Shown here piece by piece: positions 1 through 64,000 of a DNA stretch of 64,000 bases. How positions within the stretch are numbered: the first letter of the stretch is position 1; each line of letters opens with the position of its first letter. Below the pieces are notes generated by a model. The model was given only the letters and a program-made list of their open reading frames with translations, ran no database searches and was not told the DNA's origin. A program made the translations under genes and the position numbers. This stretch comes from Bacteroidota bacterium (GTDB lineage: Bacteria; Bacteroidota; Bacteroidia; Chitinophagales; Chitinophagaceae): assembly GCA_963169635.1 (NCBI GenBank), contig CAUJDL010000041.1:62001-126000 (forward strand). The letters are read 5' to 3'.

Positions 1-2
1 CA

Positions 3-1520
3 GCACAAATTTTAGAAAACCTAATTAAAGAAAGCAGTAATTGTACATTACAACAATTGTTTGAAAAGCTTATACAATCAACAGGCATTTTAAAGTTTAT
101 AATGCAAAGCCCAGAAATGCCTTGGCTTATGCAGGTTATAGCTACCTTTTTTAATTATATAAAAGACGAAACTAAACGAAACCCAGAATTAACACTTACA
201 TCATTGCTTAAAAATATTTCGTTACTAAATAATAATTTGCTAAGCATTCCATTAACAAAAATTAGTGCAACAAATAATGGCGTAAATTTTATAACAGCAC
301 ATAGCAGTAAAGGAAGTGAGTATGATTATGTTTTTATAATTGGCTGTACAGATAATGTTTGGGATAAAATAAATAACACAAAAAATAATTTTAAATTACC
401 CGATAATTTAGTTGGCAATAATAGTATTGCTACAGATTTAGAAGAAAGCAGAAGATTATTTTATGTAGCAGTTACCAGAGCAAAAACTAATTTATATATT
501 ACTTATAGCTTAAAAGGCAATACTACAAAAGCCAATATTGCCAGTAAGTTTGTTGAAGAAATTGCAGCAGCAGAAAATATAACAAAAGAAAATAGAAACA
601 TTGAAGATGCTAATATTTTAGCTACTTATACACTTGTACAATTACAAGCAAAAGCACAACCAGAAATAGAACTTATAGAAGATGCTTATTTAAATAAAAT
701 TTTAGAAACCTATACACTAAGCGTTACACATTTAAACAACTATTTAAGTTGCCCTATAAAATTTTATTTTCAAAACTTTATAAAAGTACCAGGAGCTAAA
801 AATGAACATATTGTTTTTGGTAGTGCTGTACATTATGCTTTAGAAATTTTGTTTAAAGAAATGAAAGATAATAATGACACTTTTCCATCAGAAGAAAAGT
901 TTGTCAATAATTTTTTGTGGTATATGTATAATAACAGAGAAGCATTTACAAAAGAAAGTTATATACTAAGAACAGCGTATGGAAAAAAGATTTTACCAGC
1001 ATATTATCAAACACATATACAACAATGGAATAAGATAGTTGCTATAGAAAAAGCTGCCAGAAATATTATTGTACACAATATTCCTTTAAACGGAAAGTTT
1101 GATAAACTTGAATTTAATGGCACACAAGTAAGAGTTGTAGATTATAAAACAGGCAAGCATGAAAATGCAATAAAAAAATTAGTTGCTCCAAATGAAAAAG
1201 AACCTAATGGTGGCGATTATTGGCGACAAGCAGTTTTTTATAAAATTTTAATAGATAACGATAAAACGAATAATTGGCAAGCAGTAAGTACTGTATTTGA
1301 ATTTATAGAACCCGTAGATGATATTTATAAAGTAGAAGAAGTAATAATAACACCAGAAGCTATAACAACTGTAACACAACAAATAAAAGATACATGGCAA
1401 CAAATACAAGCCAAAGATTTTAAAAAAGGTTGTGGTAAAAAAGATTGTGAATGGTGCAATTTTGTAAAAACAAATAATTTAGCTGTTGCCTTACATTTAG
1501 TAGAAGAAGAGGAAGAATAA
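3..1520 (+). CDS. UvrD/REP-type helicase with C-terminal PD-(D/E)XK nuclease domain (partial, 5' end outside window)
   Basis: Frame is open to the window edge. Helicase motif 'NFITAHSSKGSEYDYVFIIG' and 'EESRRLFYVAVTRAKTNLYI', then nuclease motif 'VRVVDYKTGK' and a terminal Cys cluster 'CGKKDCEWC'. Confidence 0.85.
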   Translation, partial: AQILENLIKESSNCTLQQLFEKLIQSTGILKFIMQSPEMPWLMQVIATFFNYIKDETKRNPELTLTSLLKNISLLNNNLLSIPLTKISATNNGVNFITAHSSKGSEYDYVFIIGCTDNVWDKINNTKNNFKLPDNLVGNNSIATDLEESRRLFYVAVTRAKTNLYITYSLKGNTTKANIASKFVEEIAAAENITKENRNIEDANILATYTLVQLQAKAQPEIELIEDAYLNKILETYTLSVTHLNNYLSCPIKFYFQNFIKVPGAKNEHIVFGSAVHYALEILFKEMKDNNDTFPSEEKFVNNFLWYMYNNREAFTKESYILRTAYGKKILPAYYQTHIQQWNKIVAIEKAARNIIVHNIPLNGKFDKLEFNGTQVRVVDYKTGKHENAIKKLVAPNEKEPNGGDYWRQAVFYKILIDNDKTNNWQAVSTVFEFIEPVDDIYKVEEVIITPEAITTVTQQIKDTWQQIQAKDFKKGCGKKDCEWCNFVKTNNLAVALHLVEEEEE

Positions 1521-1593
1521 TATTATGATTTTTATTGCACTCAATGCAATTATGTTTGCACAATAAATTATTTTAATAGACTTATTTTTTTGT

Positions 1594-3003
1594 ATGAAAA
1601 AAAGTATATCGCAGATTATTGTATTGTTGTTAATTTTTGTAATTACAGAAATAAGTCAAACAGGTTGTGCAAATATGATTCCTCCAAGTGGTGGAGCAAA
1701 AGATACTATTCCACCAACATTATTAACTGCTGTACCAAAAGATTCATCTATAAATATAAAAGGCAATAAAATTGTTTTAACGTTTAATGAATATATAGAA
1801 GTAAAAGATGTTACTAATAATTTAATAGTATCGCCTTTACCTAAGAATAATCCTGTAGTAGATTATAAGTTAAAAACTATTACTATTAAATTAAGAGATA
1901 GCTTAGAGCCCAATACTACTTACTCTTTTAATTTTGGTAATAGTATTGTAGATGTAAACGAAAGCAACCCAGCACAAAATTTTACTTATGTTTTTTCTAC
2001 AGGAAACGAAATAGATAATTATACTTTTTCTGGAAAAGTAATTTTAGCAGAAACAGGAGCAATAGACTCGTCATTAATTGTTGTATTGTATAATAATACA
2101 AATGCAGATGCTGTACTTAAAGAAAAACCAAGATATATAACTAAAGTAAAAGGAGATGGTAGTTTTAGTTTTCATCATTTGCCTAATGGTGTTTTTGCAT
2201 TATATGCAATGCCCAATGATTATGCAAAGAAATATGATGATAGTACTAAATTATTTGCTTTTGCAGATAGTTTAATTCATATCAACAGCACAACAAATGA
2301 GATTGTTTTATATGCTTATCAAGAAGCAAAACAAGCAGAAAAACCAAGCACCACAACAGTTGTAAAAAGTAAAAACGATACAGAAAAATCTAAACAAATA
2401 AAATTTTCTACATCACTCGATGCTGGTAAGCAAGATATTTTAAGTAATCAACTAAGCTTAAATTTTATAACTCCATTAGTTAATTTAGATTCTTCAAAAA
2501 TTTTACTGACAGATACAAATAATCTACAACTTACTAATTACTCAATTTCTACTAACACTAATAAAACAAAAATTTTTATTAGTACAGAATGGAAAGAAAA
2601 TACTCCTTATCAATTGCAATTAAGCAAACAAGCATTTACAGATAGTTTGGGTAATACATTAACTAAAAATGATACCATAAAATTTTGGACAAAACAAACA
2701 TCAGATTATGGTGCTGTAAAAATTAGGTTTAATAATTTAGATACTACTAAACATCCTGTATTATTAATTTACAAACAAAGTGAATTAATAGAAAGTATAA
2801 AAATTACTGAAAAAGAACTCAGCAAAAAATTGTTTAAGCCCGGAGAATATGAACTAAAAATTTTATTAGATAAAAATAATAATGGTATTTGGGATGCAGG
2901 AAATTATACAAAAAAACTGCAACCAGAAATTGTTTATATCTTAAACAAAAAATTAGTTATTCGTGCAAATTGGGATAACGAATCTGAGATTACACTAAAA
3001 TAA
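1594..3003 (+). CDS. Ig-like (Big_5/SbsA-type) domain-containing lipoprotein
   Basis: Signal peptide with lipobox-like 'TGCANMIPPSGGAKDTIPPTLL'; 'PPSGG.KD..PP' opening is typical of Bacteroidota Ig-like lipoproteins. Confidence 0.75.
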   Translation: MKKSISQIIVLLLIFVITEISQTGCANMIPPSGGAKDTIPPTLLTAVPKDSSINIKGNKIVLTFNEYIEVKDVTNNLIVSPLPKNNPVVDYKLKTITIKLRDSLEPNTTYSFNFGNSIVDVNESNPAQNFTYVFSTGNEIDNYTFSGKVILAETGAIDSSLIVVLYNNTNADAVLKEKPRYITKVKGDGSFSFHHLPNGVFALYAMPNDYAKKYDDSTKLFAFADSLIHINSTTNEIVLYAYQEAKQAEKPSTTTVVKSKNDTEKSKQIKFSTSLDAGKQDILSNQLSLNFITPLVNLDSSKILLTDTNNLQLTNYSISTNTNKTKIFISTEWKENTPYQLQLSKQAFTDSLGNTLTKNDTIKFWTKQTSDYGAVKIRFNNLDTTKHPVLLIYKQSELIESIKITEKELSKKLFKPGEYELKILLDKNNNGIWDAGNYTKKLQPEIVYILNKKLVIRANWDNESEITLK

Positions 3004-3010
3004 AAATTGA

Positions 3011-5401
3011 TTAATCTTTTTTCTTTTCATTAGCAGCCTGCATAGGGTTTTTATTTGTAGTAGCAGGGTTGCGTCTATTATTTAATCTAGATTTATATAA
3101 ACTAAAGTTTGTAGGTATGGTTAAGCCACTTTTGTCTGTCCATACATTATTAGACTCATCAATATCTGCAGTTTCTCTCATAGGGTCTAATATAATAGTA
3201 GTAGCTTTTTTAGGTGTCATAAATACTTTAGTAACTTTATGTTCATTCTTTCTCCAAATTTGTGCAGGCATTCTTTCAATTTGTTTTGTACCATCTTCAA
3301 ATCTAAATTCTACAATTATAGGCATTACTAAACCACCTTTATTAAGAAAAGTAATTTCGTACATGTGTGTATTAGCATATTTTTCTTTAGTAGCATCATC
3401 TAAAGGTTCATTAATAAACATTGCATTTTCTGCTGGTAAATATTTTGTAGTATCATAAGGTTCTAAACCTCTTGCATAACGCCAATAAAAATCTCTTAAA
3501 GTTGTATCTGCATCTGTTGCAAAAACAATATTTTTATCTTCTCTGTTTCTAATTTTAGAAATATCATCAAATAAAGGCACATTAGGTTTATCTATTGCTC
3601 TTGGACTATTATTTCTTCTTGTATTATTTGTTGTAGCATTAGTATTTAGTGTTGCTACTTTTACGCTATCAATAGCAATATCACAAGGATCTATACTATA
3701 AAACCAACCTCTCCAAAACCAATCTAAATCTTCGCCACTAGCATCTTCCATTGTTCTAAAAAAATCTGCAGGTGTAGGATGTTTAAAAGCCCAACGTCTT
3801 GAATATTCTTTTAAAGCATAATCAAACAACTCTCTGCCCATAATTGTTTCTCTTAAAATATTTAATGCTGTAGCAGGTTTTGCATAAGCATTAGGACCAA
3901 ATTGAATAATATTTTCGCTATTAGTCATAATAGGTTCTAATTGTTCTTTTGGCAAACGCATATAATCTGTAATAGCAAATGCTGGGCCTCTTCTTGAAGG
4001 AAATTTATTATCCCATAATTCTTCTGTAAGATATTCTACAAAAGTATTTAAACCTTCATCCATCCACGACCATTGACGTTCATCGCTATTAATAATCATA
4101 GGAAAAAAGTTATGACCTACTTCGTGTACAATTACACCAATCATTCCATTTTTTATTGCTTCGCTATAAGTACCATCTTTTTCTGTTCTTCCATAATTAA
4201 AACAAATCATAGGGTACTCCATACCATTACTTGCTTCTATACTTTGAGCTACAGGATAAGGATAAGGAATTGTAAATTTTGAATAAGTTTTAATAGTATG
4301 TACTACAGCTTTTGTAGAAAACTTTCTGTATAAATTATAGGCTTCTTTAGGGTAAGCACTCATGCACATAATTTTTTTGCCTTCAACAGTTATAGGCATT
4401 GCATCCCAAATAAATTTACGAGAGCTACACCATGCAAAATCTCTTACATTATTAGCATGAAAAATCCATGTTTTTTTTAAGTTGCTTTTAGTTTGTTCAG
4501 CAGCAGTTGCTTCACTTAGTGTTACAATTTCTATAGGTTCTTTAGCTGTTTGTGCACTTGTCCATCTTTTAAATCTGGTAGCATTTAATACATCTTTATA
4601 ATTCTGACATTCGCCAGTAGCCATTACAATATGGTCTGATGGTACTGTCATTTGTACTTTATAATTACCAAAAGTTAAAGCAAACTCTCCACGTCCAGTA
4701 AATTGATGATTTTGCCAACCTTGAAAATCGCTATATACACAAAGACGAGGAAACCACTGTGTCATTGTAAATAAACTATTACCATCTTCAGGAAAAAATT
4801 CATATCCACCACGGCCACCCATTGTCATTCTGTTTGCTAAACGATAATTCCATGCAATGCTAAAAGTAAAACGCTGATTAGGTTGTAAAGGAGTTTTTAA
4901 ATTAACCCTCATCATTGTTTTATTTATTACATATTTTAATGCATTGCCCATAGCATCTGTTATTTTTTCTATGTTAATACCATAGCCATTATCTTTTTTT
5001 GCTTCTTCCATTTTTTCTAATGTAGCTACAGACATCATTTTATTTAATGTACTAGCATCTTGATAATTTGCATTATTAATTGTGCTGTGTTGGTTTTCGT
5101 CTAACTGAATCCATAAATAAGTTAATACATCTTGAGAGTTGTTATAATAAGTAAGTGTTTCTTTTCCTTTAAGTGTTAAGTTTTTTTCGTCTAATTCGCA
5201 AACAATATCATAATCACATCTTTGTTGCCAATATTGATTACCAGGTGCACCACTAGCTGTTCTATATACATTAGGCGTAGGTAATATAGTGCCTAATTGT
5301 TCAAACTTATTACCATGATTACTTTTAGGATTGTTTTGAATATCTTGTGCTTGTATATTAATTATACAAAGCATTGCCACAAAAAGAAAAATATTTTTCA
5401 T
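3011..5401 (-). CDS. M1 family metallopeptidase
   Basis: Signal peptide; zinc motif 'HEVGHNFFPMIINSDERQWSWMDEGLNTFVE' (HExxH...E). Confidence 0.85.
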   Translation of the reverse strand: MKNIFLFVAMLCIINIQAQDIQNNPKSNHGNKFEQLGTILPTPNVYRTASGAPGNQYWQQRCDYDIVCELDEKNLTLKGKETLTYYNNSQDVLTYLWIQLDENQHSTINNANYQDASTLNKMMSVATLEKMEEAKKDNGYGINIEKITDAMGNALKYVINKTMMRVNLKTPLQPNQRFTFSIAWNYRLANRMTMGGRGGYEFFPEDGNSLFTMTQWFPRLCVYSDFQGWQNHQFTGRGEFALTFGNYKVQMTVPSDHIVMATGECQNYKDVLNATRFKRWTSAQTAKEPIEIVTLSEATAAEQTKSNLKKTWIFHANNVRDFAWCSSRKFIWDAMPITVEGKKIMCMSAYPKEAYNLYRKFSTKAVVHTIKTYSKFTIPYPYPVAQSIEASNGMEYPMICFNYGRTEKDGTYSEAIKNGMIGVIVHEVGHNFFPMIINSDERQWSWMDEGLNTFVEYLTEELWDNKFPSRRGPAFAITDYMRLPKEQLEPIMTNSENIIQFGPNAYAKPATALNILRETIMGRELFDYALKEYSRRWAFKHPTPADFFRTMEDASGEDLDWFWRGWFYSIDPCDIAIDSVKVATLNTNATTNNTRRNNSPRAIDKPNVPLFDDISKIRNREDKNIVFATDADTTLRDFYWRYARGLEPYDTTKYLPAENAMFINEPLDDATKEKYANTHMYEITFLNKGGLVMPIIVEFRFEDGTKQIERMPAQIWRKNEHKVTKVFMTPKKATTIILDPMRETADIDESNNVWTDKSGLTIPTNFSLYKSRLNNRRNPATTNKNPMQAANEKKKD

Positions 5402-5411
5402 AACTAAAATA

Positions 5412-5993
5412 TTAAAAAGGCCATCTTGTTAATGCAATTTCTACAGCAATACCAAAAATTGCCCCACTGGTAAATAATAAATATTCTCTACGATTAAATT
5501 TTAAAATATTTAAACAAATTAATGAAATAATTAAAACTAAAATTACAAATAATAATTGACCAACTTCTATTCCAATATTAGCATATAATAAATTAAGAGC
5601 AGCACTAAAACCATTACCTTCTAATGCTACAAATTCTGTTGCAAATCCCATTCCATGAATTAAACCAAAAAATAATGCAAAGAAATAAATTGGTGGAAAC
5701 TTTGTTTTATATACAAATTTTTTTACAAATAAATTACTGAAAGAAGTAACAATAATAGTAATTGCTATTAAAAACTCTATCCAGTTTTTGGGCAAATAAA
5801 TTATATTAAATATGGCTAATGCTAAAGTAATTGCATGACCTATGGTAAATGCAGTAACAATAATTAATAATTTTTTCCAATGTACAAATTGATAGCGTAA
5901 AGCAATTGCTGCCATAAATAAAATATGATCTAAAGCACCAATATTTACAATATGTTTAAAACCCAAATCGAAATACAATTGAAAATTTCCCAT
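5412..5993 (-). CDS. HupE/UreJ family membrane protein
   Basis: 'GFKHIVNIGALDHILFMAAIAL' and 'FTIGHAITLALA', multiple TM helices. Confidence 0.8.
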   Translation of the reverse strand: MGNFQLYFDLGFKHIVNIGALDHILFMAAIALRYQFVHWKKLLIIVTAFTIGHAITLALAIFNIIYLPKNWIEFLIAITIIVTSFSNLFVKKFVYKTKFPPIYFFALFFGLIHGMGFATEFVALEGNGFSAALNLLYANIGIEVGQLLFVILVLIISLICLNILKFNRREYLLFTSGAIFGIAVEIALTRWPF

Positions 5994-6102
5994 TTTAAAT
6001 TTGTAAGTTGTTAAAAATAAAACTTAGTTTTAAAAGTATGTGGTTTAAATATACATTTGAAAATAGATAAGAAAAAGAAACTGCTCAAAATATAATAGAT
6101 AA

Positions 6103-6591
6103 ATGGTAAATAGTTTATTTAATTGGCTTTTAATTGGTTGCCTTACAATATTGCATCCATTTTATGTAAGTAAAATAGAGCTAAACCATAATGCAAAAGA
6201 TAAAACAGTAGAAGTATCTATTAGGGTTTTTACAGATGATATAGAACTTACTTTAGAAAAGTTTAGTAATACATCTTTAGATATAATACATCCTAAAAAT
6301 CCAGCATTAATAGATAGCTTATTAAATAAATACCTACAAGCCAAATTAAAAATAAATATAGACAATCAATATCAGCCCATGCATTATATAGGGTACGAAA
6401 TAAATAGAGAAAGTATATGGATATATTTAGAAATACCTACAATTACCAAGCTTAAAAAGGTAAATATTAATTGTAATTTTTTATACGAATATCAGCAAGA
6501 GCAAATAAATATTTTTCAGGTAAAAGCCAATGGTAAAGACAAAAGCTATCAATTAACTAATCCAAACACTCATGTAGTTTTTGAAATGTGA
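6103..6591 (+). CDS. DUF6702-like family protein
   Basis: 'HPFYVSKIELNHNAKDKTVEVSIRVFTDDIE.TL' resembles the DUF6702 family often found beside HupE/UreJ and M1 peptidases. Ends in TGA. Confidence 0.65.
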   Translation: MVNSLFNWLLIGCLTILHPFYVSKIELNHNAKDKTVEVSIRVFTDDIELTLEKFSNTSLDIIHPKNPALIDSLLNKYLQAKLKINIDNQYQPMHYIGYEINRESIWIYLEIPTITKLKKVNINCNFLYEYQQEQINIFQVKANGKDKSYQLTNPNTHVVFEM

Positions 6592-6648
6592 GGGATTTAA
6601 AAAGTAATACTTTTCTAATCTCTCTAATAATTACAGTGTTTATAAATA

Positions 6649-7392
6649 TTAATATCTCTTCTTAAAATTTCTGTTATTATTATTGTTGTTGTTGCTATTG
6701 TTATTGCTTCTATTATTATTGTTTCTGTTATTATTGCTTCTGTTATTATTATTTCTGTTATTGTTGTTTCTATTATTATTTCTGCCACCAAAATTTTGTC
6801 TTCTTTGCTGATTATTTCCATTACGGCCATAATCATCTCTTTCAAAATTTTGGTTTCTGTGTTTAATATATGGTGTATTACTAAATTCAAGCTCTCCACC
6901 AGTAATTTCTGTTAATTCAGTTCTTATAACATCATCGTGTACTAACTCTTTGTGCCAATTACTATAAGATAGTTTCATATAATAAGCAATTGCATTTGCA
7001 AAGCCCATTTTTTTCTCTGCATTTTCTTCTGCTAAAGCTTTATTAATGACAATTTCTAAGTTTTTACCTAAATGAGCATAACGAGGTTTACGTTTAGGAT
7101 AAGGTAATCTATCGCCTTTTTCTTTATATGTTTCTTTTTGAGGTATAGGATAAGGGCTATCTACATCTAATTGAAAATTACTAATAGCAAATAAATGATC
7201 CCATAAAATATGTTTAAAATTTTCTACATTTTTTAAATGAGGATTTAAAAAGCCCATTAATTCAATAACAGCTTTTGCTTGTTGATTTCTTTTTTCTTTA
7301 TCATCTATTGTAAATAAATATTCTACCATTTTTTGAATATGTCTGCCATATTCTCTCATTTCTAAATGATTTCTTGATGTGTTGTATTCCAT
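6649..7392 (-). CDS. DUF4290 domain-containing protein with Asn/Arg-rich C-terminal tail
   Basis: 'MEYNTSRNHLEMREYGRHIQKMVEYLFTIDD' matches the DUF4290 N-terminus; low-complexity N/R/S tail. Confidence 0.8.
   Translation of the reverse strand: MEYNTSRNHLEMREYGRHIQKMVEYLFTIDDKEKRNQQAKAVIELMGFLNPHLKNVENFKHILWDHLFAISNFQLDVDSPYPIPQKETYKEKGDRLPYPKRKPRYAHLGKNLEIVINKALAEENAEKKMGFANAIAYYMKLSYSNWHKELVHDDVIRTELTEITGGELEFSNTPYIKHRNQNFERDDYGRNGNNQQRRQNFGGRNNNRNNNNRNNNNRSNNNRNNNNRSNNNSNNNNNNNRNFKKRY
6660..6785. repeat. Trinucleotide-rich (ATT/GTT/TCT) low-complexity tract encoding the N/R/S-rich tail
   Basis: Runs of tattattattgttgttgttgctattg...; translates on - strand to NNRNNNNRSNNNR.... Confidence 0.85.
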
Positions 7393-7450
7393 AATACAAA
7401 TGTAGGGTAATGTAGTTTGTTGTAAATTTTGTTGTAGCCTTTCTTAGTTA

Positions 7451-9241
7451 TTAAATATCTAAACTAAGGTTTAATTTTTCTTTTAATGTTAAAACCAAAG
7501 GATAATTATTGGCAATAAATGCTAGCTTTTCTTTATTGGTTAATTTTTTATTCAAAGGTATTTCTTCTGGTGTTGAGTTGTCGTTTATATCAATTACAAA
7601 GTTAATACCTCTGTTGTTAAATGCTGTTTGAATTTCGTCTAAAACTAAAGTTTTTTCTTGTTCTATAAATTTTTGTTGTGTTAAAGCTGTAACTGTAACC
7701 CTAAAACTTTGTTCATTGATTATTTCAAGTGTTGCTAATTCAAAAGTTTTTACTGTAGAAAATTTATTGCCTTGCTTTTTTAATTTTTCTATAAAGCCAT
7801 TCCAGCTAAGTGTTAGTTTTTCTAATGTTAAAGGTAAGGCTTCTTGTACTTCAGAAATACTGTATTTATCGCCAGCTTTTTCTCTTAAAACTTCTAATAA
7901 ACTTTTTTGTTTGTTGGTAGTGTTTGCTTGTGTAGTATTAGTATTTACAACATTAGTTTTAATGGCTGTTGTTATTTTGGTTGTTGGTTCTTGTACATAA
8001 AGTTTAGCATCAGTTGTAGGGGCTAAATTTTTTGTTTTTAATTTAATACTATCTATTTGTTTAAACTTTACAACAGCCGAGTTATCTATTTGTTTTTTTT
8101 TTACAACAGCACCATTATCGTCAGTACTTAATTCTATTGCTTGATGTAAGAAATTTAATTTAATTAATGTAAGCTCTATATGCAATCTTTTATTACGAGC
8201 CATTTTAAAATTAATTTCTGCCTCGTTTAAAATATTTAATGCACTAATTAAATAAGAAAGACTGGTGGTTTGTGCTATAGTTTTATATTTTGTTTGCAAG
8301 CCTTCTACTACATCTAATAAAGCAATAGCTTTTTCATCTTTACAAACTAAAATATTTCTAATAAATTCTGCAAAGCCATTTAATACAATATCTCCTTCAA
8401 AACCTTTTCTGTTAATTTCATCGTATAGCAATAAAGTTGTTGCTAAATCTTGACTGTGTAAGCTTTCTAATATTTTAAAATAATAATCGTGGTCTAATAC
8501 ATTTAAGTGTTCTAATGTATTGGTATAAGTTAGCTCTCCATTGGTAAAGCTTACAATTTTATCAAAGATGCTAAGAGCATCTCTCATACAGCCATCACTT
8601 TTTTGAGCAACTACTTGTAAAGCATCTTTACTTGCTTTTACATGTTCTTTATCAATAATTTCTTCTAAATGTTCTACAATATCTGTAGTAGTTATTCTTT
8701 TAAAATCAAAAATTTGGCAACGACTTAAAATAGTAGCTGTTATTTTATGTTTTTCTGTAGTTGCTAAAATAAAAATTGCATAAGGTGGTGGCTCTTCTAA
8801 TGTTTTTAAAAAAGCATTAAAAGCAGAGGCACTTAAAGCATGAACCTCATCTACTATATATACTTTATATTTTCCTGATTGTGGTGCAAAGCGTACTTGC
8901 TCTATTAAAGTTCTAATACCATCTACACTATTATTACTTGCAGCATCTAACTCATGAATATTTAATGATGAGCCTTCGTTAAAAGATTTACAGTTTATAC
9001 ATTCGTTACAAGCTTCTCCATCATCTTGTAAGTTTTCGCAATTAATTGTTTTAGCTAAAATTCTTGCACAAGTTGTTTTTCCTACACCTCTTGGTCCACA
9101 AAATAAAAATGCATGTGCAAGCTGATTATTTTTAATAGCATTTTTTAATGTAGTAGTTATATGTGCCTGCCCTACAACTGTATCAAAAGTTTGAGGTCTA
9201 TATTTACGAGCAGATACAATAAATTTATCCATAATTGGCAA
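7451..9241 (-). CDS. dnaX: DNA polymerase III subunit gamma/tau
   Basis: 'ARKYRPQTFDTVVGQ', Walker A 'GPRGVGKTTCARILAKTINC', Zn module CNECINC, 'DEVHALSASAFNAFLKTLEEPP'. Confidence 0.95.
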   Translation of the reverse strand: MPIMDKFIVSARKYRPQTFDTVVGQAHITTTLKNAIKNNQLAHAFLFCGPRGVGKTTCARILAKTINCENLQDDGEACNECINCKSFNEGSSLNIHELDAASNNSVDGIRTLIEQVRFAPQSGKYKVYIVDEVHALSASAFNAFLKTLEEPPPYAIFILATTEKHKITATILSRCQIFDFKRITTTDIVEHLEEIIDKEHVKASKDALQVVAQKSDGCMRDALSIFDKIVSFTNGELTYTNTLEHLNVLDHDYYFKILESLHSQDLATTLLLYDEINRKGFEGDIVLNGFAEFIRNILVCKDEKAIALLDVVEGLQTKYKTIAQTTSLSYLISALNILNEAEINFKMARNKRLHIELTLIKLNFLHQAIELSTDDNGAVVKKKQIDNSAVVKFKQIDSIKLKTKNLAPTTDAKLYVQEPTTKITTAIKTNVVNTNTTQANTTNKQKSLLEVLREKAGDKYSISEVQEALPLTLEKLTLSWNGFIEKLKKQGNKFSTVKTFELATLEIINEQSFRVTVTALTQQKFIEQEKTLVLDEIQTAFNNRGINFVIDINDNSTPEEIPLNKKLTNKEKLAFIANNYPLVLTLKEKLNLSLDI

Positions 9242-9318
9242 TATAATAAGTTTCTAATAAATAGTTGATTTTATATTTTATTTAAAAACTAAATAATTTG
9301 TTTTCTATTACTTAAATA

Positions 9319-9690
9319 TTATTCTTCTTTATTTTCTTGTTGCTGATTGATGATTTTTTGTACAAAAGAAGAAATAATAGAAAGTATAATACTAAACCAA
9401 AATGCAGCCCACCAATTTTCTACTGTAAATCCAGGTACTAAAGTAGCTACCCATTTTATCATTAAAATATTTATTACTATTAAAAATATACCAAGTGTAA
9501 AAATGGTGATAGGTATAGTTAATATTATTAAAATAGGTTTTACAAATGTGTTTAATAAACCTAAAACAATAGCAACCAAAATTGCTGTACTTGCACTATT
9601 AATATGTACACCACTTAATAATAACGATGCAATAATTGCTGCTGCAGAGGTTACTAATATTTTGGTAATATATTGTTGTATAATGCTCAT
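9319..9690 (-). CDS. phage holin family / YvlD-type small membrane protein
   Basis: 'AILVAIVLGLLNTFVKPILIILTIPITIFTLGIFLIVINILMIKWVATLVPGFTVENWWAAFW', characteristic four-TM holin-IV-like family. Confidence 0.8.
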   Translation of the reverse strand: MSIIQQYITKILVTSAAAIIASLLLSGVHINSASTAILVAIVLGLLNTFVKPILIILTIPITIFTLGIFLIVINILMIKWVATLVPGFTVENWWAAFWFSIILSIISSFVQKIINQQQENKEE

Positions 9691-9692
9691 GC

Positions 9693-10973
9693 TTAAATAA
9701 CAGTTAGTTCATAAAAATCTTCTGGATTTAAATATTTTTTTGCTAAAACCTGTAATTCTTCTGCTGTAATATTTTTTATTGTTGCTATTGAATTGTAAAA
9801 ATAAGTTTCATCTAAATTGTTTAAAATATAATTTCTCCACCTTGGCATAATTTGAAAAGGACCATCTAAAGAACCTAATAAACTACCCAACATAAAATTT
9901 TTTACTAAATGCAATTCTTCTTCACTTATAAGTTCTTTATTTAGCAAATCCATTTCTTTATAAGTTTCTTCAATAGTTGCTTCACAAACATCTCTACCAG
10001 CTTCAGTGCTAATCATCCAGGCAGTTTCGTGTATATGGTTTTGAATAAATGAATGAATGCCATAAGTATAACCTTTATCTTCTCTAATATTTTTCATTAA
10101 ATGACTTCCAAAAAAACCACCAAAAACATTGTTTAACACTTGTGCTTTTGTATAATCTGGATGAAGTTTTGTAGGAAATTTTCTTGCAATACGAATAGCA
10201 CCTTGTACACCATTCTCATCATTAATAATAAATTGTTTTTTAGTAGTAGCACTGGCTAAATGATATTCTTTATTAAATGTTTTATTCGGATTAAGTGGTA
10301 AACTTCCAAAATAAGTATTCATTAATTGTTCAATATCAGAAGGCAGCTTACCTGCGATAAAAATGATACACTTTCCGTTGGTATAATATTCTTTAAAATA
10401 AGCTAACAACTCATCTCTTTCTATTGCTTGATAATCTAATGTAGAGGTATATTTTCCATAAGGATGATGAAAACCATAAACATATTCATCAATTAATCTG
10501 TTAGCTACAAAATCGCATTTCTTTAAATTAATAGCTAATTGTTGTATTTGATTTTTTTTATAAATAGCCAACTCTTCATTAGGAAAAATGCTATCTGTAA
10601 TTAACTCTGCAATTACAGGTAATAAATGAGGTAAATTTTTACTTAAGCTGTGTAAAGAAATAGTAGAAGTTTCATTGTAACAATAACGATTTAAATAAGC
10701 ACCATAATAGGCAAAATGTTCATCTACTTCAAAAGCATTTTTAGTAGTTGTACCATTTTTTAGCATATAGTTAGTAGTAGCTGCAACAATATTTTTTTCT
10801 TCGTACCAATTGCCTGCATAAAAAACAAACTCTATATGCAACACTTCTTGTGTGCCACCATCAATTGTATATACAGATGTTCCATTATCTAATGTAAAGT
10901 GTTGATAGGGATTTAATGTTAAATTAAAATCTATGGCATCAAAAATATTAGGGGCTATTGTTCTGTTTTGCAT
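9693..10973 (-). CDS. M16 family peptidase-like protein (second, probably non-catalytic subunit)
   Basis: M16 fold motifs; 'VFYAGNWYEEKNIVAATTNYMLKNGTTTKNAFEVDEHFAYYGA' lacks an HxxEH zinc motif. Confidence 0.8.
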   Translation of the reverse strand: MQNRTIAPNIFDAIDFNLTLNPYQHFTLDNGTSVYTIDGGTQEVLHIEFVFYAGNWYEEKNIVAATTNYMLKNGTTTKNAFEVDEHFAYYGAYLNRYCYNETSTISLHSLSKNLPHLLPVIAELITDSIFPNEELAIYKKNQIQQLAINLKKCDFVANRLIDEYVYGFHHPYGKYTSTLDYQAIERDELLAYFKEYYTNGKCIIFIAGKLPSDIEQLMNTYFGSLPLNPNKTFNKEYHLASATTKKQFIINDENGVQGAIRIARKFPTKLHPDYTKAQVLNNVFGGFFGSHLMKNIREDKGYTYGIHSFIQNHIHETAWMISTEAGRDVCEATIEETYKEMDLLNKELISEEELHLVKNFMLGSLLGSLDGPFQIMPRWRNYILNNLDETYFYNSIATIKNITAEELQVLAKKYLNPEDFYELTVI

Positions 10974-10997
10974 TATCTAAAAAAATTTGTATAACTA

Positions 10998-12233
10998 TTA
11001 GTTACTAAAATAGTGAATGGTGCTACAATTATTTTTATTAAAAATAGTTTGTGCATACGCTAAAATATCTTCTGTGCTAATTTCTTGAAATCTTTCTAAT
11101 TCTTTATTTACCAAAGATGCATCGCCTAATAATTCGTATAATGCTAAATTATTTGCTCTGCTCATTATACTAATATCTTCAAATGTTATGATACTTTCTG
11201 TTCTGTTTTTTACTTTAATTAATTCTTGCTGTTGTATTTTTTCTGAAGAAAGTTTTATTAGTTCTTCTTCAATAGCTTTTTCAGCAGCATCTATACTTAC
11301 ACCTTTAGTAAGTTTTCCTTCTATGGTTAAAAGTCCTGGTTCTAAAGAGCCAAAATGAAAACAATTAATATTGGCAAATAATTGTTTTTCTTTTACCAAT
11401 GCTTGATATAAACGAGACGAATTGCCACCACCAAGAATTTCTGTAATTAAATCTGCTGCATAATAACCTTTATTTAAACGAGCATCTATATGCCATGTTT
11501 TTATTAAAGCATCTAAAGGCACATCTGCTTTTAACGATAAAAATTTAGCTTGTTGTTGTTTAGGCTCTGTAGGTATATTTCTACTATATTTTTCTCCAGC
11601 AGGAATATCGCCAAACCATTTTTCTACTAATTGAATAATATTTTTTGTATCTACATTTCCTGCTACAACTAATATAGCATTATTAGGTCTGTAAAATTTT
11701 AAAAAGAAGTTTTTTACATCGTCCATTGTTGCATTTTCTACATGGCTTAATTCTTTACCAATAGTCATCCATTTATAAGGATGAACATCATAAGCCAAAT
11801 CTCTCATTTTATGCCATATATCGCCATAGGGTTTATTGATATAATGTTCTTTAAATTCTTCGCAAACAACTTTACGTTGTACATCTAAACTTTTTTTACT
11901 AAAAGCAAGGCTCAACATTCTATCACTCTCTAACCAAAAAGCAGTTTCAATATTTTGAGCAGGCAATATGCAATAATAATTAGTAAGGTCGTTGGTTGTG
12001 TAAGCATTATTTTCTCCACCTGCACGTTGTAATGGCTCATCATAACTTGGAATATTAATACTACCACCAAACATTAAATGTTCAAATAAATGAGCAAAAC
12101 CAGTTTTGTTTGCATCTTCATCTTTTGCACCTACATTATATAAAATATTTACTACAGCCATTGGTGTGCTTGCATCTTCATGTACCAATAATTTTAAACC
12201 ATTGGATAAAGTATAACTATTGTATTGAATCAT
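10998..12233 (-). CDS. M16 family zinc peptidase (catalytic subunit)
   Basis: 'GFAHLFEHLMFGGS' HxxEH motif, 'NNAYTTNDLTNYYC'. Confidence 0.9.
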   Translation of the reverse strand: MIQYNSYTLSNGLKLLVHEDASTPMAVVNILYNVGAKDEDANKTGFAHLFEHLMFGGSINIPSYDEPLQRAGGENNAYTTNDLTNYYCILPAQNIETAFWLESDRMLSLAFSKKSLDVQRKVVCEEFKEHYINKPYGDIWHKMRDLAYDVHPYKWMTIGKELSHVENATMDDVKNFFLKFYRPNNAILVVAGNVDTKNIIQLVEKWFGDIPAGEKYSRNIPTEPKQQQAKFLSLKADVPLDALIKTWHIDARLNKGYYAADLITEILGGGNSSRLYQALVKEKQLFANINCFHFGSLEPGLLTIEGKLTKGVSIDAAEKAIEEELIKLSSEKIQQQELIKVKNRTESIITFEDISIMSRANNLALYELLGDASLVNKELERFQEISTEDILAYAQTIFNKNNCSTIHYFSN

Positions 12234-12313
12234 AATGTAGAAAAATATACATGCAGATTATGTTAAAAAATATTTTTTACATAACAGCATTTAAAAATGT
12301 TTAAGTAAATAAT

Positions 12314-13891
12314 TTATTCTATTGGTTTATCTGCTTCGTGTCCTGCATCAAAATCTTCATTATTCATTTTACTTTTTTGAACAAAGAAACGAGCTCCTTC
12401 ATTTTCAATGGTAGAAGTAGATGCAGGCCCAAGAGGTGTTAAATTAGGATTACGGAAATTATAACTATCTGTCCAAACTTCAAATCTTTGAATAGCAAGA
12501 TTGGCTTTTAATTGTATCGTTTCTAAATTACCATTACGGTGTTTAGCAATTTTAACTTCTGTTAATGATTTTGCATCTTCTCCTGCAGACTCTTGTGTTA
12601 AACCATAATATTCTCCTCTATAAATAAACATTACCATATCTGCATCTTGTTCTATTGCACCAGACTCACGTAAATCGCTTAACTGTGGCATTTTATTAGT
12701 TTCTTTACGTGTTTCTACAGCACGACTTAATTGAGATAATGCAATGATAGGAATATTTAATTCTTTTGCTAATGCTTTTAAGCTTCGAGAGATGGTAGAA
12801 ATTTCTTGTTCACGATTTGTATTTCTACTATCGCCAGTACTACTCATTAATTGTAAGTAGTCAATTATTATTAAGCCTACTTTAAATTTATTAACTAATC
12901 TTCTAGCTTTTGCTCTAAATTCAAAAATATTAAGAGCAGCAGTATCATCAATATATAATGGTGCAGCTTCTAATCTTTTAATACCCTTAGATTGAAGTTG
13001 AATATATTCATGATCGTCTAATTGTCCTCTAGAAATTTTGTGTAAAGGAATTTCACTTTCAGCACTTAAAATACGTTGTACCAATTGTCCTGCACTCATT
13101 TCTAAACTAAAGAAACCAACAGGTACAGGCTTTATAGGGTCTAATGCTGCATTACGTGCAAGGTTTAATGCAAATGCAGTTTTACCCATTGAAGGACGAG
13201 CAGCTAAAATAATTAAATCTGTTGGTTGCCATCCATAAGTTACTTTATCTAAATTACTAAAACCACTGGTTACACCACTGATAGATTCTGATTTAGTTCT
13301 TAAATAATCTATACGATTAATTGTAGTAGTTAATACAGTACCAATATCTTCAAAATTTTTCTTTAAATAGTTATTGGTAATGTTAAACATTTTTGTTTCG
13401 CTATCATCTAATAAATCAAATACATCTGTACTGTCTTCATAAGCATCACCTATAATTTCGCCACTAATTCTTATTAATTCTCTTTGAATAAATTTTTGTA
13501 AAACTATTCTTGCATGTGCATCAATATTAGCAGTACTTACTACTGCATTGGTAAGTTTAGTAATAAAATATGGACCACCAACAATTTCTAATTGGTCTTT
13601 TTTCTTTAGCTCTTCTATAACAGTTAAAATATCTATGGGAATGCTGCGTTGCTGCATATCCTGCATAGCTTTAAAAATCATTTGATGAGCTTCTACATAA
13701 AAACATTCTGGTTTTAAGTTTACATCTGTAACAGAATCAAAAGCACTTTTCTCTAGCAATATAGCACCCAAAACAGCTTCTTCTAATTCTCTTGCTTGAG
13801 GGGGAATTTTACCATAAACCATTGTACTTAAATCAATGGCACTTTTTCTTCTTTTTTTATTATCTCGTCCTAGGTTACTTACTATTTCCAT
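12314..13891 (-). CDS. dnaB: replicative DNA helicase
   Basis: 'PPQARELEEAVLGAILLEKSAF', Walker A 'AARPSMGKTAFALNLARNAA', 'IIIDYLQLMSS', 'LSQLSRAVETR', 'DLRESGAIEQDADMVMFIYR'. Confidence 0.97.
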   Translation of the reverse strand: MEIVSNLGRDNKKRRKSAIDLSTMVYGKIPPQARELEEAVLGAILLEKSAFDSVTDVNLKPECFYVEAHQMIFKAMQDMQQRSIPIDILTVIEELKKKDQLEIVGGPYFITKLTNAVVSTANIDAHARIVLQKFIQRELIRISGEIIGDAYEDSTDVFDLLDDSETKMFNITNNYLKKNFEDIGTVLTTTINRIDYLRTKSESISGVTSGFSNLDKVTYGWQPTDLIILAARPSMGKTAFALNLARNAALDPIKPVPVGFFSLEMSAGQLVQRILSAESEIPLHKISRGQLDDHEYIQLQSKGIKRLEAAPLYIDDTAALNIFEFRAKARRLVNKFKVGLIIIDYLQLMSSTGDSRNTNREQEISTISRSLKALAKELNIPIIALSQLSRAVETRKETNKMPQLSDLRESGAIEQDADMVMFIYRGEYYGLTQESAGEDAKSLTEVKIAKHRNGNLETIQLKANLAIQRFEVWTDSYNFRNPNLTPLGPASTSTIENEGARFFVQKSKMNNEDFDAGHEADKPIE

Positions 13892-14324
13892 TGTTTAGTT
13901 TAAAAAATTAATGAGGTTAGTTGTATTTTTCTTTCTAAATAATTTTTATAGATTTTTTACTAAAAATTTTGAAAGAGAAACGAATATGAAGCAGAAAAAG
14001 AGGACTAAAAAATATTTCTCAATAGTTTTTATTTCACAGTAATTCACATTTATTTTCAGCTTTTTTATGGCTTATTTCACTCTTTTTTGTAGCTTTTCCA
14101 CAAATTACAAAACTTATTCTAAATAAATGGCTAATTGTGCACAAATATTGTGCAGAAAGATTTTTTAATAAAACAGGGTATTATTTGCAAAATAAGTTGT
14201 AACTAAGAGGGCAGTTTTTTTAACGATTTTAATGAAAGTTTTGCGTAAAAACCTGTTAAAAAGATTATTTCATAAGGGCTTAGGCAGCGTTTTTAAAAAT
14301 GTATATTTAGCAAATTAAAATGTA

Positions 14325-15152
14325 ATGAGAAACTATTTTAAAACCAATTAAAAACAAATAACCATCAGCAGTATTATTGTTTATATAATTATAGGTATTG
14401 TAACACTTTCTGTAATTGCTTATTTTTTACAGGAAAAATTAATCTTTAAACCCGAACATTTAAAGCAAGATTTTAGGTTTAAATATGATATTCCGTTTGC
14501 TGAATTATTTTTTAATATAGAAACAGGAGTAAGTATTAATGGACTTCATTTTTTTAGAGAAAATCCATCAGGACTTATTTTATATTTTCATGGAAATACA
14601 AAAAGCATAAAAGGTTGGGCAAAATATGCAAGAGATTTTTATAGATATAATTACGATGTAGTTTTAGTAGATTATAGAGGCTTTGGAAAAAGTACAGGAA
14701 AAAGAAGTGAGAAAGAAATGCTAAGCGATATGCAATTTGTATATGATGAGCTAAAGAAAAAATATCCTGAATATCATTTATTAGTTTATGGCAGAAGCAT
14801 GGGTAGCGGTTTTGCAACAAAAATTGCTTGCGATAATAAACCACGTTATTTAATTTTAGATGCACCTTATTATAGTTTTAAAAAAGTGGTAGAAAGGTTT
14901 TTACCCATTTTACCAGTAAGATATATTTTACGTTATCACTTAAGAACAGATAAATGGATTAGAAAAGTTAATTGCCATATTTATATAATTCATGGTACTA
15001 AAGATTGGTTAATACCTATTTCGCAAAGTGAAAAACTACAAAAATTAAATCCTTCAAAAATTACATTAATTAAAATACAGAATGGTGGGCATAATAACTT
15101 ACCAATGTTTAATGAGTATCATAATTTTATTAGAGATATTTTAAAAGAATAA
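14325..15152 (+). pseudogene. alpha/beta hydrolase, reading frame interrupted by in-frame TAA at 14349-14351
   Basis: Frame MRNYFKTN*KQITISSIIVYIIIGIVTLSV...LILYFHGNTKS...VDYRGFGKSTGKR...YGRSMGSGFATK...IHGTKDWLIP...GGHNNL. No ATG/GTG/TTG lies in frame between the TAA and 14718, which falls after the oxyanion-hole motif. Confidence 0.6.
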
Positions 15153-15210
15153 TAAATACTCTTTTCCTTAAGCGAAAACAAAATGTAGCAGAATAGAATA
15201 TCTTTGTACA

Positions 15211-15717
15211 ATGTCAGAAGTTTTTGTAAATAAAGTAGCCGAAAGCGGTATTGTAACAATAGATTTAGAAATGTATTACCCTAGAGAATCAATAGAAATA
15301 TTTGATTTAAAAGATTTTCTTTTTATGGGGTTAATATTAAAAGAAAAAGAATTTAGAGCTGCATTACAAAATGTAAATTGGCAAAATTATCAAAACAAAA
15401 TTGTAGGCATTACTTGCACTACAGATGCTATAATTCCTGTTTGGGCTTATATGTTAGTAGCTACATATTTACAATCAGAAGCATCTTATGTAACTACAGG
15501 AACACAAGAAGATATTGCCCATCAAATTTTATTACAAAGAATTAATAGTATTGATGTATCTGAATATACAGATAAAAGAGTTGTTATAAAAGGCTGTGGC
15601 GATATTGCTATACCAGCTTTAGCTTATACTGCTATTACATTTAAATTAAAGCCAGTAGTAAAAAGTATTATGTATGGCGAACCTTGCAGTACAGTGCCTA
15701 TTTACAAAAGAAAATAA
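15211..15717 (+). CDS. DUF2480 family protein
   Basis: 'VNKVAESGIVTIDLE.YYPRESIEIFDLKDFLFMGLILKEKEFR' signature; 'VVIKGCGDIAIPALAY'. Confidence 0.85.
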   Translation: MSEVFVNKVAESGIVTIDLEMYYPRESIEIFDLKDFLFMGLILKEKEFRAALQNVNWQNYQNKIVGITCTTDAIIPVWAYMLVATYLQSEASYVTTGTQEDIAHQILLQRINSIDVSEYTDKRVVIKGCGDIAIPALAYTAITFKLKPVVKSIMYGEPCSTVPIYKRK

Positions 15718-15890
15718 GTTTTTTTTTACAAAACACATCTATCACTTCAAGCTACTTTTAATAGATATCAGCAATGTCTTATTAAATAATTAATAGCATT
15801 TGTCTATTAGCTATCAATTAAAACAATACTTTACAAACAGATAGTTTGGTAAGTTTGCACTATCAATTAGTTAACAATAAAAAAATTATT

Positions 15891-16523
15891 ATGGCATTAG
15901 TAGGAAAACAGTTTCCAAACATTGCAGTAAATGCAATTACAGACTTAGGAGATACTTTTAAATTAAATGTATTAGAAGAAGCAAAAAACAAACACAAAAA
16001 AGTTTTATTATTCTGGTATCCAAAAGATTTCACTTTTGTATGCCCAACAGAATTACATGCTTTTCAAGCAGCAATGGCAGAGTTTGATAAAAGAAATACT
16101 ATTGTAATAGGTGCATCTTGCGATACAGCACAAGTACATTTTGCTTGGTTAAATACACCAAAAGATCAAGGAGGCATTGAAGGTGTTACATATCCAATTT
16201 TAGCAGATACACACAGAGCATTAGCAGAAGCATTAGATATTTTAGATACAGAATATTTATTAAATGATGACGATACTGAAGAAATTACAGGAGATAATGT
16301 AACTTATAGAGCAACATATTTAATTGATGAAACAGGAAAAATATTTCATGAAAGTGTTAATGATATGCCATTAGGCAGAAATGTACATGAATATTTACGT
16401 TTAATAGATGCTTATACACATGTACAAAAACATGGAGAAGTTTGCCCTGCAAATTGGGAAGAAGGAAAAGAAGCTATGCAAGCAGATAGAAAAGGTGTAG
16501 CTACATATTTATCTAACAATTAA
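15891..16523 (+). CDS. typical 2-Cys peroxiredoxin (AhpC/Prx1 family)
   Basis: 'FWYPKDFTFVCPTELHAFQ' peroxidatic Cys, 'GEVCPANW' resolving Cys. Start taken at ATG 15891 rather than 15846. Confidence 0.92.
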   Translation: MALVGKQFPNIAVNAITDLGDTFKLNVLEEAKNKHKKVLLFWYPKDFTFVCPTELHAFQAAMAEFDKRNTIVIGASCDTAQVHFAWLNTPKDQGGIEGVTYPILADTHRALAEALDILDTEYLLNDDDTEEITGDNVTYRATYLIDETGKIFHESVNDMPLGRNVHEYLRLIDAYTHVQKHGEVCPANWEEGKEAMQADRKGVATYLSNN

Positions 16524-16534
16524 TTTTTTAAAAA

Positions 16535-16849
16535 ATGTATTTAGAATTAACAGAAGATAATTTACAAACAATGGTAGCCAGCAACAAAAAAGTGATGGTA
16601 CAATATGGTGCAGGCTGGTGTGGCAATTGCAGAATAATGAAACCAAAGTTTAAAAAATTAGCTTCAGAAAATGAAGAAGTAGCTTTTATTTATGTAGATG
16701 CTGAAAAAATGCCAGAATCTCGTAAATTGGCTAAAGTAAATAACTTGCCAACATTTGCATCTTTTGTAGATGGTGCATTTATTAATCAAGTACAAACAAA
16801 TAAACCGGAAGAGTTAAATAATTTATTTCATGAGATTACCAATAATTAG
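16535..16849 (+). CDS. thioredoxin family protein (WCGNC active site)
   Basis: 'VMVQYGAGWCGNCRIMKPKFKKLA', cis-Pro 'NNLPTFASF'. Confidence 0.9.
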   Translation: MYLELTEDNLQTMVASNKKVMVQYGAGWCGNCRIMKPKFKKLASENEEVAFIYVDAEKMPESRKLAKVNNLPTFASFVDGAFINQVQTNKPEELNNLFHEITNN

Positions 16850-17078
16850 ACAACTATATCAAACAACACCTACAGATAAATTATCTGTAACATTAGATGT
16901 TTTAGAAACATTAACAGAAGCAAGAGGAATTAAAGAAGAAGAATTAAATATAATAGGCGAATTAATTACCAATATTTGTGGTGCTTTAGAAGTTCACCAA
17001 ATGGTAAGTGAAGGAATGAAAGAAAGTGAAGCATTAAATGTATTTGCACAAAAAGTTTTAGGTTCAATAGATAAATAA
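16830..17078 (+). CDS. small conserved protein (DUF6952-like)
   Basis: Overlaps the thioredoxin gene by 20 nt; 'MRLPIIRQLYQTTPTDKLSVTLDVLETLTEARGIKEEELNIIGELITNICGALEVH'. Confidence 0.7.
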   Translation: MRLPIIRQLYQTTPTDKLSVTLDVLETLTEARGIKEEELNIIGELITNICGALEVHQMVSEGMKESEALNVFAQKVLGSIDK

Positions 17079-17102
17079 GTAAAGTTTACTTGTACAAATT
17101 AT

Positions 17103-17157
17103 ACTGCATCGGGATTTCTCTTTTTTAAAAAGGGTTAATTGCTCGGTGCAGTTTTTT
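17103..17157 (+). terminator. Intrinsic-terminator-like hairpin after the peroxiredoxin/thioredoxin operon
   Basis: ACTGCATCGGG (17103-17113) pairs with CTCGGTGCAGT (17142-17152) over 11 bp including two G-U, followed by T6. Confidence 0.6.
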
Positions 17158-17226
17158 ATTTTTAAACTTTTGTTATTTACACAGTAGTTTACAATTAGAT
17201 TTGCTTTGTAAAATATTTTAAAGAAT

Positions 17227-17943
17227 ATGAAAAAAGCTGCGTTTATTCCTGCTCGTTATGCTGCTACTCGTTTTCCTGCAAAGCTAATGCAGTTATTAGG
17301 CAACAAAACAGTTATTAGACATACATATGATAATACCATTGCTACAGGTTTGTTTGATGAAGTTTGGGTTGTTACAGATAGCGAAATTATTTTTAATGAA
17401 ATTACCAATCATGGTGGCAAAGCAATGATGAGCAAAAAACCACACGAAAGTGGTAGTGATAGAATTGCAGAAGCTGTAGAAAATTTAGCTGTAGATATTG
17501 TAGTAAACGTACAAGGCGATGAGCCTTTTGTAAAAAAAGAACCTTTAGAAAAATTATTAGCAGCATTTAATGATAATACAGTTCAGGTAGCTAGTTTAAT
17601 GCAAGTATTACACGATGAAAAACAAATTAACGATGCTAATTATGTAAAAGTTGCTGTAGATAAAAATATGAATAGCTTAATGTTTAGTCGTTCGCCAATA
17701 CCTTATCATAGAAATAAAGAAATATCGCCAATTTATTATGAACATATTGGGGTATATGCTTTTAAAAAACAAGCATTACTAAACTTTACAAAATGGCCAA
17801 TATCTCCTTTAGAAAATGCAGAAAAAATTGAGTGTTTACGCTATTTAGAAAATGGTATTTTATTAAAAATGGTCGTTACAGAATATATGGGTGTAGAAAT
17901 TGATACACCAGAAGATTTAGAAAAAGCAAAACAATTTTTGTAA
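17227..17943 (+). CDS. kdsB: 3-deoxy-manno-octulosonate cytidylyltransferase
   Basis: 'FIPARYAATRFPAKLMQLLGNKTVIRHTYD', 'VVNVQGDEPF', 'HIGVYAFKK'. Confidence 0.95.
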   Translation: MKKAAFIPARYAATRFPAKLMQLLGNKTVIRHTYDNTIATGLFDEVWVVTDSEIIFNEITNHGGKAMMSKKPHESGSDRIAEAVENLAVDIVVNVQGDEPFVKKEPLEKLLAAFNDNTVQVASLMQVLHDEKQINDANYVKVAVDKNMNSLMFSRSPIPYHRNKEISPIYYEHIGVYAFKKQALLNFTKWPISPLENAEKIECLRYLENGILLKMVVTEYMGVEIDTPEDLEKAKQFL

Positions 17944-17961
17944 ACAATAGTGATGAAAAAT

Positions 17962-17991
17962 AAAAAGCTGCTTAATTTAAGCAGCTTTTTT
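17962..17991. terminator. Bidirectional intrinsic terminator between convergent kdsB and BI-1 genes
   Basis: AAAAAGCTGCTTAATTTAAGCAGCTTTTTT. Confidence 0.85.
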
Positions 17992-18012
17992 AATGTGATG
18001 TTTTTAAAATTA

Positions 18013-18786
18013 TTAATCTCTTTTAGCAAAACGACTAAGTAGTTTTAAAATTTCTATATAAAGCCAAATAATAGTTACCATTAAACCAAAAGCACCATAC
18101 CACTCCATATATTTAGGAGCACCTTGTTCAGCACCTTGCTCAATCATATCAAAATCTAAAATAAGATTAAGTGCTGCAATAGCTACCACAAATAAGCTAA
18201 TACCAATACCTAATAAACTATTATTTCCAAAGCTCATAAAATCCATTTGCACACCAAAAAGGCGAAGCAATAAACTAATACCATAAAAAATTGCAATACC
18301 TAAAGTTGCACTAAGTACAATACTTTTAAATTTATTAGTAGCTTTAATTATACGAAAGTTAAATAATAAAAACATTGATATAGCTACACCAAATGTTAAG
18401 CCTACAGCTTGTATTACAATGTTTGGATAACTTTCTTTCATTGCTTCATTTATTATCACAGAAATTGCTCCAATAAATAAGCCTTCTAATATACCATAAG
18501 CAGGAGCTAAAAAAGGAGCCCACTTTGGTTTAAATGCAATAGCAATAGCAGCTATTAAGCCTCCAAATACACCCACCAACATTAATGTCATCATTAATTT
18601 TTGTTGGCCACTTGCATATAATTGCCAAGTATAAGCAGCACCAGCAATAACAGTAAGCATAAGAAAACCAAATTTATTAATGGTGCCTCTTACTGTCATT
18701 GTGCCATCTAACTCTCCTTGTGTATTGACACTTTTCTGAAAAATTTTTTCTTTTAATGTAGGATTACTTGATTTAAAAATTGACAT
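18013..18786 (-). CDS. Bax inhibitor-1 / YccA family membrane protein
   Basis: 'GTMTVRGTINKFGFLMLTVIAGAAYTW', multiple TM, 'YGAFGLMVTIIWLYIEILKLLSRF'. Confidence 0.92.
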   Translation of the reverse strand: MSIFKSSNPTLKEKIFQKSVNTQGELDGTMTVRGTINKFGFLMLTVIAGAAYTWQLYASGQQKLMMTLMLVGVFGGLIAAIAIAFKPKWAPFLAPAYGILEGLFIGAISVIINEAMKESYPNIVIQAVGLTFGVAISMFLLFNFRIIKATNKFKSIVLSATLGIAIFYGISLLLRLFGVQMDFMSFGNNSLLGIGISLFVVAIAALNLILDFDMIEQGAEQGAPKYMEWYGAFGLMVTIIWLYIEILKLLSRFAKRD

Positions 18787-18885
18787 TTCTTAATTGTTTA
18801 GATTGTAAAGATAAATGTAAAAATGTGAAAATAAGCGTTAAAAAGATTACAAATTACGCAACTGTAGCTTAATTATTTTTACAAT

Positions 18886-19605
18886 CTACGATGCTTTTTT
18901 AATACTGCTATTAAGCAAACTTGTAGCTTTTATATTTTTTACCTTACCATGATAAATTATTAAACTTTTACCTGTTGCAAAAGCTGCTAATTCGTCTTGT
19001 ACATTTATTTCTGCAGAGCTAGCACCACTAACATTTATACTACAATTATTAATTAATAAATCTGCAGCATAAATAAAACTTGCACCAGCTACATTTAATG
19101 TAGCATTTGTTGTTTTGCCAGAGAGTTTAATAGATGATGCACCATTAACAGTAGTATTTATATTTTCAGAAAATATTTTACCATTAAAACTACAAGCCCC
19201 ACTAATATTAATTTGTACATTATTTATATGAAAATCATCAACTAAACGTGTATGCACAGCACCTAAAAGATTAATAGAGGCTAAATTTTTTACACTAACA
19301 TAGGCTTTAAATTGTCCTTTAAATCTTTTTAGTTTTACAGCATTTTCATCAAAATAAATTTTAAGAATATTATTTTCTGTTTTTGTGATGATATAATTAG
19401 TAAAATTATCATCTGTACAACTTACAGCTAAACCTTCTTCTCCTTGAGAAATATAAACATCAATATTTCCAGAAACTTCTATATGATTAAAACTTTCTAC
19501 TTTTCTAAGTTGTGCATTTTCATCTATTACTAATGTTTTAGTAGGTTGTGCTATTAAGCAAATAAAACTTAGTGTAGTAAAAAGTAAAAGCAAAAGTTTT
19601 TTCAT
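18886..19605 (-). CDS. head-GIN domain (DUF2807) putative auto-transporter adhesin
   Basis: 'RKVESFNHIEVSGNIDVYISQGEE', repeated '.INVSGASSAEINV'. Confidence 0.85.
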   Translation of the reverse strand: MKKLLLLLFTTLSFICLIAQPTKTLVIDENAQLRKVESFNHIEVSGNIDVYISQGEEGLAVSCTDDNFTNYIITKTENNILKIYFDENAVKLKRFKGQFKAYVSVKNLASINLLGAVHTRLVDDFHINNVQINISGACSFNGKIFSENINTTVNGASSIKLSGKTTNATLNVAGASFIYAADLLINNCSINVSGASSAEINVQDELAAFATGKSLIIYHGKVKNIKATSLLNSSIKKAS

Positions 19606-19690
19606 CGTAGTATTTTAATTAATAATAGAACGTAATTAAATAAAAATAGTTACAATAATTTATCTATCATTATTTTTGCCACTGAAATTT

Positions 19691-19774
19691 CCTCGGGGTG
19701 TTATTTTATAATTTTTAAAATGACTGAGATTATACCCGTAGAACCTGAACAGGGTAATTCCTGCGAAGGGAAGG
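19691..19774 (+). ncRNA. TPP (THI-element) riboswitch
   Basis: CCTCGGGGTG...AAAATGACTGAGATTATACCCGTAGAACCTGAACAGGGTAATTCCTGCGAAGGGAAGG: conserved CUGAGA, ACCCGUAGAACCUGA, GGGUAAU and GCGAAGGGAA blocks; P1 CCT/AGG pairing. Confidence 0.95.
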
Positions 19775-19852
19775 CGACTTCTTAATGATATTTTATAGTC
19801 AACTTTCTTAGCGTTTTTCCTGTTCCCATTTTTTAATTTAAAATATTTAACA

Positions 19853-22225
19853 ATGAAAAAATTATTGGGAACATTAGCATGTACACTAATTTCTATGATG
19901 CTTTTTGCACAAAAAGCAAATGTAAATGGCAAAGTAATAGACCAACAAACAAAAGAGCCTATTGCTGGTGCAGTTATTACAATTAATAACACAACAGTTT
20001 TTACAAACGATGAAGGTTATTTTAGTTTTAAAGGCATTTTTAAAAATGAAATTACCTTAACTATTAGTAGTATTGGGTTTGAAAAATTGATAAAAACCTA
20101 TACAATAGCAGAACTTAATCAACCAATATTAATACAGCTTAAAAGTATAGCATTAAACTTAGATGCTTTAGAAGTAAAATCTATTAGTGCAGGAAAAAAA
20201 TCGCCTTTTACAAAAACTAATTTAACTAAAGCAACTATAGAAAAATTAAACTTAGGACAAGATTTACCTTTTGTTTTAAATCAAACACCATCAGTAGTTA
20301 TTAATTCAGATGCAGGTAATGGCATTGGTTATACAGGAATTAGTATAAGAGGTACAGATGCTACAAGAATTAATGTAACGCTAAATGGTATTCCTTTTAA
20401 TGATGCAGAAAGTCAGGGTACATTTTTTGTAAATATTCCAGATATTATTTCATCAGCAAAAGCAATTCAAATACAAAGAGGTACAGGAACAACCACCAAT
20501 GGTACAGCAGCTTTTGGTGCTGCTATAAATATTAGTACTAATGAGTTTATAGAAAAACCTTATGCAGAAAGTAATAATACTTTTGGTTCTTTCAATACTT
20601 TTAAAACAACTGTAAAAGCAGGTACAGGCTTGTTAGAAAAACATTTTACTATAGATACCAGATTAAGTAAAATTACAAGCAATGGTTATATAGATAGGGC
20701 AAATAGTAACTTACAATCATTCTATATTTCAGGAGCATACATCAACAAAAAAACATCGTTAAGATTAAATATTTTTTCTGGTAAAGAAAAAACTTATCAA
20801 GCATGGAATGGTGTACCTGAAAACTTACTTGCTACAAACAGAACATATAATGCCTCTGGTACAGAAAAATCAGGCTCTCCTTACGAAAATGAAACAGATA
20901 ATTATCAACAAACATTTTATCAATTATTTTTTAATCACAAAATAAATAATTATTGGAGTTTAAATATTGCAAGTTTTTTAACAAGGGGTATTGGTTATTA
21001 CGAAAATTATAAAGCAGCTCAAAAGTTTGTAAAATATGGATTAGCAGATACTGTTATTGGCGGTATAACAATTCAAAAAACAGATTTAGTAAGACAACTT
21101 TGGTTAGATAATTATTTTTATGGAAACATTTTTTCTACAGAATATAAAAAGAATAATACCATTTTTATGTTAGGTGGTGGATGGAGTAATTATGATGGAA
21201 AACACTATGGCAAAATTCCTTGGGCTAAAGTAAGTATTGAAAAAGATTATACTTATTACAATTTAGATGCTTTTAAAAACGAGTTTCATTTATATACTAA
21301 ATTACAACAACAAATTACCAAAGAATTATCGCTTTTTGCTGATGTACAGCTTCGTAATGTACAACATAAAATGAATGGATTTAGAAATAACCCAACATTA
21401 TTTGTTAGCAGAAAATTTAATTTTATTAATCCCAAAATTGGTTTTTCTTATTTTAAAAATAATTGGAGTACTTATTTTAGTTATGCTTTTTCTGGTAAAG
21501 AGCCTAACAGAAAAGATTTTGAAGCAGGAGTATCCATACAACCTAAAGCAGAGTATTTGCATAATATAGAATTAGGTACATCGATTAAAACAGCTACTTA
21601 TTTTATTGCAGCTACAGCATATTATATGCAATACAAAAATCAATTAGTACTTACAGGAAAAGTTAATGATGTAGGTGCTTATACAAGAGTTAATGTACCT
21701 AATAGTTATAGGTTAGGAGTAGAGTTACAAGCAAATTATTTATTTAATCAATGGTTTAATGTTGCTGCTAATATTACACTTAGCAAAAACAAAATAAAAT
21801 CTTTTACAGAGTATATAGATGATTATGATAATGGCTCTCAAATACAAGTAACACATAATAATAAAGACATTACACTTTCGCCTTCATTAATAAGTAATAT
21901 AGCTGTAAACTTTATACCTTTTTCAAATACAGAAATAAGTTTATTGGGTAAATATGTAGGCAAACAATATTTAGATAACACTCAAAACAATCATAAAAGT
22001 CTTAACAGCTATTACACACAAGATGTAAGATTTATTTATACACTTAAAAATAAATTATTTAAAGAGTGGCATTTTTTATTGCAGGTAAATAATGTTTTTA
22101 ATAAATTATATGAGCCAAATGGTTATACCTTTAGTTATATATACAATACTCAATTAACTACAGAAAATTATTATTTTCCGATGGCAGGTACAAACTTTTT
22201 GTTTGGTATAAATATTAAAATGTAA
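19853..22225 (+). CDS. TonB-dependent receptor with carboxypeptidase-like regulatory domain (predicted thiamin/thiamin-precursor uptake)
   Basis: 'VNGKVIDQQTKEPIAGAVITINNT', plug 'GYTGISIRGTDATRINVTLNGIPFNDAESQGTFFVNIPD'; downstream of the TPP riboswitch. Confidence 0.92.
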   Translation: MKKLLGTLACTLISMMLFAQKANVNGKVIDQQTKEPIAGAVITINNTTVFTNDEGYFSFKGIFKNEITLTISSIGFEKLIKTYTIAELNQPILIQLKSIALNLDALEVKSISAGKKSPFTKTNLTKATIEKLNLGQDLPFVLNQTPSVVINSDAGNGIGYTGISIRGTDATRINVTLNGIPFNDAESQGTFFVNIPDIISSAKAIQIQRGTGTTTNGTAAFGAAINISTNEFIEKPYAESNNTFGSFNTFKTTVKAGTGLLEKHFTIDTRLSKITSNGYIDRANSNLQSFYISGAYINKKTSLRLNIFSGKEKTYQAWNGVPENLLATNRTYNASGTEKSGSPYENETDNYQQTFYQLFFNHKINNYWSLNIASFLTRGIGYYENYKAAQKFVKYGLADTVIGGITIQKTDLVRQLWLDNYFYGNIFSTEYKKNNTIFMLGGGWSNYDGKHYGKIPWAKVSIEKDYTYYNLDAFKNEFHLYTKLQQQITKELSLFADVQLRNVQHKMNGFRNNPTLFVSRKFNFINPKIGFSYFKNNWSTYFSYAFSGKEPNRKDFEAGVSIQPKAEYLHNIELGTSIKTATYFIAATAYYMQYKNQLVLTGKVNDVGAYTRVNVPNSYRLGVELQANYLFNQWFNVAANITLSKNKIKSFTEYIDDYDNGSQIQVTHNNKDITLSPSLISNIAVNFIPFSNTEISLLGKYVGKQYLDNTQNNHKSLNSYYTQDVRFIYTLKNKLFKEWHFLLQVNNVFNKLYEPNGYTFSYIYNTQLTTENYYFPMAGTNFLFGINIKM

Positions 22226-22301
22226 TAGTTTGTTTTATTAATAAATTATTTTTCATCTAATAGTTGAAAACAATTATAGTATTTCATAAATACATACCAA
22301 G

Positions 22302-22309
22302 TATTTTTG
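22302..22309 (+). promoter_or_regulatory. -7 element TATTTTTG (Bacteroidota TAnnTTTG consensus) upstream of meaB
   Basis: Exact TAnnTTTG match 27 nt before ATG. Confidence 0.45.
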
Positions 22310-22335
22310 TATCTTGAATTTTATTTTACTACAAT

Positions 22336-23223
22336 ATGTTTCAGCAACTATTACATCAAATACAAAAAGGAGATATTAAATCATTAGCTCGTTGTATTTC
22401 TTTAATAGAAAATGAACAAGAAGGCTACGAAGATTTTTTAAAGCAATTACCCCCATCAACTACAAAAATTATTGGTATTACTGGTCCTCCTGGTGCAGGA
22501 AAAAGTACTTTAACAGATGCATTAATAGGAGAAATTATAGCACAACAACAAAGTGTAGCAGTTGTTTGTGTAGATCCTTCATCGCCATTTAATTTAGGTG
22601 CTGTTTTAGGTGATAGAATAAGAATGAGTGAGTGGTATAATAATCCTCAAGTATTTATTAGGTCATTAGCTACAAGAGGTAGTTTGGGTGGTTTACATCC
22701 TAAAATTATTGAAATAACAGATGTTTTAAAAACGGCCAATTTTAATTATATAATAGTAGAAACAGTAGGTGTAGGACAAAGTGAAATAGAAATTGCAGGC
22801 CTTGCAGATACTACAATTGTAGTAGTAGTACCAGAAGCAGGAGATGAAGTACAAACAATGAAAGCAGGCCTTATGGAAATTGCAGATATTTTTGTAGTAA
22901 ATAAAGCAGACAGACCAGATGCAGATACATTTGTAAAAAATCTTAGACAAATGTTGGCTCCTGCATTTGTACATAAGCAATATTTAGTGCCTGTTATAAA
23001 AACTATTGCATCGCAAAAACAAGGAATTAATGAATTGCTAAATAAAGTTATTACTCATCAACAACAAATTACAACTACAGATAAAAAATATTGGTTATTA
23101 GCAGAAAAAGCTTATCACTTAATACAACAAAAAAGAATGAAAAATATTGATAAAAAAATATTGAAAGAACAATTAGAACAAAACAACCAAACCAATATTT
23201 ATCATTTGATAGAAAAATTTTAA
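22336..23223 (+). CDS. meaB: methylmalonyl-CoA mutase-associated GTPase MeaB
   Basis: 'GITGPPGAGKSTLTDALI', 'VDPSSPFNLGAVLGDRIRMSEW', 'VETVGVGQSEIEIAGLADTTIVVVVPEAGDEVQTMKAGLMEIADIFVVNKAD'. Confidence 0.95.
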   Translation: MFQQLLHQIQKGDIKSLARCISLIENEQEGYEDFLKQLPPSTTKIIGITGPPGAGKSTLTDALIGEIIAQQQSVAVVCVDPSSPFNLGAVLGDRIRMSEWYNNPQVFIRSLATRGSLGGLHPKIIEITDVLKTANFNYIIVETVGVGQSEIEIAGLADTTIVVVVPEAGDEVQTMKAGLMEIADIFVVNKADRPDADTFVKNLRQMLAPAFVHKQYLVPVIKTIASQKQGINELLNKVITHQQQITTTDKKYWLLAEKAYHLIQQKRMKNIDKKILKEQLEQNNQTNIYHLIEKF

Positions 23224-23253
23224 AACCATCATTTTCTTAGCATCAACATTTTT

Positions 23254-23976
23254 ATGGGACAAAAAAAATTAATTAAGTTTAATGCAATAAAAACATTTCA
23301 TAATGTTTTAGAACATCCAGAAAATATGCAAGGAAAATGGCATGCTTTTTTTAAAAATAATCATCCAATAACTTTAGAGTTGGCTTGTGGTAAAGGAGAA
23401 TATACTGTAGGTCTTGGCAGAATGTATGCTAATAGAAATTTTGTAGGTGTAGATATTAAAGGCAATAGAATTTGGCGTGGTGCAAAAACTGCTATTGACG
23501 AAGGCTTAAACAATATTGCATTTTTAAGAGCAGAGATAGATAAAATAAACAATTACTTTTCTGCAAATGAAGTAGAAGAAATTTGGATTACTTTTCCTGA
23601 CCCTCAATTAAGATTTAGTAAAGCAAAAAAAAGATTAACACACCCAAAGTTTTTAAGATTATATCAGCAAATATTACAACCAGATGGACTGATACATTTA
23701 AAAACAGATAGTCCAGATTTGTATCAATTTACTAAAAAAGTTATTGCATTATATGGCTTAACATTAATAACAGATTACGATAATGCTTATTTACAAAACA
23801 ATATTACTGAAGAGTTAAAAATAAAAACCTATTACGAATCATTAGATATTGCACAAAGCAATCGTATTCATTATTTACAGTTTAAAATAAATAAAGAGTT
23901 GCCAACATCGTTAGATGAAGAATTAAAAAAATTACTTAAAGCTACAGAGGTTGTTGAAAATATTTCATCAAAATAA
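23254..23976 (+). CDS. trmB: tRNA (guanosine(46)-N7)-methyltransferase
   Basis: 'LELACGKGEYTVGLG', 'FVGVDIKGNRIWRGAKTA', 'IWITFPDPQLRFSKAKKRLTHPKFL'. Confidence 0.95.
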   Translation: MGQKKLIKFNAIKTFHNVLEHPENMQGKWHAFFKNNHPITLELACGKGEYTVGLGRMYANRNFVGVDIKGNRIWRGAKTAIDEGLNNIAFLRAEIDKINNYFSANEVEEIWITFPDPQLRFSKAKKRLTHPKFLRLYQQILQPDGLIHLKTDSPDLYQFTKKVIALYGLTLITDYDNAYLQNNITEELKIKTYYESLDIAQSNRIHYLQFKINKELPTSLDEELKKLLKATEVVENISSK

Positions 23977-23981
23977 ACAAA

Positions 23982-24365
23982 GTGCCACTTAACAATAAAA
24001 AATTAAATAATTATAAAAGCTCAACAGCAACAACAGAAAAATATTCATTTTTTAATGATGTACATGATGTAGCATGTTTAATACCTAAAGGAAGGGTTAC
24101 AAGCTATGGTGCAATAGCCAAATATTTAGGTACAAAAATGAGTGCAAGAATGGTAGGTTGGGCTATGAATGCTGCACATTATTCACCTAAAAAAATACCT
24201 GCTCATAGAGTTGTTAATAGAAATGGTATGTTAAGTGGTAAAATGCACTTTAAAACGCCAGAAACTATGGAACAACTTTTATTAAAAGAAAGCATTAAAG
24301 TAAAAGAGGATAAAATAATAGACTTTGAAAAGCTATTTTGGGACCCTTTAAAAGAACTAAGCTAA
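23982..24365 (+). CDS. MGMT-family alkyltransferase-like (ATL) protein, active-site Cys replaced by Ala
   Basis: 'IPKGRVTSYGAIAKYLG', 'MVGWAMNAA', 'IPAHRVVNRNG' where alkyltransferases have PCHR. GTG start. Confidence 0.9.
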   Translation: MPLNNKKLNNYKSSTATTEKYSFFNDVHDVACLIPKGRVTSYGAIAKYLGTKMSARMVGWAMNAAHYSPKKIPAHRVVNRNGMLSGKMHFKTPETMEQLLLKESIKVKEDKIIDFEKLFWDPLKELS

Positions 24366-24540
24366 ACATTTTAAAAAATCTTCATTTTGTCTAATTTTCT
24401 TCCATATTCTCAAAAATTTGGTTGTTTTAAATAAAAAACTTGCAATTTTGATTAGATTTTCCCTAATTTGCCCTTTGCTCTAAAAATTATTAAGGGCATA
24501 AAAATTTAAAAATTAATATTAACCTCGTAAAACTTGCTTT

Positions 24541-25011
24541 ATGGATTTAAAACAAATTCACGAACTCATAAAAATTATTAATAAAAGTAATATTGGAGAA
24601 ATAAGCATTGAAGACAAAGATGGTAAAGTAACTATTAAACAAAAAGAAGAGCAAGTAGTAACAGTAGCTGCACCTGCTGCTGCTCAAGTTTATAATGTTG
24701 CTCCAACTGCAGCTGCTCCAATACAAGCTGCAACTCCAGCAACTCCTGCTGCACCAACACCACAAGCAGATAATTTAATTACTATAAAAAGTCCAATGAT
24801 TGGTACATTTTATAGAAAATCATCTCCAGATAAACCACCTTTTGTAGAAGTAGGTACAGAGGTTACTCCTGGTAAAGTGGTTTGTATTATAGAAGCTATG
24901 AAACTTTTTAATGAAATAGAAAGTGATATTAAAGGTAAAATTGTAAAAGTTTTGGTAGATGATGCAAGCCCTGTAGAATATGACCAACCTTTATTTTTAG
25001 TAGAACCATAA
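24541..25011 (+). CDS. accB: acetyl-CoA carboxylase biotin carboxyl carrier protein
   Basis: Pro/Ala linker and biotinylation motif 'CIIEAMKLFNEIE'. Confidence 0.95.
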   Translation: MDLKQIHELIKIINKSNIGEISIEDKDGKVTIKQKEEQVVTVAAPAAAQVYNVAPTAAAPIQAATPATPAAPTPQADNLITIKSPMIGTFYRKSSPDKPPFVEVGTEVTPGKVVCIIEAMKLFNEIESDIKGKIVKVLVDDASPVEYDQPLFLVEP

Positions 25012-25095
25012 TGAATAAAAATTTTTGATGATAATAGAGTAATAACTAAAATAGTTTATTGCTACATCAAATAATTTAATGATTAAAATATTACT

Positions 25096-26436
25096 ATGTT
25101 CAAAAAAATATTAATAGCCAATCGTGGAGAAATAGCATTAAGAGTAATACGTACTTGTAGAGAAATGGGAATTAAAACAGTTGCTGTTTATTCTACTGCA
25201 GATAAAGAAAGTTTACATGTTCGTTTTGCAGACGAAGCTGTATGTATTGGCAAACCTGCTGGTGCAGATAGTTACTTAAATATTCCACATATTATGGCAG
25301 CAGCAGAAATTACAAATGCCGATGCCATACATCCTGGTTATGGATTTTTAGCAGAGAATGCAAAATTTTCTCAAATATGTGCCGATCATGGAATAAAATT
25401 TATTGGCCCTACACCCGAAATGATTAATAAAATGGGTGATAAAATAACTGCTAAAGAAACCATGATTGCTGCAGGTGTTCCTGTAGTTCCTGGTAGTGGT
25501 GGATTATTAGAAAGTGTAACACAAGCAAAAGAATTAGCTAAAAATGTAGTAGGTTATCCTGTTATTTTAAAAGCAACCGCTGGTGGTGGTGGAAAAGGAA
25601 TGAGAGTTGTTTGGAAAGAAGAAGATTTAGAAAAAGCTTTTGATACTGCTAAAGCAGAAGCTGCTGCATCTTTTAAAAATGATGGTATTTATATGGAAAA
25701 GTTTGTAGAAGAACCACGCCATATAGAAATACAAGTTGCAGGAGACCAATATGGAAATTATTGTCACATGAGCGAAAGAGATTGTAGTATTCAAAGACGA
25801 CATCAGAAGTTGGTAGAAGAATCTCCATCGCCTTTTATGACACCTGAATTACGTAAATCAATGGGAGAAGCTGCTATTAAAGCTGCTGCTGCTATTAATT
25901 ATGAAAGCGTTGGTACTATTGAGTTTTTAGTAGATAAAAACCGCAATTTCTACTTTATGGAAATGAATACTCGTATTCAGGTAGAACATTGTGTAACTGA
26001 AGAGGTAATTAATTTTGATTTAATAAAAGAACAAATTAAAATAGCTGCAGGAGAAAAAATTTCTGGTAAAAATTATGAACCTGAAATGCATGCAATTGAA
26101 TGTAGAATAAATGCTGAAGACCCTTATAACGATTTTAGACCATCTCCTGGAAAAATTACTACATTACACACACCTGGTGGTCATGGTGTACGTGTAGATA
26201 GCCATGTTTATGCAGGCTATGTAATACCTCCTTATTACGATAGTATGATAGGTAAATTAATTACTGTTGCTAGAACAAGAGAAGAAGCTATAGATACTAT
26301 GTACAGAGCTTTAAGTGAATATGTAATTGAGGGAGTAAAAACTACGATACCTTTTCATTTACAATTAATGCAAAACGAAGATTTTAGAAAAGGTAATTTT
26401 ACCACTAAATTTTTAGAAACTTTTAAAATGGCTTAA
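25096..26436 (+). CDS. accC: acetyl-CoA carboxylase biotin carboxylase subunit
   Basis: '[23 protein letters not shown]', '[11 protein letters not shown]', '[12 protein letters not shown]', '[14 protein letters not shown]'. Confidence 0.97.
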
Positions 26437-26460
26437 TTCAATAAAAAATAGATTCAGATA

Positions 26461-26492
26461 AAAAAAGAGTAGTTTAAAAAACTACTCTTTTT
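26461..26492. terminator. Bidirectional terminator between convergent accC and lpxD
   Basis: AAAAAAGAGTAGTTTAAAAAACTACTCTTTTT. Confidence 0.85.
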
Positions 26493-26521
26493 GTTTTGGT
26501 ATATTGATAAAAGAAAAAATA

Positions 26522-27568
26522 TTAAACAGTTTTTTCAGCTAAAATACTTTGTAATTGTTTTTCTAATTCTTTAATACGCTTTTCTAATTCAGGCAATTTA
26601 CGAGCAACTGCTTGACTGCGTAATGCAGCAGTATAATCATAAGCAGGACTACCTGTAACAGCTTGGTTAGGTTCTGTCATGCTTTTACTTACACCACTTT
26701 GTGCATTTATTTTACTACCATCAGCAATAGTTATATGTCCTACAATTCCTGCTTGTCCACCTATCATAACATTTTTACCAATTTTTGTACTACCACTTAC
26801 GCCAGTTTGTGCAGCAATTACAGTATTGTTGCCTACTTCTACATTATGTGCTACTTGTATTAGGTTATCTAATTTAGCACCAGCTCTAATAATTGTACTA
26901 CCAATAGTAGCTCTATCAATGGTTGTATTTGCACCAATTTCTACAAAATCTTCAATTACAACATTACCAATTTGAGGTACTTTTTTAAAGCTACCATCTT
27001 GCTGAGGAGCAAAGCCAAAACCATCGCCACCAATTACAGTACCTGCATGTATAATAACATTTTTACCAATTTTACAATCGTTATAAATTTTTACGCCAGC
27101 ATGTAAAATAGTATTGTCTTGTATATGTACATTATCACCTACAAAAACGCTACTAAATATTTTTACATTATTACCAATTGTTACATTTTCTCCTAAATAT
27201 GCAAATGCAGCAATAAAAACATTATCACCAATTTTTACAGTAGGTGCAATAAAAGATGGCTGCTGAATACCTTGTAATTGTTGTGTTTGTATTTCTTGAT
27301 ACTTATGCAATAAAGTAGCAAATGCACTATAAGCATCTTTTACTCTAAGTAGTGTAGCTGCTATAGGTTGCTTTAAAATAAAATCTTCATTAATAATAAT
27401 TACAGAAGCTTGAGTGGTGTATAAAAAATCTTCATATTTTGGGTTGGCCAAAAAAGATATTTGCCCATTTTTAGCTTCTTCTATTTTACCAAAAGAGGTT
27501 ACACTTATTGAAGCATCTCCCTCTATTTTGGCATTAATTATTAAAGCAATTTGTTGTGCTGTAAACAT
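26522..27568 (-). CDS. lpxD: UDP-3-O-(3-hydroxymyristoyl)glucosamine N-acyltransferase
   Basis: Hexapeptide repeats, 'VIHAGTVIGGDGFGFAPQQDGSFKKVPQIGNVVIEDFVEIGANTTIDRATIGST'. Confidence 0.95.
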   Translation of the reverse strand: MFTAQQIALIINAKIEGDASISVTSFGKIEEAKNGQISFLANPKYEDFLYTTQASVIIINEDFILKQPIAATLLRVKDAYSAFATLLHKYQEIQTQQLQGIQQPSFIAPTVKIGDNVFIAAFAYLGENVTIGNNVKIFSSVFVGDNVHIQDNTILHAGVKIYNDCKIGKNVIIHAGTVIGGDGFGFAPQQDGSFKKVPQIGNVVIEDFVEIGANTTIDRATIGSTIIRAGAKLDNLIQVAHNVEVGNNTVIAAQTGVSGSTKIGKNVMIGGQAGIVGHITIADGSKINAQSGVSKSMTEPNQAVTGSPAYDYTAALRSQAVARKLPELEKRIKELEKQLQSILAEKTV

Positions 27569-27600
27569 ATTTTAAAAATAAGGTGTTTTTAAAAACTTAT

Positions 27601-28812
27601 TTACTCTAATGAGCAAATGTAAAATTTTTTTATTGGTGCTGTTATAGTTTGATGAATTAGTGGATTATCTATGGTAGAAATATCCTTAACTGATCCATCT
27701 TTATATAAAATATTTATTTTTTCGTCTTCTGTTTTATACAAGGTATTAATAGCAGTGCCAGAATGTACAAAATATTGAATAAGACTTTCATCAACCTTAA
27801 ATCGCTGCATGGCTTTTTGTTGTAATTCATTTATATAAGTAGCATCAAAAGCCTCATACTGTAATTTTATTTTATAAAGATTTCTGTTTAACAAGGCATT
27901 GCATAAAGTTTTTAATACAAAATCATTGTGGTTACTCCATTTTTTTATAGCAAAAGAAAAATCGGTATCATCTAATTCACAAAACTTTTTTAATACTTCT
28001 TCATCTACACCACCTTTGTATTCATACAAAAAATAATCTAAAGCACCATGGGTTTGTAAACTATCATTTCCATTGTTACTTAATTCTTTTACTCTTTTAA
28101 AAATATTAATAAGCATTGACTCTGCTGCTACAACAGTTTTATGTAAATACACTTGCCAATACATTTGCCTACGAGCAACTAAAAATTTTTCAATACTATA
28201 AATTCCTTTTTCTTCTACTACCAATTCTTCTTTATGTACAGTAAGCATTTTAATAATTCTATCATAACCAATAACACCTTCACTAACACCAGTAAAAAAA
28301 CTATCTCTTGTTAAATAGTCCATTCTATCTACATCTAATTGGCTACTAACTAACTGATGTAAAAATTTTTTAGGATATTGATTGGTAAAAATGGCAATAG
28401 CGGTATCTAATTGTCCATTTAATTCTTTATTCATTTTATGCATTATTGCCAAGCTTAATGCTTCGTGATGAACATTTTGTAATATTTGATTTTCTAAAGC
28501 ATGAGAAAAAGCACCATGACCAATATCGTGTAATAAAATAGCAGCTTTTACCGCTACATCTTCTTCATCTGTAATTTTAATTCCTTTATCTTTTAATTCA
28601 TTTACAGCTAAACACATTAAATGGTATGCACCTAAAGAATGATGTAATCTAGTATGTACAGCACCAGGATAAACTAAGTATGCCAATGCCATTTGATGTA
28701 TTCTTCTTAACCTTTGATAATAAGGATGAGCTATAATATGAAATAATAATGGATGATTTATTGTAATAAACCCATATACAGGATCATTAATAATTTTACG
28801 CTTATTAGCCAT
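27601..28812 (-). CDS. HD domain-containing phosphohydrolase (dGTPase-like)
   Basis: 'KIINDPVYGFI', 'RLRRIHQMALAYLVYPGAVHTRLHHSLG', 'LLHDIGHGAFSHALE'. Start taken at MANKRKI. Confidence 0.9.
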   Translation of the reverse strand: MANKRKIINDPVYGFITINHPLLFHIIAHPYYQRLRRIHQMALAYLVYPGAVHTRLHHSLGAYHLMCLAVNELKDKGIKITDEEDVAVKAAILLHDIGHGAFSHALENQILQNVHHEALSLAIMHKMNKELNGQLDTAIAIFTNQYPKKFLHQLVSSQLDVDRMDYLTRDSFFTGVSEGVIGYDRIIKMLTVHKEELVVEEKGIYSIEKFLVARRQMYWQVYLHKTVVAAESMLINIFKRVKELSNNGNDSLQTHGALDYFLYEYKGGVDEEVLKKFCELDDTDFSFAIKKWSNHNDFVLKTLCNALLNRNLYKIKLQYEAFDATYINELQQKAMQRFKVDESLIQYFVHSGTAINTLYKTEDEKINILYKDGSVKDISTIDNPLIHQTITAPIKKFYICSLE

Positions 28813-29014
28813 AGTAAATTTTAGAAGTTGTGAAGTTACAGGCAATTATTTTATATCATATACCTTGTAATACTTAATTTTATTATGTAAAAGAGAAATT
28901 AAGCCTAAATAATTATAGGTTTTTAAAGCAAATTAACTTCTTTAACAAAAAGTTTAGATAGTTAGGTATGATTTTTACAATTCATTTATATCTTTAATAC
29001 AAATCATTAACACT

Positions 29015-29710
29015 ATGGAAGAAAGAAAATACAGAATACTACTTTGCGAAGATGATACTAATCTTGGTATGGTATTAAAAAATTATTTAGAACTAAACGA
29101 CTATGAAGTAGTTTTAGAAAGAGATGGAAGACTTGGTTTAGCAGCTTTTCAACGAGAAAAATTTGACATCTGTTTATTAGATGTTATGATGCCAAATATG
29201 GATGGCTTTACTGCTGCTGAAGAAATTAGAGATATTGACCCTGATGTGCCTTTATTCTTTTTAAGTGCTAAAACCATGAAAGAAGATATTATACAAGGAT
29301 ATAAATTAGGTGCAGATGATTATATCACTAAACCTTTTGATAGCGAAGTATTGCTAATGAAAATTAAAGCAATATTAAAACGCAATGAAGAAGAAACTAA
29401 AATAAATGAAAATATAGAGTTTGATTTAGGAGCATATCATTTTAATCCTAAATTAAGAGAGTTGATACATGATGGTAAAACACAAACACTATCACCCAAA
29501 GAAAATGATTTATTAAAAATGTTGGCAGAACATAAAAATGATTTATTGCCAAGAGAAAGAGCATTAAAGAAAATTTGGGGTAGCGATACTTATTTTAATG
29601 GCAGAAGCATGGATGTATATATTGCCAAACTGCGTAAGTATTTAAAAGAAGATGAAAAAATTGAAATTGTTAATATTCATGGAAATGGTTTTAGGTTAAT
29701 AGCTCCATAA
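29015..29710 (+). CDS. OmpR/PhoB-type response regulator transcription factor
   Basis: 'ILLCEDDTNLGMVLKNYLE', 'FDICLLDVMMPNMDGF', 'GADDYITKPFD', winged-helix C-terminus. Confidence 0.95.
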   Translation: MEERKYRILLCEDDTNLGMVLKNYLELNDYEVVLERDGRLGLAAFQREKFDICLLDVMMPNMDGFTAAEEIRDIDPDVPLFFLSAKTMKEDIIQGYKLGADDYITKPFDSEVLLMKIKAILKRNEEETKINENIEFDLGAYHFNPKLRELIHDGKTQTLSPKENDLLKMLAEHKNDLLPRERALKKIWGSDTYFNGRSMDVYIAKLRKYLKEDEKIEIVNIHGNGFRLIAP

Positions 29711-29735
29711 CATAAAAGCTAAAGGTGGTTAAAAG

Positions 29736-29770
29736 AAAAAGGTTGTCTGATTTGTTAGACAACCTTTTTT
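29736..29770. terminator. Bidirectional terminator between convergent response regulator and mscL
   Basis: AAAAAGGTTGTCTGATTTGTTAGACAACCTTTTTT. Confidence 0.85.
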
Positions 29771-29789
29771 ATTTGTTTAAATAGGGGAA

Positions 29790-30191
29790 TTATTTTTTTA
29801 ATGAATCCCTAATTTCCATTAATAATTTATCTGTAGATGAAGGTTCTGGTGGTGCAGCTGGTGCAGCTTCTTCTTTTCTTTTTAATTTATTTATAGCTTT
29901 AATAACCATAAACATTACAAAAGCAACAATAATAAACTCGATAGCTACAGTTAAAAAAGTACCATATTTAAGGGCAATTTCTGCAGTACCATTTTCTGCA
30001 GAAGCTTCTTTAATTACATATTTCCAGTCAGATAGGTCTTTGCCTTGTAGCATACCAACAATAGGCATTACCATACCATCTATAAATGCACTTGTAAGTT
30101 TTGTAAATGCAGCACCCATAACAAAACCAACAGCTAAATCAATAAGGTTGCCTTTCATGGCAAACTCTTTAAATTCTTTTAACATTCCCAT
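29790..30191 (-). CDS. mscL: large-conductance mechanosensitive channel
   Basis: 'KEFKEFAMKGNLIDLAVGFVMGAAFTKLTSAFIDGMVMPIVGML', C-terminal 'TDKLLMEIRDSLKK'. Confidence 0.97.
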   Translation of the reverse strand: MGMLKEFKEFAMKGNLIDLAVGFVMGAAFTKLTSAFIDGMVMPIVGMLQGKDLSDWKYVIKEASAENGTAEIALKYGTFLTVAIEFIIVAFVMFMVIKAINKLKRKEEAAPAAPPEPSSTDKLLMEIRDSLKK

Positions 30192-30256
30192 AAGTAAAAA
30201 GTTTTAGTTGATAATATTATCAAATTTAATCATTAACAATAGTATAAACCTAATTT

Positions 30257-31663
30257 TTATTTACCTATTCCATTTCCTTTTTTTCCTTTTATTAAACCCA
30301 TACAGTTTTTGCTTTTACAATTGCATTGAAATGGTTGAGCTGTTTCGTCTAAAAAATGAGCATAGTTAATAGTTAGCTCTTCATTGGCTTTAATATTTTT
30401 TGTAGCAATAACATTTAAACCATTATAAGCTGTATTAGCATGACAACTATGATTTTGTGGTGCCCATTCTGATGGATGCAAACTCCATAAAATATATACT
30501 TCTTTATTTATTGGATAGGCATAATGTTTAAAAACTTCTTTTTCTTTTTTACTCCAATTTTTATCTACAAATTTTTTTGTTACTATACGATGATTGGCTT
30601 CTTCACCTTTAAAAATAATGGTTCCTTTTTTTATTTCTTTAGTTGCATAAATGCCATAACCATTAGTAGCATTGCTTTTTACTACATATTTTTTTTGTTG
30701 TTGAGCATGTCGTTCTATTCCTTCTTTAATAATATGCTGTAAAAATTTTTGCTGACCATAACCATTTAATTTTAAAATATAATCTGCACTACCCTCGTAG
30801 CCATTTGTATAAAATACAGAGCATGTAAAATTAATTTCTAAAAAATAAATTTCATGCTGGCTGTTCATTCTAAAATCTAATCTTGCATAACCTTTACCAT
30901 TAAAGCCTTTAAAAATTTTTGTAGCAGCATTTTTAAGTTTTAAAGAAAGTGATTTATCTTTTACAAGTACATTAGCATCTGTATGTAACTCTGCTGTTTT
31001 TAATGCATATGTTTTATAATGTTTTCCTTCAGGAAAAATATATTCAATAGGCTCTAATGCTGTAATAGTTTTACCATCTTTATTTGCTATTACTAAAACA
31101 GTAAACTCTCTGCCAGATATATATTCTTCTATTAAAACTTCATCAAACTCTTTTAAAATATTGTTTGTTTTTTTACTTAGTTGCTTTTTATTTTTTACTA
31201 AAGAAAAATCATCAACACCAAGACTATCACCTGCTTTAGCAGGTTTTACAAAAAGTGGAAATTTTAACTGACTAATTTCTTTTTCAATATTTGTACAAGC
31301 ATTTATAACTACAAATTTTGGTGTTAAAATATTTTCGCAGTAAGCAACATATTTCATTAAAGTTTTTGGTGGGTCGTATAAAACAGATGTAGGACCTGTA
31401 AAGGGCAAGTTTAATAACTCTAAAGAATAAATAACATCAATACTTGGTACATCCCATTCTAAATATCCCTCACATAAGTTTATATAAATATCAAAATTTT
31501 GTTTGCTTAATAATTTTAATTGTTTATAAGTAGTAAGTTTATTTAAGAAAACAGTTGTTACTTGATGTTTGGGTAATAAAGGAGCTAAATTTCTTGGAGG
31601 GTCGTAGTTTTGATAATCTACATTAGAGGTTGAATAATCTGGTAAAAGCACACATACTTTCAT
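30257..31663 (-). CDS. ATP-grasp (D-Ala-D-Ala-ligase-like) / SET-post-SET methyltransferase fusion protein
   Basis: ATP-grasp: 'FPLFVKPAKAGDSLGVDD', 'VLIEEYISGREFTVLVIA', 'GYARLDFRMNSQHEIYFLEINF'. SET: 'NGYGIYATKEIKKGTIIFKGE', 'NHSCHANTAYNG', 'EELTINYAHF', post-SET 'CNCKSKNCMG'. Confidence 0.9.
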   Translation of the reverse strand: MKVCVLLPDYSTSNVDYQNYDPPRNLAPLLPKHQVTTVFLNKLTTYKQLKLLSKQNFDIYINLCEGYLEWDVPSIDVIYSLELLNLPFTGPTSVLYDPPKTLMKYVAYCENILTPKFVVINACTNIEKEISQLKFPLFVKPAKAGDSLGVDDFSLVKNKKQLSKKTNNILKEFDEVLIEEYISGREFTVLVIANKDGKTITALEPIEYIFPEGKHYKTYALKTAELHTDANVLVKDKSLSLKLKNAATKIFKGFNGKGYARLDFRMNSQHEIYFLEINFTCSVFYTNGYEGSADYILKLNGYGQQKFLQHIIKEGIERHAQQQKKYVVKSNATNGYGIYATKEIKKGTIIFKGEEANHRIVTKKFVDKNWSKKEKEVFKHYAYPINKEVYILWSLHPSEWAPQNHSCHANTAYNGLNVIATKNIKANEELTINYAHFLDETAQPFQCNCKSKNCMGLIKGKKGNGIGK

Positions 31664-31673
31664 AAAAAATGTT

Positions 31674-32792
31674 TTATGCTACTGCTGCTTTTTTTGTAAT
31701 AGATAAGCTGCCAGAATTTTCTATAATTGTATTCATTAATATAGATTGTATAAGCTGTGTAAATGAAACATTACTTGCTCTTAAAATAGCACCAATAGAA
31801 GTATAATTTTCATCTTCGCTTAAGCCACATTGAGCATTTACTTCTAAAACATACATTTGTTGAGTATGTTTATCCATTCTAATATCAACTCTTGTATAGC
31901 TTTTGCCTCTACAAGCTACATAAGCATTCCATGCTAAATTTTTTATTGTATTATGTAACGATACATCTGGAATACGATATTCATAAAAATTTTCTTGATT
32001 AGGCATGGGTGATTCGTTTTCATAAATTTCCCAAAGCCTTTCAAACGATAAAAACTTTTCAGTATCGGGCAATGATGTATGAAAAACTCTTTCTACAGGT
32101 GTATATATAATTGCATTTGATGGATTATCGTAATTGCCAACAATCATTACAGTAAACTCTGCACCATTAATAAAAGATTCTGCAATAATACCATCAGCAG
32201 TTAATTGCCAACCACGATAGCCTTGCATTAAATGCAATACTTCATTATTTAATTCATCAATATTTTTAACTACATTATTTATTCCAACACCCATGCTACC
32301 ACCACTTACAGCAGGTTTTAAAATAATAGGACAACCCAACTCATTAAAAATATTGGCTGATAGTGGTGTGTTATTTACAATAGCTTGCCATTTTGCAGAT
32401 AAAACATTACATTTATCAAAAGCCATTTTCATAGGTATTTTTGATGTAGTAATATTATAAAAATAAGCATCGGCACCAGTAAATAATAACGACTTTTCTG
32501 TTAAATAATTAATGATAGAAATACCTGGTGTATTATTTGTTTCATCGCCATCGCAGAGGTTTAAAATTAATTTTTGTTTTAAAATTTTTGTATTGGCAAT
32601 TTCATCTATCACTGTTTTATAATTATGTAAACTTATAGGTTGCCATTTCCATTCAATATTTAATTCTTTAAAAGTTTGGGTATATTCTGCAATGCTTTGA
32701 GAAAAATCGTAATAGTAGTTAATATTATCGTCTTCTGTTTCAATAAAAGGAGCTAATACCCAAACAAAATAATTATTTAATAAGCTGTGCAT
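31674..32792 (-). CDS. ATP-grasp (D-Ala-D-Ala-ligase-like) carboxylate-amine ligase
   Basis: 'CPIILKPAVSGGSMGVGINN', 'GIIAESFINGAEFTVMIVG', 'YTRVDIRMDKHTQQMYVLEVNAQCGLS'. Confidence 0.88.
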   Translation of the reverse strand: MHSLLNNYFVWVLAPFIETEDDNINYYYDFSQSIAEYTQTFKELNIEWKWQPISLHNYKTVIDEIANTKILKQKLILNLCDGDETNNTPGISIINYLTEKSLLFTGADAYFYNITTSKIPMKMAFDKCNVLSAKWQAIVNNTPLSANIFNELGCPIILKPAVSGGSMGVGINNVVKNIDELNNEVLHLMQGYRGWQLTADGIIAESFINGAEFTVMIVGNYDNPSNAIIYTPVERVFHTSLPDTEKFLSFERLWEIYENESPMPNQENFYEYRIPDVSLHNTIKNLAWNAYVACRGKSYTRVDIRMDKHTQQMYVLEVNAQCGLSEDENYTSIGAILRASNVSFTQLIQSILMNTIIENSGSLSITKKAAVA

Positions 32793-32807
32793 GTTTTGTA
32801 TTTTGGG

Positions 32808-33305
32808 TTAATGATATTGTTGTATCATAGATTGTATAAAAGAAGTTAATCTATACTTGCTTAAAATTTCTTTAGATAAATATTTTGCACCTTGTATTGT
32901 TTTAAGACAATTATCTGCATTACATAAACACTCAAATGGTTGAGAAATATCCCATTCTGTAGCAGGATAAAAAAAGCAAAGTTCATCGCCAACATTTATT
33001 TTTCTAATACAAATAAATTGTAGTTTATCTGTATCAAATAATACATTAGGATTACAGCTATGATTAGTGAGTTGTAAATTAGTAGGAGCAATCATGATGT
33101 GCTCATCTACTCCTTTTTGAATAGTTAAATAAGTGGGAGATTTAAAAATTTCTGCAATGGTAAAATGACAAATAACATCATTTTCATTAAATGCTTTTAA
33201 TGCAAAAAGAGCTTTAGATGAGGTTAAAATATTTTGTCTTGCTTCAGCAAAATCAAATGTATCAATTACTTGATAGTAGGGTTGTGTAATTTGCACTAAT
33301 GGCAT
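32808..33305 (-). CDS. stand-alone SET domain protein with post-SET Cys motif
   Basis: 'NHSCNPNVLFD', 'VGDELCFFYPATEWDISQPFECLCNADNCLKTIQG' (CxCx4C). Confidence 0.87.
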   Translation of the reverse strand: MPLVQITQPYYQVIDTFDFAEARQNILTSSKALFALKAFNENDVICHFTIAEIFKSPTYLTIQKGVDEHIMIAPTNLQLTNHSCNPNVLFDTDKLQFICIRKINVGDELCFFYPATEWDISQPFECLCNADNCLKTIQGAKYLSKEILSKYRLTSFIQSMIQQYH

Positions 33306-33316
33306 ATAAATTTATG

Positions 33317-33375
33317 TTTCCACAAATTAGTGATTGCATCAATGCATAATAACAGCTATTGAGTTAGTGTGGAAA
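33317..33375. repeat. Inverted repeat upstream of the SET/ATP-grasp cassette
   Basis: TTTCCACA (33317-33324) and TGTGGAAA (33368-33375), 43 nt apart. Confidence 0.6.
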
Positions 33376-33398
33376 AATAAGATTGAATTGTTAGCTAC

Positions 33399-35006
33399 TT
33401 ATAAAACAATATTTTGCAATAAAGAGCTTTTATTAGGATAGTCAGTATTAAAATGTAAGCCTCTACTTTCTTTTCTAAACTCTGCAGCTTTTACAATAAG
33501 ATAACCTGTTGTTATAAGATTTCTTAACTCACATAGCTGAGGAGATACTTTAGTAGAACGATATAATTGCTCTGTTTCTTCAAACAATAAATCTAATCGT
33601 TTCATAGCTCTTGCCAAACGTACATTTGTTCTTACAATACCTACATAATCGCTCATTATTTGTTGAAGTTCTTTAAAACTTTGTGTAATTAAAATCATTT
33701 CTTTGGGTTCTGTAGTTCCTTTTGTGTTCCAATCTGGTATAGTAATATTGTCAATATTTTTTTGTAAAGTTTGATAATGATTACTAACATGTAAAAAAGC
33801 TCTATGGGCAAAAACCATTGCTTCTAATAAGCTATTACTTGCTAAACGATTAGCACCATGTAAACCTGTACTTGCACATTCGCCACATGCATATAAATTT
33901 TGAATAGAGGTACAAGCATTTTCATCTGTTTTAATTCCACCACAACTATAATGTGCAGCTGGTGCAACAGGAATTAGATGTTGAATAACATCTATACCAA
34001 TACTTAAACATTTTTCATAAATGTTTGGAAAGTGATGAATAAATTTTTCTTTTTCAAAATGGCGACAGTCTAAATAAACATATTCTGTACCTGTACGCTT
34101 CATTTCGCTATCAATAGCTCTGGCAACAATATCTCTTGGTGCAAGGTCTTTTCTGCTATCATATTTTTCCATAAAAGCCTCACCATGTTTATTGCGTAAA
34201 ATACCACCATCGCCACGAACAGCTTCTGTAATAAGAAAAGAAGGAGATACTCCAGGTTCGTATAATGCTGTTGGATGAAATTGTATAAACTCCATATTTT
34301 CTATTCGTCCTTTTGCACGATAAACCATTGCAATGCCATCGCCTGTTGCAATTTTAGGATTGGTTGTTGCTCTGTATGTTTGACCACAACCTCCTGTAGC
34401 TAATAATGTAATATTGCTAGTAATTTTTTCTACTTCATTAGTATTAAGGTTTAATACATATACACCATAGCAGGTAATATTTAAAGTAGATTTTGTAACC
34501 AAAAAGCCTAAATGATGTTGTGTAATAATATCTAAAACAAAACAATGATGAATGATAGAAATATTTTTTGTTTTAGCTACTGTTTGTAATAATGCTCTTT
34601 CAATTTCATTGCCTGTAACATCTTTATGATGCAGAATTCTAAATTCGCTATGACCTCCTTCTTTACCTAAAGCATAAGCACCTTTTTCGTCTTTATCAAA
34701 CCGAGTACCATATTCAATAATTTCTTTAATTCTATCTGGTCCTTCTTTAACTACAATTTCTACTACATTTTTATTACACAAACCATCACCAGCAATTAAT
34801 GTATCTTCAATATGTTTTTCAAAACTGTCTTTAGCTTCGTTCCAAACACCAGCTACACCACCCTGTGCATATTTAGTATTAGTTTCTTCGGCTGTATTAG
34901 TTTTAGTAATTACAGTAACTTTTTTATCAGGAAATTGATTAGCTACTTTTAAAGCATAAGTTAATCCAGCAATACCACTACCAATTACTAAAAAATCTGT
35001 TTGCAT
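33399..35006 (-). CDS. nadB: L-aspartate oxidase
   Basis: 'DFLVIGSGIAGLTYALKVA', 'NTKYAQGGVAGVW', 'EFIQFHPTALY', 'HYSCGGIKTDENACTSIQNLYACGECASTGLHGANRLASNSLLEA'. Confidence 0.95.
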   Translation of the reverse strand: MQTDFLVIGSGIAGLTYALKVANQFPDKKVTVITKTNTAEETNTKYAQGGVAGVWNEAKDSFEKHIEDTLIAGDGLCNKNVVEIVVKEGPDRIKEIIEYGTRFDKDEKGAYALGKEGGHSEFRILHHKDVTGNEIERALLQTVAKTKNISIIHHCFVLDIITQHHLGFLVTKSTLNITCYGVYVLNLNTNEVEKITSNITLLATGGCGQTYRATTNPKIATGDGIAMVYRAKGRIENMEFIQFHPTALYEPGVSPSFLITEAVRGDGGILRNKHGEAFMEKYDSRKDLAPRDIVARAIDSEMKRTGTEYVYLDCRHFEKEKFIHHFPNIYEKCLSIGIDVIQHLIPVAPAAHYSCGGIKTDENACTSIQNLYACGECASTGLHGANRLASNSLLEAMVFAHRAFLHVSNHYQTLQKNIDNITIPDWNTKGTTEPKEMILITQSFKELQQIMSDYVGIVRTNVRLARAMKRLDLLFEETEQLYRSTKVSPQLCELRNLITTGYLIVKAAEFRKESRGLHFNTDYPNKSSLLQNIVL

Positions 35007-35092
35007 AATGAATAATTAAAGACAACAAAAATAATTATTTGTAAATGAAAAGGCTTTTATAAATTAAGAAGTCATATAGTAATGGTGCAAAT

Positions 35093-35122
35093 AAAAAAGG
35101 CTGCTATTTAGCAGCCTTTTTT
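35093..35122. terminator. Intrinsic terminator after the T9SS-sorted protein gene
   Basis: AAAAAAGGCTGCTATTTAGCAGCCTTTTTT. Confidence 0.85.
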
Positions 35123-35139
35123 AAAGATAAGTATTTAAA

Positions 35140-36303
35140 CTATTGTTTAATAAATTGTACTGAACTTCTATTGCCATTATTATTAAATACAGCAATATAA
35201 TTACCACTTAAAAGTTTGCTAACATCTACAGTTGTTTGTGTAGCACCATCTTTTACATTAATATTTAAAACGCTTCTACCATCTAAAGTAGTAATTCTTA
35301 AAAATGCATTATCAGTTGCTTTTTCATGAGATAAAGTAGCAACATTTCTTACAGGGTTAGGATATACATCTAACTTAACAGTTTGTTTACCATTTAAACT
35401 TACTATTTTGCTGTATTTATAAGAACCATCTTTATCAATCATTTTTAAACGATAGTAAACAATACCATTAAAATCGTTAGTATAGCTATAGTTATTTACT
35501 TTATTGTTATTAGCAGCTACAAAACCTATTTTATTAAATTCTGTACCATTAGTACTTTTTTCAATTTCAAAACCAGCAACATTTACTTCATCTGTAGTTG
35601 CCCAGTTTAATTGAGCTTTATTATTAATTGCAGAAGCAGTAAATGAGTTAAGTGTTAAAGGAGCTATAGCAATACCACCAATATAAACATTATCTATTCT
35701 TGAAGTACCTGTAGAAGCAATTGCACTTCCATTAATTGCAGTACTACCTGTATTTAAAGTAAATCTAATATAAATAAAAGGTTGATCATTTAAAGCTGTT
35801 ATACTACTTAAGTCTAAAGTACGTGTAGAAACAGGTTTATAAGTTCCAGCACTCCATGAATCATTAGCAATATCATAAGGACCACCAGGTGCATCTGTAA
35901 AAGAAGCACCATCTGTACTATATTGTACTTTAAAAGTTTTTGGACCAGTATTACTACCCATTTGATCCCAAACTAAAGTAATAGAATTATAACCGGTAGT
36001 GCTAACTTTAAATTGCCAATAATCATCTGCAGCCCAACCATTACCACTTGCACTATTGCTAGAACCATTGCCTGCAGGTGTGCTCCATGTAGATGTAGCA
36101 GCTGCATGTAATGCAGAAAATACTGAACCAGTAACTAAAGCACCAGAATCTGCAACTACATCACCAGTAGATACTGTAAAAGAAGTTCCTGCAGCTGCTG
36201 AAAAATCTAATGCTTCAAAGTTCCAACGTGCAATAACAGTTTGTGCATTGATGCCTGTATATAAAATACAAGAAAGAAAGAAAAGGGTAAATAATTTTTT
36301 CAT
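35140..36303 (-). CDS. secreted protein with type IX secretion (type A) C-terminal sorting domain
   Basis: Signal peptide; 'INNKAQLNWATTDEVNVAGFEIEKSTNGTEF'; CTD 'LDVYPNPVRNVATLS...DVSKLLSGNYIAVFNNNGNRSSVQFIKQ'. Confidence 0.92.
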   Translation of the reverse strand: MKKLFTLFFLSCILYTGINAQTVIARWNFEALDFSAAAGTSFTVSTGDVVADSGALVTGSVFSALHAAATSTWSTPAGNGSSNSASGNGWAADDYWQFKVSTTGYNSITLVWDQMGSNTGPKTFKVQYSTDGASFTDAPGGPYDIANDSWSAGTYKPVSTRTLDLSSITALNDQPFIYIRFTLNTGSTAINGSAIASTGTSRIDNVYIGGIAIAPLTLNSFTASAINNKAQLNWATTDEVNVAGFEIEKSTNGTEFNKIGFVAANNNKVNNYSYTNDFNGIVYYRLKMIDKDGSYKYSKIVSLNGKQTVKLDVYPNPVRNVATLSHEKATDNAFLRITTLDGRSVLNINVKDGATQTTVDVSKLLSGNYIAVFNNNGNRSSVQFIKQ

Positions 36304-36433
36304 ATTTTAATAGTTTAAGTTTTGCAAAATAAGAATTTTTTACATATTCAGCAGATTATTTTTGAGTAAATTTAATATACAATTAATATTGAAAGACTTC
36401 AATTCTTATCTTCATAGCTTTAAATACTTATAA

Positions 36434-38911
36434 ATGAGGCTTGTATTAAATATATTTATTTTTTTATTGCTCTTATCTTCTTCTGCAATTTATGCTCAAA
36501 AAACTGCTACTTTAACAGGCAAAGTGGTAGATGAAGACCACAAACCTCTTACCAACGTTAGTATTGAATTATTAGGAAAAAAGCAAGGTACTATTACAAA
36601 CGATACTGGGTTTTTTAAAATAATTATTCCCTCCAATAAAGTAGTAAGTTTAATTTTTTCATATACAGGCTATGTGCCTATTCAAAAAAATATCATACTA
36701 AATACAAATGAAATTGAGTTTATTACTATTCGTTTAAAAAAAGATACGTCTAAACTAAAAGAGGTAGAAGTAAAAGATAATAGAAGAAGAAGAGAAAGTG
36801 GCTCTGTACAAATAGATCCTTCAAAAGCAGGTGTTAATCCTTCGCCAATACAAGGTATAGAGCAGTTAATAAAAATTTTTGTTGGTAGTAATAATGAACT
36901 TACATCACAATACTCTGTACGTGGTGGTAGTTACGATGAAAATTTAATTTATGTAAATGATTTTGAAGTTTTTCGTCCTTATTTAATTCGTAATGGACAA
37001 CAAGAAGGTTTAAGTTTTATAAATCCAGAATTAACCAATAGTGTTAAGTTTTATAATGGAGGATTTCAATCAAAATATGGCGATAAAATGAGTAGTGTTT
37101 TAGATATTACTTATAAAAAACCTAAAAAATTTGGTGGCTCTACTTATATAGGATTGTTAGAGCAAGGCTTTCATTTAGAAGGAACTACAGCAAAAAATAA
37201 ATTTACTTATTTAATAGGTGTAAGAAATAGAAGTAACAGAAATTTATTAAGTAGTCAGGAAACTAAAGGAAATTATATTCCATCATCATCAGATGTTCAA
37301 GCTCTTTTAAATTATAAACTAAATAGTAAATGGGAGGTAGAATTATTTGGCAACTTATCTGCAACGAAATTTACTTTAGTACCAGAAGAAAGTAAATTAT
37401 CCAGCTCTGTATTCTCTCCTTTTTATACAGCAAATTTTGGGTTAGATATTTATTTTGATGGAAAAGAAAAAGATGCATATACAACAAATTTTATAGGTGT
37501 ATCAACTACTTATCAACCTAATAAAAACCTTAGATTAAAATGGATGTTAAGTCGTTTTAATAACAACGAAAAAGAAAATATAGATATTACAGGAGCTTAT
37601 CTTTTTGGCGATAGAGATTTTGATAAAGGCAGTAGTACTTATGGTTTAATCAGCAATCCTTTAGGTGCAGGATTATTTCAAAACTATGCAAGAAACAATT
37701 TAAATATTACAGTTTGGGATGCAGGACATAAAGGAAGCTTAAACAAAGGAAATCATTTTATACAATGGGGTGGTAACATACAAAAACAATATATAGATGA
37801 TAAACTAAATGAATGGGAATATACTGATAGTGCAGGTTATGCACTGCCTTATACATTAACAAGCTTACAACTAAATAAAGTATTAAAAGGTGCTACAAGA
37901 TTAAATGTTACAAGAATTAGTGGTTATATACAAGACAATATTCAATTTAAAAATAATACAGATTTTACTTTACAAGCTGGCTTACGTTTTAATTATAACG
38001 ATTTAAATAAAGAGTTTTTTCTTTCACCAAGAGTTAGCTTTTCTTTTATACCACAAAGCAAAAAAGATTTAGTAGTTAAAGGTGCTGTTGGCATGTATTA
38101 TCAACCACCATTTTATAGAGAGTTAAGAAGGTATGATGGCAGTTTAAATACAAATTTAAAAGCACAAAAAAGTTGGCAAGTGAGTGCAGGGTTAGATTAT
38201 AATTTTACTATGTTTCAACGACCTGCAAGAATTACAACTGAAGCATATTATAAAAATTTATGGAATGTAGTACCTTACGATATTGATAATGTAAGACTAA
38301 GATATTTTGGCGAAAACGAAGCCAAAGCTTATGCTGTAGGTATTGAAACAAGGCTTTATGGCGAACTTGTAAAAGATGCAGAAAGTTGGATAAGCTTTGG
38401 TATTATGAATACAAAAGAAAATTTAAATAATGATACCTACTATCAATACACTTTAGATAATAACAACAAACCAATTGATAGCTCTTTAGTAAATGTAGGA
38501 TGGTTAAGAAGACCAACTGATAGACTGATAACTTTTGGTATGTTTTTTCAAGATTATTTAAGTACCAATAAGCATATAAAATTTTATATGAATACTTTGT
38601 ATGGTAGTAATTTGCCTTACAATATTCCTGGAAGTATTAAATATAGAAATGCTTTAATTATAGAGCCTTATATACGTGTAGATATTGGTTTAAGTGCATT
38701 ACTATTACAACCAGAAAAACAGAATAGAAGAAGCTATAGCCCCTTTAGAAATTTTGAAAGTATTTGGGCTAGCTTAGAAATTTTTAATTTAATAGACAGA
38801 CCTAATACAATTAGTTACTTACTAATAAAAGATTTTCAAAACAACACATTTGCAATGCCTAACAGGCTTACACCAAGACTAATAAATTTAAAAATTGTAG
38901 CTAAATGGTAA
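36434..38911 (+). CDS. TonB-dependent receptor with carboxypeptidase-like regulatory domain
   Basis: 'TLTGKVVDEDHKPLTNVSIELLGKKQGTITNDTGFF', plug 'NELTSQYSVRGGSYDENLIYVNDFEVFRPYLIRNGQQEGLSFINPELTNSVKFYNGGFQSKYGDKMSSVLDI'. Confidence 0.92.
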   Translation: MRLVLNIFIFLLLLSSSAIYAQKTATLTGKVVDEDHKPLTNVSIELLGKKQGTITNDTGFFKIIIPSNKVVSLIFSYTGYVPIQKNIILNTNEIEFITIRLKKDTSKLKEVEVKDNRRRRESGSVQIDPSKAGVNPSPIQGIEQLIKIFVGSNNELTSQYSVRGGSYDENLIYVNDFEVFRPYLIRNGQQEGLSFINPELTNSVKFYNGGFQSKYGDKMSSVLDITYKKPKKFGGSTYIGLLEQGFHLEGTTAKNKFTYLIGVRNRSNRNLLSSQETKGNYIPSSSDVQALLNYKLNSKWEVELFGNLSATKFTLVPEESKLSSSVFSPFYTANFGLDIYFDGKEKDAYTTNFIGVSTTYQPNKNLRLKWMLSRFNNNEKENIDITGAYLFGDRDFDKGSSTYGLISNPLGAGLFQNYARNNLNITVWDAGHKGSLNKGNHFIQWGGNIQKQYIDDKLNEWEYTDSAGYALPYTLTSLQLNKVLKGATRLNVTRISGYIQDNIQFKNNTDFTLQAGLRFNYNDLNKEFFLSPRVSFSFIPQSKKDLVVKGAVGMYYQPPFYRELRRYDGSLNTNLKAQKSWQVSAGLDYNFTMFQRPARITTEAYYKNLWNVVPYDIDNVRLRYFGENEAKAYAVGIETRLYGELVKDAESWISFGIMNTKENLNNDTYYQYTLDNNNKPIDSSLVNVGWLRRPTDRLITFGMFFQDYLSTNKHIKFYMNTLYGSNLPYNIPGSIKYRNALIIEPYIRVDIGLSALLLQPEKQNRRSYSPFRNFESIWASLEIFNLIDRPNTISYLLIKDFQNNTFAMPNRLTPRLINLKIVAKW

Positions 38912-38915
38912 GGGT

Positions 38916-40055
38916 TTATAAATAACTTAGCCACCAATCTTTTCTACGTTGTTTTAACTGCATAAACCAATAACAAGGATAATACAATGCAGCAACAATA
39001 AATATCCATGCTATATATACAGTAGATAAATTAGTACCCCAGGTAAATGTTTCTTTTTTAAATATTGTTTGCATAATATACAATCCTATTAATGAAGAAG
39101 CATGAATTAAAAAGAGATGTAGTATATAATAGAAGAAAGGTACTTTGCCATAAACCTTAATTATTTGTGTAGCTTTATTTTGTACATTTTCTAATAATGC
39201 TAAAGCAATAAAAGCAATACCCAGTGTCATTAATAAAAATAATAATGATGGAGGATATTTGGTACAATTGATGAAAGATAAAAATGTTTTAATATCACTA
39301 TCTTGTTTAATCCAAATATTTAAATCGCCATAAACATTATTATATCTAATTAAAACAAAAAATAACAAACAAGTAATTCCTAAAACATACATTATTTTTT
39401 TACGAGCATCAACTGTTAATTTATATAATGTACCAAACCAAAAGCCAACAGCCATTACACCTAACCAAGGAATTAAAGGATATAATGTACCAATATATTT
39501 TTCATTTGCATATTCAAAAAATTGTTGTTCGTGCAAAACAGCCCAAACAAATTTTAAGTTGCCAAAACTTTCTGCATGTATATTATCAAAAGCATTATGG
39601 CTTATTATCATTATTAAACCTATTAAGCCAATATAAATTGGTGGTAAGAAAATTAATAATGCTAAAAAAATCATACTACAACCAATAGCCCAAATAACTT
39701 GTAAGCCAATAAATGAAAATGTAATATCAAAACTCCAAGCAAAGCCTATAACAAATATTTCTATAAATATTAACCATATACCTCTGGTAAATAAAAATTG
39801 GGCAGCTTGTTTTTTGGTTTTTCCTTTTTGTAAAAATAAGTAAGCACTAGTACCAGCAAGAAACACAAAAATTGGGGCACAGAAATGAGTAATCCATCTT
39901 GTAAAAAATAATGCTGTATTGGTTTTTGTTAAGTCTAATGGGTCGTAAGAAATTGTATTAAAAAAGTCTCTTGTATGGTCTAAGGCCATTATAATCATTA
40001 CAATGCCACGAAGTATATCAATAGATTGTATTCTTGATGATGTGGATGGCTGCAT
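38916..40055 (-). CDS. DUF1624 / heparan-alpha-glucosaminide N-acetyltransferase-like membrane protein
   Basis: 'RIQSIDILRGIVMIIMALDHTRDFFN' plus many TM segments. Confidence 0.85.
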   Translation of the reverse strand: MQPSTSSRIQSIDILRGIVMIIMALDHTRDFFNTISYDPLDLTKTNTALFFTRWITHFCAPIFVFLAGTSAYLFLQKGKTKKQAAQFLFTRGIWLIFIEIFVIGFAWSFDITFSFIGLQVIWAIGCSMIFLALLIFLPPIYIGLIGLIMIISHNAFDNIHAESFGNLKFVWAVLHEQQFFEYANEKYIGTLYPLIPWLGVMAVGFWFGTLYKLTVDARKKIMYVLGITCLLFFVLIRYNNVYGDLNIWIKQDSDIKTFLSFINCTKYPPSLLFLLMTLGIAFIALALLENVQNKATQIIKVYGKVPFFYYILHLFLIHASSLIGLYIMQTIFKKETFTWGTNLSTVYIAWIFIVAALYYPCYWFMQLKQRRKDWWLSYL

Positions 40056-40107
40056 TTGCTAAAATTAATCATACTTAAAAATTTTAGCCAAATAATTTTA
40101 TCAATGG

Positions 40108-41115
40108 TTAAGTAGTAGTTGGTTTATTTAAAATTTTCCAGAGTGCATCTTTCAATTCTGTTAAGCCTGTTTGTGTAACAGAAGAAATAAATAAATGAGG
40201 AATATTTTTAGGCAATTCTTTTTTAATTTCTTTTTTCAGTTCATCATCAAGCATATCGCTTTTGCTGATAGCTATTAAAATATCTTTATGTAATAATTCA
40301 GGATTATATTCTTTTAATTCATTTAATAAAATATTAAACTCATTTTTATGATGTAGGCTATCAGCTGGAATAATAAAAAGCAAACAACTATTTCTTTCAA
40401 TATGTCTTAAAAATCTATGACCTAAACCTTTGCCTTCTGCAGCTCCTTCTATAATTCCTGGTAAGTCTGCAATACAAAAACTTTTATCATCTCTATATTG
40501 TACTATACCTAATTGAGGAGTAAGTGTAGTAAAAGCATAGTTAGCAATTTTAGGTTTAGCAGCAGTGATTACACTTAATAAAGTAGATTTCCCAGCATTA
40601 GGAAAACCCACCAAACCTACATCTGCCAATACTTTCAGCTCTAATTGTTTCCAACCTTCTACACCTTCTTCTCCTGGTTGTGCATGTTCAGGAACTTGAT
40701 TTGTTGGTCTAGCAAAATGCTGATTACCTAAACCACCACGACCACCTTTTAACCAAACAATCTCTTGTTTATCTTCTAAAATTTCTGCTTCTATTTTTCC
40801 TGATTCTTCATCTTTAGCAATAGTGCCTAAGGGTACTTCAATAATTATATCATCGCCATCTTTTCCTGTACAATTACTGCCACTTCCATTTTCTCCATTT
40901 TTGGCTAATACATTTTTGTAATAGCGTAAATGAAGTAAAGTCCAAAGTTGTGCATTGCCTTTTAAAATTATATGACCTCCTCTACCTCCATCACCTCCAT
41001 CTGGTCCACCTTTTGCAGTTAATTTATTACGCATAAAATGTTTTGCACCAGCACCACCATGCCCACTTCTACAAAAAATTCTTATTTGGTCTATAAAATT
41101 ATTTTTTTCAGACAC
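40108..41115 (-). CDS. obgE: Obg family GTPase
   Basis: '[19 protein letters not shown]', '[40 protein letters not shown]', '[26 protein letters not shown]'. Confidence 0.96.
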
Positions 41116-41137
41116 TTGATATAATTTTTATTATAGT

Positions 41138-41170
41138 AAAAACGACTTCATTTATTAATGAAATCGTTTT
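41138..41170 (-). terminator. Terminator-like hairpin after the PDH E2 gene
   Basis: AAAACGACTTCATTTATTAATGAAATCGTTTT dyad. Confidence 0.6.
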
Positions 41171-41201
41171 AAAAAATTGTTCTTTAAAAAAAGAAAATAA
41201 A

Positions 41202-42809
41202 TTAAAGCATCATTCTTAAAGGCTCTTCTAATAAGCTTTTAAGTGTTTGTAAAAATGCAGATCCTGTAGCACCATCTACAACTCTATGATCGCAACTTAA
41301 AGTAACTTTCATAACATTACCTGCTACAATAGTACCATTTTTAACAACTGGTACTTGTGCAATACCACCAACAGCTAAAATACAAGCATCTGGAGGATTG
41401 ATAATTGCAGTAAACTCTTCTATACCAAACATACCTAAATTGCTAATAGTAAAAGTATTGCCTTCCCAATCGGATGGTTGTAATTTTTTGTCTTTTGCTT
41501 TTTGTGCATAATCTTTTACTTGTGCAGCAATTTGTGTTAGGCTTAATGTATCTGCATAGCGTACTACAGGTACTAATAAACCTTCATCTACAGCTACAGC
41601 AACACCAATATGTATATGATGATTAAAACGAATTTTATCGCCTAACCAACTACTATTTACTTTAGGATGTTGTTTTAATGCAATTGCAGTAGCTTTTAAA
41701 ACTAAATCGTTAAAGCTAATTTTTGTTTTACCATCTGCATTTAATCTTGTACGTGCAGCAACTGCTTCATCCATATCTATACTCATAGTAAGATAAAAAT
41801 GTGGTGCTGCAAATTTGCTTTCTGCTAATCTTTTAGCAATTACTTTACGCATTTGGCTTACTGGTACTTCATCAAAACTTTCTGTACCACTAGTTATTGG
41901 TGCAGCAATTGTAGTTGCTACTTGTGTAGTGTTAGTTGCAGCAATTGTTGATGGAGTATAAGCATCTACATCTGCTTTAATTATTCTTCCATTATCGCCA
42001 CTACCTTTTACATATTTTAAATCAACACCTTTTTCTTGAGCTATTTTTTTAGCTAATGGCGATGCAATAACTCTTCCTTCATTAACTACTGTTACTGAAG
42101 TTGTAATAGGTTCTGCTGTTGTAGTATTACTTGTTTGTGGTGTAGCAATATTTGTACTTGCTTTTGTACCATCATTTTTTACAGCATTAATAATGGTATT
42201 TATATCTGTTCCTTGTTTGCCTATAATACAAAGCAAATCATTTACTAAAATTTTTTCTCCTGCATTAGCACCTTGATATAGTAAAGTTCCTTCTTTATAA
42301 CTTTCTAATTCAAGTGTTGCTTTATCAGTTTCTATTTCTGCTAAAATATCTCCTTTTTTTACGGTATCGCCAATATTTTTTTGCCAACTTGCAATAACGC
42401 CTTCTGTCATTGTATCACTTAAACGAGGCATTAATACTACTTCATCAAAGCTTTTACTTTCTGTTGCTGCTGCTTGTTCTTGTATTGGTGTAGTTGTTGT
42501 TGCTACTGCTGGTTCAGTTGTTACATTATTTGCATTTGATTGTTTTGTAAATAATGCACTAATATCTTCTCCTTTATTACCAATGATAGCTAATAAATCA
42601 TTCACTAATAATTTACCACCATTAGGTGCACCAATATGTAGTAATGTTCCTTGCTGATAACTCTCTAATTCTAATGTTGCTTTATCAGTTTCTATTTCTG
42701 CTAAAACATCTCCTTTATTTACTGAATCACCCACTTGTTTATGCCATGCAGCAATAACACCTTCTGTCATTGTATCGCTTAAACGAGGCATTAAAATAAC
42801 TTCTGCCAT
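41202..42809 (-). CDS. pyruvate dehydrogenase complex dihydrolipoamide acetyltransferase (E2), two lipoyl domains
   Basis: Two copies of '.EVILMPRLSDTMTEGVIA.W....GD.V.KGD.LAEIETDKATLELES', PSBD 'VIASPLAKKIAQEKGVDLKYVKGSGDNGRI', catalytic 'VTLSCDHRVVDGATGSAFL'. Confidence 0.93.
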   Translation of the reverse strand: MAEVILMPRLSDTMTEGVIAAWHKQVGDSVNKGDVLAEIETDKATLELESYQQGTLLHIGAPNGGKLLVNDLLAIIGNKGEDISALFTKQSNANNVTTEPAVATTTTPIQEQAAATESKSFDEVVLMPRLSDTMTEGVIASWQKNIGDTVKKGDILAEIETDKATLELESYKEGTLLYQGANAGEKILVNDLLCIIGKQGTDINTIINAVKNDGTKASTNIATPQTSNTTTAEPITTSVTVVNEGRVIASPLAKKIAQEKGVDLKYVKGSGDNGRIIKADVDAYTPSTIAATNTTQVATTIAAPITSGTESFDEVPVSQMRKVIAKRLAESKFAAPHFYLTMSIDMDEAVAARTRLNADGKTKISFNDLVLKATAIALKQHPKVNSSWLGDKIRFNHHIHIGVAVAVDEGLLVPVVRYADTLSLTQIAAQVKDYAQKAKDKKLQPSDWEGNTFTISNLGMFGIEEFTAIINPPDACILAVGGIAQVPVVKNGTIVAGNVMKVTLSCDHRVVDGATGSAFLQTLKSLLEEPLRMML

Positions 42810-42991
42810 AATAAAAAAATTACACAATTAATTTTTAGAGCCGTGAAAATACATCAAATTAAAATTGTGGCAAGTATTACGATGTATTTTATTGTATAAT
42901 TCAATCATTTTATATAAAAATTGGTATTATAATGAGTTTTATTTAACTACTATTTTTAAAAATTACCCTATAAAACCTTCGTTGTATAAAT

Positions 42992-43003
42992 TGGTATATA
43001 CCA
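42992..43003. promoter_or_regulatory. Perfect 12-bp palindrome TGGTATATACCA, candidate operator upstream of the FAH-family gene
   Basis: TTGGTATATACCAG; 10-mer AAATTGGTAT repeated at 42918-42927 and 42988-42997. Confidence 0.45.
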
Positions 43004-43045
43004 GTATAATCTTTTACTTTCGCAACACTTAAAACTTTATGAGCA

Positions 43046-44053
43046 ATGAAACTAGTTTCTTATTTAAAAAATGAACATGATCAATTAGCTTTTTTAGTAG
43101 ATAATCGTTTATACGATTGCGATATTGTGCATCCTGAATTACCAGGTAATATGAATATGTTTTTAAATTATTGGGACGATATGTTTCCTTTAGCACAAAG
43201 AGTTAATGAAGCAATAAAAGATGGTACAATACATCAAGAACATGGAATAGATTTAAGTGAATTAAATATTTTGGCACCTATACCTTTTCCTACAAGTTGT
43301 AGAGATGGTTATGCTTTTCGCCAACACGTAGCTGCTGCCAGAAGAAATAGAAAAGTAGATATGATTGCAGAGTTTGATCAATATCCTATTTTTTATTTTA
43401 CTAATCATCATAGCATACAAGGCGAAGGAAATATTTATTGTATGCCCGACCATTTTGAAAAATTAGATTTTGAATTAGAAGCTGCTATTGTTATTTGTAA
43501 AGCAGGCAGAAATATTCCTGCTGAATTAGCAGATGAATATATTGGTGGTTTAATGATTATGAATGATATGAGTGCAAGAAGATTGCAAATGGAAGAAATG
43601 TTATTAAACTTAGGTCCTGCTAAAGGAAAAGATTTTTGTACTGTTATTGGTCCATGCCTTGTAACCTTAGATGAATTAGCACCTTACGAAATACCTGCAA
43701 AAGAAAATCATATTGGTAAATCTTGGAATCTTACTATGAAGTGCAGTGTTAATGGTATTCAAGTAAGTGAAGGTAATGTAGGTGATATGGATTGGACATT
43801 TGCAGAAATTATTGAACGTTGTAGTTATGGTGCAAATATTTATCCTGGCGATGTAATAGGTAGTGGAACAGTTGGCACTGGTTGTTTCTTAGAATTAAAT
43901 GGTACAGGAAAATTAAATAATCCAGCATATCAAGAACAATGGTTAAAAGAAGGAGATGTTGTAGAAATGAGTATTGACCATATTGGCACTTTAAAAAATA
44001 CTATTATAAAAGAAGAAAGTAGTTTTTCTATTTTAGAAAGAAAGAAAATATAA
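43046..44053 (+). CDS. fumarylacetoacetate hydrolase family protein
   Basis: 'LDFELEAAIVICKAGRNIPAELADEYIGGLMIMNDMSAR', 'GPAKGKDFCTVIGPCLVT', 'PGDVIGSGTVGTGCFLELNG'. Confidence 0.9.
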   Translation: MKLVSYLKNEHDQLAFLVDNRLYDCDIVHPELPGNMNMFLNYWDDMFPLAQRVNEAIKDGTIHQEHGIDLSELNILAPIPFPTSCRDGYAFRQHVAAARRNRKVDMIAEFDQYPIFYFTNHHSIQGEGNIYCMPDHFEKLDFELEAAIVICKAGRNIPAELADEYIGGLMIMNDMSARRLQMEEMLLNLGPAKGKDFCTVIGPCLVTLDELAPYEIPAKENHIGKSWNLTMKCSVNGIQVSEGNVGDMDWTFAEIIERCSYGANIYPGDVIGSGTVGTGCFLELNGTGKLNNPAYQEQWLKEGDVVEMSIDHIGTLKNTIIKEESSFSILERKKI

Positions 44054-44122
44054 TACTGCTTTAGTGATTGATAAATTACTATTAGTTTCTTTTTAGCCCA
44101 AAAACTTATTGTTATTATTGCA

Positions 44123-46042
44123 ATGTGTATGAGTAATGATGCATTGCAAATATTAAAACAGTATTGGAAATACAACGCATTTAGAGGCGAACAAGCAAAC
44201 ATTATTCAAGCCGTATTAGCAAAAAAAGATGTATTAGCATTGTTGCCAACAGGTGGAGGTAAATCTGTTTGTTTTCAAGTACCTACTTTATTATTAGATG
44301 GTTTGTGTTTAGTAATTTCTCCACTCATTGCTTTAATGAAAGATCAGGTAGAAAACCTGCATAAAAAAAATATACAAGCAGTAGCTATTACAAGTGGTAT
44401 GAGTTTTTTTGATGTAAAACAAACACTACAACAAGCTACTCAAGGAGCATATAAATTTCTGTACATATCGCCAGAAAGATTAGCAACAAATCTGTTTAAA
44501 GATTATTTACCTGCATTAAATATTTGCCTAATAGCTGTAGATGAAGCTCATTGTATAAGTCAATGGGGATACGACTTTAGGCCTCCTTATTTAAAAATTG
44601 CTACTTTAAGAAATGAGTTGCCCAATGTACCTATTATTGCTTTAACTGCCTCTGCAACACCTATTGTACAAAAAGATATTATAGATAAATTATTACTTAA
44701 TAATGCAAATGTTTTTGCTCAATCTTTTGAAAAACCTAAATTATCTTTTTCTGTTTTTAAAGTTGCCAGCCAAATAAATAAAGCATTAGAAATTTTACAA
44801 AAAGTAAATGGTAGTAGTATTATTTATTGTAAAAACAGAAAAGAAACTAAAAAAGTAGCATTGTTATTACAGCAGCATCAAATATCATCAGATTATTATC
44901 ATGCAGGACTTACACAAAAAGAAAGAAGTGAAAAACAAAATAATTGGATACAAAATAAAATACGTGTAATGGTTTGTACCAATGCTTTTGGAATGGGTAT
45001 TGATAAACCAGATGTAAGAACTGTTATTCATTTTCATCTTACAGATTGTTTAGAAAATTATTATCAAGAAGCAGGCAGAGCAGGACGTGATGGAAAAAAA
45101 GCTTATGCCATTTTATTATACCAAATTAAAGATGAAGAAGAATTAGCTTTTTTGCCAGATAGTAAATTTCCAACAATAGAAGCTATTAAAAAAGTATATC
45201 AAGCTATTGCTAATTATTTACAAATACCAGAAGGTACAGGCGAAGGCAATTATTACGATTTTGATTTATTAACCTTTTGCAACAACTTTAAATTAGAAGC
45301 TAATTTGGTAATTAATACTTTAAAACTTTTAGAAAATCAAGGTCATATTACTTTTAACGAAAATGTTTTTTTGCAAAGTAAGGTTGTGTTTACTGCAGAT
45401 AAACATACTATCAATAACATAGAAAACACACACCCTCAGTTAGAGTTAGTAATGAAAACTTTACTAAGAACTTATGAAGGAATTTATGAAAATGCTGTAA
45501 CTATTAATGAAAAACTTTTAGCCAAAGTTTGTAAACTGCCATACAGTAAAATACATGAAAACTTACAAGCCTTACATCAGCAAAAAATTATTGAATATAC
45601 CCAACAAAAAAATGCTCCTCAATTATTTTTTATTTTAAACAGAGCTCCTGTAAGTAGTTTATATATTGATATGAAGCAGTATGAAGAAAGAAAAAAATTA
45701 TATAAACAAAGAATAGATACTTTACGAGAATATATTCATTTATCAACAGCTTGTAGAAGTAAATTTATAGCTAATTATTTTGGCGATACTACTGTAAGAA
45801 ATTGTAATTTTTGCGATAATTGTATAGCTAACCATAAACAATTATTAGCTAAAGGAGAGTTTAAAAAAATAGAACAACAAATTTTACAAACACTTAAACA
45901 ACATCAGCTAACCTTAAAAGAATTATTAAATAAATTACCTGCTATAAAACAAGAAAAAGTTTTGCATGTGTTAGATTTTTTGCAAAACGAAAAAATAATT
46001 ATTACAGACAGTAAAAATTTATTGCAAATAAAAATTAAGTAA
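44123..46042 (+). CDS. recQ: RecQ family ATP-dependent DNA helicase
   Basis: 'FRGEQANIIQAVLAKKDVLALLPTGGGKSVCFQVP', 'DEAHCISQWGYDFRP', 'YYQEAGRAGRDGKKAYAILLY', Zn site 'CRSKFIANYFGDTTVRNCNFCDNC'. Confidence 0.94.
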   Translation: MCMSNDALQILKQYWKYNAFRGEQANIIQAVLAKKDVLALLPTGGGKSVCFQVPTLLLDGLCLVISPLIALMKDQVENLHKKNIQAVAITSGMSFFDVKQTLQQATQGAYKFLYISPERLATNLFKDYLPALNICLIAVDEAHCISQWGYDFRPPYLKIATLRNELPNVPIIALTASATPIVQKDIIDKLLLNNANVFAQSFEKPKLSFSVFKVASQINKALEILQKVNGSSIIYCKNRKETKKVALLLQQHQISSDYYHAGLTQKERSEKQNNWIQNKIRVMVCTNAFGMGIDKPDVRTVIHFHLTDCLENYYQEAGRAGRDGKKAYAILLYQIKDEEELAFLPDSKFPTIEAIKKVYQAIANYLQIPEGTGEGNYYDFDLLTFCNNFKLEANLVINTLKLLENQGHITFNENVFLQSKVVFTADKHTINNIENTHPQLELVMKTLLRTYEGIYENAVTINEKLLAKVCKLPYSKIHENLQALHQQKIIEYTQQKNAPQLFFILNRAPVSSLYIDMKQYEERKKLYKQRIDTLREYIHLSTACRSKFIANYFGDTTVRNCNFCDNCIANHKQLLAKGEFKKIEQQILQTLKQHQLTLKELLNKLPAIKQEKVLHVLDFLQNEKIIITDSKNLLQIKIK

Positions 46043-46055
46043 ATACAAAAAGCGT

Positions 46056-46514
46056 TTATACTTGAAATTTACCTTTACCACTTTCATTAACTCTTTCATG
46101 ATGTTCTATAATATTCTCTTTCCAATTAGCATCATATTTTACAAAAAAGCTTAACCAAATACTTCTTGATAAACGCATTATTATTGGTTGTAAAAAAACC
46201 AATAAAATACACGAAATGATTAACCACCACAATACACTATTATCTTTAAATGTTAAACCCAAAAAAATAGTAGAAAATATAAATGAAGCAATAAAAAATG
46301 CAATAGATAATGCATAACTAACATAACCTGTACCATAATAAAAACCTACTTCAATTTCTGTAGGTTGCCCACAAACAGCACAAGCTTTGTGCATGGTAAA
46401 GGCAGTTGTTAATTTATACGGATTTTTAGAAACATAAATATTTCCTTCTCTACAACGTGGACATTTATTTTGCACTACAGACAATAAAAACAACTTCTTT
46501 TTTTGCTTACCCAT
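46056..46514 (-). CDS. DUF983 domain-containing protein
   Basis: 'NKCPRCREGNIYVSKNPY.....MHKACAVCGQPTEIEVGFYYGTGYVSYALS'. Confidence 0.9.
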   Translation of the reverse strand: MGKQKKKLFLLSVVQNKCPRCREGNIYVSKNPYKLTTAFTMHKACAVCGQPTEIEVGFYYGTGYVSYALSIAFFIASFIFSTIFLGLTFKDNSVLWWLIISCILLVFLQPIIMRLSRSIWLSFFVKYDANWKENIIEHHERVNESGKGKFQV

Positions 46515-46544
46515 AGCTGCAAAAGTAATTTTTGAATTTAAATT

Positions 46545-47822
46545 TTAGATTAAAACTTTTTCCATTTGAATACTTCTGGAGCCTTTAATTAAAAAATAAG
46601 TATTAGTAAAATTATGTTGCTTAAGCCATTCACCTGCATCTGCTGCATCCTTCATATAAATATAATTGTGTTTTACAAATGCAAAATCTCCACCTGTTAA
46701 TACTACTTTATGCCAATTATATTGTGCTAATAAATTTACAATGTTTTGATGTTCTTGTACACTTGCATTGCCTAACTCCATCATTGCACCTAACATTACC
46801 ACTTTTTGTGAAGCTTGTATTTGAGCAAAATTTTCAATAGCTACTTTCATGCTACTTGGGTTTGCATTATAAGCATCTAAAATGTAGTGATTACTATCTT
46901 TTGTTATTAATTGGCTTCTGCTATTTGTAGGTGTATAAGCTTCAATTGCTTGTTTAATATTTGCTAAAGAAATTTTAAAATGCACACCAACAGCAACAGC
47001 ACAAAGTATATTAGGTAAGTTATAATCGCCAACTAATTGTGTGTTTAATAAAACAGTTTCTTTATGAATAGTTAATGCAACAGAAAGATAAGGATTAGAC
47101 TGTACAACTTTGCCTTGCACTAAACCATTTTTAGTACCATATTTTATTACTTCATTAATTCCAATACTCATTTCTTTTAAGTAATCAGCATCGTCATTAA
47201 TAAATGCTGTACCACCATTTATTTTTAAAAAAGAAAATAATTCTCCTTTACCTTTTCTTATACCTTCTTCTCCACCAAAACCTTCTAAATGTGCTTTACC
47301 ACAATTAGTAATAATGCCATGTGTTGGCAATGTATAATTACAATAACTTTCAATTTCTTTTTGATGGTTAGCACCCATTTCAATTACTGCAATGGCTGCA
47401 TCTTTTTTAATACTTAATAAAGTAAGTGGTACTCCAATATGATTGTTTAAATTTTTTTGGGTAGTATAAGTTGTCAATTGAGTTGCTAATACAGTACTTA
47501 CTAATTCTTTAGTTGTTGTTTTTCCATTGCTGCCTGTAATTGCAATAAAAGGAATAGAAAATTGTTGTCTATGATATTTTGCTAATTGCTGTAAGGTCTC
47601 TAAAACATCATTTACCAAAATAATTTTTTCAGAAGTAGGATTTACAGGCTCATCAACCACTGCATAAACTGCACCTTTTTGCAAGGCTTCTAATGCAAAA
47701 TGATTGCCATTAAAATTGCCTCCTTTTAATGCAAAAAAAATACTGTCTTGTTGAATATTTCTACTATCTGTAGATATGGTAGGATGTGCTAAGAATAATT
47801 GATAAAGTGTTGCTATATTCAA
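46545..47822 (-). CDS. murF: UDP-N-acetylmuramoyl-tripeptide--D-alanyl-D-alanine ligase
   Basis: 'STDSRNIQQDSIFFALKGGNFNGNHFALEA', 'AITGSNGKTTTKELVSTVL', 'VIEMGANHQKEI', 'LDAYNANPSSM'. Confidence 0.94.
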   Translation of the reverse strand: MNIATLYQLFLAHPTISTDSRNIQQDSIFFALKGGNFNGNHFALEALQKGAVYAVVDEPVNPTSEKIILVNDVLETLQQLAKYHRQQFSIPFIAITGSNGKTTTKELVSTVLATQLTTYTTQKNLNNHIGVPLTLLSIKKDAAIAVIEMGANHQKEIESYCNYTLPTHGIITNCGKAHLEGFGGEEGIRKGKGELFSFLKINGGTAFINDDADYLKEMSIGINEVIKYGTKNGLVQGKVVQSNPYLSVALTIHKETVLLNTQLVGDYNLPNILCAVAVGVHFKISLANIKQAIEAYTPTNSRSQLITKDSNHYILDAYNANPSSMKVAIENFAQIQASQKVVMLGAMMELGNASVQEHQNIVNLLAQYNWHKVVLTGGDFAFVKHNYIYMKDAADAGEWLKQHNFTNTYFLIKGSRSIQMEKVLI

Positions 47823-47946
47823 AATATATCTAAAGTTTATATTTCAAAAATAAGTGCTTTTATAATCATACTTTCAGCAAAATATTTTTGCTGATTAACA
47901 ATTATTTAAGTGAACAAGAAAAATAAAATTTGGAAATTAGATGTAC

Positions 47947-47961
47947 ATACATGTATATTTG
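47947..47961 (+). promoter_or_regulatory. Candidate MarR operator overlapping a TATATTTG -7 element
   Basis: ATACATGTATAT (contains perfect palindrome ATACATGTAT) running into TATATTTG (47954-47961). Confidence 0.5.
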
Positions 47962-47970
47962 CATTATCAA

Positions 47971-48429
47971 ATGAAATTAGAACAAGCAATACAAAGCAAT
48001 AAATTTAGAAACGAAGTGCAGAAAGCAGGGTTAAATATTTTATATACTGCATGGTGGTTAAAAACTATGACATGTAAAGAGTTGAAAGATTTTGGATTAA
48101 CTCATGAACAGTTTAATGTATTAAGAATATTAAAAGGAAAACATCCTAACCAAATGTGTGTAAAAGATATTGCTTCTAGAATGATTGAGAAAAACTCTAA
48201 TGTGCCAAGAATAATTGATAGGTTAGAAGATAAAAAATTAGTACGTCGTAGTCAGGGTGAAGAAGATGGCAGACAAACAGTAATTGAATTAACCCAAACA
48301 GGTATAAATATTTTAGCTACATCTACCATTAAGGTAAATGAGTTATACGATAAATTATTAACTATTAATAATAATGAAGCTGCAACTTTAAATGCTTTAT
48401 TAGAAAAAGTAAGAGAAAAAGAAGATTAA
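47971..48429 (+). CDS. MarR family transcriptional regulator
   Basis: 'LTHEQFNVLRILKG', 'VKDIASRMIEKNSNVPRIIDRLEDKKLVRRSQGEEDGRQTVIELTQTG'. Start taken at the ATG before KLEQAIQ. Confidence 0.9.
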   Translation: MKLEQAIQSNKFRNEVQKAGLNILYTAWWLKTMTCKELKDFGLTHEQFNVLRILKGKHPNQMCVKDIASRMIEKNSNVPRIIDRLEDKKLVRRSQGEEDGRQTVIELTQTGINILATSTIKVNELYDKLLTINNNEAATLNALLEKVREKED

Positions 48430-48444
48430 AAATTTTTATAAAAA

Positions 48445-48462
48445 TACATGTATATACATGTA
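48445..48462. promoter_or_regulatory. Perfect 18-bp palindrome TACATGTATATACATGTA, candidate MarR operator before the pirin gene
   Basis: Sequence equals its own reverse complement and shares ATACATGTATAT with the site upstream of the MarR gene. Confidence 0.6.
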
Positions 48463-48478
48463 AATAAATATAAACAAT

Positions 48479-49348
48479 ATGAAAACTAAAACAATAAATA
48501 CAATATTAGAAGGTACAGCTACAAATGTTGGTACATTTAATGTTCAAGAGTTATTACCAAGTAGAGAATATGGTTATTACGATCCATTTCTTTTATTTCA
48601 TCATGGAAAAACAAAGGCAAATAAAAATATACCTGTAGAAGATCAAGGTGTTGGTCCACATCCTCACAGAGGTTTTAGTCCTGTAACATTTATTTATAAA
48701 GGAGGCATACATCATCAAGATAGTTGAGGTAATAATCAAATTGTTTATGCAGGTGGTACACAATGGATAAATGCAGGTATGGGAATTATTCATAGTGAAA
48801 GAATGCCTATAGATATTTTTGAACTTGGTGGAGAGCAAGAAATTTTACAAGTTTGGATAAATACACCTGCAGCTTATAAAATGGAGCAACCAGCTTATTA
48901 TTCATCTATAAAAGATGAAACACCTACCATAGTTACAGAAGATAATCTAACAACCATTCGTATTTCATCAGGTGTATTAAATGGTGTAAAAGGTAATATA
49001 CCAACATATACAGATGTTACAACAGCTATGGGAGAAATAAAAACTAACGGAACATTTACATTCAACTTTCCTATTACACATCAAACACTTTTATATGTTT
49101 TAGAAGGAGAAGTGATGATAAACAACCATCAAATTGTATCCAATAAAAAAATGGTATTGTTTAATAATGATGGAGAAGAAGTAACAATTAAAGCAAATAA
49201 AGACAGTTTAATTTTTATTGGCTCTGGTACACCAATTAAAGAACCAATTGCAGCTCATGGTCCTTTTGTAATGAACACACAAACAGAAATTTTACAAGCA
49301 TTTAAAGATTATCAAATGGGTAAAATGGGTGTTTTAATTGAAGCATAA
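48479..49348 (+). pseudogene. pirin family protein interrupted by in-frame TGA at 48725-48727
   Basis: Same frame on both sides: '...VGPHPHRGFSPVTFIYKGGIHHQDS*GNNQIVYAGGTQWINAGMGIIHSERMP...'. Pirins normally have an intact 'H.DS.G' here. Confidence 0.85.
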
Positions 49349-49381
49349 AATTTTATTTAATAACTATTAAAATATAAAACA

Positions 49382-49906
49382 ATGAAAACGTATAACATTG
49401 ATACAGCACACAGCGAAATTAACTTTAAAGTAAAACATTTAATGATTACGAATGTTACAGGAAAATTTACAGAGTTTAATGCTACAATGCAAGCTGATAA
49501 AGAAGATTTTTCTGATGCAAAAATTACTTTTAGTGCTAATGTAAACAGCATTTCTACTAATAACGAACAAAGAGATGCTCACTTAAAAAGCAATGATTTT
49601 TTTAATGCAGAAAAATTTCCTACACTTCATTTCGAATCTACAAGCATTGCTCCAAAATCAGCAGATAATTTTGAATTAACAGGCAATTTAACTATTAGAG
49701 ATATAACTAAAACTGTAGTATTAAACGTAGAGTTTGGTGGTAAAATTGTAGATCCTTATGGACAAACTAAATTAGGTTTTGAACTTGCAGGAAAAATAAA
49801 CAGAAAAGATTTTGGATTAACATGGAGTGCAACTACAGAAACTGGTGGTATTGTAGTAAGCGATGAAGTAAGATTACAATTAGCAGTACAAATGATACAA
49901 CAATAA
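49382..49906 (+). CDS. YceI family protein
   Basis: 'YNIDTAHSEINFKVKHLMITNVTGKFTEFN', 'FFNAEKFPTLHFEST', 'LTIRDITKTV'. Confidence 0.92.
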   Translation: MKTYNIDTAHSEINFKVKHLMITNVTGKFTEFNATMQADKEDFSDAKITFSANVNSISTNNEQRDAHLKSNDFFNAEKFPTLHFESTSIAPKSADNFELTGNLTIRDITKTVVLNVEFGGKIVDPYGQTKLGFELAGKINRKDFGLTWSATTETGGIVVSDEVRLQLAVQMIQQ

Positions 49907-49994
49907 AATACCATTGTTGAATTTGGATAATTTTAAATATGCCCAAAAATTAATATTTAATTTTACATCCATAATTACTTAGTAAAAGATAAAG

Positions 49995-50546
49995 ATGAAG
50001 ATAGAAATAATTGGAGGTAGCCCAAGAAAAGAAAGTGTAAGTATTAGAGCTGCTCTACATTTAGAGCAAGTTTTAAAAGCACAAACTAAACATCAAATAG
50101 GGTTAATTAATTTAAATAGTTTTCAGTTGGGTAGTTTTCAAAAAGTATTTAAAAATATAGATGAAACACCAGAAGAGTATAAGCCATTAGCCAAAAGAAT
50201 GTTTGAAGCAGAAGCTTTTATTATTGTAACACCTGAGTATAATGGAAGCTATACAGCAGCAATAAAAAATTTATTCGATCATTTTCCTAAGCAAAGCAGA
50301 AAAGCTTTTGGCATTGTTACCACAAGTACAGGAGCTTTAGGAGGTGCAAGAAGTAGTCAGCAATTACTACTTTATATACCTGCATTATTTGGTATAGCAT
50401 CGCCATATTTGCTAATAACACCACATGTAGATCAAAAATTTGATATATCTGGAAAATTGATTGACGAAAAATTTCAATTACCTATAGATACTTTTGTACG
50501 AGAGTTTTTGTTTTTGGCAGAAAAATTAAATTCGGATAGTAGATAA
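49995..50546 (+). CDS. NADPH-dependent FMN reductase family protein
   Basis: 'IEIIGGSPRKESVSIRAA', 'EAFIIVTPEYNGSYTAAIKNLFDHF'. Confidence 0.88.
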   Translation: MKIEIIGGSPRKESVSIRAALHLEQVLKAQTKHQIGLINLNSFQLGSFQKVFKNIDETPEEYKPLAKRMFEAEAFIIVTPEYNGSYTAAIKNLFDHFPKQSRKAFGIVTTSTGALGGARSSQQLLLYIPALFGIASPYLLITPHVDQKFDISGKLIDEKFQLPIDTFVREFLFLAEKLNSDSR

Positions 50547-50560
50547 TTAAACATTGTAAT

Positions 50561-50588
50561 AGTGGCGAAGTTGTATAACTTCGCCACT
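50561..50588. terminator. Perfect 12-bp stem, 4-nt loop hairpin (terminator or 5'-UTR element)
   Basis: AGTGGCGAAGTT-GTAT-AACTTCGCCACT; no long T tract follows. Confidence 0.55.
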
Positions 50589-50611
50589 TCACTTTTATAT
50601 ATTCTTTTTTT

Positions 50612-52483
50612 ATGAGTGATGCTATAAAACACGAATGTGGTTTAGCGTTTATCAGGCTTCGTAAACCTTTTTCCTACTATCTTCAAAAATATGGAACAGC
50701 TATGTACGGTTTAAACAAACTGTACTTATTAATGGAAAAACAACATAATCGTGGTCAAGATGGTGCAGGAATTGCTACTGTAAAATTAAATGTAGAAGCA
50801 GGTTATCCTTTCATGCATCGTATAAGAAGCAGTGCACCACAATCTATAGCAGAAATATTTTTAAAAGTAAATCAAGAACTTGCAGAGTTAGAAAAATATC
50901 AGTCAGATATTAAACAACATCCTGGTTTATTAAAAGGTCATTTACCTATTCTTGGAGAGTTAATGTTAGGCCATTTACGTTATGGCACACAAGGAAAAAA
51001 TAATGTAGAATATTGTCATCCATTTATAAAAAGAAATATTCAGCCAGGCAGAAATTTAGCTCTTGCAGGAAATTTTAATTTAGTAAATACAGATGAGTTA
51101 TATGGTTTATTAAATATTAATCCTGATGAATTTCAGCAACAAAGCGATTTAGCTGCAATGATGGAAACTATTCATCATTTTTTAATTAAAGAAGATGAAA
51201 TAAGCCCTAATAATGCTAATGTAGTACAACTCTTAAAAAAATCTATTGCTTTATTTGATGGTGGCTTTACAATTGGTGGACTTTTAGGTAATGGTTACAG
51301 CTTTGTAATGAGAGATGCAAATGGTATTAGACCAGCTTATTATTTTATTAATGATGAGTTTATTGTAGCTGCAAGTGAACGTTCTGCTATTAGAACTGCT
51401 TTTAATGTTGGCGAAAATCAAGTACAAGAATTATTACCAGCACATGCTTTAATTGTAGATGATAAAGGGTTATATAAAATAGAGGAAATTATAACACCTA
51501 AAGAAAGACGTGCTTGTAGTTTTGAAAGAATTTATTTTAGTAGAGGTAGCGATGAAGAAATTTATAGAGAAAGAATAGCATTAGGACATTGCTTAAGCAA
51601 AACTGTTTTAGATAATATAGACTACGATTTAAAAAATACTATTTTTTCTTATATACCTAATACAGCAGAAATTGCTTTTTATGGTTTAGTAAAAGGCATG
51701 GAAGAATATTTGAATAAAATAAAAGTAGAAAGAATTTTAAGTTGGAATGGAAATGTAAATGAAGAGAAATTAGAGGAAATGATTAACAGAAAAATTCGTC
51801 AAGAAAAAATTGCAATTAAAGATGTAAAACTTAGAACCTTTATTACAGAAGATGCCAGCAGAGACGAAATGGTACAACACGTTTATGATATTACTTATGG
51901 TACTGTAAGAAAAAATGAAGATACTTTAGTAGTGATAGATGATAGTATTGTAAGAGGTACTACATTAAAACAAAGTATTGTTACTATGCTTTCTCGTTTG
52001 CAGCCTAAAAAAATTATTATTGTTTCATCGGCTCCACAAATTCGTTATCCAGATTGTTATGGTATAGATATGAGTAAAATGGGCGACTTTATTGCATTTA
52101 GAGCTGCTGTTGCTTTACTTAAAGAAAGAAATATGGAGAATATTCTTACAGATGTGTATGATAAAATAAAAGAACTGCAAAGAACTAATCAACTACATAC
52201 AGAAAATGTAGTACGTTTAGTTTACAAGCCATTTACTACACAAGAAATTACAGATAAAATTGCACAATTAATAACACCTTCAGATATAAAAATTCCTGTT
52301 CAGGTAATTTATCAAACCATAGAAGATTTACATAAAAGTTGTCCTGCCAATACTGGCGATTGGTATTTTACAGGAAATTATCCAACACCTGGTGGTAATA
52401 AAGTTTGCAACAAAGCATTTTTTAATTTTATGGAAGGCAAAAATGTAAGAGGTTACGAAACTTTATCGCCTAAAACAAATTAA
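50612..52483 (+). CDS. amidophosphoribosyltransferase (PurF) family protein
   Basis: Ntn-type start 'MSDAIKHECGLAFIRL', 'QHNRGQDGAGIA', 'GHLRYGTQG', PRPP loop 'VVIDDSIVRGTTLKQSIV'. Confidence 0.87.
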   Translation: MSDAIKHECGLAFIRLRKPFSYYLQKYGTAMYGLNKLYLLMEKQHNRGQDGAGIATVKLNVEAGYPFMHRIRSSAPQSIAEIFLKVNQELAELEKYQSDIKQHPGLLKGHLPILGELMLGHLRYGTQGKNNVEYCHPFIKRNIQPGRNLALAGNFNLVNTDELYGLLNINPDEFQQQSDLAAMMETIHHFLIKEDEISPNNANVVQLLKKSIALFDGGFTIGGLLGNGYSFVMRDANGIRPAYYFINDEFIVAASERSAIRTAFNVGENQVQELLPAHALIVDDKGLYKIEEIITPKERRACSFERIYFSRGSDEEIYRERIALGHCLSKTVLDNIDYDLKNTIFSYIPNTAEIAFYGLVKGMEEYLNKIKVERILSWNGNVNEEKLEEMINRKIRQEKIAIKDVKLRTFITEDASRDEMVQHVYDITYGTVRKNEDTLVVIDDSIVRGTTLKQSIVTMLSRLQPKKIIIVSSAPQIRYPDCYGIDMSKMGDFIAFRAAVALLKERNMENILTDVYDKIKELQRTNQLHTENVVRLVYKPFTTQEITDKIAQLITPSDIKIPVQVIYQTIEDLHKSCPANTGDWYFTGNYPTPGGNKVCNKAFFNFMEGKNVRGYETLSPKTN

Positions 52484-52581
52484 TCATTTAACTGCTTTAC
52501 TAAAACCTAATATTTACCAAAAGAAAACTACTTTTGTTGTCTATAAATTTTCTTTTTTAAACCTGCTAAATTTTATATTAA

Positions 52582-53466
52582 ATGTCTTTACGTTCTCAAT
52601 TAAGTGGTACAGGTGTAGCAATTATTACACCATTTAAACAAAACTTATCTGTAGATTATGATGCTTTAGGTAAGCTCATAGATTTTATTATTGATGGTGG
52701 TATCAACTTTATTGTAACACTTGGTACAACTGGCGAAACTCCAGTTTTAGATAAGCAAGAAAAATTAGACATTGTAAAATATACTTTTGACAAAGTAAAT
52801 AACAGAGTACCTGTTGTTGTTGGTATTGGTGGCAATAATACAAATCAATTAATTAAAGATTTTGCAAATTATCCATTAGATAAAGCTGCTGCAGTTTTAA
52901 GTGCATCGCCATATTATAGTAAACCAAGTCAAGAAGGAATTTTTCAACATTATAAAGCTTTAGCAGAAGCAAGTCCTAAACCAATTTTAATTTATAATGT
53001 ACCAGGACGTACAGGACGTAATGTTAGTGCTGCTACTACTATTCGTTTAGCAAATGAAGTGGCAAATATTGGAGGTATTAAAGAAGCAAGTGATGATATG
53101 AATCAGTGTATGCAAATTTTAAGAGACAGACCAGAACATTTTTTAGTTGTTAGTGGAGACGATGCTTTGGTAATGCCACAATTAGCTTGTGGTATGGATG
53201 GTGTAATAAGTGTTGCAGCAAATTGTTTTCCTAAAGATTTTGCTGCAATGATTCAGTATGGTTTAAAAAATGATTTTGCTGCTGCAAGAAAAATTCATTA
53301 CAAACTTTTAGCAGCTTATGATTTATTATTTGTAGAAAATAATCCTGCTGGTGTTAAAGGTTTTTTATACGAGTTAGGGTTAATACAAAATATGCTTCGT
53401 TTGCCTGTAGTGCCACTAAGCAATACAGTACAAGAAAAAGTAAAAGCATTTCTAAAAAATTATTAA
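52582..53466 (+). CDS. dapA: 4-hydroxy-tetrahydrodipicolinate synthase
   Basis: 'GTGVAIITPFKQNLSVDYDAL', 'TLGTTGETPVL', 'PILIYNVPGRTGRNV', 'GIKEASDD', 'VVSGDDALVMPQLACGMDGVISVAANCFP'. Confidence 0.96.
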   Translation: MSLRSQLSGTGVAIITPFKQNLSVDYDALGKLIDFIIDGGINFIVTLGTTGETPVLDKQEKLDIVKYTFDKVNNRVPVVVGIGGNNTNQLIKDFANYPLDKAAAVLSASPYYSKPSQEGIFQHYKALAEASPKPILIYNVPGRTGRNVSAATTIRLANEVANIGGIKEASDDMNQCMQILRDRPEHFLVVSGDDALVMPQLACGMDGVISVAANCFPKDFAAMIQYGLKNDFAAARKIHYKLLAAYDLLFVENNPAGVKGFLYELGLIQNMLRLPVVPLSNTVQEKVKAFLKNY

Positions 53467-53502
53467 TAAATTATCTCAGCAATTAGTGTATTGCAAAACA
53501 GC

Positions 53503-54183
53503 ATGAACAAAATTATAATAGCCATTGATGGTTTTTCTTCTTGTGGTAAAAGTACTTTAGCCAAGCAATTAGCTAATACATTAAATTATGTGTTTGTAGA
53601 TACAGGTGCTATGTATCGTGCAATTACTTTATACTTTTTAAGAAATAATATTAATACCAATAATTCATTACAAATAAATGAAGCATTAAAACAAATTCAA
53701 CTTAGCTTTAAATTTAATGCAGACAAGGGTTTTAGCGATATGTATTTGAATAATGAAAATGTAGAAACTATTATAAGAGATTTGCCTGTAACCCAAAATG
53801 TAAGTAGCGTAAGTACGTTAAAAGAAGTGAGAGAGTTTGCTGTATTACAACAACAACAAATGGGCAAACAAAAAGGTATTGTAATGGATGGCAGAGATAT
53901 TGGTACAACAGTTTTTCCTCAGGCAGAATTAAAAATTTTTGTTACTGCAAATATTGATGTACGTGTAGAAAGAAGGTACAAAGAATTAGTATTAACCAAT
54001 CCAACTATTACTAAAGAAGCAATTAAACAAAACTTATTAGAGAGAGATAATATAGATAGCAACAGAGCTATTAGCCCTTTAAAAAAAGCTGATGATGCAA
54101 TTGTATTAGATAATAGTTTACTTACAAGAGAAGAACAATTAGCTATTGCACTTAATTGGGCAAAAGAAAAAATTGGTGAGTAA
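53503..54183 (+). CDS. cmk: (d)CMP kinase
   Basis: 'IIIAIDGFSSCGKSTLAKQLA', 'VFVDTGAMYRAITLY', 'GIVMDGRDIGTTVFPQAELKIFVTA'. Confidence 0.94.
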   Translation: MNKIIIAIDGFSSCGKSTLAKQLANTLNYVFVDTGAMYRAITLYFLRNNINTNNSLQINEALKQIQLSFKFNADKGFSDMYLNNENVETIIRDLPVTQNVSSVSTLKEVREFAVLQQQQMGKQKGIVMDGRDIGTTVFPQAELKIFVTANIDVRVERRYKELVLTNPTITKEAIKQNLLERDNIDSNRAISPLKKADDAIVLDNSLLTREEQLAIALNWAKEKIGE

Positions 54184-54270
54184 AATATTTTACAACTGCA
54201 ATTGTTTCATCAATCTTACCTATTAATGCTGAAAAAAATATAGCTACTTTCGTTATAATTAAATTTTAGT

Positions 54271-55713
54271 ATGAGCACTATTATTAGCAATATTCAAACC
54301 TTATTTACACAATGGAATAAGCAACCTGCCTTAAACATAGAAAAGTTACAACAAAGCGGTAGCGATAGAATTTATTTTAGAATTTATTTTAACAACCAAA
54401 CATTTATTGCTACTTATAACGAGAATGTACAAGAAAATAAAACCTTTATAGCATTTGCAAAACATTTTAAACAAAAAGGAATTGCTGTACCAGAAATATT
54501 ATGTGTAAGTGATGATGTTAAAATATATATTCAGCAAGATGTAGGCTCTGCATCTCTCTTAAATAAATTAGAAGAACAAGGATTAAGTGATAATGTTTTT
54601 AATTTATTTAAAAAAAGTTTACAACAATTAGCTGCAATACAAATTAAAGGAGATGAAGGTTTAGACTACTCTCTATGCCTTACTGCACAAGAGTTTGGCA
54701 AAGAAGCCATTTTTAGCGACCTGCTTTATTTTAAATATTATTTTTTAGATACACTAAAAATTCCTTACGATAAACAAGCAATGCTAAAAGATTTTGAAGC
54801 ATTAAGTATTTACCTATCGTACACAGAGCATAAATATTTTATGTTCAGAGATTTTCAGAGTAGAAATATTATGCTAAATAATGATAAACTAAGTTTTATA
54901 GATTTTCAAGGAGGTATGAAGGGTGCTTTACAATACGATGTAGCTTCATTATTATGGCAAGCAAAAGCTAATTTACCCAATGAATGGAAAGATGAATTAT
55001 TGCACTTTTATATTGATGAAGCAGAAAAACTTTTACCCAAAAAAATAGAACGAACTGTTTTTATAAATCAATATAATGGCTATGTTTTAATTAGGCTTTT
55101 ACAAGTTTTGGGTGCTTATGGTTTTAGAGGTTTGTTCGAGAGGAAAGCACATTTTTTAACCAGTATTCCTTTAGCATTACAAAACCTTACGTACTTTTTA
55201 GAAAATAAAAAAGTTGGTATTTCTACTCCTGAGTTTGATAGAGTTTTAAAAATAATTATTAGCCAAAGCACTGTAAAAAAATTTACACCTATAAAAGCTA
55301 CAGAAACAACACCTTTAGTAGTTACCATCAATAGTTTTAGTTATAAAAAAGGAATACCTACTGATGATTCAGAAAATGGTGGAGGTTTTGTTTTTGATAT
55401 GAGAGGAATTTTAAATCCTGGCAGACAAGATGCTTATAAATTTTTAACAGGAAAAGATAAACCTGTACAAGATTTTTTAGAGCAGCATACTAAAATGAGT
55501 ACATTTTTAAATAGTGTGTGGGACTTAATAGATATTAATGTTGAAAATTATATAGAAAGAGATTTTAAAAATCTTATGATAAATTTTGGTTGTACAGGAG
55601 GCCAACATAGAAGTGTTTATGCAGCAGAACAAACTGCAAGGCATTTAAGAAATAAATTTAATGTAAAAGTAATTTTACAACATACCAATCAAGATAATTG
55701 GTTAAGAAGCTAA
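54271..55713 (+). CDS. APH-fold (AmgK-like) phosphotransferase fused to RapZ C-terminal domain
   Basis: Kinase: 'MFRDFQSRNIMLNNDKLSFIDFQGGMKGALQYDVASLLWQAKA'. RapZ-C: 'GGGFVFDMRGILNPGRQD...INFGCTGGQHRSVYAAEQTARHL'. Confidence 0.88.
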   Translation: MSTIISNIQTLFTQWNKQPALNIEKLQQSGSDRIYFRIYFNNQTFIATYNENVQENKTFIAFAKHFKQKGIAVPEILCVSDDVKIYIQQDVGSASLLNKLEEQGLSDNVFNLFKKSLQQLAAIQIKGDEGLDYSLCLTAQEFGKEAIFSDLLYFKYYFLDTLKIPYDKQAMLKDFEALSIYLSYTEHKYFMFRDFQSRNIMLNNDKLSFIDFQGGMKGALQYDVASLLWQAKANLPNEWKDELLHFYIDEAEKLLPKKIERTVFINQYNGYVLIRLLQVLGAYGFRGLFERKAHFLTSIPLALQNLTYFLENKKVGISTPEFDRVLKIIISQSTVKKFTPIKATETTPLVVTINSFSYKKGIPTDDSENGGGFVFDMRGILNPGRQDAYKFLTGKDKPVQDFLEQHTKMSTFLNSVWDLIDINVENYIERDFKNLMINFGCTGGQHRSVYAAEQTARHLRNKFNVKVILQHTNQDNWLRS

Positions 55714-55721
55714 TTTACACA

Positions 55722-56450
55722 ATGAAACAAAATATACATAAAGCCATGATATTAGCTGCTGGTTTTGGTACAAGGCTAAAACCCTTTACAGACAAGCATC
55801 CTAAAGCATTGGCTGTTGTTAATAATAAAACTTTATTGCAAAGAAATATTGAATACTTACAGCAGTTTGGTATTGAGAATGTAATTGTAAATGTGCATCA
55901 TTTTGCAGAGCAAATTATAGCTGCTGTTAAAGAAAATAATGGTTGGGGTAGTAATATAACTATTAGTAAAGAAGATGAAATTTTAGAAACAGGGGGAGGT
56001 TTAAAAAACGCAGCTTGGTATTTTAAAGAAGAAGAAAATTTTTTATTGATGAATGTAGATATGCTTACAGACTTATCTATACAAGCAATGATACAACAGC
56101 ATATACAAACCAAAGCATTAGCTACATTAGCTGTTACAGACAGAACATCATCTAGATATTTATTGTTTGATGATGCAAATAATTTATGTGGATGGAGAAA
56201 CAAACAAACACAAGAAGAAAAGCTACCAAGAAACGCCAACACATTACAAGAAAAAGCTTTTAGTGGCATACACATAATTAATACTGACTTATTAAATTTA
56301 ATACATCAGCAAGGCAAATTTTCTATGATAGATGTTTATTTAAGTTTAGCAGCACAGCACAATATTAAATGCTATCAACATAGCCATACTAAATTAATTG
56401 ATGTAGGTAAGCCAGAAAATTTACAACAAGCAGCTACTATGTTTTTGTAA
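55722..56450 (+). CDS. nucleotidyltransferase, MurU-like (sugar-1-phosphate uridylyltransferase family)
   Basis: 'KAMILAAGFGTRLKPFTDKHPKALAVVNNKTLLQRNIEYLQQFGIENVIVNVHH', 'ILETGGGLKNA'. Confidence 0.88.
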   Translation: MKQNIHKAMILAAGFGTRLKPFTDKHPKALAVVNNKTLLQRNIEYLQQFGIENVIVNVHHFAEQIIAAVKENNGWGSNITISKEDEILETGGGLKNAAWYFKEEENFLLMNVDMLTDLSIQAMIQQHIQTKALATLAVTDRTSSRYLLFDDANNLCGWRNKQTQEEKLPRNANTLQEKAFSGIHIINTDLLNLIHQQGKFSMIDVYLSLAAQHNIKCYQHSHTKLIDVGKPENLQQAATMFL

Positions 56451-56485
56451 AACAAAAATTATTTTAAGTGAAAGTGTAAAGAAAA

Positions 56486-57682
56486 TTATTTGCTTAAGTG
56501 CATACTTCTTTCTTTGTATAAAGTTCTAAAGTAAGGGTCTCTTAAATCTTTAATAAATCTAATTGCTTCTCCTGTACTTTTCATTTCTGGGCCTAATTCT
56601 TTATTTACACCTGGAAACTTATTAAAACTAAATACAGGTTCTTTAATTGCATAACCTTCTAATTTTTTCTCTAAATTAAAATCAGTAAGTTTAGCTTTAT
56701 CTAACATAACTTTTGTAGCAATATTCAAATAAGGAATTTGGTATGCTTTAGCAATAAAAGGAGTTGTTCTACTTGCTCTAGGATTAGCTTCTATCACATA
56801 TACATTATTATTTTTAATAGCAAACTGAATATTAATTAAGCCTTTTATATTTAAGGCTCTGGCAATTTTTTCGCTATAAAACTCCATTGTTGCTACTAAT
56901 AAAGGAGAAAGATTAAATGCTGGTAATACAGCATTACTGTCGCCACTATGAATGCCTGCAGGTTCAATATGCTCCATAACACCCATTACATGAAAATTTT
57001 CTCCATCAAAAATGGCATCTACTTCTGCTTCTTGACATCTATCTAAAAAATGGTCTATTAAAATTTTATTATCTGGTAAATGTTTAAATATACTGATACA
57101 TGCTTTTTCTACTTCTTCATCATTAATAACAATTCTCATTCTTTGTCCACCTAATACATAACTAGGACGTACTAAAACAGGATAACCAACTTTATTAGCA
57201 ACTTCAATAGCTTCGTCTGCACTAAAAGCTGTACCATAATTAGGATAAGGAATTTCTAATTCTTTTAATAAGTCGCTAAATCTTCCTCTATCTTCAGCAA
57301 TATCCATATTATCAAAAGAAGTGCCTATAATTTTAATACCTCTTTCGTGTAATTTTCTAGAAAGTTTTAAAGCTGTTTGTCCACCTAATTGTACAATAAC
57401 ACCTTCAGGTTTTTCAAGTTCAATAATTTCCCATAAATGCTCCCAATATACAGGTTCAAAATATAGTTTATCAGCCATATCAAAATCTGTACTTACTGTT
57501 TCAGGGTTACAGTTTATCATAATTGCTTCGTATCCACATTCTTTAATTGCTAATAAACCATGCACACAACAGTAGTCAAATTCAATACCTTGACCAATAC
57601 GATTGGGCCCACTACCAAGAACAATTATTTTTTTACGAGAAGATGAGATAGATTCGTTGCTGTATAAAGTAGTATTACTCAT
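56486..57682 (-). CDS. carB: carbamoyl-phosphate synthase large subunit, stand-alone C-terminal synthetase half
   Basis: 'KIIVLGSGPNRIGQGIEFDYCCVHGLLAIKECGYEAIMINCNPETVSTDFDMADKLYFEP', 'MGVMEHIEPAGIHSGDS', 'VIEANPRASRTTPFIAKA'. Only about 398 aa; corresponds to the second half of E. coli CarB without the MGS domain. Confidence 0.9.
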   Translation of the reverse strand: MSNTTLYSNESISSSRKKIIVLGSGPNRIGQGIEFDYCCVHGLLAIKECGYEAIMINCNPETVSTDFDMADKLYFEPVYWEHLWEIIELEKPEGVIVQLGGQTALKLSRKLHERGIKIIGTSFDNMDIAEDRGRFSDLLKELEIPYPNYGTAFSADEAIEVANKVGYPVLVRPSYVLGGQRMRIVINDEEVEKACISIFKHLPDNKILIDHFLDRCQEAEVDAIFDGENFHVMGVMEHIEPAGIHSGDSNAVLPAFNLSPLLVATMEFYSEKIARALNIKGLINIQFAIKNNNVYVIEANPRASRTTPFIAKAYQIPYLNIATKVMLDKAKLTDFNLEKKLEGYAIKEPVFSFNKFPGVNKELGPEMKSTGEAIRFIKDLRDPYFRTLYKERSMHLSK

Positions 57683-57781
57683 TTGTAGAAAGATTGAGCA
57701 AAAGTAAGGCTACATAAGTTTTTGAAAGCATATTTTTTAAAAGAAATAAAAACTTTATTTAAAAATGGCTGTATGGCATTG

Positions 57782-60634
57782 TTAATGAGCTTCTAACCAA
57801 TTTTTACCTATACCAATTTCTGCTTCTACAGGTACATGATTAGGTAATATTAAAGCGTTTTTCATATTATCTAAAATTAATGGCTTTAATATGTCTATTT
57901 CATTTTCTGCTACATCAAAAATTAATTCATCGTGTACTTGCAAAATCATTTTACTTTTTAAATTTTCTTTTTGTATAGCTGCATGAATTTTTATCATTGC
58001 CAATTTTATCATATCTGCAGCACTACCTTGTATAGGAGAGTTAATAGCATTTCTTTCTGCAAAACCACGTACAGTATGGTTAGATGAATTAATATCTCTT
58101 AACCATCTTTTTCTGCCAATAATTGTTTGTACATAACCATGCTTTTTAGCAAAAGCAATAGTATCATCCATATATTGTTGAATACCTGAAAATTCTTTTT
58201 TATAACTATCAATTATTTCTTTAGCTTCTGTACGGCTAATACCTAAATTTTCTGCTAAACCAAATGCACCTTGACCATATATAATTCCAAAATTTACACT
58301 CTTCGCTTTATACCTCATTTCTTTTGTAACACTTGCCTCATCTACATTATACACTTTTGCTGCAGTTGCAGTATGTATATCTTTACCTTGTAAAAATGCA
58401 TCACACATATTTTTATCGCCACTAATAGCTGCTACAATTCTTAATTCTATTTGTGAGTAATCGGCACTTATTAAAACATGTTGTTGATTGCTTGGTATAA
58501 ATGCTTTTCTAATTTCTTTACCTCTATTTGTACGTATTGGTATATTTTGCAAATTAGGATTGCTACTACTAAGCCTACCTGTAACTACTACAGTTTGTGC
58601 ATAAGAAGTATGTACTTTATTGCTTTTACGATTTATCATTAATGGCAAAGCATCTGCATAAGTAGATTTTAGTTTTGTAAGTTCTCTAAACACTAAAATA
58701 TTATCTGCAATTTCATGACCTTTTGCTGCTAAGCTTTGCAACACTTCTTCGCCAGTTTGATATTGTCCTGTTTTAGTTTTTTTAGCACTACTATCTAATT
58801 GTAATTTATCAAACAAAACTTCGCCAAGTTGTTTAGGCGATGCAAGATTAAATTTTACACCTGCAAGTTTATATACATTATCTTCTGCTTGTTTTGCATC
58901 TTTTTCTAACTCTTTACTATAGTTTACTAAAAATGCTTCATCAACTTTTACACCTTCAAACTCCATATCTGCCAATACTTTTACTAAAGGATTATCTACT
59001 TCATAAAAAACATTTGCAACATTTTTTTCATTAAGTAATGGATGAATAGCTTGTTTTAATTGAAAAGTAATATCAGCATCTTCTGCAGCATAATCTTTTA
59101 TTTTTTCTATTGCTACATCTCTCATATTACCTTGACTTTTCCCTTTTTTTCCTATTAAATCTTCTATAGGTATTGGCTGATAATTTAAAAAAGTAGCACT
59201 CAATAAATCCATACTTCTTTTTCCTTCTGGCTCTGCTACATAATGTGCTAACATGGTATCATAAATATTTCCTTTAAGTTCTATACCATACCATTTTAAA
59301 ATTAAAATATCGTATTTAATATTTTGTCCTATCCATGTAATGGTAGTATTTGAAAATAATTTATTTAACTGTTGTAAAATTTTTTGTGTAGCTTCTTTAT
59401 TTTCTGAGCAAGGAATATAATAAGCTTCATGTGCTTTGCAAGAAAAACTAATACCTACTAAAGATGCATTATTTGCATCTATACCTGTAGTTTCAGTATC
59501 AATACAAATTTCTGTGAAGGGCAAAAGTTTTTCTATCATTTCATCAATCTCATGCTCTGTTTGTATTAAATAATATTGATGATCTGTGTTTTGAATATTT
59601 TTTAATGAAGTATTTAAAATAGTTTCTTCATCTATTTCTTGAAGAGTGTTTGTTGTTTTTTTAGTTGAAGATTTATTTTCTGCATTAGGTGTTATAATAT
59701 TTCCAAACAAATCTTTTTGTACATTAGGTGTTGTGTTATCATTGTTTTGAATAGTAATTTCTTCGCCCAAAATTCTGCTACCCAAAGTTTTAAATTCTAA
59801 TGTGGTAAAAATTTCTTTTAGTGCATCTTTATTCCAATCTTTTAATGAAAAATTTTCTTCATGAAAACTTACAGGTACTTTAGTAATAATTGTTGCTAAT
59901 TTTTTACTCAAAATAGCATCATCTTTTCCTGCTTTTATTTTTTCTCCTAAAGAGCCTTTAATATTATTAGCATTAGCTAATACATTTTCTAACGAATGAT
60001 ATTCTTTTAAAAGTTTAGCAGCAGTTTTTTCGCCAACGCCTTTAATGCCAGGAATATTATCTACAGCATCTCCCATTAATCCTAAAATATCTATTACCTG
60101 ATGTACATTTTCTATATCCCATTTTTCACACACTTCTTTTGGACCTAAAATTTCTGCTTTACCACCTTGATATGCTGGTTTATAAATATAAATTCCATCT
60201 CTTACTAATTGGCCATAATCTTTATCTGGCGTTACCATATAAACTTCATAACCTGCATCATGAGCTTCCCAAGCTAATGTACCAATTACATCATCTGCTT
60301 CGTAACCTTCTATTCCAATTACAGGTATATTAAAACCTTCAATAATTTTTTTAATATCTGGTACAGCAGCTAATAAATCTTCTGGTGTTTCTTGTCTGTT
60401 TGCTTTATAATCTGCATAGTCTGTTTCTCTAATTACAGAGCCACCAACATCAAAACAAACAGCCATGTGTGTTGGTTTTTCTTTATTAATAAGTTCAATT
60501 AATGTATTGGTAAAACCAAATTGTGCATTAGTATTTTTTCCTTTACTGGTAATACGTGGGTTACGAATTAGTGCATAATAAGCTCTAAAAATTAGTGCAT
60601 AAGCATCTAACAAAAATAATTTCTTTGCTGGCAT
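57782..60634 (-). CDS. polA: DNA polymerase I
   Basis: 5'-3' exonuclease 'KLFLLDAYALIFRAYYAL', 3'-5' exo 'EICIDTETTGIDANNASLVGIS', polymerase 'LISADYSQIELRIVAAISGD', 'KSVNFGIIYGQGAFGLAENL', 'MILQVHDELIFDV'. Confidence 0.97.
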   Translation of the reverse strand: MPAKKLFLLDAYALIFRAYYALIRNPRITSKGKNTNAQFGFTNTLIELINKEKPTHMAVCFDVGGSVIRETDYADYKANRQETPEDLLAAVPDIKKIIEGFNIPVIGIEGYEADDVIGTLAWEAHDAGYEVYMVTPDKDYGQLVRDGIYIYKPAYQGGKAEILGPKEVCEKWDIENVHQVIDILGLMGDAVDNIPGIKGVGEKTAAKLLKEYHSLENVLANANNIKGSLGEKIKAGKDDAILSKKLATIITKVPVSFHEENFSLKDWNKDALKEIFTTLEFKTLGSRILGEEITIQNNDNTTPNVQKDLFGNIITPNAENKSSTKKTTNTLQEIDEETILNTSLKNIQNTDHQYYLIQTEHEIDEMIEKLLPFTEICIDTETTGIDANNASLVGISFSCKAHEAYYIPCSENKEATQKILQQLNKLFSNTTITWIGQNIKYDILILKWYGIELKGNIYDTMLAHYVAEPEGKRSMDLLSATFLNYQPIPIEDLIGKKGKSQGNMRDVAIEKIKDYAAEDADITFQLKQAIHPLLNEKNVANVFYEVDNPLVKVLADMEFEGVKVDEAFLVNYSKELEKDAKQAEDNVYKLAGVKFNLASPKQLGEVLFDKLQLDSSAKKTKTGQYQTGEEVLQSLAAKGHEIADNILVFRELTKLKSTYADALPLMINRKSNKVHTSYAQTVVVTGRLSSSNPNLQNIPIRTNRGKEIRKAFIPSNQQHVLISADYSQIELRIVAAISGDKNMCDAFLQGKDIHTATAAKVYNVDEASVTKEMRYKAKSVNFGIIYGQGAFGLAENLGISRTEAKEIIDSYKKEFSGIQQYMDDTIAFAKKHGYVQTIIGRKRWLRDINSSNHTVRGFAERNAINSPIQGSAADMIKLAMIKIHAAIQKENLKSKMILQVHDELIFDVAENEIDILKPLILDNMKNALILPNHVPVEAEIGIGKNWLEAH

Positions 60635-60687
60635 GCAGCTAAGGTAATAAACTGTATTGAGAGGTATAAAGAAAAATTAATTACTCT

Positions 60688-61668
60688 TTAAAACATTGCT
60701 TCTATTAAATCATCAAGTGTAATATTGCTAAAATGTTTGTCTATATTAATATGTGCTAAAGCTTGTCTAATAGCATTTTCATTGTGAGCAATATTGATTA
60801 AAGCATGTTCAATTGGCTCTATACCAAGTTCAGAAAAAAAGTCGCCATAAATTTTTATGTTTTCAATAATACCATTCTTAGCTTCTAAATTCATTTCTAA
60901 TAAACCACCTTTGGTACGTATAGCTTTTTTAAAACTATATTCTGGCGATTTGCCATAATTCCATTCTTGTGTACTATATTTTTCGTTTTTTAATTGGTTA
61001 ATAATTTTTATATCATCTGGTGTAAAAGTATAAAGTTTACTATCTGGATAAATGCTTAAAACATGATTCATTAATTGCTGTGTAAATGCTTCTAAACTTA
61101 ATGGTGTTTTTAAATGTTCTGTAATATTTGTAACTCTTTTAGGAACAGATTTTACTGCTTTATCTTGATATTTTACAGGATTAATTTTTAATGCTTCGCT
61201 AACATTACGCATTTCTGCAGCATATAAAATAGTACCATGATGCAAAATTCTGTTTTTATAAATATGTGCAGCATTGCCAGAAAATTTTTTACCATCAATC
61301 ATTAAATCATTCTTTCCTTCAAAACGAGCATCTATACCTAAGCTTTGAATAACATCTACAATAGGTTGTGTAAATTTTTTAAAATCGGTAAGGTTAGAGT
61401 CTTCGCCAGATTTTACAAAAGAAAAATTAAGATTTCCTAAATCGTGATATACAGCACCACCACCAGAAATTCTTCTTACAACAGCTATATTATTTGCTTT
61501 TACATAATCGTAATTTATTTCTGCTAAAGTGTTTTGATATTTACCTACAATTATTGCATTGTTATTACGCCAAAGCATAAAACAATCTTCTTTTAAATAC
61601 TTTAAAATATATTCATCTGTAGCAATATTAAAATATGGGTCTGTAGATTCGTGATAAATACAAAGCAT
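60688..61668 (-). CDS. lplA: lipoate--protein ligase
   Basis: 'ESTDPYFNIATDEYILKYL...FMLWRNNNAIIVGKYQNTLAEINYDYVKANNIAVVRRISGGGAVYHDLGNLNFSFV', 'KKFSGNAAHIYKNRILHHGTILYA'. Confidence 0.94.
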   Translation of the reverse strand: MLCIYHESTDPYFNIATDEYILKYLKEDCFMLWRNNNAIIVGKYQNTLAEINYDYVKANNIAVVRRISGGGAVYHDLGNLNFSFVKSGEDSNLTDFKKFTQPIVDVIQSLGIDARFEGKNDLMIDGKKFSGNAAHIYKNRILHHGTILYAAEMRNVSEALKINPVKYQDKAVKSVPKRVTNITEHLKTPLSLEAFTQQLMNHVLSIYPDSKLYTFTPDDIKIINQLKNEKYSTQEWNYGKSPEYSFKKAIRTKGGLLEMNLEAKNGIIENIKIYGDFFSELGIEPIEHALINIAHNENAIRQALAHINIDKHFSNITLDDLIEAMF

Positions 61669-61831
61669 AAAATTTTTTTTAGATAATAAACACTTTTAGT
61701 TAGTAATATTTTTAAAGTGGCAAAGGTAAGTTTTTGTTATGCTATCTTTGGTAATACATCATAATTTAGTAAAGCAACTTTTAATATTAATTGACCATAA
61801 AACACTAACATTTTTTTTAATAATTGAATTT

Positions 61832-61839
61832 TATCTTTG
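61832..61839 (+). promoter_or_regulatory. -7 element TATCTTTG upstream of the DUF2911 gene
   Basis: Exact TAnnTTTG, 15 nt before the ATG. Confidence 0.45.
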
Positions 61840-61854
61840 TAAAAATTTTCAAGC

Positions 61855-62415
61855 ATGAAGTACAGTGTAATTGCTTTATTTTTTATTAGTTTTTCCATAG
61901 CAGGTTTTGCACAAACCAACCAAATAGGTTTTGATAAAAGCCCAATGGATATTAGTTATTTACCTAAAGATTATCCATTATTAAAAATGGATGGCAAAAG
62001 CAAAGATTTACCCATTGCCAGAATAATTTATAGTCGTCCTCAAAAAAAGGGTAGAGAAATTTTTGGAGAACTTATACAATATAATGAAGTATGGCGTTTA
62101 GGAGCTAATGAAGCTACAGAAATAGAGTTTTTTAAAAATGTAAAAATTGCAGGTAAAACCATTGCCAAAGGTCGTTATTCTTTATTTTGTATTCCCAGAG
62201 AAAATAAATGGACATTAATTATTAATAAAGACAATTATTCTTGGGGTAATTTTAATTATGATACTAAAAAAGACTTGGTAAGAATAGATTGTAAAATAGA
62301 AAAAACAGCAGAAATAACAGAAGCATTAACTATCTATTTTGAAAGTATAAAATCTGGGGCAAATATTGTAATTATGTGGGATAATGATAAAGCAAGTTTC
62401 CCTTTTAGCTGGTAA
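61855..62415 (+). CDS. DUF2911 domain-containing protein
   Basis: Signal peptide; 'ARIIYSRPQKKGREIFGELIQYNEVWRLGANEATEIEFFKNVKIAGKTIAKGRYSLFCIP'. Confidence 0.9.
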   Translation: MKYSVIALFFISFSIAGFAQTNQIGFDKSPMDISYLPKDYPLLKMDGKSKDLPIARIIYSRPQKKGREIFGELIQYNEVWRLGANEATEIEFFKNVKIAGKTIAKGRYSLFCIPRENKWTLIINKDNYSWGNFNYDTKKDLVRIDCKIEKTAEITEALTIYFESIKSGANIVIMWDNDKASFPFSW

Positions 62416-62494
62416 TTTTAAGATTGCTGAACTTAACGAATAATTAATGGTTGAAAATTTTTTAAGTTTAAAAAACCATTAGATTTGTAACAAT

Positions 62495-63544
62495 ATGTTT
62501 AGCGAAAAAAATCCCTCTCCAAAACAATTATCTGCTTATACAGCTTTAATTGTATCTATACCTGTAGCATTAGCTTTTTTAATTGTAGAAAAGCAATTAT
62601 GGATGGGTATTGTTGCATTTATCATCATGTTTATTTGTAGCTATTTATTAATAAGCTATGTATTAGAAACATTTATTTTCAGAAAAATAAAATTAATCTA
62701 CAAATTTATTCATCAAACCAAAGCAAGTAAAAGAGAAGAGGTTTATTATAAATATATTTTACCTAAAAAAACTATTAATGAGGTTAAAGAAGATGTAGAA
62801 AAATGGGCTGCACAACGTAGTGAAGAAATTGAATTATTGAAAAAAACAGAAGCCTATCGTAAAGAGTTTTTACAAAACTTATCTCACGAATTAAAAACAC
62901 CTGTTTTTGCTATTCAAGGTTATGTAGATACTTTGTTAGATGGTGCAATAAACGACCCTAATAACAATATGAAGTTTTTAGAAAATACTTCTAAAAATGT
63001 AGATAGGTTAGTAGCTTTATTAGAAGATTTAGACGAAATTTCTAAGTTAGAAACTAATGAACAAATTTTGCATCAAGACTTTTTTATTATTCAAGATTTA
63101 ATAAAAGAAGTGTACGATTTACTCTCTTTAAAACTCAGCAAAAAAAATATTAAAGCCTCTATTAAAAAAGGTTGTGATGCTCCAATAACTGTATATGCAG
63201 ATAAAGAAAAAATAAAACAAGTAGTTACTAATATTATTTCTAATGCTATAAAATATGGTAAAGAAAATGGTACTGTAATTGCCAGCATTTACTCAACAGA
63301 CGATAAAAATGTATTAATAGAATTTAGTGATGATGGTATTGGCATGGCTGAAGAACATTTGCAAAGAATTTTTGAACGTTTTTATAGAACCGATTTTGGT
63401 AGAAGCAGAAATATTGGAGGCTCTGGCTTAGGCTTAGCAATTTGTAAGCATATTATTGAAGCTCATAGCCAAACTATACATGCAAGAAGTACTTTAAATG
63501 TAGGTACTACTATTGGCTTTACATTATCTAGCAATAAAGATTAA
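62495..63544 (+). CDS. sensor histidine kinase (PhoR-like)
   Basis: Two TM segments; H-box 'YRKEFLQNLSHELKTPVFAIQGYVDTLLDGA', N-box 'KQVVTNIISNAIKYG', 'FSDDGIGM', 'GGSGLGLAICKHIIEAH'. Confidence 0.94.
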   Translation: MFSEKNPSPKQLSAYTALIVSIPVALAFLIVEKQLWMGIVAFIIMFICSYLLISYVLETFIFRKIKLIYKFIHQTKASKREEVYYKYILPKKTINEVKEDVEKWAAQRSEEIELLKKTEAYRKEFLQNLSHELKTPVFAIQGYVDTLLDGAINDPNNNMKFLENTSKNVDRLVALLEDLDEISKLETNEQILHQDFFIIQDLIKEVYDLLSLKLSKKNIKASIKKGCDAPITVYADKEKIKQVVTNIISNAIKYGKENGTVIASIYSTDDKNVLIEFSDDGIGMAEEHLQRIFERFYRTDFGRSRNIGGSGLGLAICKHIIEAHSQTIHARSTLNVGTTIGFTLSSNKD

Positions 63545-63554
63545 TTAAGCGTAA

Positions 63555-64000
63555 TTATTTTTTAGTACTAATAACTACATCATCATTTAATAAAACTTTC
63601 ATGCTCTCCATAAGTATTTGACTTTTCTTAGCTTCAAAAATGGCAGCTTTATCTTTAGATAAACGCATGTTATATTTTTTACCTTCTGCTAAAGTTTTAT
63701 CAAATCCAGGATTCCATTTATTAAACTGATCTATATCTAACAATAAATTATTAGCAATAACTACAGATAAATATCTGCCACCAACTTCAATAGCTGTAGA
63801 GTTGTTTAACTCTTCTTCAGATAAAGTAGGTTTATTATTAACAGCTAAAGATGCTAAGTATTCGTTGGTTTCATTGGTTGTCATTGTTGTCCAACCTCCT
63901 GAACCTTCAAAAATATAATGAGTAGCAATATATTTTTTTACATGATTACGTGTTTCTAAAGGTAAATAATATTGCAAGTTCCAGAAGTTGGTACTATTAC
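63555..64000 (-). CDS. lytic transglycosylase (MltD-like), C-terminal part; N-terminus beyond window end
   Basis: Frame is open to the window edge (..TNFWNLQYYLPLETRNHVKKYIATHYIFEGSGG..), typical of the region after the SLT domain in Bacteroidota MltD homologues. Confidence 0.7.
   Translation of the reverse strand, partial: NSTNFWNLQYYLPLETRNHVKKYIATHYIFEGSGGWTTMTTNETNEYLASLAVNNKPTLSEEELNNSTAIEVGGRYLSVVIANNLLLDIDQFNKWNPGFDKTLAEGKKYNMRLSKDKAAIFEAKKSQILMESMKVLLNDDVVISTKK

Follow-up and report, generated by a model that had tools for sequence, protein, structure and literature searches.

SET methyltransferases and ATP-grasp ligases in a conserved Bacteroidota cassette: a candidate pathway for a methylated peptide-like metabolite

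Most of what is known of SET enzymes concerns the methylation of lysines in histones or other proteins. What they might do in bacteria next to amide-forming ligases is the question raised by a group of three genes, designated S, G and GS (Table 1), in a 64,000-nucleotide stretch of a Chitinophagaceae genome (the window). A sequence-only reading of this DNA had described three co-directional minus-strand ORFs with gaps of 15 nt (S/G) and 10 nt (G/GS), in exact agreement with the ORF coordinates. Its domain calls (SET, Ddl-like ATP-grasp, ATP-grasp-SET) are borne out by Pfam matches, all of them above the gathering scores. The flanking genes in the window are presumably nadB-like upstream and mscL-like (a 133-aa ORF) downstream. 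The genome has a third, divergent SET gene (127 aa; G000 contig C63, L102:8180-8563), which lies close to an asparagine-synthase-like gene and in which no post-SET cysteines were seen.

Table 1. Features of the cassette (window coordinates) and their Pfam matches
Feature	Coordinates	Strand	Description	Pfam match
S	32808..33305	-	stand-alone SET/post-SET methyltransferase, BurB-like, 165 aa, ATG start	SET 1.4e-8
G	31674..32792	-	Ddl-like ATP-grasp ligase, 372 aa, ATG start	Dala_Dala_lig_C 1e-16
GS (whole)	30257..31663	-	ATP-grasp fused to SET/post-SET, 468 aa, ATG start	
GS N-terminal ATP-grasp ligase domain	30698..31663	-	~residues 1-322	Dala_Dala_lig_C 6.7e-26
GS C-terminal SET/post-SET domain	30257..30697	-	~residues 323-468	SET 2.5e-12

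Conservation and co-inheritance of the cassette

A single scan of genome contigs with GS as the query returned 55 loci with 54-78% identity; judging by the record titles they all come from Bacteroidota, most of them from Chitinophagaceae. In 50 of the 51 loci with room for it, G immediately precedes GS, and start and stop codons frequently overlap (-4 or -10 nt). Since the gene order is kept to this extent and such overlaps are many, the cassette cannot be put down to chance, and the absence of synteny that would have spoken against the sequence-only reading did not materialise. S directly precedes G in 27 of 47 loci. The genes around the cassette vary from locus to locus, so it can be considered a self-contained unit. 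S does not adjoin GS in 19 genomes: it is encoded elsewhere in eight of them, and was not found in ten drafts with G-GS or in G214, which has GS alone. No full-length GS turned up in a search of plasmids. Cultured strains with the cassette gene set include Sediminibacterium soli and S. roseum.

Co-inheritance was evaluated in 297 genomes of the phylum, with S counted at E below 1e-50 and GS only when full-length. GS is present in 15 genomes, 14 of which (all but G214) also have S; none of the other 282 genomes has S. In two GS genomes S is retained though unlinked. G occurs in six genomes, all GS-positive. The S/GS association involves three families and has a Fisher p of 4e-23 over genomes and 4e-11 over genera, both values being too optimistic owing to relatedness. 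As SET domains of any kind are found in 140 of the 297 genomes, the association is a property of these two families and not of SET domains at large.

A second lineage, comprising eight genomes of one genus (g50, family f17), has S-GS without G. Six g50 loci have room to show the arrangement, and there S and GS are followed by a full ABC exporter (PF00664 and PF00005) and then by a SET protein of 118-120 aa. These are probably green sulfur bacteria, because genes for magnesium chelatase subunits I and D lie near one of the loci. At least 40 members of the genus were sampled and only eight have the operon, so its distribution there is patchy.

Of 46 Chitinophagaceae loci, 12 have a gene for an ABC membrane domain (PF13748) directly after GS, on the same strand and 45-219 bp away (L005, L009, L011, L012, L015, L020, L021, L023, L025, L028, L047 and L057); its product has no ATPase domain. 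The order in L098 is G-GS-PF13748-S, and G211 has S and G together on one contig, GS on a second and a PF13748 gene on a third. Most Chitinophagaceae loci lack an adjacent exporter, and a genome search found no PF13748 gene in the window's own genome, which rules it out as an obligatory part of the cassette. Overall, S and GS make up the core; G is an extra, lineage-specific component, and part of an ABC exporter is frequently included. The linkage of the three genes noticed initially is real, and the composition of the unit has to be revised.

No conserved in-frame small ORF, which had been suggested as a possible partner, was detected up to 800 bp from the cassettes at the 55 loci; all that came up were parts of neighbouring genes, either fragmentary or read out of frame. 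This makes a ribosomal precursor peptide unlikely. A graspetide or other RiPP maturation system was rejected for want of a conserved linked precursor within this distance at these loci, a more distant precursor being possible.

S and the BurB family of SET methyltransferases

Both S and the SET half of GS can be assigned to the SET-domain class V methyltransferases by their Pfam matches and conserved residues, S also by its model matches. The best solved relative of S is BurB, about 27% identical (phmmer 1.8e-9; profile search 8.5e-19, against 9.6e-9 for the next structure). The predicted S model (pLDDT 93) has SET structures as its best matches, and Foldseek places BurB-SMM-SAM first, with TM-scores of about 0.64 and rmsd of 5-8 A over the alignments, which amounts to no more than a family-level match. 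A tree of 38 SET sequences puts S into a clade (95/84) with BurB, the Eleftheria and Rhizobium relatives of BurB, a Streptomyces protein and the 118-aa SET protein. Short generic SETs and the SET domain of GS lie outside this clade.

FFYPxxEW and the zinc cysteines are invariant in the S alignment, and N-H-x-C-x-P-N is nearly so; neither SET family shows any variation in the post-SET zinc cysteines. For the GS SET domain the N-H-x-C motif, the C-x-C-x4-C cysteines and Y434 are invariant in 24 sequences. S and BurB have in common a T-x-Q strand and Y-x-[SA]-T-E, located in or beside the two methionine-contact segments of BurB (residues 70-73 and 130-132). Together with the tree placement these motifs rule S out as a generic bacterial short SET. 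As BurB holds methionine through main-chain atoms, the exact amino acid used by S cannot be predicted from its residues. S is therefore closest to BurB in sequence, phylogeny and predicted fold, which applies to S and not to the SET domain of GS.

BurB S-methylates free methionine (PMC7496086, PMC12542666), and in its pathway the S-methylmethionine formed is the precursor of the osmolyte DMSP (PMC7496086). The Burkholderia thailandensis enzyme (PDB 9l4t, 9l4v) is, like S, a stand-alone SET protein of similar size with post-SET cysteines, and its gene serves small-molecule synthesis. The two settings differ. The partners of BurB are a decarboxylase, a transaminase, a dehydrogenase and a PKS-NRPS. 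The S cassette has no such gene linked to it: genes of the DMSP pathway (S-methylmethionine decarboxylase, transaminase, dehydrogenase) are absent from the window ORFs around the cassette and were not noticed in the relatives read. Conversely, no ATP-grasp partner is described for bur.

ATP-grasp ligases related to Ddl

The ATP/Mg ligand residues are invariant in both G (R301, D303, E317 and N319 in 18 sequences) and GS (K140, R261, D263, E276 and N278 in 24 sequences), so that both belong to the ATP-grasp enzymes, with no sign of catalytic residues being lost across the family. They have the fold, the ATP-grasp core, the Mg-binding E-x-N and the R-x-D in common with the Ddl and Van ligases, and Ddl structures are the best Foldseek match of the ligase half of the predicted GS model (pLDDT 88). 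In contrast to Ddl, both carry N-x-x-C-[SG] in place of the P-G-[FM]-T stretch, and their TIGR01205 (Ddl) scores of 95 (GS) and 65 bits (G) are far below the cut-off of 245.65. The true Ddl of this genome, encoded on another contig, scores 297 bits, above the curated cut-off, and retains the loop EVNTVPGQS. In the ligase tree, which left out the rows Ddl_L207 (a non-fitting ORF) and Ddl_L212 (long), G and GS group together (100/99), and a second clade (100/99) unites Ddl with aminomutase-linked ligase pairs, the program warning of long branches that meet there. G and GS are thus not housekeeping Ddl enzymes. The motif difference and the improbability of D-Ala-D-Ala ligation, both claimed from the window sequence, are borne out by the changed loop, the low scores and the separate true Ddl.

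The aminomutase-linked pairs were found at L103-L107 as tandem Ddl-like ATP-grasps, in most cases with a RimI-like GNAT and lysine 2,3-aminomutase, and with a recG-like gene nearby in several. The GNAT and the aminomutase beside such pairs presumably make up an acetyl-beta-lysine osmolyte set. Like G and GS, these are two adjacent Ddl-like ATP-grasps of the same wider group, and one member has an E-V-N-P-N-P-D-x-S loop comparable to theirs. Unlike G and GS, they have no SET partner and group with Ddl (100/99); close kinship was ruled out by this separation.

Proposed pathway and its alternatives

On balance, we lean towards reading the cassette as a small operon that makes a methylated peptide-like metabolite, often for export, rather than as a chromatin- or cell-wall-modifying system. 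A small-metabolite pathway fits best because a BurB-like methylase stands with a second SET domain, one or two ligases that form amides and, frequently, an exporter. Several observations point the other way: identity between S and BurB is low, the GS SET domain lies outside the BurB clade, the PF13748 gene is missing from the window's genome and an adjacent exporter from most Chitinophagaceae loci, no S was detected in about ten draft relatives with G-GS, and G214 has GS alone.

The first step would be the SAM-dependent methylation, by S, of a free amino acid, most probably methionine (giving S-methylmethionine) or a similar one. The ATP-grasp half of GS would then activate a carboxylate as acyl-phosphate and join it to an amine, after which its SET half may methylate the bound substrate or product again. 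G, where present, could add a further unit, and the ABC exporter, where present (full in g50, the membrane domain only in some Chitinophagaceae), may move the product out. The earlier idea of amide ligation plus N-methylation accordingly survives in part. A linked ligase-methylase system is supported by synteny, co-inheritance and intact catalytic residues, and peptide ligation with methylation is likewise supported; the evidence does not favour N-methylation of lysine or protein by S, the closest relative of which among characterised enzymes is a methionine S-methyltransferase.

We also entertain, more tentatively, the idea that the cassette stands for a natural-product pathway of a new class. 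Its SET enzymes would work on two kinds of substrate, a free amino acid and an intermediate bound to the ligase; GS would be a self-contained ligase-methylase, and the exported product would be a small peptide bearing a sulfonium or methylammonium group. When described in 2020, BurB was regarded as remarkable since natural-product methyltransferases had until then belonged only to classes I and III (PMC7496086). If the proposed pathway is correct, a conserved operon of BurB-like SETs, ATP-grasp ligases and an exporter would mean that SET enzymes serve bacterial small-molecule synthesis more widely, and the cassette offers a short, testable gene set for finding the product.

The main rival is protein modification, which we consider unlikely and which stays in play mostly on account of the SET half of GS: S and GS would methylate lysines of a cellular protein, to which the ATP-grasps would add amino acids in the manner of tubulin ligases or RimK. 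It is consistent with the position of the GS SET domain outside the BurB clade, with the usual action of SET domains on protein lysines and with the lack of linked biosynthesis genes beyond the ligases and methylases. There is also a eukaryotic precedent, TTLL12, the only published case of SET together with an ATP-grasp, an amidoligase, an amino acid ligase or Ddl that an open full-text search returned; no description of the operon came up there (the subscription literature may hold an earlier mention). TTLL12, like GS, joins SET-like and ATP-grasp-type (tubulin-tyrosine-ligase-like) domains in one polypeptide, with the SET first and the ligase second; it lacks some ATP/Mg motifs and was not found to have histone methyltransferase activity (PMC3520985). 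Against protein modification, S groups with BurB, exporter genes recur, and the ligases resemble Ddl, known members of which join small molecules, and not RimK or TTL.

Slightly less probable is a compatible-solute pathway, in which a methylated amino acid or dipeptide would be kept inside the cell against osmotic stress. The presumed acetyl-beta-lysine sets with related ligase pairs and the mscL-like gene (assigned by reading) adjoining the window cassette are suggestive of it; the G/GS clade, however, stands apart from those pairs, adjacency to mscL was not seen to be conserved, and the exporter association speaks against it. The route from S-methylmethionine to DMSP in the BurB pathway is a further point in its favour (PMC7496086). 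An alternative peptidoglycan precursor built by G and GS and methylated by the SET enzymes is very improbable: the Ddl-type fold and best solved matches suggest it, yet the bit scores set G and GS well apart from the genome's own Ddl, their substrate-loop motif differs and we noticed no partner gene of the Mur or Van type beside the cassette.

Apart from the cassette, we came across SET genes in three other settings. An Eleftheria terrae plasmid (L142:7857-12325) has the order PKS, SET, TauD, aminotransferase, aldehyde dehydrogenase and PKS/NRPS-like, resembling the bur DMSP cluster. In Rhizobium bangladeshense plasmid p7 (L141:5931-7843) asparagine-synthase-like, BurB-like SET and SAM-decarboxylase-like genes stand in a row, and the putative decarboxylase might act on S-methylmethionine. 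In G206 (L139:7489-10818) a SET-SpeD-SpeE fusion of 617 aa adjoins a SET protein of 483 aa, the C-terminal half of which looks ATP-grasp-like by eye, unconfirmed by Pfam or hhalign (probability 4.6). The small-molecule contexts of these genes support the general idea of a SET role in small-molecule metabolism.
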